33,108 nucleotides of DNA from a virus: IMG/VR virus record IMGVR_UViG_3300049491_000386, positions 1 through 33,108 of that record; one strand, 5' to 3'. Each line of letters starts with the position of its first letter. Within the stretch, counting starts at the first letter, position 1. The position numbers and the translations under genes were made by a program. This document shows positions 1 to 33,108 of the stretch, piece by piece. The notes below the pieces were generated by a model. That model was given only the letters and a program-made list of their open reading frames with translations, did no database searches and had not been told where the DNA came from.

Positions 1-1
1 G

Positions 2-556
2 TGGGTGTCGGCACAGACCATCAACGTCAGCAAGATGACGGACGACCGCAAGGAAGTGCTGTTCTCGCAGATCGACCGCGCGCTGAACGGTGAGACCGAG
101 CCACCTGAAGATGACGAGGATGACGAGAAGCGCAAGCCGAAGGCTGACGAGGATGACGAGCCAGAAGAAGGCACACGCAAGAAGCGCAAGCCGAAGGCTG
201 ACTTCGCACCATCTCCTGACAAGATCAAGTACCCATCGTCCTTCGAGTTCAAGGGCCGAGTGATCTTCATCTCGAACCTGAAGAAGGAGGAGTTCGACTC
301 CGCCATCCTGTCACGCTCGGCGAAGATCAACATGGACCTGTCACCAGCGCAGATCCTGGACCGCATGCGCAAGATCCTCCCAAGCCTGGGCGGTGAGGAC
401 GTGCCAATCGACCAGAAGGAAGAGCTGCTCGACCACCTGCTCAAGATGCACCGTGGCGGGCAGATCACGCAAGTCACGATGCGTGAGTTCACCAAGGGCC
501 TTGACATCGTCCGCAGCGGGGCGCCGAACTGGAGAGATTTGGTCCAGTACGCGTGA
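2..556 (+). CDS. C-terminal part of a phage AAA-type ATPase (5' end outside window)
   Basis: The reading frame is open from the first bases, so the gene very likely starts upstream; the GTG at 5 is probably internal. After a short helical stretch comes a very charged, low-complexity linker (roughly residues 35-65, alternating acidic runs and KRKPKAD repeats). The C-terminal half reads like the end of a phage AAA ATPase: FKGRVIFISNL is a typical sensor-1 strand, followed by DSAILSRSAKI, which fits an arginine-finger/lid region. No Walker motifs are visible because they would lie upstream. The charged linker between the core and sensor strand is unusual and may be a lineage-specific insertion. 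Family assignment rests on motif resemblance; the exact role (assembly, packaging or DNA metabolism) cannot be told. Confidence 0.6.
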   Translation, partial: WVSAQTINVSKMTDDRKEVLFSQIDRALNGETEPPEDDEDDEKRKPKADEDDEPEEGTRKKRKPKADFAPSPDKIKYPSSFEFKGRVIFISNLKKEEFDSAILSRSAKINMDLSPAQILDRMRKILPSLGGEDVPIDQKEELLDHLLKMHRGGQITQVTMREFTKGLDIVRSGAPNWRDLVQYA

Positions 557-577
557 TGATCCCGAAATGCCATAGAC

Positions 578-585
578 GCTAAATA
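578..585 (+). promoter_or_regulatory. Putative T4-type late promoter (GCTAAATA)
   Basis: The octamer GCTAAATA resembles the T4 late -10 element TATAAATA, which is read by the gp55 sigma-like factor and needs no -35 box. It lies in the short gap between the ATPase gene and the GIY-YIG gene at 620. By analogy with T4, transcription would start near 591. The same octamer recurs in front of seven other units in this window. Confidence 0.6.
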
Positions 586-586
586 T

Positions 587-608
587 CTCAGGTGTTACAT
601 TACCTGAG
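587..608 (+). promoter_or_regulatory. Hairpin over the ribosome binding site of the GIY-YIG gene
   Basis: CTCAGGT (587-593) pairs perfectly with ACCTGAG (602-608), leaving an 8-base loop. The 3' arm runs into the GGAG ribosome binding site (608-611) of the gene starting at 620. A transcript made from the late promoter at 578 should begin around 591 and lose most of the 5' arm, freeing the site; read-through transcripts would keep the hairpin. Confidence 0.6.
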
Positions 609-619
609 GAGAGCGAGAT

Positions 620-1285
620 ATGGCAACGGTCAGAGCATCACGGCGCAAGCATCACATCATCTACAAGACGACCTGCTTGGTAACTGGCAGATATTACGTG
701 GGGATGCACAGCACTGACGATCTGAACGACAAGTACCTTGGGAGCGGTCTCCGCCTTCAGCGGTCAATCAAGAAGTATGGTGCAGATCAACACACGAGAG
801 AGATCCTTGAGGATCTTGCTACAAGAGAAGCGGCCTCTGAGCGTGAGAAAGAACTGATCACCGAGGAAATGCGCGCTGATCCTGAATGTCTGAACTGCGG
901 AGCTGGAGGTCTTGGCGCCGTCGATCGCCCTCCAACCAAAGAAGAGACCCGTCAGAAACTCTCCGCCGCTTCCAAAGCCGTAGTTCGCACACCCGAATGG
1001 TGTGCAAAGATTGCAGCCTCGCACCTTGGTAAGATCCCAGATCCTGAAATCGGTAAGCGGCATTCTGAGAAGATGAAGGGTCGTACCTCCACTCCTGAAC
1101 AGATCGCCGCTCGTACAGCAGGTCAACTCTCCTCTGAGAAATTCAAGCAACGGTATCGCACCCTCATCGTGGATGGCATCACTTATCAGAACGGTCGCGA
1201 AGCGACCACCGCGCTCGGTATTCCTAGTTCCACGCTTTTCTATCGACTGAACTCTCCAAACTGGAGCACGTACTCGTACGCCTAA
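620..1285 (+). CDS. Free-standing GIY-YIG homing endonuclease (first paralogue)
   Basis: This 221-residue protein has a GIY-YIG nuclease domain at residues 10-100: IIYKTTCLVTGRYYVGMHS supplies the two tyrosine-containing strands, and SEREKELI provides the expected catalytic-region glutamate. Residues 105-175 contain NUMOD3-like DNA-binding segments (PTKEETRQKLSAAS, RHSEKMKGR). The C-terminus (YQNGREATTALGIPSSTLFYRL) looks like a NUMOD1-type helix-turn-helix. Such proteins cut a site in related genomes and spread themselves by recombination. The gene has its own late promoter and an RBS hairpin, as T4 homing endonucleases do. Its first 100 residues are nearly the same as those of the gene at 6777, while the C-termini differ. 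Its stop codon lies inside the next late promoter. Confidence 0.9.
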   Translation: MATVRASRRKHHIIYKTTCLVTGRYYVGMHSTDDLNDKYLGSGLRLQRSIKKYGADQHTREILEDLATREAASEREKELITEEMRADPECLNCGAGGLGAVDRPPTKEETRQKLSAASKAVVRTPEWCAKIAASHLGKIPDPEIGKRHSEKMKGRTSTPEQIAARTAGQLSSEKFKQRYRTLIVDGITYQNGREATTALGIPSSTLFYRLNSPNWSTYSYA

Positions 1286-1288
1286 ATA
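1281..1288 (+). promoter_or_regulatory. Putative late promoter (CCTAAATA) overlapping a stop codon
   Basis: CCTAAATA spans the TAA stop (1283-1285) of the homing endonuclease and sits 25 bases before the tail-tube-fold gene at 1314. The T4 late-type start would be close to 1294. The overlap suggests the endonuclease inserted exactly upstream of, or reused, an existing late promoter. Confidence 0.6.
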
Positions 1289-1291
1289 GTG

Positions 1292-1306
1292 TCATGATCT
1301 TCATGA
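1292..1306 (+). promoter_or_regulatory. Small hairpin between late promoter and start codon
   Basis: TCATGA (1292-1297) pairs with TCATGA (1301-1306) across a 3-base loop and ends against the weak GAG ribosome binding element before the ATG at 1314. The predicted late start at about 1294 would disrupt the 5' arm. It follows the same plan as the hairpins at 587, 6753 and 23336 but is weaker. Confidence 0.4.
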
Positions 1307-1313
1307 GACAATA

Positions 1314-2606
1314 ATGGCTGACATCTCGCAACTTGCCAAGATCGGCGGCGTAGACGCCCAACGAACAGCCACCGAGCTGTTCGGTATGGCCGTTGACAAC
1401 TTCTCGACTGGCACCATCAACCCGGCCCTGCGTGCCGCGTTCGGTCAGGCTGAAGAGCCGCCAGTCAATCGGAACGACGGCTCATGGTACAGCACCTCGT
1501 ATGCCGCGTCGCTCGCGAACTCGCAGTTCCGGCCGAAGTTCAAGTTCATGTTCCGCGTGGAGTTCCTGTTCAAGCCAACCGTGCTCGAGCAGTTCGCCGC
1601 AACGACCGCGGCCTGGAAGAACAACTTCGTGTTCTCGATCCGCTCAGTTGATCGCCCAAAGATCGACTTCGAGTACGAGGACGTGAACCAGTACAACTTC
1701 CGCACGAAGGTGTTGAAGAGCATCAAGCACCAGGACCTGACCATGACGTTCACCGACGACGTCGGGAACAACGTGCACGAGTTCTTCCGCTTCATGATGA
1801 TGGTGCACCAGCCAATCACACGCCGCTCGGTTGGCGCGTCACAGAACATCTCCGACGCGTTCGCCACGTACGCGAACGGGAACGGCATGCTGTTCTCCGA
1901 CAACCTCGGGAACGTGAACGACTACGCGCACCGTGGCGTGCTGAACTCCGACGTCGGGAACGCGATCCAAGCGATCAAGGTCACGCAGATGTACGTCACC
2001 CTGGGTCGAGGCCAGTCGGACCTGGACAACGGTGCCAAGGAAGTCTCGTTCTTCTTCATCAACCCGCGCATCGTGTCGCTGGACCTGGATGACGTGAATC
2101 ACGAGCTCTCGGATCCGAACCTGTTCACCATGAAGTTCGACTACGACTACATGGTGATGAGCGACCAGCAGATCATGAAGAAGCCAGCTCCAGAGAAGAG
2201 CTTGCCTCCAGTCGGCTCCGCCCCAAGCGAGCCAACGCCAACTGGTCGCGGCGCTGGTGGCACGAACACCTCACCAGCCGGGAACAACAACCCGTACACG
2301 CAGATCCTCGCGGGAGTCGCTGGCCGCGCCGTGCAACGCATCACGTCAGAGACGATTGGCCGCAAGATCCGTCAGATCCCCGGTGCGGGCTCGGTGGCCG
2401 ACACACTGGGCGGCTTGGTGGCTGGTGTCACCGCTGGCAGCATCAACGGCCTTGGCACCTCAGTGAACCAGTCATTCGCACGACCAGGCCGCGACGTCGT
2501 GACTGACGGTTCGACTGCCGGTCGCGACACCGCAAAGTACACGACCTCAACTGGTGGCTTCGGCCCTGATCAACCTGGTGTTGGCACTCCACAGGCAGGT
2601 GCGTGA
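1314..2606 (+). CDS. Tail-tube-fold baseplate protein (gp48/gp54-like)
   Basis: The protein is 430 residues long. Residues 70-280 look like a contractile-tail tube fold: FKFMFRVEFLF, a central RTKVLKSIKHQDLTMTFTDD block typical of tube proteins, and a later FFFINPRIVSLDLDD segment followed by a FDYDYM strand. The remaining 140 residues are a Pro/Gly/Ser-rich linker and a Gly/Ala-rich helical tail. Tube subunits themselves are usually about half this size, so the extended length points to a tube initiator or cap of the baseplate, as T4 gp48 and gp54 are. Being followed by gp4 fits a structural cluster. ATG start with late promoter 25 bases upstream. The tube fold is a fair inference; the choice between gp48, gp54 and another tube-like protein is not certain. 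Confidence 0.55.
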   Translation: MADISQLAKIGGVDAQRTATELFGMAVDNFSTGTINPALRAAFGQAEEPPVNRNDGSWYSTSYAASLANSQFRPKFKFMFRVEFLFKPTVLEQFAATTAAWKNNFVFSIRSVDRPKIDFEYEDVNQYNFRTKVLKSIKHQDLTMTFTDDVGNNVHEFFRFMMMVHQPITRRSVGASQNISDAFATYANGNGMLFSDNLGNVNDYAHRGVLNSDVGNAIQAIKVTQMYVTLGRGQSDLDNGAKEVSFFFINPRIVSLDLDDVNHELSDPNLFTMKFDYDYMVMSDQQIMKKPAPEKSLPPVGSAPSEPTPTGRGAGGTNTSPAGNNNPYTQILAGVAGRAVQRITSETIGRKIRQIPGAGSVADTLGGLVAGVTAGSINGLGTSVNQSFARPGRDVVTDGSTAGRDTAKYTTSTGGFGPDQPGVGTPQAGA

Positions 2607-3055
2607 TGGCTGGTCAACGTACCACGATGAAGGGTCGGTTCATCCCGAAGAACCCTGGCAAGTACCTCGGTGATCCATCGAAGATCATCTTCCGGTCGTC
2701 CTGGGAAGTCCGCCTGTTCAAGTGGCTTGACACCACGCCAGCCGTGAAGCAGTGGGCGTCTGAAGAGTTCAGCGTGCCGTACCTCTCGCCGATCGACAGC
2801 AAGGTTCACCAGTACTATCCTGATGCGCTCGTCGTGTACCAGGACAAGTTCGGGAACATGAAGAAAGAGATCATCGAGGTCAAGCCGTACAAAGAGACGG
2901 TGCTAAGTAATCGATCGACTGATCGTGACAAGCTCGCGTTCATGATCAATCAAGCAAAGTGGAAAGCCGCGGCGATCTTCGCAGCCTCCCAAGGCATGAC
3001 GTTCCGTGTGATCACGGAGAAGTCGATGTTCGCGAACGGCAACACAAGGAAGTGA
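2606..3055 (+). CDS. 4: Head completion protein gp4
   Basis: The 149-residue product matches the T4 gp4 (also called 50/65) head completion family: basic start, PSKIIFRSSWEVRLFKWLD, then YYPDALVVYQD and KKEIIEVKPYKET. This pattern is a PD-(D/E)XK-like nuclease fold (D in YPDA, E-V-K in IIEVKPY), consistent with the family's proposed action on DNA ends when the filled head is closed. The ATG at 2606 shares one base with the preceding TGA (TGATG), so translation is coupled; a GTG at 2603 in the same frame is less likely. The next gene, small terminase, starts one base after the stop. Confidence 0.85.
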   Translation: MAGQRTTMKGRFIPKNPGKYLGDPSKIIFRSSWEVRLFKWLDTTPAVKQWASEEFSVPYLSPIDSKVHQYYPDALVVYQDKFGNMKKEIIEVKPYKETVLSNRSTDRDKLAFMINQAKWKAAAIFAASQGMTFRVITEKSMFANGNTRK

Positions 3056-3056
3056 C

Positions 3057-3512
3057 ATGTCACAAGTGAAACTCAAGGACCCGCTCGACGGCCTGTTCGA
3101 CGTTGATCCCGACGAACGCGAGCTGGTCGAGTACGAGGACGTCCCGCAAACCGAGCTCGCCGCTCTCGCCCCTCCAGGTGCAGCCGCTCCTGAGAAGGAT
3201 GAGGATGACATCGAGACCGAGCGTAAGATCGACGAGGTGTACGACCACGCCGTGACCACGTTCCAGAATCAGATCGCGTACACCGAGATCATCGAACCGC
3301 GGTACGCCGCTCGGAACGCGGAAGTCGCGGCCTCGTACCTGAACATCGCCCTGTCGGCCGCGACGGCCAAAGCCAAGCTGAAGACCGATCGTCGTCGCGT
3401 AAACTCGTTCATCCCAGGCATGGGCGGCAAGGTCACGAACAACACGATCGTCGCGACGCGTGAGGAAATTATGAGGATGATCTCGGTTGACGCCGAGGCC
3501 AAGCCTATCTGA
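3057..3512 (+). CDS. 16: Small terminase subunit gp16
   Basis: This 151-residue protein has the three-part plan of T4 gp16. It begins with an acidic N-terminus (DPLDGLFDVDPDERELVEYEDV), continues with a central helical region around residues 70-115 (RNAEVAASYLNIALSAATAKAKLK) that forms the oligomer core, and ends with a TNNTIVATREEIMRMI segment equivalent to the gp16 C-terminal motif that contacts the large subunit. It recognises concatemeric DNA and stimulates the gp17 ATPase. In T4 genes 16 and 17 are adjacent; here they are 5.1 kb apart, with eight genes between them. The stop is followed by a late promoter at 3519. Confidence 0.8.
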   Translation: MSQVKLKDPLDGLFDVDPDERELVEYEDVPQTELAALAPPGAAAPEKDEDDIETERKIDEVYDHAVTTFQNQIAYTEIIEPRYAARNAEVAASYLNIALSAATAKAKLKTDRRRVNSFIPGMGGKVTNNTIVATREEIMRMISVDAEAKPI

Positions 3513-3518
3513 CCGGCA

Positions 3519-3526
3519 CCTAAATA
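3519..3526 (+). promoter_or_regulatory. Putative late promoter (CCTAAATA)
   Basis: CCTAAATA lies 22 bases before the ATG at 3548, just after the gp16 stop. It would drive the block of four unknown proteins that follows. No hairpin follows this copy; the leader carries an exposed CCGGAGCG ribosome binding site. Confidence 0.6.
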
Positions 3527-3547
3527 CACGAACACCGGAGCGATCCA

Positions 3548-4384
3548 ATGAAAGTAGCCGAACTCCTCTTGACTGAAATGGCAAAGCGCTCGAGCGCGGA
3601 TGCGTTCATCAAGGCGGCCAAGGACCTGCTCGGCGCCGAGAAGCTGAAGAGCGTGAAGTGGGCGGACATCGATAAGGTCGCCAAGACGGCCGACATCCTG
3701 ATTCCGCCAGCCATCCGCGCCATGAAGAGCGGCCGTGGTACTTGGGACCTCTCACGGCACACCGCCCCAGAGACCAAGAAAGAAGAACCAAAGCCAAGCG
3801 CTGACGCAGTCAAGGCGACCGCTTCACGAATGGCGGCTGACGCGGCAAAGGACTCGAAGCCGAAAGAGCGTGACGCGTCCCGTGTGAACCACTACACCTC
3901 GTACACCGAGTGGCCTGAGTTCGTTCGTGCTCTGAAGAAGGAGCACGGGGACGACATCGACATCGAGCGCGAGGCGTTCGGCAAGCACACCACCGGCCGA
4001 CACGGCTTCGCGATGGGCAAGTTCCACGTGATCGACAAGAAAACCGACGAGGTGATCGGTCAGTGGGAAGCACAAGGCGGCGCAATGGTTCCAGGTCGTG
4101 GTGCTGTCGGGTACGGCGTCGGGAACGTCGCACACACCAAGAAAAAGCAGGCCTCGCTTGATGCACGGCCGTTTTACGCCATGTGGATCAAGCCAGAGCA
4201 CGGGGCCGGGTACATCGCTACCGGCACCTCAAACTCAGGTGGGCCGTGGCGTGACAAGGACACCGCTCAGATGCACGTCGCTGACAAGCGAAACGACCTC
4301 GAGTACGACGACGAGTTCGATGGCGGCTCGATCACAATCAAGCAGGTCAAGAAGACCGCTGGCGGAAAGTGGGAACTCGCATGA
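3548..4384 (+). CDS. Unknown protein with capsid-targeting-like N-terminus
   Basis: I do not recognise this 278-residue protein. It starts MKVAELLLTEM, close in form to the short capsid-targeting sequences of T4 internal proteins, which the gp21 protease cuts after an L/I-x-E motif (here LTE at residues 8-10). Residues 75-115 are a Lys/Ala/Pro-rich linker. The C-terminal 165 residues look globular, with many aromatics and Gly (YTEWPEFVRAL, GKFHVIDKKTDEVIGQWEAQGG, FYAMWIKPEHGAGYIATG), and end in a strand-rich segment. First gene after a late promoter, and coupled by ATGA to the next. I infer a late, possibly head-packaged protein; nothing points to an enzyme class. Confidence 0.75.
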   Translation: MKVAELLLTEMAKRSSADAFIKAAKDLLGAEKLKSVKWADIDKVAKTADILIPPAIRAMKSGRGTWDLSRHTAPETKKEEPKPSADAVKATASRMAADAAKDSKPKERDASRVNHYTSYTEWPEFVRALKKEHGDDIDIEREAFGKHTTGRHGFAMGKFHVIDKKTDEVIGQWEAQGGAMVPGRGAVGYGVGNVAHTKKKQASLDARPFYAMWIKPEHGAGYIATGTSNSGGPWRDKDTAQMHVADKRNDLEYDDEFDGGSITIKQVKKTAGGKWELA

Positions 4385-5130
4385 AGCTCGACCAACTCAA
4401 GATTCCAACCCTGAAGCCGCGTGACAGCGGTCACCGCGTGCTCGCTGCCAAGGTGAATGCCGCTGGCCCGCACCGCGACAAGAAAGCCGAGCTCAAGCGC
4501 GGCACCGAGAAGCACAAAGGACGCTCAGTGTACGAGGCCTCGATCGAAGAGGCTGAAGGCAAGGTACCGCACAAGATGGCTGGTCGTGCTGACGCAATCC
4601 AGAAGCGGCTGAAGACCGCGCGCCTCGCCAAGCAGCGTGAGCTCGAGTCGTCGTATGAAGATGACGATGAGAAGCCAGTCGCCAAGCAGAAGGTCGATGA
4701 GAAGTCGCTTGGGTCAAAGGTCGGCTTCGACAGCTACGAGGAGTGGATGCTCTCGGTTCCGACTAAGCACACGGTGCGGAAGGTCGGGAATGTCGAGCGT
4801 GTGCAGGCAGCCGGCAAGGACTTCGAAGGCGTCTGCGCCGAGTGGGACGATGACAAGATGTCTGGGTGGATCTACACGTACTACCTCGACAAGAAGAACC
4901 TGCTCGAAAAGTTCCACCTGTCCGACGCTCCAGAAGCGAAGGGCAAGTTCAAAGAGCTCAGCGCCGACGCCCTCGCTGACTGGCTGATCAAGACCCGCAG
5001 TGGTGATGGCAAGCGGATTTACGGCTCGCTGAGTCAGCAGATCGTCTTCAACAAAGACAACCCGGCGTACAAGAAGAAGATGGAGGCGACAATCGCCGCC
5101 GTCAAGCGCAAGCTGAAGGACAAGCAATGA
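4381..5130 (+). CDS. Unknown basic protein, late cluster
   Basis: This 249-residue protein is not recognised. Start chosen at the ATG overlapping the previous stop (ATGA at 4381); the frame extends to a GTG at 4369, but that is inside the previous gene. The first 115 residues are extremely rich in Lys, Arg and Glu and look like an extended or coiled-coil DNA-binding or scaffold-like region. The second half is more globular (SYEEWMLSVP, EWDDDKMSGWIYTYYLDKKNLLEKFHLS) and ends in another Lys-rich helix. Shared motifs such as YTEWPEF in the previous protein and SYEEWML here may mark a related small domain. It is coupled to the next gene by an overlap at 5127. Confidence 0.75.
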   Translation: MKLDQLKIPTLKPRDSGHRVLAAKVNAAGPHRDKKAELKRGTEKHKGRSVYEASIEEAEGKVPHKMAGRADAIQKRLKTARLAKQRELESSYEDDDEKPVAKQKVDEKSLGSKVGFDSYEEWMLSVPTKHTVRKVGNVERVQAAGKDFEGVCAEWDDDKMSGWIYTYYLDKKNLLEKFHLSDAPEAKGKFKELSADALADWLIKTRSGDGKRIYGSLSQQIVFNKDNPAYKKKMEATIAAVKRKLKDKQ

Positions 5131-6185
5131 TCACGTTCAAGGAATTCCTCTCTGAGGATGCCAAGACTCCGCCAACGACCGTTGAGTACAAGGGCGTTGA
5201 CCAGAAGGTTCGCACCTTCAAGGCCAGCCCGATCGAGAACTGGGTGTGGGCTGACATGCTGAAGGCCGCCGAAGAGGCGAAGGTCGGCGTCAAGGGCATG
5301 GACCGCATGAAAGCGGAACGCCTGATCTCGGGTGCTGGCATGCAGTACATGATCAAGAAGTTCAACGACGGCACGGGTCGCACCGGCCCGAAGTTCGATC
5401 GGCACTTCGTGACAAAGGCCTGGATCATGTCACACAAGGTCGGCAAGCTGAATGAAGCCAAAACGGCAGTGATTACTGCTGGGCGAGAGGTCATCATTGG
5501 TGATGGAGACTATCGACAATACGCCACGGTTGCCAAGATCGAAGGTGACATGGTTTACCTTCAAATGGCTGGTCGCAAGCGCCTGATGAAGGTCGGCGTG
5601 GATGAGCTGAGTGTCGAGTTGGGGCGTAAGATTGTTCCCGCAACGGTGTCTGTGTCTGAAGCAAAGAGCCCCGACCCTGAGATGGTTGAGCCGCACAAGT
5701 ACAGCGTGAAGCTGACCTTCAAGGGCAAGGACAAGCGGTGGCCAGCCCTCAAGGGCGACATCTACGAAAAGGACGTCGTGATCGGCACCTTCTCCCGTGG
5801 CGCCGTCAGCGGTGGCAGCATCCCTCCAATCGTGTCGAAGTTCGGCAGCTCGGCCGCCAAGGCCCGTTTCGAGGACTTCGCTGACAGCTTGTCGATCGCT
5901 GAGACGATCGAGGCCCTGCTCCCGCACAAGATGAATGAGAGCGTCGAGGACGACCAAGCCGAGTTGGCTGGCGAGTTCGACAAGCTCATGGCGCAGGCCA
6001 AGGGCAAGCTGTCGGACAAGAAGATTGCTGGCTTCAAGAAAGAGTTCGACTCGTACTGCGAGGCCTTCCAAGAGGCGTGCAACGACGAAGATGATGAAGA
6101 CGGCGATGGCGCCGACAACGCGATCGAAGGCATGGAAGATCTCGTCGAGGAGTTCCGTGACGCCATCAAGGAAACGGGCAAGTGA
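5127..6185 (+). CDS. Candidate packaged internal protein with inserted SH3-like segment
   Basis: The 352-residue product begins MITFKEFLSE, strikingly like T4 capsid-targeting sequences that end in an L/I-x-E cut site for prohead protease gp21. Residues 112-170 (GREVIIGDGDYRQYATVAKIEGDMVYLQM and on) look like a small beta-barrel of KOW/SH3 type. That stretch is richer in A/T third positions than the DNA on either side, and is bounded by NEAK (109-112) and SEAK (177-180), so it may be a domain insertion. The C-terminal 90 residues are acidic and helical, ending in a run of Asp/Glu. Known: T4 internal proteins with such leaders are injected with DNA. Inferred: this protein may be one; its effect in the host is unknown. 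Confidence 0.75.
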   Translation: MITFKEFLSEDAKTPPTTVEYKGVDQKVRTFKASPIENWVWADMLKAAEEAKVGVKGMDRMKAERLISGAGMQYMIKKFNDGTGRTGPKFDRHFVTKAWIMSHKVGKLNEAKTAVITAGREVIIGDGDYRQYATVAKIEGDMVYLQMAGRKRLMKVGVDELSVELGRKIVPATVSVSEAKSPDPEMVEPHKYSVKLTFKGKDKRWPALKGDIYEKDVVIGTFSRGAVSGGSIPPIVSKFGSSAAKARFEDFADSLSIAETIEALLPHKMNESVEDDQAELAGEFDKLMAQAKGKLSDKKIAGFKKEFDSYCEAFQEACNDEDDEDGDGADNAIEGMEDLVEEFRDAIKETGK

Positions 6186-6343
6186 AGCTGATCGATCTTC
6201 GCACCGTCAAACAGGTTCAGATGGGCTCAGTGGCAGCTGACAAGCAACCACGCCTGAACCTCGGCGTTGTGGGGATCTCGATCGGCCAAAAGCAGTCCAA
6301 GGGCGACACCTCTCGTCCCGCTGTTCGAATGAAGAAAGACTGA
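6182..6343 (+). CDS. Small unknown protein (53 aa)
   Basis: A short frame opens with GTG inside the GTGA overlap with the previous stop, and closes one base before the next start at 6345. The product begins MKLIDLRTVKQVQMG and is basic, with no clear domain. Its exact fit between neighbours, with coupling on the left and a one-base gap on the right, is the main support. Function unknown. Confidence 0.6.
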   Translation: MKLIDLRTVKQVQMGSVAADKQPRLNLGVVGISIGQKQSKGDTSRPAVRMKKD

Positions 6344-6344
6344 C

Positions 6345-6722
6345 ATGCACGACGACAAAGACGGTATGGCGAACATCGTGCGGAACCTGCAGATGGCGCA
6401 GCGGGTCGCGCAGATGTGGCACTGGAAGGTGAAGACCCTGTCACTGCACCTGGCTCTCGGCGAGCTGTACGACTTGCTGGGTGAGATGGCAGACGAGCTG
6501 TTCGAGATGTACATGGGCGCGTACGGAACTGACGCGCACGTCCCACTGAGCGACCCGAACCACTTCAGCGAGCAGGACCCAGTCGAGTTCATCCGTCAGC
6601 TGCACTCGGCGCTCAAGGAGCTCGAGCACTCGTTCCCACAGGACGGGTTCCTGGTGAACAAGTACCAGGAGCTGCAAGGCGCGGTCGCTCGCATCAAGTA
6701 CAAAGCGGAGAACCTGAAGTAG
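6345..6722 (+). CDS. Dps/ferritin-like helical protein, DUF5856-type
   Basis: The 125-residue protein is almost all helix. Residues 16-70 carry MAQRVAQMWHWKVKTLSLHLALGELYDLL followed by a DELFEMYMGAYG segment. This spacing of His/Trp and acidic residues along two helices is what Dps-like four-helix proteins show, and many T4-like phages carry a protein of this kind (DUF5856). The family has no established role that I know. It may bind iron or protect DNA, but the conserved residues alone do not prove this. It closes the late block that starts at 3519 and is followed directly by a homing endonuclease insertion. Confidence 0.65.
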   Translation: MHDDKDGMANIVRNLQMAQRVAQMWHWKVKTLSLHLALGELYDLLGEMADELFEMYMGAYGTDAHVPLSDPNHFSEQDPVEFIRQLHSALKELEHSFPQDGFLVNKYQELQGAVARIKYKAENLK

Positions 6723-6743
6723 TGTCACCTTTTTGCCAGACCT

Positions 6744-6751
6744 GCTAAATA
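6744..6751 (+). promoter_or_regulatory. Putative late promoter (GCTAAATA)
   Basis: GCTAAATA stands 25 bases before the second GIY-YIG gene. The expected start, about 6757, falls inside the hairpin that follows. Upstream lies a CCTTTTT stretch (6728-6734) without a strong stem, so it is not a convincing terminator. Confidence 0.6.
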
Positions 6752-6752
6752 G

Positions 6753-6771
6753 GCTCGTCTAACCAACGAGC
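6753..6771 (+). promoter_or_regulatory. Hairpin over the ribosome binding site of the second GIY-YIG gene
   Basis: GCTCGT (6753-6758) pairs perfectly with ACGAGC (6766-6771) across a 7-base loop; the ATG follows five bases later, so the 3' arm contains the only available Shine-Dalgarno-like bases (GAG). A late transcript starting near 6757 would lose four of the six 5' arm bases. Confidence 0.6.
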
Positions 6772-6776
6772 ATTTC

Positions 6777-7436
6777 ATGACCGTCATTCGCGCGCAACGA
6801 CGCAAGCACCACATCATCTACAAAACGACCTGTCTAGTGACAGGTCGGTACTACATCGGCATGCACAGTACCGATGACCTTGACGACGGGTACCTTGGGA
6901 GCGGGGTTAGGCTGAATCGATCTGTAAAGAAGCACGGAAAAGATCAACACGGCAGAGAAGTTCTTGATCAACTTTCTACTAGACAAGCAGCATCTGAAAG
7001 AGAGAAGGAGCTTATCACCGAAGAGATGCGAGCTGATCCTGAATGTTTGAACTGCGGGGTTGGCGGTTTGGGTGCGGCACCAAGAACGCTGGACTCAGCA
7101 GAAACAAAACTAAAGCGTAGTCAAGCATCTAAGAAGGTGCACGCATCACTAACTGATGAGCAACGAGCTAGCCGTGCTAAGGCCATCAGCGAAGCAAACA
7201 AGATTGCACTAAACAAGGCTGACACAAAAGCCGCCCAGTCTGCCGCGGCAAAGAAGCGTTGGGAAGACCCTAAATACAGGGGAAGACTTACAGGCCTCAA
7301 CAGACCGATGTCCGAAGAAGCCCGTCTCAAGATGTCAGCCGCAAAGACAGGAAAGAAGCTCGTGCGAACACCAGAACACAATGCCAAAATTGCCGCAGCA
7401 CATAAAGCGCGATGGGCAGCAAAGGAATCGCAATGA
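6777..7436 (+). CDS. Free-standing GIY-YIG homing endonuclease (second paralogue)
   Basis: The 219-residue protein has the same GIY-YIG domain as the gene at 620: IIYKTTCLVTGRYYIGMHS, then EREKELITEEMRADPECLNCG. Residues 110-215 carry several NUMOD3-like DNA-binding segments (DSAETKLKRSQASK, MSEEARLKMSAAKTGKK, TPEHNAKIAAAH), without the NUMOD1-like tail of its paralogue. The DNA from about 6950 on is richer in A/T than its surroundings, suggesting transfer. It has a late promoter and hairpin gate. Its TGA overlaps the ATG at 7433, so the following phage gene has become translationally coupled to a selfish gene. Confidence 0.9.
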   Translation: MTVIRAQRRKHHIIYKTTCLVTGRYYIGMHSTDDLDDGYLGSGVRLNRSVKKHGKDQHGREVLDQLSTRQAASEREKELITEEMRADPECLNCGVGGLGAAPRTLDSAETKLKRSQASKKVHASLTDEQRASRAKAISEANKIALNKADTKAAQSAAAKKRWEDPKYRGRLTGLNRPMSEEARLKMSAAKTGKKLVRTPEHNAKIAAAHKARWAAKESQ

Positions 7437-8065
7437 GCAACAGCCCAGCCGCCTCGAAGTTCGCCAAGCCAGAGATCGAGTTCAAGAAGCTCGACGACCT
7501 GCCAGGCAAAGGCTTCGGCAAGCCGCACACCGCTGCGGCCGTGATGGCCGCCATGAAAGTGCTGCACAAGATGCTGCACGCTCAGGCCGCGGCTTACGGT
7601 GGTGAGGACAGCAAGCTGCTCGCCGCCGGGATCGCTGAAGGCCTGTCGTTCAAGTCGTTCCTGAAGCTGTGCGAAGGCAAGGACCTCTCAGCTGGTGAAC
7701 AAGAGCGTCGCAAGGAGCTGCACAAGAAGTGGCGCGAGCTGATCAACATGTCGCCAGCCTCGATCGAGGCGTTCAAGAAGAGCCAGACCGAGAAGGGTCG
7801 CAAGGACCCGAAGAAGTACCCAGGCCTGAAGCCCAAGCAAGCGGCGTCGATCGGCATCAGCTCTGGCGTCCAAAGCGCCGAGTGGATCGTCAAGATGAAG
7901 CAGACCCCAGTCGGCGAGTGGACGCCAGAGATGTGGAAGTGGGCTGGCAAGCAAGTGAGCTTCGTCTCACGAATGCTCGGCAACTCAGGCCCGCTTCGGG
8001 ATGAGAACGGCGAGCCAACCCGCAAGTTACTGTCACTCAAAATCTGGGGTCACAATCCACGCTGA
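7433..8065 (+). CDS. Conserved-looking unknown phage protein (210 aa)
   Basis: Start taken at the ATG overlapping the endonuclease stop (ATGA). The first 70 residues form a mixed helical region (HTAAAVMAAMKVLHKMLHAQAAAYGG). The C-terminal half contains SQTEKGRKDPKKYPGLKPKQ, then EWIVKMKQTPVGEWTPEMWKWAGKQVSFVSRM, and ends LLSLKIWGHNPR. I have the impression that the Trp-rich TPEMWKWAGKQVSF region is shared by other phage proteins but cannot name the family. It is basic and has no signal peptide or membrane segment. Function unknown. Confidence 0.75.
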   Translation: MSNSPAASKFAKPEIEFKKLDDLPGKGFGKPHTAAAVMAAMKVLHKMLHAQAAAYGGEDSKLLAAGIAEGLSFKSFLKLCEGKDLSAGEQERRKELHKKWRELINMSPASIEAFKKSQTEKGRKDPKKYPGLKPKQAASIGISSGVQSAEWIVKMKQTPVGEWTPEMWKWAGKQVSFVSRMLGNSGPLRDENGEPTRKLLSLKIWGHNPR

Positions 8066-8081
8066 CCGGGCAGTGTTAATA

Positions 8082-8109
8082 GTGGATGACGACCATCTGC
8101 TTCATCCAC
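8082..8109 (+). promoter_or_regulatory. Hairpin enclosing the start codon of the hydrolase gene
   Basis: GTGGATGA (8082-8089) pairs perfectly with TCATCCAC (8102-8109) across a 12-base loop. The ATG at 8086-8088 lies in the 5' arm, and the upstream bases offer only a poor ribosome binding site. This could hold down translation of the downstream hydrolase. The 3' arm is also coding (SIHG-like FIHG region), so chance pairing cannot be excluded. Confidence 0.4.
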
Positions 8110-8655
8110 GGGTTGAACTCCAGTCACCACTCTTTCGCGTACCTTGCGAACGAGCTTGGAGTTCCCCTCAAGGCAATCAACTATGATTCGTACCAACCGC
8201 TCGCTAAGTCAGTCGAGCAGGTAGCGCGACAGCTGCCGAAGAACGAACCAATCATCCTGGTAGGGCACTCCCTTGGTGGTGTGATCGCCATGTTGGTCGC
8301 TCACGCTGGCACTCACGACGTCAAGCGCGTCGTGACCATCAGCTCTCCACTGGGCGGCTCCAAAGCCGCGGTGTACGCCCGCTGGGTCGTCTCCGGCCTT
8401 CAGGTGCTGGGTGACATCACACCGCACTCAGTGTTCATGAAGCTGATCGAGGCTGAGGCCGCACCATGCCCAGTGCTCTCAATCATCAGCACTGGCGGCA
8501 GCTTGCCGACCTCCAACGAACCGAACGACTCAGTCGTCACGGTGGCCTCTCAGAAAGCGCTCAAGTACGCGAAGAAAGTTGAGATCAAGGCCAATCACTT
8601 CGAAGTTCTGATGATGGACAAGACTGTCGAGGCCCTCCGCAAGTTCATCGAGTAG
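8086..8655 (+). CDS. Alpha/beta hydrolase (esterase/lipase-like)
   Basis: The 189-residue protein is a compact alpha/beta hydrolase. An early strand carries the oxyanion-hole motif FIHGLNSS (6-13), and the nucleophile elbow GHSLGG places Ser62. Asp148 (PNDSVVTVAS) and His171 (KANHFEVLM) complete a plausible triad. It has no signal peptide, so it acts in the cytoplasm or is carried in the virion. The size and GHSLGG elbow resemble PGAP1/lipase-type or acyl-ester hydrolases; the substrate cannot be told. It sits directly before the large terminase gene (7-base gap, stop codon fused to the next ribosome binding site), an odd place for such an enzyme. All catalytic positions look intact. Confidence 0.85.
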   Translation: MTTICFIHGLNSSHHSFAYLANELGVPLKAINYDSYQPLAKSVEQVARQLPKNEPIILVGHSLGGVIAMLVAHAGTHDVKRVVTISSPLGGSKAAVYARWVVSGLQVLGDITPHSVFMKLIEAEAAPCPVLSIISTGGSLPTSNEPNDSVVTVASQKALKYAKKVEIKANHFEVLMMDKTVEALRKFIE

Positions 8656-8662
8656 GAAGCCA

Positions 8663-10207
8663 ATGGCTAAGAATCCAGGACTCAAGCGCGCGTACGAAAG
8701 CGCGGAGTACACCGTGCAGTCCGTCAAGGAACTGCAGAAGTGCAAGGCGGATCCGATTTACTTCATGGAGAAGTACGTCCGCATCCAGCACCCGACCAAG
8801 GGCTCGGTGGCGTTCAAGCTGTACGACTACCAGCGTGAGATGGTCGCCTGCATCCACGAGAACAAGGACTCGATCCTGCTGTGCTCGCGGCAGATGGGCA
8901 AGACGACGGTCGCCGCCATGTACATCCTGTGGCTCGCTACGTTCTTCAGCGAGAAGCGGTGCATCATCGCCTCGAAGGCCATGAACCACGCGGTCGAAAT
9001 CCAGTCGCGTATCAAGTTCGCGTACGAAGAGCTGCCAAACTGGCTCAAGGCCGGCTGCAAGTTCTACAACCGCACGTCCATCGAGTTCGACAACGCGTCG
9101 GTCATCATCTGTGAAGCCACGTCCGAGAAGACTGGTCGAGGCGGTTCGCCATCGATCCTGTTCCTTGACGAAATCGCGTTCATCTCAAAGCGCATCCAAG
9201 ACGAGATGTGGGCGTCCATCACACCATCGCTCTCGACGGGCGGTAAGCTGGTCATCACCAGCACGCCAAACGGTGACGCTGACTTGTTCGCGTCATTGTG
9301 GCGTGGGGCGAACGCGAAGCAGAACTCGTTCACACCGCTCCAAGTCCTGTGGTGGATGCACCCAGACCGCGACAAGAAGTACTACGAGGAGATGCGTGGC
9401 AAGCTCGGCGAGATCAAGACACGGCAGGAGTTGGACTGCGAGTTCCTGTCCAGCGACGCCTTGCTGATCAACTCGATCCGCCTGAACCAGCTCCGCTGGA
9501 CCGCGCCACTGTGGGAGTCGCTCGGGTTCAAGTTCTGGGTTCCAGAAGAAGAGCTTGGCGGGCGGAACAAGATTTACATGGTGTCGATGGACCCGGCAAC
9601 CGGGGCTGGCGCCGACTACTCCGCCATCCAGGTGTTCGACTTCCCAGGCCTGAACCAGATCGCCGAGTACCGCACGAACGACGTGAACATCCCGGTGCTG
9701 TACAGCAAGCTCCGCTGGCTGCTCAAGCGCCTGACGCAAATTCAGGGGAACGGTCGGGCCGAGGTGTTGTGGACGTTCGAACGGAACGGCATTGGCGAAG
9801 CCATGGCCGCGCTGTACTACAACGACGAGAACCAGATCGAGGAAGCCGAGCTGGTCAGCGACAACCCAACCAAGTACGGGGTGTTCACCACGGGCCGTCA
9901 GAAGGTTCTCGCGGCGTTGCAGCTCAAGACGCTGGTCGAGAAGATCGCGAACGGGATCAACATCCACTCCAAGGACCTGATCTACGAGCTGAAGCACTTC
10001 GTCTCCAAGGGCGGCTCGTACGCGGCGAAAGCTGGCGCGACCGACGACTGCGTGATGGCGACACTCGGCATCATGCGCCTGCTCAAGCGACTCTCTGAGT
10101 ACAACGAAGAGGCGTTCAACCAGGTGAACGAGTACGTCGACCCTGAGAACGACGAGCGCTCGATGGACGAGAACACGACCGACCCGATGCCCTTCAGCAT
10201 CATGTGA
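8663..10207 (+). CDS. 17: Large terminase subunit gp17 (packaging ATPase and nuclease)
   Basis: At 514 residues this is a compact T4 gp17 homologue. The N-terminal ATPase carries Walker A SRQMGKTT (75-82; T4 has nearly the same), Walker B ILFLDE (165-170, with catalytic E170) and the coupling motif TSTPNG (199-204). The C-terminal RNase H-fold nuclease has acidic residues D310 and D318 (SMDPATGAGADYS), E373 (FERNGIGEA) and D461/D462 (GATDDC). It docks at the portal, pumps DNA into the prohead and cuts the concatemer. It is shorter than T4 gp17, mainly lacking the long C-terminal tail. RBS AGGAA overlaps the previous TAG stop. No intron or intein interrupts it. Confidence 0.97.
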   Translation: MAKNPGLKRAYESAEYTVQSVKELQKCKADPIYFMEKYVRIQHPTKGSVAFKLYDYQREMVACIHENKDSILLCSRQMGKTTVAAMYILWLATFFSEKRCIIASKAMNHAVEIQSRIKFAYEELPNWLKAGCKFYNRTSIEFDNASVIICEATSEKTGRGGSPSILFLDEIAFISKRIQDEMWASITPSLSTGGKLVITSTPNGDADLFASLWRGANAKQNSFTPLQVLWWMHPDRDKKYYEEMRGKLGEIKTRQELDCEFLSSDALLINSIRLNQLRWTAPLWESLGFKFWVPEEELGGRNKIYMVSMDPATGAGADYSAIQVFDFPGLNQIAEYRTNDVNIPVLYSKLRWLLKRLTQIQGNGRAEVLWTFERNGIGEAMAALYYNDENQIEEAELVSDNPTKYGVFTTGRQKVLAALQLKTLVEKIANGINIHSKDLIYELKHFVSKGGSYAAKAGATDDCVMATLGIMRLLKRLSEYNEEAFNQVNEYVDPENDERSMDENTTDPMPFSIM

Positions 10208-10221
10208 TCCCCTCACTCGGG

Positions 10222-10248
10222 TTGACTAACCTGCGATCGCCGTAAAAT
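10222..10248 (+). promoter_or_regulatory. Putative sigma70-type promoter
   Basis: TTGACT (10222-10227) and TAAAAT (10243-10248) are close to host consensus -35 and -10 boxes, with a short 15-base spacer. It follows the gp17 stop and precedes a 44-codon frame at 10255, so a start at the usual distance would leave almost no leader for that gene; the real beneficiary may be the gene at 10386. This would separate the accessory small-gene chain from the late terminase unit. Confidence 0.45.
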
Positions 10249-10254
10249 GGTACG

Positions 10255-10389
10255 ATGACTGTACCTATGCAACACAGACACCACAAAATCCCTAAACACG
10301 CCGGTGGCAAGAAGCCAAAGTCGCTGGAAACACGAGCCAAGATGTCCGTCGCTCGCCGCCTGTACTGGGCGAAGAAAAGAGAGACATGA
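10255..10389 (+). CDS. NUMOD3-like micro-protein (44 aa), possible homing endonuclease remnant
   Basis: A 44-residue, very basic product reads MTVPMQHRHHKIPKHAGG and then KPKSLETRAKMSVARRLYWAKK. The second part is a good match to the NUMOD3 DNA-binding motif found in tandem in homing endonucleases, including those at 620, 6777, 20831 and 22717 here. No nuclease domain is present. The stop overlaps the next start (ATGA at 10386). It may be what is left of a deleted homing endonuclease, or a small DNA-binding protein in its own right. It is poorly served by a ribosome binding site, which weakens the case for expression. Confidence 0.5.
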   Translation: MTVPMQHRHHKIPKHAGGKKPKSLETRAKMSVARRLYWAKKRET

Positions 10390-10643
10390 TGTCGATTGTT
10401 GTTCACTGGATCGAAAGCCGAGCGCCTGGCAGCGGGTCATGGAAGCCTGACGCCGAGTTTTTCGAGGACGCCGAGTTCATGCTCGCCATGAAGCGGATGG
10501 AAGAGCTGCGCAAGGAAGGCATGACGCACGTGAGCATGAGCACCGAGCTCGCTGACTCCGTCGGCAAGCCTGGTGTCGACTCCGTGAAGGACGGCAAGAC
10601 GCCAGACGGCGTCGAGTACGACTGGAAGAAGCGGCGGATCTGA
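10386..10643 (+). CDS. Small unknown protein (85 aa)
   Basis: The product starts MMSIVVHWIESRAPG and is mostly helical (DAEFMLAMKRMEELRKEGMTHVSMSTE), with a basic end. The N-terminus could also be the second Met. The start overlaps the stop of the micro-protein before it. The final part (VKDGKTPDGVEYDWKKRR) looks like a loop plus a basic tail. I see no known family. It is followed by an inverted repeat and a new promoter. Confidence 0.65.
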   Translation: MMSIVVHWIESRAPGSGSWKPDAEFFEDAEFMLAMKRMEELRKEGMTHVSMSTELADSVGKPGVDSVKDGKTPDGVEYDWKKRRI

Positions 10644-10647
10644 GAGA

Positions 10648-10672
10648 TGTAACGGCCACCCGGGTCGTTACA
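10648..10672 (+). repeat. Inverted repeat TGTAACG...CGTTACA
   Basis: TGTAACG (10648-10654) and CGTTACA (10666-10672) form a perfect 7-base inverted repeat around an 11-base GC-rich centre, right behind a stop codon and just upstream of a TACAAT box. The GTTACA half-site is the same hexamer that is repeated before gp32 (14724-14783) and in other promoters here. It may be an operator or an RNA hairpin. Confidence 0.4.
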
Positions 10673-10682
10673 TGGTGTGGCG

Positions 10683-10688
10683 TACAAT
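10683..10688 (+). promoter_or_regulatory. Putative -10 element TACAAT
   Basis: TACAAT lies 28 bases before the ATG at 10717 and agrees with the TACAAT boxes at 14755, 17235 and 23997. No convincing -35 box is seen 16-18 bases upstream; the inverted repeat at 10648 occupies that region. Confidence 0.4.
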
Positions 10689-10716
10689 ACACCCACAGCA
10701 ACACACGAAGGTCACC

Positions 10717-11187
10717 ATGTTCCACGTCCTCTTCAACGGAAACCTGATCGTCGGCGTCACGACCGAGTCGCCCTTCACCGGCACGCCGAAGCTCAAGGAC
10801 CTCTTCGACCCCAAGACCGGCGCGAAGATCGTGTACGACCGAGTTGAAGATCGCTGGGACTGGAAGACCATGGACCGCGTCCGTGAGCTCGCCGCCAAGC
10901 TGACCGCGATCACCGGCAAGACGTACCTCCCCGCTGACGCTGGTTCCGCCGTGTCGCCGCGGTACGACGTGTTCCAACCGCCGGCGATCGGCGATGACGT
11001 CTCGTACGGCTTCAACGGCGACTACTACCCCTGCGGCAAGATCGTTCGCATCACCAAGGGCTGGCGCATCACGACTTCCGAAGGCAAGGTGTTCAACCGC
11101 CGCAAGGAATCCGCCGGCTGGCGCATGGTCGGTGGCACCTGGTCACTCGTGCAAGGCACGCACTACGAACAAAACCCGAGCTTCTGA
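10717..11187 (+). CDS. Unknown protein with conserved-looking C-terminal beta domain
   Basis: Start taken at the ATG with ribosome binding site GAAGG (10707-10711); an in-frame ATG at 10672 lies upstream of the -10 box and is unlikely. The 156-residue product has an N-terminal strand-rich part and a short helical middle (RVRELAAKLTAITGK). Its C-terminal domain (GDDVSYGFNGDYYPCGKIVRITKG, then VFNRRKESAGWRM and HYEQNP) has the look of a small SH3-like beta domain I have seen in many phage proteins, with a conserved YPCG and a final YEQNP. I cannot name it or give a function. First gene of the small-gene chain. Confidence 0.7.
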   Translation: MFHVLFNGNLIVGVTTESPFTGTPKLKDLFDPKTGAKIVYDRVEDRWDWKTMDRVRELAAKLTAITGKTYLPADAGSAVSPRYDVFQPPAIGDDVSYGFNGDYYPCGKIVRITKGWRITTSEGKVFNRRKESAGWRMVGGTWSLVQGTHYEQNPSF

Positions 11188-11189
11188 TC

Positions 11190-11393
11190 ATGCACACGTA
11201 CTACGTCAGCTACCTGGTCGGCAGCCAGGAAATTGCGAACCAGTCCAGCGAAGCCGCCCCGTACGTGGCGAGCACCGGTGACCTGTGCCGCTTTCAAGGT
11301 GTCGGCCAGTCGTTCAAGGTCGTTGGTCGAGTGCAGACCATCACCCCGCACATGACCACCATCGAAGTCCTCCTCGAAAGGTTCTACTCATGA
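11190..11393 (+). CDS. Small unknown protein (67 aa)
   Basis: The product is short and strand-rich: MHTYYVSYLVGSQEIANQSS, then GQSFKVVGRVQTITPHMTTIEVLLE. It begins two bases after the previous stop and its own stop overlaps the next start (ATGA at 11390). It has no signal peptide. Unknown function; retained because of tight coupling on both sides and typical codon use. Confidence 0.65.
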   Translation: MHTYYVSYLVGSQEIANQSSEAAPYVASTGDLCRFQGVGQSFKVVGRVQTITPHMTTIEVLLERFYS

Positions 11394-11560
11394 TCATTCT
11401 CGCGATCTACCTGCTCGTGCTCGGCTCCTTCCTGTTCGCGCACCACTGCGCGAGCGTTCGTTCTGGCACGCATCTCGATCCGTACCGCGACGTCGGCCAA
11501 GGTGGCATCACCAAGGAAGGCGTCGACCAGCAGTTGGCCCTGCTCAAGGACTGCCGTTGA
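11390..11560 (+). CDS. Small membrane protein (56 aa)
   Basis: The start is the ATG in the ATGA overlap. MIILAIYLLVLGSFLFAHHCAS gives one strong N-terminal transmembrane helix (or uncleaved signal anchor), followed by about 35 soluble residues (SGTHLDPYRDV, EGVDQQLALLKDCR). Together with the membrane or exported products at 12670, 12765 and 14424 it suggests that part of this chain acts at the cell envelope. No family is recognised. Confidence 0.65.
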   Translation: MIILAIYLLVLGSFLFAHHCASVRSGTHLDPYRDVGQGGITKEGVDQQLALLKDCR

Positions 11561-11823
11561 GCAAGCTGCGCGTCAGCCGTCGCCTCCATATCGAGCTCGC
11601 GTACGACGCGGCCGACTGGAAGATCGTGGCGGCCTTCCCGAGTGCGCGAGCGTTGGCGAACATGCTGAACCAGACAGTCACGCTGTGCGTGAACGAGCGA
11701 CAGTTCACCAGCGCTGGAACCTACTCGGTCGTCTCGCGCGCGATCGAGAAGTACTGCCCAAGCGCGGAAACCTGTGACTTCCTGAACAAGGTGCTCAATG
11801 ACATCTACAACTTCGACAACTGA
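11557..11823 (+). CDS. Small unknown protein (88 aa), TTG start
   Basis: The TTG start lies in a TTGA overlap with the previous stop and has a good AAGGA ribosome binding site at 11546-11550. The product begins SKLRVSRRLHIELAYDAAD after its initiator and is a mixed alpha/beta protein with helices SARALANMLNQ and YCPSAETCDFLNKVLNDIY. It overlaps the next gene by 26 bases. Function unknown. Confidence 0.6.
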   Translation: MSKLRVSRRLHIELAYDAADWKIVAAFPSARALANMLNQTVTLCVNERQFTSAGTYSVVSRAIEKYCPSAETCDFLNKVLNDIYNFDN

Positions 11824-12190
11824 GCTCCAGAAGCTCAAGGCCGAGAAGGCGCCGGTCAAGGACTGGGCGGCCATCATCGCGAATGCGTTCAAGCAAGCGG
11901 CCGAAGCGGCGGCTGGCAAGATCGAAGAAGACGAGCTGATGGGCCTCAACACCTGGTACCCGTGCGGTTTCGCCTGGGTGAACATCAAGCCGGCTCGCGG
12001 CCCGCTCGTCGCGTACCTGAAGTCGATTGGCGAGGGATACACCGACGAGTACTACGGCGGGTACACCGTGTACAACCCGTCCAAGAACCACACGCAGTGG
12101 ATGGACGCCAAGAAAGCCGGTGCGCGCGCCTTCGCTGACGAGCTCAAGATCGCCGGCATCCAGTGCACCGTCGGAACCCGGATGGACTGA
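11798..12190 (+). CDS. Unknown protein (130 aa)
   Basis: The product opens with a Thr/Ser-rich stretch and a charged helix (ELQKLKAEKAPVKDW), then an Ala-rich helix (FKQAAEAAAGKIEEDEL). The C-terminal half is compact and aromatic: TWYPCGFAWVNIKPARGPLVAYLKS, GYTDEYYGGYTVYNPS and WMDAKKAGARAFADELKIAGI. The pattern CGFAWV...ARGPLV with a terminal helix resembles small proteins often found in T4-like accessory regions, but I cannot name a family. The start overlaps the previous gene by 26 bases. Its stop is followed by the next ATG after one base. Confidence 0.7.
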   Translation: MTSTTSTTELQKLKAEKAPVKDWAAIIANAFKQAAEAAAGKIEEDELMGLNTWYPCGFAWVNIKPARGPLVAYLKSIGEGYTDEYYGGYTVYNPSKNHTQWMDAKKAGARAFADELKIAGIQCTVGTRMD

Positions 12191-12191
12191 C

Positions 12192-12452
12192 ATGAACCGC
12201 CCATTCGACGACTTCTACTGCCCGTGGTCCGTCCGCGTGGTCGGCCCGTCGGGAACCGAGTGGTACCTCGACGCGCTCGGCGAGCGGAACGTGTACGACA
12301 AGCGCCGCCGCTTCACATCGCGTGATGGAGCCGAAGCGTTCATGCAGCACTCGTGGGCGATCCTGACCCGCACCACGACGACCGAGACCGTCGAGTCGCA
12401 CTACCGCGCCGAGGGTTTCCTGATCGACGTGGTGAACATGGAGGGCGAATGA
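12192..12452 (+). CDS. Small unknown protein (86 aa)
   Basis: The product starts MNRPFDDFYCPWSVRVVGPSG and alternates strands and one helix (SRDGAEAFMQHSWAILTRT). No known motif is present. The start is one base after the previous stop, and its own stop overlaps the next start (ATGA at 12449). Longer frames that run through here in the same phase are read-throughs of neighbouring genes and were not used. Confidence 0.65.
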   Translation: MNRPFDDFYCPWSVRVVGPSGTEWYLDALGERNVYDKRRRFTSRDGAEAFMQHSWAILTRTTTTETVESHYRAEGFLIDVVNMEGE

Positions 12453-12673
12453 GCAAGCTGAAGCCCAAGGTCCCTCTCACGAGCCGAACCCTCGCTGGGC
12501 TCGTCGAGGAGATTCGTGCGCGTGTCTCTCGCTCGCGTCCGAAGGTCCACATGATCGACGGCAAGCCACATCGCATGCGACGTGGTGTGCTCGTTGAAAT
12601 CCCCGCCGAGTGGTTCGGCAAAGTCACGCACAAGCAGACGATCCGCAAGCGTCCGTCCAAGGACCCGAGATGA
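12449..12673 (+). CDS. Small basic unknown protein (74 aa)
   Basis: Very basic protein: MSKLKPKVPLTSRTLAG, a helix LVEEIRARVSRSRP, then HMIDGKPHRMRRGVLVEIPAEWFG and a Lys/Arg-rich tail. The charge suggests nucleic-acid binding, although nothing more specific can be said. ATGA overlaps couple it on both sides. An upstream start at 12353 in the same frame would run inside the previous gene and is rejected. Confidence 0.65.
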   Translation: MSKLKPKVPLTSRTLAGLVEEIRARVSRSRPKVHMIDGKPHRMRRGVLVEIPAEWFGKVTHKQTIRKRPSKDPR

Positions 12674-12768
12674 ACCTGCTGACCTTCATCACCGACCTGG
12701 GCCTTGGCCTGGTCACCCTGGCTTTCATGGAAGCCTGGATTTTCGTAACCAAATGGGGACAAGAATGA
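12670..12768 (+). CDS. Tiny membrane protein (32 aa)
   Basis: The frame reads MNLLTFITDLGLGLVTLAFM, then EAWIFVTKWGQE: essentially a single transmembrane helix. It fills precisely the space between the previous gene and the exported protein, with ATGA overlaps at both ends (12670 and 12765). This exact coupling is the main evidence that it is real. It may assist or anchor the protein encoded next. Confidence 0.55.
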   Translation: MNLLTFITDLGLGLVTLAFMEAWIFVTKWGQE

Positions 12769-13265
12769 ACCGCAAGAACCTGATGCTGATCCTGGCCTTC
12801 GCCATCATGATGTGGGGCGCCAGCTCCGTGTTCGCGCACGGCAGCTCGCACCCGAAGGGTGAGACCACGCCAGGTGGCTCGTTCGTGCCGTACGAGCAGG
12901 CCGTACGTGTGATGCACTTCTCGAATGACGGCATCTGGCAGAATCAGGCGGGTGACATCATGGTCTGCCCGCTTGGGCTGAAGGCCGAGGATCGTGACAA
13001 GAAGCTGTGCTTCGACGAGAAGGACAAGCTCAAGACTGATCGCTGGATGTTCCTGAACGACATCAAGATGCCAGGGTTCGAGATCAGCGGCGTCGACTTC
13101 CGCCTCGCGGGTCAGTACGGCTCGCAGCACCTGTACGTGTACTGGCGCAAGATCCCCGCGCCCCAGCCGACCCCAGTTCCGGTCGCCGCCCCGGCCTCAG
13201 CGCCCGCCGCTCCAGCCACGATCGTGATCAACGCCTCCCGAGTTGTTGTCGTCCCGAAGAAGTAA
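12765..13265 (+). CDS. Exported protein with signal peptide (166 aa)
   Basis: The N-terminus is a textbook signal peptide: basic MNRKN, a hydrophobic core (LMLILAFAIMMWGA) and a likely cut after SVFA (residue 24). The mature part has a mixed domain (YEQAVRVMHFSNDGIWQNQAGDIMVCPLG, two cysteines in all) that resembles no family I can name. It ends with a long Pro/Ala/Val spacer and a short hydrophobic, basic tail (VVVVPKK). No lipobox Cys follows the signal. A periplasmic phage protein in an accessory chain could act in exclusion of other phages or in lysis; both are guesses. It is the last of the coupled small genes before a new promoter. Confidence 0.75.
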   Translation: MNRKNLMLILAFAIMMWGASSVFAHGSSHPKGETTPGGSFVPYEQAVRVMHFSNDGIWQNQAGDIMVCPLGLKAEDRDKKLCFDEKDKLKTDRWMFLNDIKMPGFEISGVDFRLAGQYGSQHLYVYWRKIPAPQPTPVPVAAPASAPAAPATIVINASRVVVVPKK

Positions 13266-13273
13266 CCTATGAT
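13246..13273 (+). promoter_or_regulatory. Possible sigma70-type promoter for the HD-kinase gene
   Basis: TTGTCG (13246-13251) and TATGAT (13268-13273), spaced by 16 bases, lie across the end of the exported-protein gene, 12 bases before the ATG at 13285. An alternative -10, TAGAAT, overlaps at 13273-13278. The -35 is weak, and the short leader makes the call uncertain. Confidence 0.35.
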
Positions 13274-13284
13274 AGAATGGCAGC

Positions 13285-14427
13285 ATGACGACTTACGCCT
13301 TTGACATGTACTTCGCCGAGTTCAAGCACTCGGCGACCTGGGCCCGCATGATGGCCACGGTGGAGAACTCCCCGTGGCACCGCGAGGCGAACGTGGGTGT
13401 GCACACCGAGATGTCGATGCACCAGTACAAGTCGCGGTTCTCCGCGTTCCGTACCGACATCCAGAACATGATCGCGTTGATGGCCTTGCTGTACCACGAC
13501 ACCGGGAAGCCGGCGGCCGAGGAGGTCAAGGAAAAGAAGGACGGGTCGGGTGACGTGTATCGCTCGTACGCTGGCCATGAGCAGGACTCCGCAGTCGAGT
13601 TCATGGAGCACTACGTGCGCTCGCCTCAGTTGCGCAAGCTGTTGACGTTGCAGCAAGCCCGCGTCGTTCGCTGGATCATCGAGCACCACTTGCCGTACGG
13701 CTTGAAGGACGTGACGAAGCGCCGCGCTTTGCGCACCGCGATGGTGAACACGATGGGCGAGGCCGAGGAAACGTTCTACGACTGCTTGCGCTCCGACGCC
13801 GCTGGCCGGATCAGTGACGACCACGAGCAGAAGTTGGCGAACGTCGAGGCTTGGATCACCGAGTTCAAGACGGTCGAGGTGCTGACACCGAAGGTCACGT
13901 CTGAGCAGGCGATGTTCATGTTGATCGGGCCGTCTGGCTCGGGCAAGACGACGTGGGTCGATGGCCGGAAGGATGTCTCCAAGGACGTGATCGTGTCGTA
14001 CGACGCGATGAAGCTGGCGTTTTACGCGACCAAGAACCCGGACGCGAAGTTCGAGAGCGAGGTCGCGCGGTACGAAACGGCGTGGGCGTTCGCGAACGAG
14101 AACGAGAAGGACTTCAAGGTTTTCTTCGCGGCCAGCTTGACGAACGCGGTGGGGTACGTGCTGTCGACCAAGGGGAACCTGTTCATCGACACCGTGAACG
14201 CGTCGAAGAAGAAGCGTGCGATGTTCATCGAGCTGGCCCGCAAGCACGGCATGAAGGTCGTGGCGGTCGAGTTCTGGAACACGTTGGAGACCTTGCACGG
14301 TCGGCAAGCGACGCGCGGCGACAAGGCCGTGCCGTACACGTCGATCAAGCAACAGCAGTACGCCACAACGTGCGCGTGGTTGGGGTACGAGTGTGAAGAC
14401 GTGATGATGGTGGTGGGTGCCAAATGA
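13285..14427 (+). CDS. HD-phosphohydrolase fused to polynucleotide kinase (HD-Pnk-like end-healing enzyme)
   Basis: The 380-residue protein has two enzymatic halves. Residues 1-190 form an HD domain with H40 (GVHTEM), the signature H71-D72 (LLYHDTGKP), H98 (AGHEQDS), H134/H135 and D171 as metal ligands. Residues 205-380 form a P-loop kinase: GPSGSGKTT (215-223), SYDAMK with a candidate general-base Asp240, and a later FIDTVNASKKKR segment typical of the zeta-toxin/T4-Pnk-like AAA_33 group. The same order is known in bacterial HD-Pnk proteins, which remove 2',3'-phosphates and phosphorylate 5'-OH ends of RNA or DNA. In a phage this could repair tRNA cut by host anticodon nucleases. No RNA ligase gene lies in the window. 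Alternative: the HD part may act on signalling nucleotides. All key residues look intact. Confidence 0.8.
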   Translation: MTTYAFDMYFAEFKHSATWARMMATVENSPWHREANVGVHTEMSMHQYKSRFSAFRTDIQNMIALMALLYHDTGKPAAEEVKEKKDGSGDVYRSYAGHEQDSAVEFMEHYVRSPQLRKLLTLQQARVVRWIIEHHLPYGLKDVTKRRALRTAMVNTMGEAEETFYDCLRSDAAGRISDDHEQKLANVEAWITEFKTVEVLTPKVTSEQAMFMLIGPSGSGKTTWVDGRKDVSKDVIVSYDAMKLAFYATKNPDAKFESEVARYETAWAFANENEKDFKVFFAASLTNAVGYVLSTKGNLFIDTVNASKKKRAMFIELARKHGMKVVAVEFWNTLETLHGRQATRGDKAVPYTSIKQQQYATTCAWLGYECEDVMMVVGAK

Positions 14428-14627
14428 ACAACTGGGTCAAGGCCGTTTTCTACGTCTGTTGCTTGTGCGTAGGCGCGGCGATCGAGGTCTTCGTGCTCGC
14501 TCACCTTAGCGCGAAACAGATCGTATACCTCCTTCTGGTAGCCGCGTTCGGTGCCGCGGTGTACGGCATCAAGGTCGCCCTGGACGCCCGCGATCGACAG
14601 GAAGTTCAGAGGAAGAAGATCTGCTGA
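14424..14627 (+). CDS. Small membrane protein (67 aa)
   Basis: The product has two predicted transmembrane helices, VKAVFYVCCLCVGAAIEVFVLAHL and IVYLLLVAAFGAAVYGIKVAL, and a short basic cytoplasmic tail (DARDRQEVQRKK). It is coupled by ATGA to the HD-kinase gene and followed by a terminator, so it is the last gene of that unit. No family is recognised. Its association with a repair enzyme may be incidental. Confidence 0.65.
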   Translation: MNNWVKAVFYVCCLCVGAAIEVFVLAHLSAKQIVYLLLVAAFGAAVYGIKVALDARDRQEVQRKKIC

Positions 14628-14656
14628 GCACCTACCGCGACACCACGGTGACGACA

Positions 14657-14672
14657 GGGACCTTCGGGTCCC
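14657..14672 (+). terminator. Intrinsic terminator-like hairpin with UUCG loop
   Basis: GGGACC (14657-14662) and GGTCCC (14667-14672) form a perfect stem closed by the very stable TTCG tetraloop, followed by TTCGGTGTTT, a moderate T-rich tail. It lies 29 bases after the stop of the small membrane protein and ends the accessory unit. Confidence 0.7.
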
Positions 14673-14723
14673 TTCGGTGTTTGGCGCTACAGCCTTGCAC
14701 CCGGCCACCCCGGTCCTGATCCT

Positions 14724-14783
14724 CGTTACAACTTCCGTCAGGTTCGTTACACGTTACAATCTCCTCCTGCGTTACAACTTCCC
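14724..14783 (+). repeat. Cluster of four GTTACA repeats upstream of gp32
   Basis: GTTACA occurs at 14725, 14746, 14753 and 14771. The first and last are part of a 13-base direct repeat, CGTTACAACTTCC (14724-14736 and 14770-14782). The 250-base gap from 14628 to 14877 holds this cluster, the terminator, a -10-like box and a late promoter, but no gene. The repeats may be binding sites for a phage regulator or overlapping promoter elements. Confidence 0.6.
14753..14761 (+). promoter_or_regulatory. Putative early/middle promoter box GTTACAATC
   Basis: GTTACAATC is identical in nine bases to boxes at 17233 and 23995 and contains a good -10 hexamer (TACAAT). It sits 116 bases before the gp32 ATG. 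No host-like -35 is visible; the upstream GTTACAACTTCC repeat occupies that position and may replace it. Confidence 0.45.
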
Positions 14784-14814
14784 TGTTGAGCGCTTGACCC
14801 GGTCAATCGAAGTC

Positions 14815-14822
14815 GCTAAATA
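14815..14822 (+). promoter_or_regulatory. Putative late promoter (GCTAAATA) for gp32
   Basis: GCTAAATA lies 55 bases before the gp32 start. With the GTTACAATC box upstream, gp32 would be transcribed both early/middle and late, as gene 32 is in T4. The expected late start is near 14828. Confidence 0.6.
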
Positions 14823-14826
14823 CGAC

Positions 14827-14846
14827 TGCCCACCATTCAGGTGGCA
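14827..14846 (+). promoter_or_regulatory. Leader hairpin of gp32 mRNA
   Basis: CCACC (14830-14834) pairs with GGTGG (14840-14844); TG/CA pairs extend it across one bulged C. It is followed by about 30 bases of A/T-rich, apparently unstructured leader containing the GGAG ribosome binding site (14866-14869). T4 gp32 represses its own mRNA by binding such an unstructured leader next to a folded element, so this is a candidate autoregulatory site. Confidence 0.4.
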
Positions 14847-14877
14847 CATTCGATTTGACCACTTTGGAGATTTTCAC

Positions 14878-15786
14878 ATGACACAAAAGCGTTCCCTGGC
14901 CGACCTGGCCGCAGCATTCACCGCCAAGACCGGTGGTTCCGACAACGCAAGTTGGAAGCTGTTCTTCAACTTCTGGAAAGCACCCGTTGACTCCGTGTCG
15001 ACCGTTCGCTTCCTGCCCGACCAAGACGAAGAGAACCCAATGGGCTTCCTCGTCGAGAACCTGACCCACGAGCTGACGATCAATGGCAAGCGCGAGAAAG
15101 TCGCCTGCCTGAAGATGTACGGCGAAGCCTGCCCGATCTGCGAGCTGTCCGCCCGCTTCTACGACAAGAACTCGCCTGAGTTCAACGAAGAGCTCGGCAA
15201 GCAGTTCTATCGCAAGAAGAGCTACATCGGCCAGGTGCTGGTGATCGACTCCCCAGTCGACCACGACGCTGCCCAGCTCGTGAAGCTGATCGACTTCGGT
15301 CCGCAGGTCTTCAAGCAGATCCAAGCGGCCTTCCAGTCGGGCGACCTCGACGCGGCTCCGTTCGAACTCAAGGGCGGCTACAACTTCCGTTTCCGCAAGA
15401 CGGTGACTGGATCAGGCCAGAACTCGTACACGACGTCGAGCTTCGCACCGAAGCAGAGCGACGTGGAAGACGCGGTCCTGGAAGCGATCACGCTGTTCAA
15501 CCTCTCCGACTATCGCACCGCGAAGACTGAACGGGCCGCTCTCGAAGCGATGCTCGCTGCAGCCCAGACCGGCGGCACGTACGAAGAGAAGGCTCCAGCC
15601 TCGGCTCCAGCCCCAGCGGCCAAGCCAGTTCCGGCAGCAGCGGCACCTGCCCCTGCGGCTGAAGCAGCTCCGGCTCCGGCTCCAGCAGCTGAAGTGCCAG
15701 CGGCAACGGGCGCCAAGCTCAGCGTCGTTGAACAGCTCCGCGCTCGCGCGGCGGCTGCCAAGGCTGCAGCAGCTGCGACCGCCTAA
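14878..15786 (+). CDS. 32: Single-stranded DNA-binding protein gp32
   Basis: This 302-residue protein is a T4 gp32 homologue. The N-terminal KRSLADLAAAF matches the basic LAST-type region needed for cooperative binding. The core includes WKLFFNFWKAP, STVRFLPDQDEENPMGFLV and a zinc site H64, C77, C85 and C88 (THE...CLKMYGEACPIC), with H64 and C77 at the same positions as in T4. The C-terminal 75 residues are an Ala/Pro repeat region ending in a positively charged helix (VVEQLRARAAAAKAAAA), not the acidic tail that T4 gp32 uses to contact replication partners. Start ATG with GGAG site; the long upstream extension of the frame crosses promoters and is not coding. It coats ssDNA in replication, recombination and repair with UvsX and UvsY. 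Confidence 0.92.
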   Translation: MTQKRSLADLAAAFTAKTGGSDNASWKLFFNFWKAPVDSVSTVRFLPDQDEENPMGFLVENLTHELTINGKREKVACLKMYGEACPICELSARFYDKNSPEFNEELGKQFYRKKSYIGQVLVIDSPVDHDAAQLVKLIDFGPQVFKQIQAAFQSGDLDAAPFELKGGYNFRFRKTVTGSGQNSYTTSSFAPKQSDVEDAVLEAITLFNLSDYRTAKTERAALEAMLAAAQTGGTYEEKAPASAPAPAAKPVPAAAAPAPAAEAAPAPAPAAEVPAATGAKLSVVEQLRARAAAAKAAAAATA

Positions 15787-15804
15787 GCGGTCTTCGTCAA
15801 CAAT

Positions 15805-15828
15805 GGTCGGGTCCGCAAGGGCCTGACC
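15805..15828 (+). promoter_or_regulatory. GCAA-tetraloop hairpin between gp32 and uvsX
   Basis: GGTCGGGTCC (15805-15814) pairs with GGGCCTGACC (15819-15828) through ten positions (two G-U pairs), capped by a GNRA-type GCAA loop. No T-run follows, so it is more likely an mRNA-stabilising or processing element, or a weak attenuator that lowers uvsX relative to gp32, than a full terminator. uvsX's ribosome binding site (GAGGAG) lies just beyond it. Confidence 0.5.
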
Positions 15829-15845
15829 TTACGTGAGGAGATCCA

Positions 15846-16973
15846 ATGGGACTCGCATTTTTGAAAGACTTCCGGAAGAAGCTCGACAAGATGGAAGACG
15901 TCATGACGTCCTTCGATCCGCCGACGTTCTGGTACTCGACCGGAAACTACGCGGTGAACAAGGCCGTGTCTGGCTCGTACACCAAGGGCATTCCACAAGG
16001 TCGCATCACCTGTCTGGCTGGCCCATCCGGCGCAGGCAAGTCGTTCGAGCTCTGCAACATCCTTGCAGCCGCACAGAACGAAGCAGGCGCCTTCATCTTG
16101 GCTCTCGACTCGGAGAACGCGCTCGATCGCGGGTACATGTCGAAGCTGAACATGAAGCTTGACGAAGACAACTTCCAGTACGCGGGCGTCACGACGTTCT
16201 CGCACGTGGTCACGATCGTCTCGGACTTCATCAAGGCGTACACGGCGGCCTATGGGTACGACAACCCAGACGCACCGAAGGTCATCATCGCGTTGGACAG
16301 CTTGGACATGCTGCTGACCGACACCGAAGATGAGCACTTCAACAAGGGCGACCAGAAGGGCGACCAAGGTCAACGGGCCAAGCAAGCGAAGCACATGCTC
16401 CGCACGCTGGTTTCGCGGATCAAGCGTCTTCCGATGGCGTTCCTCGTGACGCACCAGGTGTACCCGAACAGCGACATGACGAACGGCCTCGGCGCCTGGA
16501 TCGTGAACAACGCGATCAAGTACAGCGCGTCGCAGATCTTCCTGATCACGAACGGTCGTCTCAAGGAAGAAGGCGTCACCAAGGGCATTCGCATGAAGGT
16601 CGAGGCGTACAAGTCGCGGTTCGCGAAGCTTGGCACCAAGGTCGAAGTCGAGGTGCCGTACACCGAGGGCATGAGCAAGTTCAGCGGGCTGTTGGAGCTG
16701 CTGGAGGAGAACAAGGTCATCACTGGTGGTCCATGGAAGGGGCTTCAACTCCCAGGCCAAGAGGTCATCAAGTTCCAGGAACGCCACCTGGATGATGCGC
16801 TGTTCGCGAAGATCATGTCGCACCCACTCATCGCTGAGGAAGAGAAAAGCGTCCTCGAGCTGATGAACACCACGGCGGAGACTCTGGATGACGGTCCAGA
16901 CTCCGCTGAAGTTCCCGTGGCCGAAGTGGCCGACAACCGCCCAGCACGCCGTCGCGTTGCTAAGGCATCCTAA
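15846..16973 (+). CDS. uvsX: UvsX RecA-like recombinase
   Basis: The 375-residue product is a UvsX-type strand-exchange protein. Walker A is GPSGAGKS (59-66); a catalytic-region glutamate follows in ALDSENALD, Walker B is VIIALDSLDML, and the DNA-binding loop 2 region lies around FLVTHQVYPNSDMTNGLG. The C-terminus is variable and acidic, then basic (ARRRVAKAS). It forms filaments on ssDNA with help from UvsY and gp32 and starts recombination-dependent replication. T4 UvsX has an atypical Walker A; this one is closer to canonical RecA. ATG start with a strong GAGGAG site 7 bases upstream. Confidence 0.92.
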   Translation: MGLAFLKDFRKKLDKMEDVMTSFDPPTFWYSTGNYAVNKAVSGSYTKGIPQGRITCLAGPSGAGKSFELCNILAAAQNEAGAFILALDSENALDRGYMSKLNMKLDEDNFQYAGVTTFSHVVTIVSDFIKAYTAAYGYDNPDAPKVIIALDSLDMLLTDTEDEHFNKGDQKGDQGQRAKQAKHMLRTLVSRIKRLPMAFLVTHQVYPNSDMTNGLGAWIVNNAIKYSASQIFLITNGRLKEEGVTKGIRMKVEAYKSRFAKLGTKVEVEVPYTEGMSKFSGLLELLEENKVITGGPWKGLQLPGQEVIKFQERHLDDALFAKIMSHPLIAEEEKSVLELMNTTAETLDDGPDSAEVPVAEVADNRPARRRVAKAS

Positions 16974-16985
16974 GAGGAAAACACC

Positions 16986-17183
16986 ATGTTCCACGCATCC
17001 ATCACCATCCGCCCTGTCATCGGCGGCTTCGTCGTTCAGTACCCAACGTTCGCTGACGGCGCAACCGAGCCGCAGTACGTCGAGGAAATCGCGACCACGT
17101 CGGGCAAGGCCCTGCGCATCGCCAAGGCCGCTGTCGAGGCGTTCAGCCTGGTCACCAAGACCAAGGACGAAGCAGCCGAGTAA
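16986..17183 (+). CDS. Small unknown protein (65 aa)
   Basis: The frame reads MFHASITIRPVIGGFVVQYP, continues with a strand/turn region and a helix KALRIAKAAVEAFSLVTKT. The beta-beta-beta-alpha pattern resembles small phage proteins of unknown use. It has an AGAGGAAAA ribosome binding site right after the uvsX stop, so it is co-transcribed with uvsX, and a terminator follows its stop. Confidence 0.7.
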   Translation: MFHASITIRPVIGGFVVQYPTFADGATEPQYVEEIATTSGKALRIAKAAVEAFSLVTKTKDEAAE

Positions 17184-17188
17184 TCAGC

Positions 17189-17209
17189 CAGCCCAGTGAT
17201 CCTGGGCTG
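17189..17209 (+). terminator. Terminator-like hairpin after the uvsX unit
   Basis: CAGCCCAG (17189-17196) pairs perfectly with CTGGGCTG (17202-17209) across a 5-base loop. Only ATTGTT follows, so the T-tract is weak. Its place, right after a stop codon and right before a promoter, supports a role in ending the gp32-uvsX unit. Confidence 0.6.
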
Positions 17210-17210
17210 A

Positions 17211-17240
17211 TTGTTACGATCTGTGGGGCGTTGTTACAAT
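17211..17240 (+). promoter_or_regulatory. Putative promoter TTGTTA-18-TACAAT
   Basis: TTGTTA (17211-17216) and TACAAT (17235-17240) are spaced by 18 bases. The -10 lies in the nonamer GTTACAATC shared with the gp32 and nrdA leaders, 33 bases before the ATG at 17275. It would serve the small gene, uvsY and the genes coupled behind it. Confidence 0.5.
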
Positions 17241-17274
17241 CAGACGACGCCCCATTCTTGTCTTCGGAGATTCC

Positions 17275-17424
17275 ATGCGCAAGTTCATCAAGCAAAACCC
17301 AGGCAACAAGTCTGGCAAGACGTACCCAGAGCGTTCGGCTCGCCAAGCTCTGCACGGCTTCCGTCGTGCCCAAGGCGGCCCAGGCATCACTGAGGGCAAG
17401 GATCCTCAGCCGAAGTCGGCATGA
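17275..17424 (+). CDS. Small basic unknown protein (49 aa)
   Basis: A 49-residue basic frame begins MRKFIKQNPGNKSGKTYPER and contains ARQALHGFRRAQGG. Ribosome binding site GGAGA stands at 17266-17270, and its stop overlaps the uvsY start (ATGA at 17421). Being first behind a promoter and coupled to uvsY supports expression. Its charge would allow DNA or RNA binding; no family is recognised. Confidence 0.6.
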   Translation: MRKFIKQNPGNKSGKTYPERSARQALHGFRRAQGGPGITEGKDPQPKSA

Positions 17425-17891
17425 AGCTGAACCTCTTCCAGCTCGGACAGACGAATCAGGACCTGCAAGCAGAGCTTCCTGCGTTCTTCGACGCCTGGGA
17501 GAAAGAGATCGAGAGCGCCAAGCCAGTCTTCGAGCTGGAAGGCGTTCGTCTTGAGCTGATCGCGCGGAACATTCCGCATCACCAGGTGTTTTACGCGCAG
17601 CGAGCGATGGAAGCTCGAGCGGTCGTGAAGTGGCTTGAGGTGCAGAAAGCGAAAGCCGAGTCGCGGTACGTCAAGAACTACAACAACTCCCCTCGCGCCC
17701 TTGGCGTGAAGGAACAGTCCCAGTACCTGCAAGGCGAGAAAGAAGTGGTCGAGCTGAACCAGCTGATCATTCAAGCCGCCCTGTACCAGCAGCAGTTCGA
17801 CGAGATCGTGGAAGCGGTCAAGCAACTCGGCTGGATGGTCGGGAACATCACCAAACTCCGCGTGGCGGAACTACAGGACGCAGTCATCTAA
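17421..17891 (+). CDS. uvsY: UvsY recombination mediator
   Basis: The 156-residue protein fits T4 UvsY in size, helical content and position. It has a helical N-terminus, a basic middle (EVQKAKAESRYVKNY) in a charged stretch thought to bind ssDNA, and a C-terminal helix pattern FDEIVEAVKQLGWMVGNITKLRVAEL that matches the end of UvsY (short W/F-x-I-x-x-I-x-x-x-R-x-x-E pattern). UvsY helps UvsX displace gp32 from ssDNA. It lies within 500 bases of uvsX, under a separate promoter. Sequence similarity to T4 UvsY is weak, as is usual for this family. Confidence 0.75.
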   Translation: MKLNLFQLGQTNQDLQAELPAFFDAWEKEIESAKPVFELEGVRLELIARNIPHHQVFYAQRAMEARAVVKWLEVQKAKAESRYVKNYNNSPRALGVKEQSQYLQGEKEVVELNQLIIQAALYQQQFDEIVEAVKQLGWMVGNITKLRVAELQDAVI

Positions 17892-18226
17892 TGAGCTTCA
17901 CCTCACCGTACTCGGTTGGCGAGCTGACCTTCACCGGCGGCGGGCTGAGCCTCGCCCCTTCGTTGCCGCTCATGATGATGGGCTGGGTAAACAACGACCA
18001 CGACCTGCGCTTTTACGGCATCGAGAACGGCGCCAAGATCGAGGCAACGTTCAAACCAGAGGCCGACATCACGACGATCGAGTTCATGCGCGTTCAGCTG
18101 ATGGCTGACATGATCATGATCAGCGCTGCGGCGAACAGCCAGCTTGGTCAGGCGTCGGTCAAGCCGATCGAGTATCTTCGCACGCACAACCTCGTGCGGC
18201 ACTTCGTCTTCAAGGTGATTCCATGA
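17891..18226 (+). CDS. Unknown protein after uvsY (111 aa)
   Basis: The start shares a base with the uvsY stop (TAATG). The product reads MSFTSPYSVGELTFTGGG and continues with a Met-rich hydrophobic patch (LPLMMMGWVNN), strands and a helix TTIEFMRVQLMADMIMISAAAN, ending in NLVRHFVFKVIP. It has no signal peptide or recognised domain. Coupling to uvsY and to the next gene (ATGA at 18223) suggests a shared role in DNA metabolism, but this is inference from position only. Confidence 0.7.
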   Translation: MSFTSPYSVGELTFTGGGLSLAPSLPLMMMGWVNNDHDLRFYGIENGAKIEATFKPEADITTIEFMRVQLMADMIMISAAANSQLGQASVKPIEYLRTHNLVRHFVFKVIP

Positions 18227-18708
18227 TCGTTGAGCACGGTGGTTCGCAGTTCTATCGGCAGATCGGCATTGGCGAGCGCCAGCACGTCCGCTCCGGCCTG
18301 CTCGGCATCCTGTTTCCAGACAAGCGGAACCTTGGTGAGCAGATCGCAGGTGCCATGCGTGCGGCTGACACGTTGGGCATGATGCTCCGCGCGCACATCA
18401 GCATCGCTCCTGAGCAGAACGCGATCCACAAGCTGATGCACCTGAACGCGTGGCACCAGCTCGAGGAGTACTCGATGCTCGAGCGGTCGGAGTTCGATCG
18501 GATCGCCAAGAACTGCGACATCGTCGTGACTGGCGTCGGCGAGAACGTCCGTCAGGCCGTTGAGCTCGGCATCCTGGAGATCTGGGCGAAGTCAGGCGGT
18601 CGGTTCCTGCAAGGCAATCACCGTGGGTTGACTGAAGAGCAGCTCAAGTACACGCACCCCGAGTTCTTCCACAGCACCGACAAGTTCTGGAGCACGTGGA
18701 ATGACTAA
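18223..18708 (+). CDS. Unknown protein in recombination cluster (161 aa)
   Basis: The product reads MIVEHGGSQFYRQIGIGE and is mostly helical, with NLGEQIAGAMRAADTLGMMLRAHI, a central block with His and Trp (HKLMHLNAWHQLEEY), and a C-terminal FFHSTDKFWSTW. No catalytic motif is evident to me. It overlaps the preceding gene by four bases, and the following nuclease-like gene begins eight bases before its stop. Function unknown. Confidence 0.7.
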   Translation: MIVEHGGSQFYRQIGIGERQHVRSGLLGILFPDKRNLGEQIAGAMRAADTLGMMLRAHISIAPEQNAIHKLMHLNAWHQLEEYSMLERSEFDRIAKNCDIVVTGVGENVRQAVELGILEIWAKSGGRFLQGNHRGLTEEQLKYTHPEFFHSTDKFWSTWND

Positions 18709-19441
18709 GTTTACAACGCGAGATGGTGCTCTGGCTGAAGAGCTGTTCAGGGTGTATTGCCACCGAAAGAAGATCAAGCTCACGCGCATCTTGGAGCGCG
18801 CAGAAGAACGCACACCAGACTTTCACATTCGTATGCATGGGCTGGATATCTATGCAGAGGTCAAGCAGATCTCGATGACCGCACGAGACGAGGCATATTA
18901 CGACGAAGTTCGGCGCAACAGCGACGCGTGGGCTGCACTTTGGGAACGGCGGGAGGCTGGAGAACTCACGCAAGAGCAGTACGCCGAGCAGGTCCAGCGG
19001 CATGTCGTTGTGTATGGAAGGGAAGGACCTGAGATCGGCAAACGCACCCATGCGACGATTCGTCAAACTGACCAGCTTACTAAGGGTGCACACAACCTGA
19101 TGGTCATTTACGACGCGACCGGACGCGGGTGGACAGATCCGCACGCCGTGACAACTGCACTGTTCGGGAACAAGGTGTTGCGCATTCCCGTGCATCCAGT
19201 CAACGGGGCAGATATGGATGCTGCAACCTGGGGGTTCACCCACAAGGGTACCATTTTCAATTCAAAGGCTAGGTCTCGGATCGGTGCGGTGATGGCACTT
19301 TACGCTTCCTACGAGCCTGGGAACTCAATCATCACGCCTAAGGGTCTTAGCGCGACGATGTATCCGAATCCGTGGCCTCTCCAGGAAATCCCGCTGAAAA
19401 CCCTGCGCAAGCTTGGAACCATCACAAAGGCGTACGTATGA
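18701..19441 (+). CDS. PD-(D/E)XK nuclease-like protein inserted before uvsW
   Basis: The 246-residue protein has an N-terminal helix, then TPDFHIRMHGLDIYAEVKQI: PD (39-40) followed by ExK (53-55) with strand spacing correct for the PD-(D/E)XK nuclease fold. A QTDQLTKGAHNLMVIYDATG segment could supply the conserved Gln/Lys face. Its third codon positions are visibly more A/T-rich than uvsY or uvsW, which indicates separate origin. It lies between uvsY's unit and uvsW and overlaps both neighbours at its ends. It could be a homing-type or restriction-like enzyme, a recombination nuclease, or a DNA-end-processing factor. No known homing endonuclease DNA-binding modules are seen. Confidence 0.65.
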   Translation: MTKFTTRDGALAEELFRVYCHRKKIKLTRILERAEERTPDFHIRMHGLDIYAEVKQISMTARDEAYYDEVRRNSDAWAALWERREAGELTQEQYAEQVQRHVVVYGREGPEIGKRTHATIRQTDQLTKGAHNLMVIYDATGRGWTDPHAVTTALFGNKVLRIPVHPVNGADMDAATWGFTHKGTIFNSKARSRIGAVMALYASYEPGNSIITPKGLSATMYPNPWPLQEIPLKTLRKLGTITKAYV

Positions 19442-20844
19442 AGGTCGCGCACATCACCGTGCGTGACGAGGTGTGGATGTCGGTGTCTGGCATCTCAACC
19501 GCCGAGCACGAGTTCTTCTGGAACAAGTACGGCATCGAGGTCGAGGGCTCGTTCTTCATGCCAGCTCGCAAGCTCGGCCGCTGGGACGGCAAGCACCGGT
19601 TCTACGAGAAAACTGGCAAGGTGTTCCTGCGCTTCCTCGAAGAGATCGTGCCGTTCCTCGACAAGTGGGGCTACGAGATCGAGCTCCATGACGAGCGCCG
19701 TCCTGTGCCGCTGATCCAAGGTCGGCTGACGGCTGAGTGGTTCCACGGCCGCACTGAGGTCAAGATCGACATGCGACCGTACCAGGTTGAGGCCGTGAAC
19801 AAAGCGCTCGAGGCCGGTTCCGGCATGATCATCGCCGCAACTGGTGCTGGCAAGACGCTGATGGTCGCTGGCATGTGCGCGGTGATGGGCGAGGAAGGGC
19901 TCCGCACGATCACGATCGTGCCGTCATCCGACCTGGTCGAGCAGACCGCGAACACGTTCCGCCTGTGCAACCTCGATCCTGGCGTGTACAGCGGCGCGAC
20001 CAAGGACGTGCACCACACGCACGTGATCGCGACCTGGCAGGCCTTGCAGAACAATCCAGCGGTCGTCGAGGCGTTCCAGTGCGTGATCGTCGACGAGGCG
20101 CACGGCGCTTCAGCCAAGACGATCGGTGAGCTGATCACCGCGCACGGCAAGCACATTGGGTACCGCTTCGGCTTCACTGGCACGCTGCCAAAGCCAGCCG
20201 TCGACCAGTGCACGCTGCGCGGCTCAATTGGTGAGGTGCTGTACGAGATCAGTGCGGCTGACCTGATTAGGATGGGGTACCTGGCCGAGCTGGAGATCGA
20301 GCCAGTTGAGATCCAAGAGAAGGCCGAAGAAGAGTTCCCAGATTACGGCGCCGAGAAGGCGTACGTCGCTCGCCAGCCAGATCGCCTGGACTTCATCGCC
20401 GACCTGATCATCGACCGTGGCTCCAAGTTCGGGAACACGCTGGTGCTGGTGAACACGATCAAGCAAGGGCAGCAGCTCCAGAAACTGATCAAGGACTCCG
20501 TGTTCCTGCAAGGCGCCACCGAGAACGAGGTGCGAGCCGAGTGGTACGGCACGTTCGCCACGCGTGACGACCTGATCGTGATCGCTACGTCAGGCATCGC
20601 CTCAACCGGCATCTCGATCGACCGCGTGTTCAACCTGATGCTGATCGACGCTGGCAAGTCGTTCATTAAGTGCATCCAGTCAATTGGTCGTGGCCTGCGC
20701 AAGGCGCACGACAAGGACCGCGTTCACGTGTGCGACGTGTACAGCGGCCTGAAGTGGGGCAAGAAGCACGCCCGCGAACGCAAGCGTTTTTACACCGAGG
20801 CCGGATACCCCGTGAGGAAGGCTGTGAAAGTCAAGCTGACGTGA
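19438..20844 (+). CDS. uvsW: UvsW helicase
   Basis: This 468-residue superfamily 2 helicase starts at the ATG overlapping the previous stop (ATGA). An N-terminal domain of about 115 residues, with the ARKLGRWDGKHRFYE segment typical of T4 UvsW, precedes the helicase core: Q-like MRPYQVEAV, Walker A ATGAGKT, DEAH box VIVDEAHG, motif III GFTGTL, then TLVLVNTIKQG, IATSGIASTGISID and the motif VI QSIGRGLRK. UvsW unwinds branched intermediates and D-loops and helps the switch from origin to recombination-dependent replication. All motifs are intact. The last 14 bases overlap the antisense HNH gene. Confidence 0.93.
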   Translation: MKVAHITVRDEVWMSVSGISTAEHEFFWNKYGIEVEGSFFMPARKLGRWDGKHRFYEKTGKVFLRFLEEIVPFLDKWGYEIELHDERRPVPLIQGRLTAEWFHGRTEVKIDMRPYQVEAVNKALEAGSGMIIAATGAGKTLMVAGMCAVMGEEGLRTITIVPSSDLVEQTANTFRLCNLDPGVYSGATKDVHHTHVIATWQALQNNPAVVEAFQCVIVDEAHGASAKTIGELITAHGKHIGYRFGFTGTLPKPAVDQCTLRGSIGEVLYEISAADLIRMGYLAELEIEPVEIQEKAEEEFPDYGAEKAYVARQPDRLDFIADLIIDRGSKFGNTLVLVNTIKQGQQLQKLIKDSVFLQGATENEVRAEWYGTFATRDDLIVIATSGIASTGISIDRVFNLMLIDAGKSFIKCIQSIGRGLRKAHDKDRVHVCDVYSGLKWGKKHARERKRFYTEAGYPVRKAVKVKLT

Positions 20845-21493
20845 AACACCAGCCCTTCATTGGTCCCTTCTTGATGATCCTATCTTTCTTGCTGCTCAAC
20901 CAAGAGAGTTGGTAATCAAGATCGTGATCGCGGCAGAACTCACGAAGGTTGTTGATGCGCTCTGTCTTTCCAGAAGGGTGCAGCACGTCAAACGGTTTAG
21001 CCTTCGAGCGAGCGTGGTTGGCGCTGATCTTGGCTGCGTGTTCTTTGGTGAGAGGGCGACCAGTGAGAGCCGCTCGCATTTTCTCGACCGCTTCTTTCGG
21101 TTGTGGCCTGCCTTTGAGCGCTTTGCTGATGTTGTCTCGCCATTGTTGATCACGCTCTTGCATCGCCATCTTTCGGGCGGCATGATACCAATGGGAGTTT
21201 GTCTTGTGTCGAGCGTGAGACGATGAATGACAGAGTGCCATGTACGAGAACGCATGGCGCATTCGAATGAGGGCGGTGCCAGTCGTCATTCGTGTCAGAA
21301 GTAGGTGGCAAAGGAAGTGCTCACGAGCTGTGAGCAAGACCTTGTTCTCGTCAGTGTCTGGGCCGTCAAGGGCTGTTGGAATGATATGATGTTCTTCAAA
21401 GTAACCTTCGAGAACCCGCTTGTCAAGTCCGCGAACCTGAGCGTTCAGTACAATGGCGAGATAGATCGAGGTATAGCGGTTGTTCTGGAACAT
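20831..21493 (-). CDS. HNH homing endonuclease, antisense
   Basis: This is the only minus-strand gene in the window. The 220-residue product has an HNH nuclease centred on residues 30-65: FEEHHIIPTALDGPDTDENKVLLTAREHFLCHLLL, with the H-H pair, central N and final H. NUMOD3-like DNA-binding segments follow (RDNISKALKGRPQ, KEAVEKMRAALTGRPLTKEHAAK), and a C-terminal LREFCRDHDLDYQLS part resembles a NUMOD1-type module. It has its own reverse-oriented late promoter at 21518-21525. Its stop lies inside the uvsW coding end, so the two genes converge and overlap by 14 bases. Typical free-standing phage homing endonuclease. Confidence 0.9.
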   Translation of the reverse strand: MFQNNRYTSIYLAIVLNAQVRGLDKRVLEGYFEEHHIIPTALDGPDTDENKVLLTAREHFLCHLLLTRMTTGTALIRMRHAFSYMALCHSSSHARHKTNSHWYHAARKMAMQERDQQWRDNISKALKGRPQPKEAVEKMRAALTGRPLTKEHAAKISANHARSKAKPFDVLHPSGKTERINNLREFCRDHDLDYQLSWLSSKKDRIIKKGPMKGWCFTSA

Positions 21494-21517
21494 GGAATGG
21501 CCTTGGCTTCATTATAG

Positions 21518-21525
21518 TATTTAGC
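21518..21525 (-). promoter_or_regulatory. Putative late promoter on the minus strand (GCTAAATA)
   Basis: The minus strand reads GCTAAATA, 24 bases ahead of the HNH start codon at 21493, the same spacing as on the + strand. That the one reversed gene has a reversed copy is strong evidence that the octamer is functional and not a by-product of codon use. Confidence 0.65.
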
Positions 21526-21535
21526 GGAGACGGAA

Positions 21536-21835
21536 ATGACATTCACTTTCAATCAGGAAGTTCGCCTGAAGCACATTCCAAACGTGGCTTTCCAAAAGAC
21601 GTCACTCGGACATGAGGTCTGGTTGGAGGACGGGTTCAACATTCCTGTTGGTGGTGACTTTAGGTTGCTTGACAGCATGGATTTGGTTGGGCCTGGAGTA
21701 GACTTCAAGGCAACAGTTCAACGACTTGCAGTGGATGGTCGTGTTCTTGTTCACTTCGGAGTGACGAATACGCAAACTCTTTTCCTGGTAGATGCCTTTG
21801 CATTGGTTCATCCCAGCGATCTGGAAGCAGCATGA
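21536..21835 (+). CDS. Unknown protein (99 aa)
   Basis: The product is strand-rich: MTFTFNQEVRLKHIPNVAFQ, HEVWLEDGFNIPVGGDFRL, KATVQRLAVDGRVLVHFGV. It looks like a small beta-barrel. Ribosome binding site GGAG at 21526-21529 overlaps the reversed late promoter. Codon use is a little more A/T-rich than that of later genes. Coupled by ATGA to the gene at 21832. No family recognised. Confidence 0.7.
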   Translation: MTFTFNQEVRLKHIPNVAFQKTSLGHEVWLEDGFNIPVGGDFRLLDSMDLVGPGVDFKATVQRLAVDGRVLVHFGVTNTQTLFLVDAFALVHPSDLEAA

Positions 21836-22227
21836 AAGACATCGCGTACATCTCCGCGCCGATCTTGAAGGCTGACGTGCCGAACAGCAACGGTCGCATC
21901 TACCCTCTCGCCGCCCTCGAGAACTGCATCGCCGAAGAGGCGAAGCGCAAGCCACTCCTCGGCGTCATCGGTATGGACGAGGGCCTCTCGATCAGCCTCG
22001 ATAAGGTGTCTCACATCGCTGAGAATCTGCGCATCGAGGGTGACACCCTTGTCGCCGACATTCGTGTCGTCAATACGCCGGCCGGAAACCAGCTCATCGA
22101 GTTGTACAAGTCCGGTCTCATCACCTTCCGTTCGTCGGGCTTCGGCAAGATCGGTGCCGATGGCAAGACCATCACCGACTTCGAACCAATCTCCATCAAC
22201 GCAGTTTACGACGGCGCCGAACTATGA
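21832..22227 (+). CDS. gp21-like (prohead protease fold) protein, probably not a protease
   Basis: The 131-residue product aligns by eye with the core of T4-type prohead proteases (S77 family): NSNGRIYPLAALENCI matches the NRN-x-R-[LI]-YP strand, DKVSHIAENLRIEGDTLVADIRV the following strands, NTPAGNQLIELYKSG the helix, then FRSSGFG and ITDFEPISINAVYDGAEL. The protease His, normally in a GEL-[DN]-H-P motif, is replaced by GVIGMDEG; the SS-x-G region is RSSGFG. The N- and C-terminal extensions of gp21 are missing. I infer a degenerate paralogue or fold relative without peptidase activity, perhaps scaffold- or head-related. A true gp21 should be elsewhere in the genome. Confidence 0.55.
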   Translation: MKDIAYISAPILKADVPNSNGRIYPLAALENCIAEEAKRKPLLGVIGMDEGLSISLDKVSHIAENLRIEGDTLVADIRVVNTPAGNQLIELYKSGLITFRSSGFGKIGADGKTITDFEPISINAVYDGAEL

Positions 22228-22733
22228 TCATCCTGAACGAAATCAATCGCCCGTACATCGTCGACAGCCTCACCGCGCCGATCGTGCTTCGCCACCACTG
22301 GATCTTCAACGCCCAGCAGCTGGACTTCATGCTGAACGAGATCACGTACCTCGAGGAAACGGTCGGCCCGACGGTCACCCTCCAGATCGCGGACTCCGAA
22401 GTCAAGGTTCCGGGTGCGTGGTCAGTGCTGATCGTCGACATGGAGACGTACACGATCGACGCGATCCCAGCGACGGCTTGCGCCGCGTTCGAGCACCACG
22501 CGTTCGTGTTCTCGCCTGACGACGGCAAGCTCATCACCGCCCCGATCCGCGTGATCGCCTGGGAACCCAAAGGCTCGTGCATCTACCCAGCCATCGACAA
22601 GGCCCAGGCCCTGGTTCACAGCATCTCACCTGGCGTTTCACACGGTAAAATCGTGCCGCGTGGTGTCGTCGTTGGGCCAAACGATTTGTACAGGTACATC
22701 TCTGGGAAAACAGTCGGTGACATCCTCGGGTAA
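22224..22733 (+). CDS. Unknown protein (169 aa) whose 3' end is a homing-endonuclease insertion site
   Basis: The product begins MIILNEINRPYIVDSLTAP and is mainly beta, with EVKVPGAWSVLIVDMETYTID, CAAFEHHAFVFSPDDGKLITAPIRVI and KIVPRGVVVGPNDLYRYISGKTVGDILG. The dense conservation-like C-terminus suggests a structural or nucleotide-binding phage protein, but I cannot name it. ATGA couples it to the gp21-like gene. Its last nine codons (GKTVGDILG, 22704-22730) reappear, with different codons, as the last nine codons of the GIY-YIG gene that follows. The gene seems intact to its TAA. Confidence 0.7.
   Translation: MIILNEINRPYIVDSLTAPIVLRHHWIFNAQQLDFMLNEITYLEETVGPTVTLQIADSEVKVPGAWSVLIVDMETYTIDAIPATACAAFEHHAFVFSPDDGKLITAPIRVIAWEPKGSCIYPAIDKAQALVHSISPGVSHGKIVPRGVVVGPNDLYRYISGKTVGDILG
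22704..22730 (+). repeat. Duplicated C-terminal coding block, copy 1 (GKTVGDILG)
   Basis: Twenty-seven bases encode GKTVGDILG just before the TAA of the host gene. Compared with copy 2 at 23290-23316, six of nine codons differ, all at the third position and all synonymous. The preceding Ile codon is also shared. Confidence 0.85.
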
Positions 22734-23319
22734 TCAGGGCATCTACGCCATCAGTGGCCCTGGCGGGCAGAGGTACATTGGTAGCTCGACACGCCTGAAG
22801 CGCCGGCTGCGCGACCACAAACGCGCGCTGAGCAGGGGCATTCACCACTGCTCGCATCTTCAACGAGCTTGGGATAGACACGGCGAGCCGCAGTTCACCT
22901 TCGAGATCGTGGAGCTGGTGGAAGAGCGTAGCTCGCTACTCGATCGCGAGCAGCACTGGCTCGACCAGACACCCGATAGGTACAACTCGTCGCCGACTGC
23001 TGCGAGCCCGCTCGGTTTCAAGCAGACAGAGGAAGCGAAGCAGAAAATCAGGATTGCCCTGACGGGCAAGTCAAAGAGCGTTGAACATGTGGCGGCGCTT
23101 TCTGCGAGCTTGACTATTCGGATGCGGGGTGAGACAGAGATGAAGGCGAAGTTCGCACGCAATCGTCTCGGAACGAAGCAGACTCCAGAGCAGATCGCGA
23201 AGCGGGTCGAAGCCACCCGACGTTCCAGATCGCGACACACCCCGGAACAGCGCCTGGAGATCGCCGCCAAGCGATCGGCCACCATCGGTGGCAAGACGGT
23301 CGGAGACATTCTCGGCTGA
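22717..23319 (+). CDS. GIY-YIG homing endonuclease ending in a copy of its host gene's C-terminus
   Basis: The 200-residue protein starts at GTG 22717, inside the previous gene but in the +1 frame; an upstream GTG at 22660 is possible but less likely. The GIY-YIG domain is clear: QGIYAISGPGGQRYIGSS, RLKRRLRDHKRAL, FTFEIVELVEERSSLLDREQHWLD with the catalytic Glu. NUMOD3-like repeats follow (KQTEEAKQKIRIALTGKS, KQTPEQIAKRVEATRR). It is only distantly related to the two GIY-YIG genes at 620 and 6777. The final residues, IGGKTVGDILG, repeat the end of the neighbouring gene. It has no late promoter or hairpin of its own. Confidence 0.85.
   Translation: MTSSGNQGIYAISGPGGQRYIGSSTRLKRRLRDHKRALSRGIHHCSHLQRAWDRHGEPQFTFEIVELVEERSSLLDREQHWLDQTPDRYNSSPTAASPLGFKQTEEAKQKIRIALTGKSKSVEHVAALSASLTIRMRGETEMKAKFARNRLGTKQTPEQIAKRVEATRRSRSRHTPEQRLEIAAKRSATIGGKTVGDILG
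23290..23316 (+). repeat. Duplicated C-terminal coding block, copy 2 (GKTVGDILG)
   Basis: These 27 bases end the homing endonuclease gene and encode the same nine residues as copy 1, with only silent differences. Copy 2 is followed by TGA, copy 1 by TAA. Confidence 0.85.
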
Positions 23320-23327
23320 CCGAGCGT

Positions 23328-23335
23328 CGTAAATA
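23328..23335 (+). promoter_or_regulatory. Putative late promoter (CGTAAATA) for the endolysin
   Basis: CGTAAATA differs by one base from the consensus seen elsewhere (CTAAATA) and lies 24 bases before the endolysin ATG. The expected start is about 23341, at the end of the 5' arm of the next hairpin. Confidence 0.55.
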
Positions 23336-23354
23336 GGCTCCACACACAGGAGCC
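23336..23354 (+). promoter_or_regulatory. Hairpin hiding the endolysin ribosome binding site
   Basis: GGCTCC (23336-23341) pairs perfectly with GGAGCC (23349-23354) across a 7-base loop. The 3' arm contains the whole Shine-Dalgarno GGAG (23349-23352) for the ATG at 23359. A late transcript beginning near 23341 would lack the 5' arm. T4 lysozyme gene e is controlled in the same manner. Confidence 0.7.
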
Positions 23355-23358
23355 GAAC

Positions 23359-23949
23359 ATGCCTTACTCGCCAGCCTTTGACGCCGCCCTCAACCACGCC
23401 ATGCTTTACGAAGTCGGTGGCTTCTGGAACTTGAACACACCAGGAGTTCGTGAGGGCCTGATCGAGACCAAGGAACAACGCAAGGCTTGCGGGTACGTGA
23501 ACGACCCGCTGGACATGGGCGGTGAGACCAAGTACGGTGTCGCCAAGAACGCGAACCCTGACCTGGACATCCACACCCTGGACTGGGAAGCGGCAGCTCG
23601 CGTGTATTTCAAGCGGTACTGGATTGCTGGCGACTGCCAAGACATGCCAGGCCGCGTGGCGGTGCTGCACTTCGACGGCTGCGTCAACCACGGCATCGGT
23701 CGTGCGGCGAAGTTCATGCAACGTGCCGCTGGTGTTACCGATGACGGTGACATCGGGCCAGCAACCCTGAAGGCCATCAAGGCCAAGGACGAATTCGTGC
23801 TCTGCAAGGCAGTGTGCGACCAGCGTGAGGCGTTCTATCGCCAGATCGTAGCGAACAAGCCTGAACAGGCTCGGTTCCTGAATGGATGGCTCCGCCGCAT
23901 CAACGAGATGCGTGCGTTCGTCATCGACCCAACCAAGACCTTCGCCTAA
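23359..23949 (+). CDS. Endolysin, glycoside hydrolase family 108 muramidase
   Basis: The 196-residue protein matches GH108 (N-acetylmuramidase) endolysins: catalytic Glu18 in MLYEVGGF, then YVNDPLDMGGETKYGVAKN, a conserved helix AARVYFKRYWI, and a C-terminal PG_binding_3-like domain with HFDGCVNHGIGRAAKFMQRAAG and DGDIGPATLKAI. It cuts the glycan backbone of peptidoglycan at the end of infection. There is no signal peptide or SAR helix, so it needs a holin; a candidate lies at 28505. Its translation is gated by a late promoter and hairpin. Confidence 0.9.
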   Translation: MPYSPAFDAALNHAMLYEVGGFWNLNTPGVREGLIETKEQRKACGYVNDPLDMGGETKYGVAKNANPDLDIHTLDWEAAARVYFKRYWIAGDCQDMPGRVAVLHFDGCVNHGIGRAAKFMQRAAGVTDDGDIGPATLKAIKAKDEFVLCKAVCDQREAFYRQIVANKPEQARFLNGWLRRINEMRAFVIDPTKTFA

Positions 23950-23992
23950 CCGCGACCCCGAACACGACTCAACTGGTCGCACGCGCGTCTGG

Positions 23993-24003
23993 TTGTTACA
24001 ATC
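23993..24003 (+). promoter_or_regulatory. Putative early/middle promoter box TTGTTACAATC for nrdA
   Basis: TACAAT (23997-24002) within GTTACAATC is 33 bases before the NrdA ATG, like the copy before the gene at 17275. An inverted repeat GCGACC/GGTCGC (23952-23957 and 23975-23980) covers the -35 position and could be a regulator site. No consensus -35 is seen. Confidence 0.45.
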
Positions 24004-24035
24004 GTCTCTCCTTCAAGAAGAAAGTATCCATTCCC

Positions 24036-26357
24036 ATGCACGTCATCAAGCGAGATGGCTCCAAAGTTCCATTCGATCTGGCCAAGTGGCAGGCCCAGAT
24101 CGCCAAGGTGTGTGAAGGCGTTGCGGACGTCTCACCGTCCATGATCGAGATCGCCGCTAAGGCGCAGTTCCGCGATGAGATGACGACCTCAGAGCTTGAT
24201 GAGATCGCCCTGAAGTCGATGATCAACCTGATCGACGAGGAAGAGCACCCAGACATCGGGAACGTGAACTACCAGTACGTGGCTGGCAAGCAACGGCTGA
24301 CCATGCTCCGCAAGGACGTGTTCGGTTCGTACCAACCGCCACGCCTGTACGACGTCGTGAAGTCGAACGTGGAGCACAAGCTGTACACGCCCGACCTGCT
24401 GACGTGGTACAGCGAGGAAGAGTGGGACGAGCTGCAGAAGCACATCGACCACGACAAGGACGAGCTCCTCCCGTACGCCGCCATCGACCAGCTGGTCGAG
24501 AAGTACCTGATCCGAAATCGCAGCACTGGCCTGATGGTCGAGACGCCGCAGATCCGGTACATGGTCGCCGCGGCCACGATGTTCCATGCTGAGAAGAAAG
24601 ACCGCATCAAGTGGGTCAAGGACTTCTACCACGCGGCCTCTGACGGCATGTTCACGATGGCCACGCCCGTGTTGGCTGGCCTCGGCACGAAGACCAAGCA
24701 GTTCAGCTCGTGCGTCCTCATCAAGACCGACGACTCGCTCAAGAGCATCTTCGCCACTGGCCAGATCATGGCCGATTACGCGTCCAAGCGTGCTGGCATC
24801 GGCCTGGAGATCGGTCGCATGCGACCGCTCGGCGCCAGCATTCGCGATGGCGAAGTGATGCACACCGGCATCGTTCCGTTCCTGAAGAAGTGGTTCGCCG
24901 ATCTGCGTTCGTGCTCGCAAGGCGGCATCCGCAATGCCAGCGCGACGGTGAACATGCCGATCTGGCACTACCAGTTCGACGATTACATCGTCCTCAAGAA
25001 CAACAAGGGCGTCGAAGAGAACCGTGTCCGTCAGATGGACTACTGCGTCGTGCTCTCGAAGTTCTTCTGGCGTCGGTTCAAGAACAAGGGCACCATCACG
25101 TTTTTCGATCCGAACCAGGTCCCCGATCTGTACGAGTCGTTCTACCGGAACGACGCCAAGTTCGAAGAGCTGTACGTCAAGTACGAGAAGCGCAAGGACC
25201 TGCGCACCAAGACGCTGCCAGCTGAAGAGGTGTTCAAGCAGCTCCTTACCGAGCGCGTCGAGACGGGTCGCATCTACCTCCTGAACATCGACAACGTCTC
25301 GAATCAGGGGCCGTTCGATACGGAAATTCACCCGATTTACCAGACGAATCTCTGCACGGAGATCATGCAACACACGCGGCCGTTCCAGTCCGTTGAGGAC
25401 CCAGACGGCCGTATTGCGCTCTGCACGCTCGGTTCCATGAACTGGGGCGCAGTGCGCCACCCAGAAGAGATGCGTCGCCCACTGCGGCTGCTCCAACGCG
25501 GCCTGCACAACTTGCTGCAGTACCAGGACTTCCTGTCGGTTCACAGCGAGCTGCACAACAAGGAGTTCGAACCGCTCGGCATCGGCATCACGAACCTCGC
25601 GTACTGGCACGCCAAGCGCAAGCTGAAGTACGGCGAGACCGAAGCGCTGGCTGAAGTGAAGCGCTGGATCGAGCACCAAGCGTTTTACCTGACCGAGATG
25701 AGCGTCGAGCTCGCCAAGGAAAAGGGCGCCTGCACCGAGAGCCCGAACACGTGGTACGGCAAGGGCGTCTTCCCATGGGAGCGCCGTGCCAAAGGCTCGA
25801 ACGAGCTGACCGACTTCACGCCAAGCGAGGACCTCGATTGGGAAGGTCTGCGCGAGAAGATGCTGAAGTACGGCGTGCGCAATGCGACCACCATGGCGAT
25901 CGCGCCAGTCGAGTCGTCGTCTGTCGTGCTGAACAGCACGAATGGCGTGAACCTCGTCAAGCAGTTGATCATCATCAAGGGCTCCAAGGCCGGTGACTTC
26001 GTGCAGGTCGCGCCAGAGTACAAGAAGCTGAAGGCGCACTACCAGTTGCTGTGGGAACAGCCAGACTGCCTGCCGTACCTGATGACGGTTGCGGTGCTGC
26101 AAGTGTACGTGGACCAAGGCATCTCGGCCGACACGTACTACTCGCCACGGTACTTCCCAGACGGCAAGGTTGACATCAACCTCGTCGCGAAGAACCAGAT
26201 GCTGTTCCACCACTGGGGTGGCAAGTCGAATTACTATCACCTGGTTGAGAAGCAAGCGGCGATGGAGAGCGTCAAGGAAGACGCCCCAGTGTTCCAAGAG
26301 CTGCCGACGCTGGCCGAACCAACCGAAGACGAGTACTGTGAGAGCTGCGTGCTATGA
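24036..26357 (+). CDS. nrdA: Ribonucleotide reductase class Ia, large subunit NrdA
   Basis: The 773-residue enzyme reduces ribonucleoside diphosphates for DNA synthesis. The N-terminus holds an ATP-cone allosteric domain (MHVIKRDGSKVPFDLAKWQ). The active-site cysteine pair is SSCVLI and ALCTLGSMN; the radical-site motif is NLCTEI (N, C, E). TYYSPRYF and ADTYY lie near the radical-transfer tyrosines, and the C-terminal redox pair is CESC. Start ATG 24036, behind its promoter; an open extension back to 23886 overlaps the endolysin gene and is rejected. NrdB is coupled by ATGA. No intron, intein or homing gene interrupts it, although nrd genes are frequent targets. Confidence 0.96.
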   Translation: MHVIKRDGSKVPFDLAKWQAQIAKVCEGVADVSPSMIEIAAKAQFRDEMTTSELDEIALKSMINLIDEEEHPDIGNVNYQYVAGKQRLTMLRKDVFGSYQPPRLYDVVKSNVEHKLYTPDLLTWYSEEEWDELQKHIDHDKDELLPYAAIDQLVEKYLIRNRSTGLMVETPQIRYMVAAATMFHAEKKDRIKWVKDFYHAASDGMFTMATPVLAGLGTKTKQFSSCVLIKTDDSLKSIFATGQIMADYASKRAGIGLEIGRMRPLGASIRDGEVMHTGIVPFLKKWFADLRSCSQGGIRNASATVNMPIWHYQFDDYIVLKNNKGVEENRVRQMDYCVVLSKFFWRRFKNKGTITFFDPNQVPDLYESFYRNDAKFEELYVKYEKRKDLRTKTLPAEEVFKQLLTERVETGRIYLLNIDNVSNQGPFDTEIHPIYQTNLCTEIMQHTRPFQSVEDPDGRIALCTLGSMNWGAVRHPEEMRRPLRLLQRGLHNLLQYQDFLSVHSELHNKEFEPLGIGITNLAYWHAKRKLKYGETEALAEVKRWIEHQAFYLTEMSVELAKEKGACTESPNTWYGKGVFPWERRAKGSNELTDFTPSEDLDWEGLREKMLKYGVRNATTMAIAPVESSSVVLNSTNGVNLVKQLIIIKGSKAGDFVQVAPEYKKLKAHYQLLWEQPDCLPYLMTVAVLQVYVDQGISADTYYSPRYFPDGKVDINLVAKNQMLFHHWGGKSNYYHLVEKQAAMESVKEDAPVFQELPTLAEPTEDEYCESCVL

Positions 26358-27481
26358 GTGACTTCACCAAACAGCCGAACTACGGCAAGCGTCGGATGTT
26401 CCTTGACCCTGCTGGTGCGGTGAGCATCCAGCGGTACGACGACTTCGCGTACCCAAAGCAGGACAAGTTCGTCAAGACGCAGCGTGGCGCGATCTGGGTT
26501 CCAGACGAGGTCACGATGACCAAGGACAAGATCGACTTCACCAAGGCGGACGACGCCACGAAGTTCATCTTCACGCAGAACCTGCTTCGCCAGACCGCCC
26601 TCGATTCCGTTCAGGGTCGGATGCCAGTTGCGGTGTTCACGCCAGTCGCCTCCATTCCGGAGACCGAGGCATGGGCGCTGTGGTGGTCGGCGTTCGAGCA
26701 GATTCACAGCGAGTCGTACAGCCACATCGTGCGGAACATCTACAACATGCCGCAAGAGCAGTTCAACGCGATCCACGACACGTCTGAGATCATGGGCATG
26801 TTGTCGAACGTCGGCAAGTACTACAACGATCTGCACGTGCTGAACTGCAAGAAAGCGCTGTACGAGCAAGCAGTTCTTGACAACCAGCCTGAGGTCGTTC
26901 TCCAATGGCTGCGCGTCGCGGAGTACGAGCACATCAAGGCCGTTTGGTTGGCCCTGAACGCCTCCTACGCCCTCGAAGCGATCCGCTTCATGGTCAGCTT
27001 CAGCACCTCGCTCGGCATGGTCGAGAACAAGATCTTCATGGGCAGCGGGAACGTGATCGCCCTGATTCTGGCGGACGAGCTGCTGCACACCGACGCGACC
27101 GCATGGCAGATCAACACGAACGCGAAGGACGATCCTCGCTTCCGCCAAGCCAAGATCGACTGCGCCGAGGAAGTGTACGCCATGTACATGAGTGTCATTG
27201 CCGAAGAGAAGGCGTGGGCTGACCACATCTTCCAGAAGGGCACCGTCCTCGGCCTGAACGCCGCAATCATGAAGTCGTTCGTCGACTTCACGGCCCAACA
27301 CCGCCTCAAGGACATCGGCATCAAGTACGACGCTGGTGTCAAGAGCACCCCGCTTCCGTGGTTCAACAAGCACCTGAACACGAACAAGAAGCAGACCGCG
27401 CTCCAAGAGAACGAGAGCGTGTCGTACGTCGTCGGAGCCATGACGTCCGAGATCTACTACGACCAGCTCCCAGACCTATAA
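26354..27481 (+). CDS. nrdB: Ribonucleotide reductase class Ia, small subunit NrdB
   Basis: The 375-residue protein carries the di-iron ligands and radical tyrosine of class Ia R2: ALDSVQGR (Asp), FEQIHSESYSH (Glu, His and radical Tyr in the same spacing as E. coli E115/H118/Y122), AEYEH, GMVENKIFMG (Glu) and ADELLH (Glu, His). The C-terminal end (YYDQLPDL) is the acidic tail that docks on NrdA. Start overlaps the NrdA stop (ATGA). Together with the glutaredoxin at 28128 it forms a complete reduction set. Its stop codon is fused to the next gene's ribosome binding site (TAAGGA). Confidence 0.96.
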   Translation: MSDFTKQPNYGKRRMFLDPAGAVSIQRYDDFAYPKQDKFVKTQRGAIWVPDEVTMTKDKIDFTKADDATKFIFTQNLLRQTALDSVQGRMPVAVFTPVASIPETEAWALWWSAFEQIHSESYSHIVRNIYNMPQEQFNAIHDTSEIMGMLSNVGKYYNDLHVLNCKKALYEQAVLDNQPEVVLQWLRVAEYEHIKAVWLALNASYALEAIRFMVSFSTSLGMVENKIFMGSGNVIALILADELLHTDATAWQINTNAKDDPRFRQAKIDCAEEVYAMYMSVIAEEKAWADHIFQKGTVLGLNAAIMKSFVDFTAQHRLKDIGIKYDAGVKSTPLPWFNKHLNTNKKQTALQENESVSYVVGAMTSEIYYDQLPDL

Positions 27482-27489
27482 GGACATCC

Positions 27490-28128
27490 ATGGCTAACCT
27501 CCAAACTTTTGGCGTCCCTGGTGTCGGCTCCGGCATTCTGCACCCGAAGATGTCTAACCGGTTCGGTGTGTACTTCACGTGCGCCTCAACCCTGCCTGCG
27601 GAGCTGGTCACCAAGCTGCTCAGCGCCTTGAGCATGCAGACGGTAGCCGTTGAGCTGCCAATCCAGACGTTCCGCCCGCCGTTCAGCGGCCCAAGCCGCA
27701 AGTCGTTCAAGAGCATCGGCACGAAGAACGGCCTGAAGATTAGGTTCCAAGACGATGTCACGAACCACGTTGCCTCGGCCCTGGACTTCCTGGCGAACCA
27801 CGCCACTGACCTCACCGTCCTGGTGGCCAAGCTTGATGGTGATGAGGGTGTCACCGAGGCGTACCTGTTCGGCCGCGTTCGGATGGACAGCGTCGAGCAC
27901 TCGGCCCTCGACTACGCCTGCACCGGCTTCACCCAAGGCTCGATCCACGGGCATCTCGTCTCGGCCGATGGCACAGAGACGGCGGTGTTTGACGCGACAA
28001 CGAACACTCCAAAACACCAGAACAGCCTGCAAGAGCGGGCTGTCACCTTCATTCCCGACTATGCCCAGCACGCGTTCTTCTCTGGCTCGTCGGCCGTCTC
28101 AATCTCCGACCTACTCAAGGAAATCTGA
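27490..28128 (+). CDS. Tail-tube-like structural protein
   Basis: The 212-residue product starts at ATG 27490 behind TAAGGA. The pattern KMSNRFGVYFTC, LSMQTVAVELPIQTF, KIRFQDDVTNHVASALDFLANH and GRVRMDSVEHSALDYACTGF fits the tube-fold family: a strand ending in RF-x-D-D followed by a helix is typical of gp19-type proteins, and TFTDD appears in the protein at 1314. It lies unexpectedly between NrdB and glutaredoxin, so it may be a second tube or tube-like adaptor or have another role. The fold is inferred from pattern only. Confidence 0.45.
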   Translation: MANLQTFGVPGVGSGILHPKMSNRFGVYFTCASTLPAELVTKLLSALSMQTVAVELPIQTFRPPFSGPSRKSFKSIGTKNGLKIRFQDDVTNHVASALDFLANHATDLTVLVAKLDGDEGVTEAYLFGRVRMDSVEHSALDYACTGFTQGSIHGHLVSADGTETAVFDATTNTPKHQNSLQERAVTFIPDYAQHAFFSGSSAVSISDLLKEI

Positions 28129-28397
28129 TGCTCACCATTTACTCAAAACCAGCCTGCCCATTCTGTGACCATGCCAAGGCGCTGGCCACCTCAGTCGGCC
28201 TGCAGTACCGTGAGGTCATCCTCGACGTCGAGCAGCCGAAGCTGGCAGGGCAGACATACATCACCAAGGCCGAGCTGCTGGAACTGATCCCGACGGCGCG
28301 GACGATGCCACAGATCATGAACGGCACCGACGAGTACATCGGCGGGTACACGGAACTGAAGAAGTGGGTAGCTGGGAAGGACGCACTAGCGGCGTGA
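28128..28397 (+). CDS. Glutaredoxin
   Basis: The 89-residue protein has the thioredoxin-fold signature: MLTIYSKPACPFC with active-site C10-P-F-C13, the TMPQI cis-proline strand and GGYTELKKW for glutathione binding. It returns electrons to the phage ribonucleotide reductase encoded just upstream. The start overlaps the previous stop (TGATG). A middle insertion (LDVEQPKLAGQTYITKAEL) is a little longer than in the shortest phage glutaredoxins. It is followed by a terminator. Confidence 0.92.
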   Translation: MLTIYSKPACPFCDHAKALATSVGLQYREVILDVEQPKLAGQTYITKAELLELIPTARTMPQIMNGTDEYIGGYTELKKWVAGKDALAA

Positions 28398-28428
28398 TAC
28401 TACCGGCATTAGGTGGCGAATAGCGTTT

Positions 28429-28452
28429 CGAAGGACTCTGAGGAGTCCTTCG
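28429..28452 (+). terminator. Intrinsic terminator
   Basis: CGAAGGACTC (28429-28438) and GAGTCCTTCG (28443-28452) form a perfect 10-base stem with a TGAG loop, followed by GTCGTTTCC. It ends the nrdA-nrdB-glutaredoxin unit before the late promoter of the fibre region. The 107-base gap (28398-28504) holds only this and the promoter. Confidence 0.8.
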
Positions 28453-28472
28453 GTCGTTTCCGGGGTCAACGA

Positions 28473-28480
28473 CCTAAATA
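28473..28480 (+). promoter_or_regulatory. Putative late promoter (CCTAAATA) for the lysis/fibre unit
   Basis: CCTAAATA lies 24 bases before the TTG start at 28505. It would drive the holin-like gene and the fibre genes that follow with short gaps. Confidence 0.6.
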
Positions 28481-28504
28481 GTTCGAACACTCTGGAGCCC
28501 TATC

Positions 28505-28951
28505 TTGGCCGACGCTGCCACCACTACCACAACGACCGCCACCGTCTTTGACACGGCAAAACCCATCGTTTTGCCGTCTTTGCAATCAGTGACCTCAATG
28601 GTCGTTGAGGTTGGCGGGCTGCACTTTAATTTGATGGCGATTGTCCTGGCATTTGTCGGCGCGCTGTTAATGATCTTGTTCTGGCGCATCCAATCCTCAG
28701 AGAAGCTGGACTTTGCTGACATGATCACCAAAGACGGTCGGGCCGTTAGCCTTACCAAGGTGCTGCAGTTGATCGGGGGCATCACCTCTACCTGGATCAT
28801 GATCAAGCTGACCTTGACGGGCGGGCTGACTGAAGCATTGTTCGGCTTGTACTTGACGTACGTCGGCGCGATCGAAGGGTACTCCAAGTACGTCTCTGCC
28901 AAATATGGCTACACTGAGAAGTCCGTCAAGGACGCTGATCCAACTAAGTAA
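28505..28951 (+). CDS. Holin-like membrane protein, TTG start
   Basis: This 148-residue protein is read from a TTG with GGAG seven bases upstream; no ATG in the same frame is as well placed. After a Thr-rich N-terminus and an amphipathic stretch there is a strong transmembrane helix (FNLMAIVLAFVGALLMILFW), a short soluble link (SSEKLDFADMITKDGRAVSLTK), and two more hydrophobic helices (VLQLIGGITSTWIMIKLTL, GGLTEALFGLYLTYVGAIEGY). The LDFADMITKDGR / GGITSTWI arrangement resembles holin-type membrane proteins of other large phages. A holin role is an inference from topology, late expression and the need of the endolysin at 23359. Confidence 0.55.
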   Translation: MADAATTTTTTATVFDTAKPIVLPSLQSVTSMVVEVGGLHFNLMAIVLAFVGALLMILFWRIQSSEKLDFADMITKDGRAVSLTKVLQLIGGITSTWIMIKLTLTGGLTEALFGLYLTYVGAIEGYSKYVSAKYGYTEKSVKDADPTK

Positions 28952-28959
28952 GGCTCATC

Positions 28960-30930
28960 ATGCGCATCAACTTCCGCCAAGGTCTCCTCTCGTTCCAAAA
29001 GGACTCAGGTTCACCTGTGTACCTACAGCCGGCTCTGACCCCAGGGTTCATCACGCACGTGATCTCCCCAATCCCAACCGCCGTGACGTTTGCACACGGA
29101 GATGCCGACTACCTACAAACGTTTGATGACACCGTCACCAACGCCTGGGGCCCAGTGCTGCCAGGGGTCTCAAATTACCTCTACTGGGACGTTGACCTAC
29201 TGACATCTGATGTCACCCGCGGGATCACCACACTGATCCCGATTTCATCCCTGACGACTCCGGTTTCCCCAGTCAATGATCAACACTGGTTTGATCTGAC
29301 AACGAACACGATGCGAGTTTGGAGCCAAGCCAAGAATCGTTGGCAACCTAAGGTCAGGGTGTTTGCCGGCACGGTGGTGAACGGGAACACGAATGTCATC
29401 ACGATGTTCAGCGAAGGGTCACAGGTTGGTTTGGTTGGCCCATCCAACCCTGGGTACATCATGCTGGACAGCCAGCTGCAACCACTGCGCACCTCAACTG
29501 GAGCCTTTCTAACTGACGATGGCGCGGTCCGTGTTCGCTCGACAGTTGGTACGTCTGGTGTGCTCGTCCAGCCGGCAAACCGCGTAGTTCCGGTCCGAGC
29601 CGGCGAGTCAATTCCCGCAATGTCGCTGGTGTACTTCTCCGGCGCCGACACAGTTCGCCTGGCTTCATCTAACCCGGCCCTACTCCCAGCGCGCATCCCA
29701 ATGGGGGTCATCACGGAGCCTCTAGTTTCTGGTGATGTTGGAAACCTTGTGCCGTTTGGCGAGATCACGTACGACCAATGGGATTGGTCAGCAAGCCCTG
29801 GCGCGCCACTGTACTGTGGTGATGCTGGTGAGATCACCCTGGCCCGCCCACAAGGGCTGCTGGCATACCGCGTTGGCTTCGTGAAGAACAAAACGACGGT
29901 CCTCCTAATGGTGGACGCTGAGACGTACCCGCAAGTGTACAGCGCCTCGGCCGCCCAACTTCTGGTGCATGGCACGACGCCTGTGACCGTCACCGATGTG
30001 GTGAATGGACTTGGCGAGCGGGTTGTCACGATTGGAGTTCCAAACTCTACCGCCCTCACGCCCGGGCTGATGACCGCCGCGCAGTTCACACAACTTGGCC
30101 AGCACGAGACACGCATCACCTCGGCCGAGGTGAACATCGCCACGCTCCAGGTCACCAAGGCGAACGTGATTCACACGCACCCAATCGCTGACGTGCTGCT
30201 GTTGCAGCCAGCGTTGGACACGCTGACGGCTTCTCTGCTAGCCAAGGCCGACAAGGTAGTTGGCGCAGTGAGCGGCCACCTCGCCGCGTTGAACTCGGCT
30301 GGGAATCTGACGGACAGCGGGTACGCCCCATCGGCCTTCGCGTTGGTGGCGCACACGCACACGATCCCCGACGTGATCGGACTGCAGACTGCTCTTGATC
30401 AGCGAGCGCTCAGAAACCACCTGAATGCGTTCAACGAGGTCTTCCAAGGGGTGAACCGCGCCGGCAGCACAGACGTCGGCGTTGGCCTTGATCTCAATGC
30501 GGTCTTGTTGCTCAAGTCTGACGTTGGACACTTGCACGCCATTGCCGATGTAACTGGGTTGGTTGCCGCGCTGAACAACAAGATCGACGTTGGCACGAAC
30601 TTCCCAATCTCGCAGATCATCAACCTGCAGACTGAGTTGAACAACCGCGCGCTTGTGTCGCACACGCACGTCCCAGCCGCCATTCTTGGCGGGACGAACG
30701 GGTATGTGGTGATGTCGAACGGTACGAACGGGTACTGGGCGCCTCTCCCACCTAGCAGTGGCGTGAACATTCTGGACGATTTGGCTGACGTCACGATCAC
30801 GGCGCCAACAGTTGGTCAGATTCTCCGGTACACCTCGTACGGTTGGGTGAACTCAGATGAAACGGTTGCAGCGGCGTACGTGCCGTTGCTGCCGACCACC
30901 ACAGTGTCACTCGGTACGGTTTTGGCATAA
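28960..30930 (+). CDS. Tail fibre protein with H-x-H repeat region
   Basis: The 656-residue protein has an N-terminal 340-residue part rich in beta structure and Pro/Thr/Val, as in phage attachment domains, with DQHWFDLTTNTMRVWSQAKNRWQPK. From about residue 400 come repeat-like units built on H-x-H followed by I-x-D-V and GLQ-x-ALD: HTHPIADV, HTHTIPDVIGLQTALD, GHLHAIADVTGLVAALN and SHTHVPAAILGG. In T4 gp37, H-x-H motifs bind metal along a trimeric needle; here they alternate with short coiled-coil-like segments. The C-terminus (NGYVVMSNGTNGYWAPLP and on) is a generic fibre end. It probably trimerises and helps receptor binding. No chaperone has been identified with confidence. Confidence 0.75.
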   Translation: MRINFRQGLLSFQKDSGSPVYLQPALTPGFITHVISPIPTAVTFAHGDADYLQTFDDTVTNAWGPVLPGVSNYLYWDVDLLTSDVTRGITTLIPISSLTTPVSPVNDQHWFDLTTNTMRVWSQAKNRWQPKVRVFAGTVVNGNTNVITMFSEGSQVGLVGPSNPGYIMLDSQLQPLRTSTGAFLTDDGAVRVRSTVGTSGVLVQPANRVVPVRAGESIPAMSLVYFSGADTVRLASSNPALLPARIPMGVITEPLVSGDVGNLVPFGEITYDQWDWSASPGAPLYCGDAGEITLARPQGLLAYRVGFVKNKTTVLLMVDAETYPQVYSASAAQLLVHGTTPVTVTDVVNGLGERVVTIGVPNSTALTPGLMTAAQFTQLGQHETRITSAEVNIATLQVTKANVIHTHPIADVLLLQPALDTLTASLLAKADKVVGAVSGHLAALNSAGNLTDSGYAPSAFALVAHTHTIPDVIGLQTALDQRALRNHLNAFNEVFQGVNRAGSTDVGVGLDLNAVLLLKSDVGHLHAIADVTGLVAALNNKIDVGTNFPISQIINLQTELNNRALVSHTHVPAAILGGTNGYVVMSNGTNGYWAPLPPSSGVNILDDLADVTITAPTVGQILRYTSYGWVNSDETVAAAYVPLLPTTTVSLGTVLA

Positions 30931-30939
30931 GGACGAACA

Positions 30940-31608
30940 ATGTCTGATCATACTCTTGCTCTAGCCGACAACGCGACTCGCGTTCGAATTGTCACGCCAA
31001 ACGCGAACAGTCAGTTCACGGTAGGTGTAGGTGATCCAGCGCTCGCCTGGCTGCCTGGCACCTTCATTGAGATCCTGAACGCTACGGCGGACAGCCTCGT
31101 GACCTTGGTGCCAGAAGGCCTCGCAACGCTGAACTTCTTTGAGGGCGACATTCTAACCCCAGGGCAGTACGCTCGTGTGACGCTGAACGATCAGGGCGAG
31201 TGGGACGTGCACACTCACACTCACTCGATCCACAAGCCACGACCACTGACAACGTACGCCATTCCGGCGTCAACGATGGATTTTGGGTCTTCGCTGCATC
31301 ACAACATGCACGTGCGAGCGACCTCCACCGTGCCAAATACGATCACAGTTCGGCCAGACTCGTTTTTCACCGGTACACAGGCTTATTGGGAACAGGGTGG
31401 CGATCCAGCCGCCCCAGGCCCAATGCCGATCGGTGGCTCAGCGCTGTTCGGGGTGCACGGCCTCGGCGCAGTAACGTTTGTGGCCGCCCCAGGAGTCACG
31501 ATCAACTACCCTGACACCCTTGTGATGAGCAAGTTGCACGCTAAGTGCACGCTGGTCAAGGTTGCCGCCAACACTTGGGACCTTGAAGGTCACCTCGACG
31601 CCGTCTAA
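30940..31608 (+). CDS. Fibre-associated or decoration protein (222 aa)
   Basis: The product begins MSDHTLALADNATRVRIVTPN and is almost entirely beta. The first 100 residues resemble the modules found in fibre and decoration proteins (FIEILNATADSLVTLVPEG, YARVTLNDQGEWDVHTHTHS). A His-rich HTHTHS junction joins a second beta domain (HHNMHVRATSTVPNTITVRPDSFF). It ends in MSKLHAKCTLVKVAANTWDLEGHL, a pattern common in phage head/fibre decoration proteins. It follows the fibre gene after a stop-overlapping TAAGGA site. Function is inferred from context and composition. Confidence 0.6.
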   Translation: MSDHTLALADNATRVRIVTPNANSQFTVGVGDPALAWLPGTFIEILNATADSLVTLVPEGLATLNFFEGDILTPGQYARVTLNDQGEWDVHTHTHSIHKPRPLTTYAIPASTMDFGSSLHHNMHVRATSTVPNTITVRPDSFFTGTQAYWEQGGDPAAPGPMPIGGSALFGVHGLGAVTFVAAPGVTINYPDTLVMSKLHAKCTLVKVAANTWDLEGHLDAV

Positions 31609-31616
31609 GGAACAAC

Positions 31617-32120
31617 ATGTCACTCATCTTTTCTCCTCAAACCCGTACCCTCGTTGCTGGATCTTTGCTGCGCAGCATGTCAACGTATGTGCTGTACAGC
31701 GGGCCAAATGCACCAGTGCAGTGGTCAGTGACAGTGTTCGGCGGAGCGCAACCAACGGCCGCGGCCATCGCCGCCGATTGGACCCAGTACAATGCTTCAC
31801 CAAACATGTTGGTGCACTTTACCAATCCTTCATTCTACCTCGTGCAGCCAGGTAACATGCTGCAGATGTCCACCGCACCGACACCAAAGAACGCCATGAA
31901 TACTGGCATCGCTACGTGGGCAATCATTTGGGGCGGAACTAACGGGCCGGCTCCCGTAACTGACGTTGCGATCGTCGATACTCCTCTCCCACGCACAAGA
32001 TTCATGGTGGTTCCTGTCAGTGACTCGATTGGCAACGGTGTCGTTCGCCTTGACAGCACCTCTCTCACTGTCGGAGTACCGGCGGCGATTGGTGACGTAA
32101 CTCTTGGCTTCAACCTCTAA
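31617..32120 (+). CDS. Unknown virion-type beta protein (167 aa)
   Basis: The protein is rich in small, polar and aromatic residues and has no charged clusters: TYVLYSGPNAPVQWSVTVFGG, MLVHFTNPSFYLVQPGNML, TRFMVVPVSDS. This composition is typical of fibre or decoration proteins. Ribosome binding site TAAGGA overlaps the preceding stop. No family is recognised. Codon choice is less strict than in the replication genes, as in the rest of the fibre unit. Confidence 0.65.
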   Translation: MSLIFSPQTRTLVAGSLLRSMSTYVLYSGPNAPVQWSVTVFGGAQPTAAAIAADWTQYNASPNMLVHFTNPSFYLVQPGNMLQMSTAPTPKNAMNTGIATWAIIWGGTNGPAPVTDVAIVDTPLPRTRFMVVPVSDSIGNGVVRLDSTSLTVGVPAAIGDVTLGFNL

Positions 32121-32126
32121 GGAACG

Positions 32127-32726
32127 ATGATGGCAACTATTGACATGTCCCCTGACCTCTCCTTGAACTTTAATTACACGTTCATGGACAACGGAAACAA
32201 CACCGGCTATGCGACTGCGTATGCTACTGGCGGGGTTCCGCTGCGCGGCATGCTTTGCATGCACGCGCAATCCGATGGTGAAATTGGCGGGCGCTTTTTG
32301 TTGATGCAGGGAGCCGTTCCAACTATCGCTGATCTGCTTCCGGGAGCGCCAATGGCGCTCTCAGTTGGGGCTCGGGCGGCCGACATCCTGGTAAAATGGG
32401 ACAGCACGTATTGGTCGAGCACGAACAGCGCCAATGATTTCGGCCAGTCGCGTACAAATGTGAACCCAATCATCCTGTCATCGCTGTATGTCAATGCAAG
32501 TCAGGCCGGCACTGCCACCTGGTTCTGGTGGTTCAACCAACGTTTCGCCGGCGGGTCGGCGTACGTGAACGATGCCTTACACCCGCCCATCTCGTCAATC
32601 ATTGGCACGGTCGGAGGGGCCGGCTCTGGCGCCGATTTGGAACTTCCAAGCACGGCCATCACTTTGGGGCAACCGGTCCGCGTATACAACTTCCGCCTGC
32701 AGACACCAACCTCCTGGACGTACTAA
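32127..32726 (+). CDS. Unknown virion-type beta protein (199 aa)
   Basis: It starts MMATIDMSPDLSLNFNYTFM (the second Met at 32130 is also possible) with TAAGGA overlapping the preceding stop. The rest is strand-rich with Gly/Ser/Asn/Trp (GGVPLRGMLCMHAQSDGEIGG, WFWWFNQRFAGGSAYVND). It resembles its left neighbour in composition more than in sequence. It is likely an adhesin-type or baseplate-decorating component of the same unit. No enzyme motif seen. Confidence 0.65.
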   Translation: MMATIDMSPDLSLNFNYTFMDNGNNTGYATAYATGGVPLRGMLCMHAQSDGEIGGRFLLMQGAVPTIADLLPGAPMALSVGARAADILVKWDSTYWSSTNSANDFGQSRTNVNPIILSSLYVNASQAGTATWFWWFNQRFAGGSAYVNDALHPPISSIIGTVGGAGSGADLELPSTAITLGQPVRVYNFRLQTPTSWTY

Positions 32727-32727
32727 C

Positions 32728-33108
32728 ATGTTCGGCGCCATCGTCGGAATTCTCAGCAGTCGGAATCTTTCGGCTGCATTTGACCTGTTGAATATCCGTG
32801 TTGATAATGCGGGCGGGATGACTGGTATCAACCTGCTGCCACTGCTAGTTGACGAGGCTGCGGGGTTGGCGGGGCCGCTCGCGGCCCTTAACACGGTGAT
32901 CACAAACGCACCTGGGTTGTACGCACCAGTAGCGTTCAGTCTCCCGTACTCAATGATCGGTAACATTGCAAGTACCCCAATTGACCCGTACTTCACGAAT
33001 GTCGATTTGCTCTTGCACATGGATCGTGAAAATGGATCTTTGGCGGTGCTTGACAGCAGTTTGTATCAACGCTCTGTCACCTTCATTGGCGGCGCGGCGC
33101 TTAGTACC
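32728..33108 (+). CDS. Fibre-type protein, 3' end outside window; start of a LamG-like domain
   Basis: An ATG one base after the previous stop opens a frame that is still open at the window edge (127 codons). The first 85 residues are hydrophobic and small (FGAIVGILSSRNLSAAFDLL). Then comes TNVDLLLHMDRENGSLAVLDSS and YQRSVTFIGGAALST, the usual beginning of a concanavalin A/LamG-like jelly-roll found in phage fibres and adhesins (strand, H-x-D-x-N-G, D-S-S). It would bind glycans. The end of the gene cannot be seen. Confidence 0.6.
   Translation, partial: MFGAIVGILSSRNLSAAFDLLNIRVDNAGGMTGINLLPLLVDEAAGLAGPLAALNTVITNAPGLYAPVAFSLPYSMIGNIASTPIDPYFTNVDLLLHMDRENGSLAVLDSSLYQRSVTFIGGAALST

Follow-up and report, generated by a model that had tools for sequence, protein, structure and literature searches.

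The window analyzed here, the whole 33,108-base stretch of DNA, is an IMG/VR virus contig with T4-type genes encoding a terminase, a gp32-like SSB, UvsX, UvsW, NrdA, and NrdB. Its plus strand carries, at 23359 to 23949, a gene for an endolysin of 196 amino acids that combines a Glyco_hydro_108 (GH108) domain (PF05838; E = 4.5e-16; 59.6 bits, with a gathering cutoff of 21.2) with a PG_binding_3 domain (PF09374; E = 3.7e-17; 62.7 bits, with a cutoff of 24.6) and that matches the endolysin profile phrog_315 (E = 2.4e-44). These Pfam domains are not those of GH24, the family of T4 lysozyme, in agreement with the preliminary description of this DNA, which had placed the hairpin discussed below in front of an endolysin family unrelated to the T4 enzyme. 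Among the isolates listed, none had an endolysin match at 60% identity or more; GH108 neighborhoods exist in the large isolates Milchi and HTVC008M.

The leader of the endolysin gene is compact. From 23328 to 23361 it consists, in order, of a T4-type late promoter octamer, CGTAAATA (23328 to 23335, corresponding to positions -13 to -6), the 5' arm GGCTCC (23336 to 23341), the loop ACACACA (23342 to 23348), the 3' arm GGAGCC (23349 to 23354), the spacer GAAC, and the ATG start codon at 23359. The 5' arm is complementary to the 3' arm and covaries with it in relatives. The Shine-Dalgarno (SD) sequence AGGAG (23348 to 23352) lies within or beside the 3' arm, 6 nt before the ATG. Each coordinate reported earlier for an octamer followed directly by a perfect 6-bp hairpin (23328 to 23354) was verified on the sequence, as was the placement of the only good SD of the endolysin in the 3' arm. 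An RNA containing both arms is predicted to form the 6-bp stem, whereas an RNA beginning at 23341, the late transcription start predicted from T4 spacing, is predicted to be almost unstructured. An Rfam scan of the window returned zero matches.

The octamer is identical to that of T4, TATAAATA, at six of eight bases; the T4 late consensus spans -13 to -6 (PMC1524935). The form of the motif in the window's own virus is (C/G)TAAATA, close to the CTAAATA reported as the late form in phage Aeh1 (PMC1524935). The window has a GC content of 58.6%, and TAAATA occurs in it 9 times compared with 0.97 expected, an approximately nine-fold excess that was equaled in 0 of 100 shuffles of the window. Eight of the nine copies are on the plus strand and the majority stand immediately 5' of gene starts, and this excess, concentrated as it is, points to TAAATA as the late promoter core of the virus. 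The motif lies 22 to 52 bases 5' of the endolysin start in nearly all close relatives, and homologs of a gp55-like late sigma factor were found in the contigs of 10 of 13 relatives. The octamer at 23328, the enrichment of TAAATA, and the presence of gp55 in relatives together mark the gp55-type late promoter that belongs to gating of the T4 gene e type.

On the same strand upstream of the endolysin is up169 (22224 to 22733; phrog_11279, function unknown), whose homologs hold the same-strand upstream position in nearly all co-directional relatives and which likely belongs to the read-through unit. With 28% identity, it matches proteins of the jumbo phages XacN1, CM1, and RAS14; the annotations of XacN1 and RAS14 place no endolysin next to the up169 homolog. 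A GIY-YIG endonuclease gene (22660 to 23319, plus strand; PF01541, E = 4.3e-11), whose true start is probably near 22717, separates up169 from the endolysin as an insertion that is missing from many relatives (for example, L002 and L003). The endonuclease ends in GKTVGDILG-stop, the same last nine residues as up169, and in relatives without the endonuclease gene the GKTVGDILG-stop of up169 lies directly 5' of the endolysin promoter. Judging from these sequences, the end of up169 was apparently copied when the endonuclease gene inserted; in the relative L039, GRTVGDVLG-stop both closes up169 and recurs 5' of the endolysin. Downstream of the endolysin are nrdA (24037 to 26357) and nrdB (26354 to 27481), both on the plus strand and identified by Pfam, and nrdA has the same position in many co-directional relatives. 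In T4, nrdA and nrdB are early/middle-type genes. The nearest annotated phages by DNA have only nrdA in common with the window. Between uvsW and the operon leading to the endolysin lies a minus-strand homing endonuclease gene (phrog_655; 20831 to 21493) with its own minus-strand TAAATA at 21518 to 21523.

The source of transcription entering from upstream was considered from the distribution of promoters. A scan of window positions 20700 to 28600 for sigma-70-like promoters found none, fewer than the shuffled expectation. Within the 1.4 to 5 kb of upstream sequence examined, a further TAAATA on the same strand is absent from most co-directional relatives, so read-through RNA is probably not late and, from this distribution of motifs, is probably early or middle. 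We infer that an early read-through RNA exists.

Accessibility was scored as the opening of the region from the SD through the AUG; an earlier score based on the SD alone had missed stems that hold the SD in the loop, such as that of a homing endonuclease gene in L045. The predicted cost of opening the endolysin start region is 11.1 kcal/mol in the read-through RNA compared with 1.9 kcal/mol in the RNA from 23341, which lacks the 5' arm, and the same calculation for T4 gene e gives 15.6 (read-through) and 3.7 (late) kcal/mol. This difference in predicted openness supports the silencing of upstream-derived mRNA by folding, as earlier proposed. None of 200 shuffles of the spacer from octamer to SD concealed the SD as well as the native sequence did, and a second accessibility measure gave a P value of 0.005 for the window leader against local shuffles; by both measures, then, the concealment of the SD and/or AUG in the read-through RNA is significant at P ≤ 0.005. 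A threshold of 3.3 kcal/mol, picked post hoc with the data known, gives way here to the shuffle-based counts.

A first scan of IMG/VR gave 68 relatives, and later scans gave a nonredundant set of 50 with TAAATA near the endolysin start. For the main test, the orientation of the upstream gene was set by homolog positions; automated assignment from open reading frame length mislabeled or left open some loci (for example, L021). A significant start-site hairpin is present in 24 of the 34 co-directional relatives compared with 0 of the 16 divergent relatives (Fisher P = 1.2e-6), with combined P values of 6e-22 and 0.91, respectively. The contrast persists at a GC fraction below 0.42 (8/10 versus 0/16; P = 3e-5), and the late-form RNA is predicted to be equally open in the co-directional and divergent groups (medians of 2.2 and 1.8 kcal/mol; P = 0.31). 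The upstream gene in the co-directional group is nearly always an up169 homolog, and that in the divergent group often has its own late octamer pointing the opposite way. When 40 nt of upstream sequence was added, 4 of the 16 divergent loci also reached P ≤ 0.05, an effect probably explained by complementarity between SDs, and between promoters, that face each other. Stems are weak or nonsignificant in the co-directional relatives L047, L318, and L319.

The endolysin of L014 lacks its own octamer and hairpin and follows a gene whose late octamer is 1.1 kb upstream. Conservation of the stem in relatives, which the preliminary description had anticipated, therefore held for the co-directional relatives and failed where the upstream gene is divergent and in L014; since the stemless relatives have either a divergent upstream gene or, in L014, a late-promoted preceding gene, the absences support the gating idea. 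A protein tree of the endolysins contains at least six switches of orientation. The independent orientation contrasts on this tree, six in all with four well supported, agree or are neutral, with zero opposed; the four well-supported contrasts are too few for significance alone but, as a pattern among sequences, are suggestive of orientation dependence. In L021, a minus-strand open reading frame approximately 90 to 630 bases upstream of the endolysin lies between up169 and the endolysin, and the locus retains a strong 10-bp hairpin despite this insert, so it seems to be the operon, rather than the immediate neighbor, that counts.

Compensatory base changes, which had been suggested as a check, are present: co-directional loci differ in stem sequence and still pair. 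The SD core remains paired with a CUCC-like sequence across relatives. Farther out in the stem, individual variable positions are occupied by each of the four Watson-Crick pair types in one relative or another. Native arms pair at -8.7 kcal/mol compared with -3.6 kcal/mol when arms are swapped between loci, a difference reached in 0 of 20,000 permutations. In four relatives (L028, L044, L048, and L247), the 5' arm is upstream of or overlaps the octamer, placing the octamer in the loop, and the predicted late RNA still lacks the 5' arm; L026 can apparently form either version of the hairpin. Relocation of the arm with the logic kept would be difficult to account for if the hairpin did not serve to tell read-through RNA from late RNA.

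The arrangement suggests a switch in which the endolysin gene would be read as part of a co-directional unit running from up169 through the endolysin to nrdA and nrdB. A polymerase entering from upstream would produce mRNA with both arms, in which the SD would be hidden and the ribosome could not initiate on the endolysin. Late in infection, a polymerase carrying a gp55-type sigma factor would start at the octamer and make mRNA from approximately 23341 without the 5' arm, leaving the SD free for endolysin synthesis. Taken as a whole, this hairpin gating is highly probable in view of the sequence itself, the predicted accessibility of both RNA forms, the compensatory conservation, and the dependence on upstream orientation.

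In T4, the gene e mechanism is established experimentally, and read-through e mRNA is reportedly translated approximately 100-fold less (PMC3014915). Gene e resembles the window in having a late octamer (two, in T4), a 5' arm between octamer and SD, an SD in the 3' arm, late RNA without the 5' arm (predicted in the window), and a co-directional upstream gene; it differs in encoding a GH24 rather than a GH108 enzyme, in its two octamers, and in its other neighboring genes. Similar hairpin gating is described for T4 soc, gene 49, and I-TevI (PMC3014915), and homing endonuclease genes are the second known class with hairpins that hide the ribosome binding site (RBS) (PMC2988022). Such hairpins are found, as in the window, at T4 soc, gene 49, I-TevI/II/III, and segB and at Aeh1 mobE, and in the cases described for soc, gene 49, and the homing endonuclease genes the late promoter is positioned to drop the 5' arm; unlike the window endolysin, these are not lysis genes (PMC2988022, PMC3014915). 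A review predicts the e leader structure solely in close T4 relatives, with e present but lacking the structure in Aeh1, 44RR, 25, and 31 (PMC3014915). Some of the present relatives are on contigs of 240 to 385 kb that carry gp55 homologs. By analogy, the mechanism is very likely the same as that of T4 gene e, acting on an unrelated enzyme in a distant uncultivated group; gating is proven in T4 only, and the window case is known from sequence and predicted folding. The start site, the approximately 100-fold translational effect, and the timing would be as in T4, from which they are carried over. The device is known in kind; the novelty lies in how broadly it occurs and in the way it depends on the orientation of the neighboring gene.

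Several other readings of the inverted repeat bear on this conclusion. Perfect 6-bp stems with loops of 3 to 8 nt are common (102 in the window), and the nonrandom part is the placement. On a chance reading, any 5' leader with CUCC beside an SD would pair; the shuffle tests, the arm-swap test, and the orientation contrast refute chance pairing, which retains a practically negligible probability. An intrinsic terminator of the upstream gene would suit a GC-rich stem 16 nt past that gene's stop codon but is extremely unlikely, as the stem is followed by ATG rather than a U run and was not listed by a terminator scan. A DNA- or RNA-protein site, such as a late promoter operator or a RegA-like repressor site with incidental hiding of the SD, is very unlikely. 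The repeat does adjoin the promoter, and late promoters under autorepression (I-TevI) as well as repressors that bind RNA are known from T4 (PMC2988022, PMC3014915); however, arms, loops, and stem lengths diverge broadly while complementarity is maintained, the presence of the stem follows upstream orientation, and the 5' arm can shift to the far side of the octamer. The terminator and DNA operator readings were set aside.

What the gating achieves is a separate matter. The hairpin may, as hypothesized in the preliminary description, prevent early lysis. It could instead silence read-through so that wasteful synthesis is avoided or ribosomes are kept from interfering with the neighboring nrd genes, a purpose that we consider somewhat unlikely. 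The endolysin does lie between up169 and nrdA, a cytosolic endolysin ordinarily has to await a holin, and some tail-tube and homing endonuclease genes of the window bear such hairpins too. Against this, at late-promoter genes of the fetched loci, hairpins are far commoner at endolysins that are co-directional or were assigned no orientation (23/27) than at other such genes (8/38; P = 3e-7). No membrane segment or anchor was evident in the endolysin by inspection and a holin is normally needed, so the evidence supports the silencing of read-through mRNA rather than its consequence, and the timing of lysis would be expected to depend on a holin. A membrane protein with a late promoter is encoded 3' of the nrd/glutaredoxin genes (28475 to 28951; phrog_1322, lacking a Pfam match) and is a candidate holin, judged by position only; a similar protein is divergently encoded beside the endolysin in L054.

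For gated hairpin formation more generally, we lean toward the view that a lysis gene under a T4-type late sigma factor gains and keeps an RBS-hiding hairpin only if non-late transcription can enter, the lock appearing, disappearing, and being reassembled from new arms, some of them upstream of the promoter, as orientation changes across the GH108 clade. The T4 gene e lock is very likely no peculiarity of T4 but a solution that recurs among large uncultivated viruses, where it is found on an unrelated enzyme, and the co-directional and divergent relatives provide a natural experiment on the purpose of the hairpin. A late octamer, a stem over the SD, and a same-strand neighbor together offer a simple predictor of lysis genes and other tightly gated late genes that can be used in genomes lacking transcript data.

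Among the eight non-endolysin genes with hairpins are the two free-standing homing endonuclease genes of the window that have a plus-strand octamer, the homing endonuclease gene of L045, and the tail-tube gene of the window. The two window endonuclease genes (620 to 1285 and 6777 to 7436) are related (phrog_314), and in each TAAATA is followed by a start-site stem (CTCAGGT/ACCTGAG at 580 to 622 and GCTCGT/ACGAGC at 6746 to 6779), an arrangement resembling that of T4 I-TevI or segB. In the stretch 1283 to 1316, at the tail-tube-like gene (1314 to 2606), TAAATA precedes a 9-bp stem with imperfect pairing (GTGTCATGA/TCATGAGAC; P = 0.005); a start-site stem is unusual on a major structural gene, and this one comes after a homing endonuclease gene.
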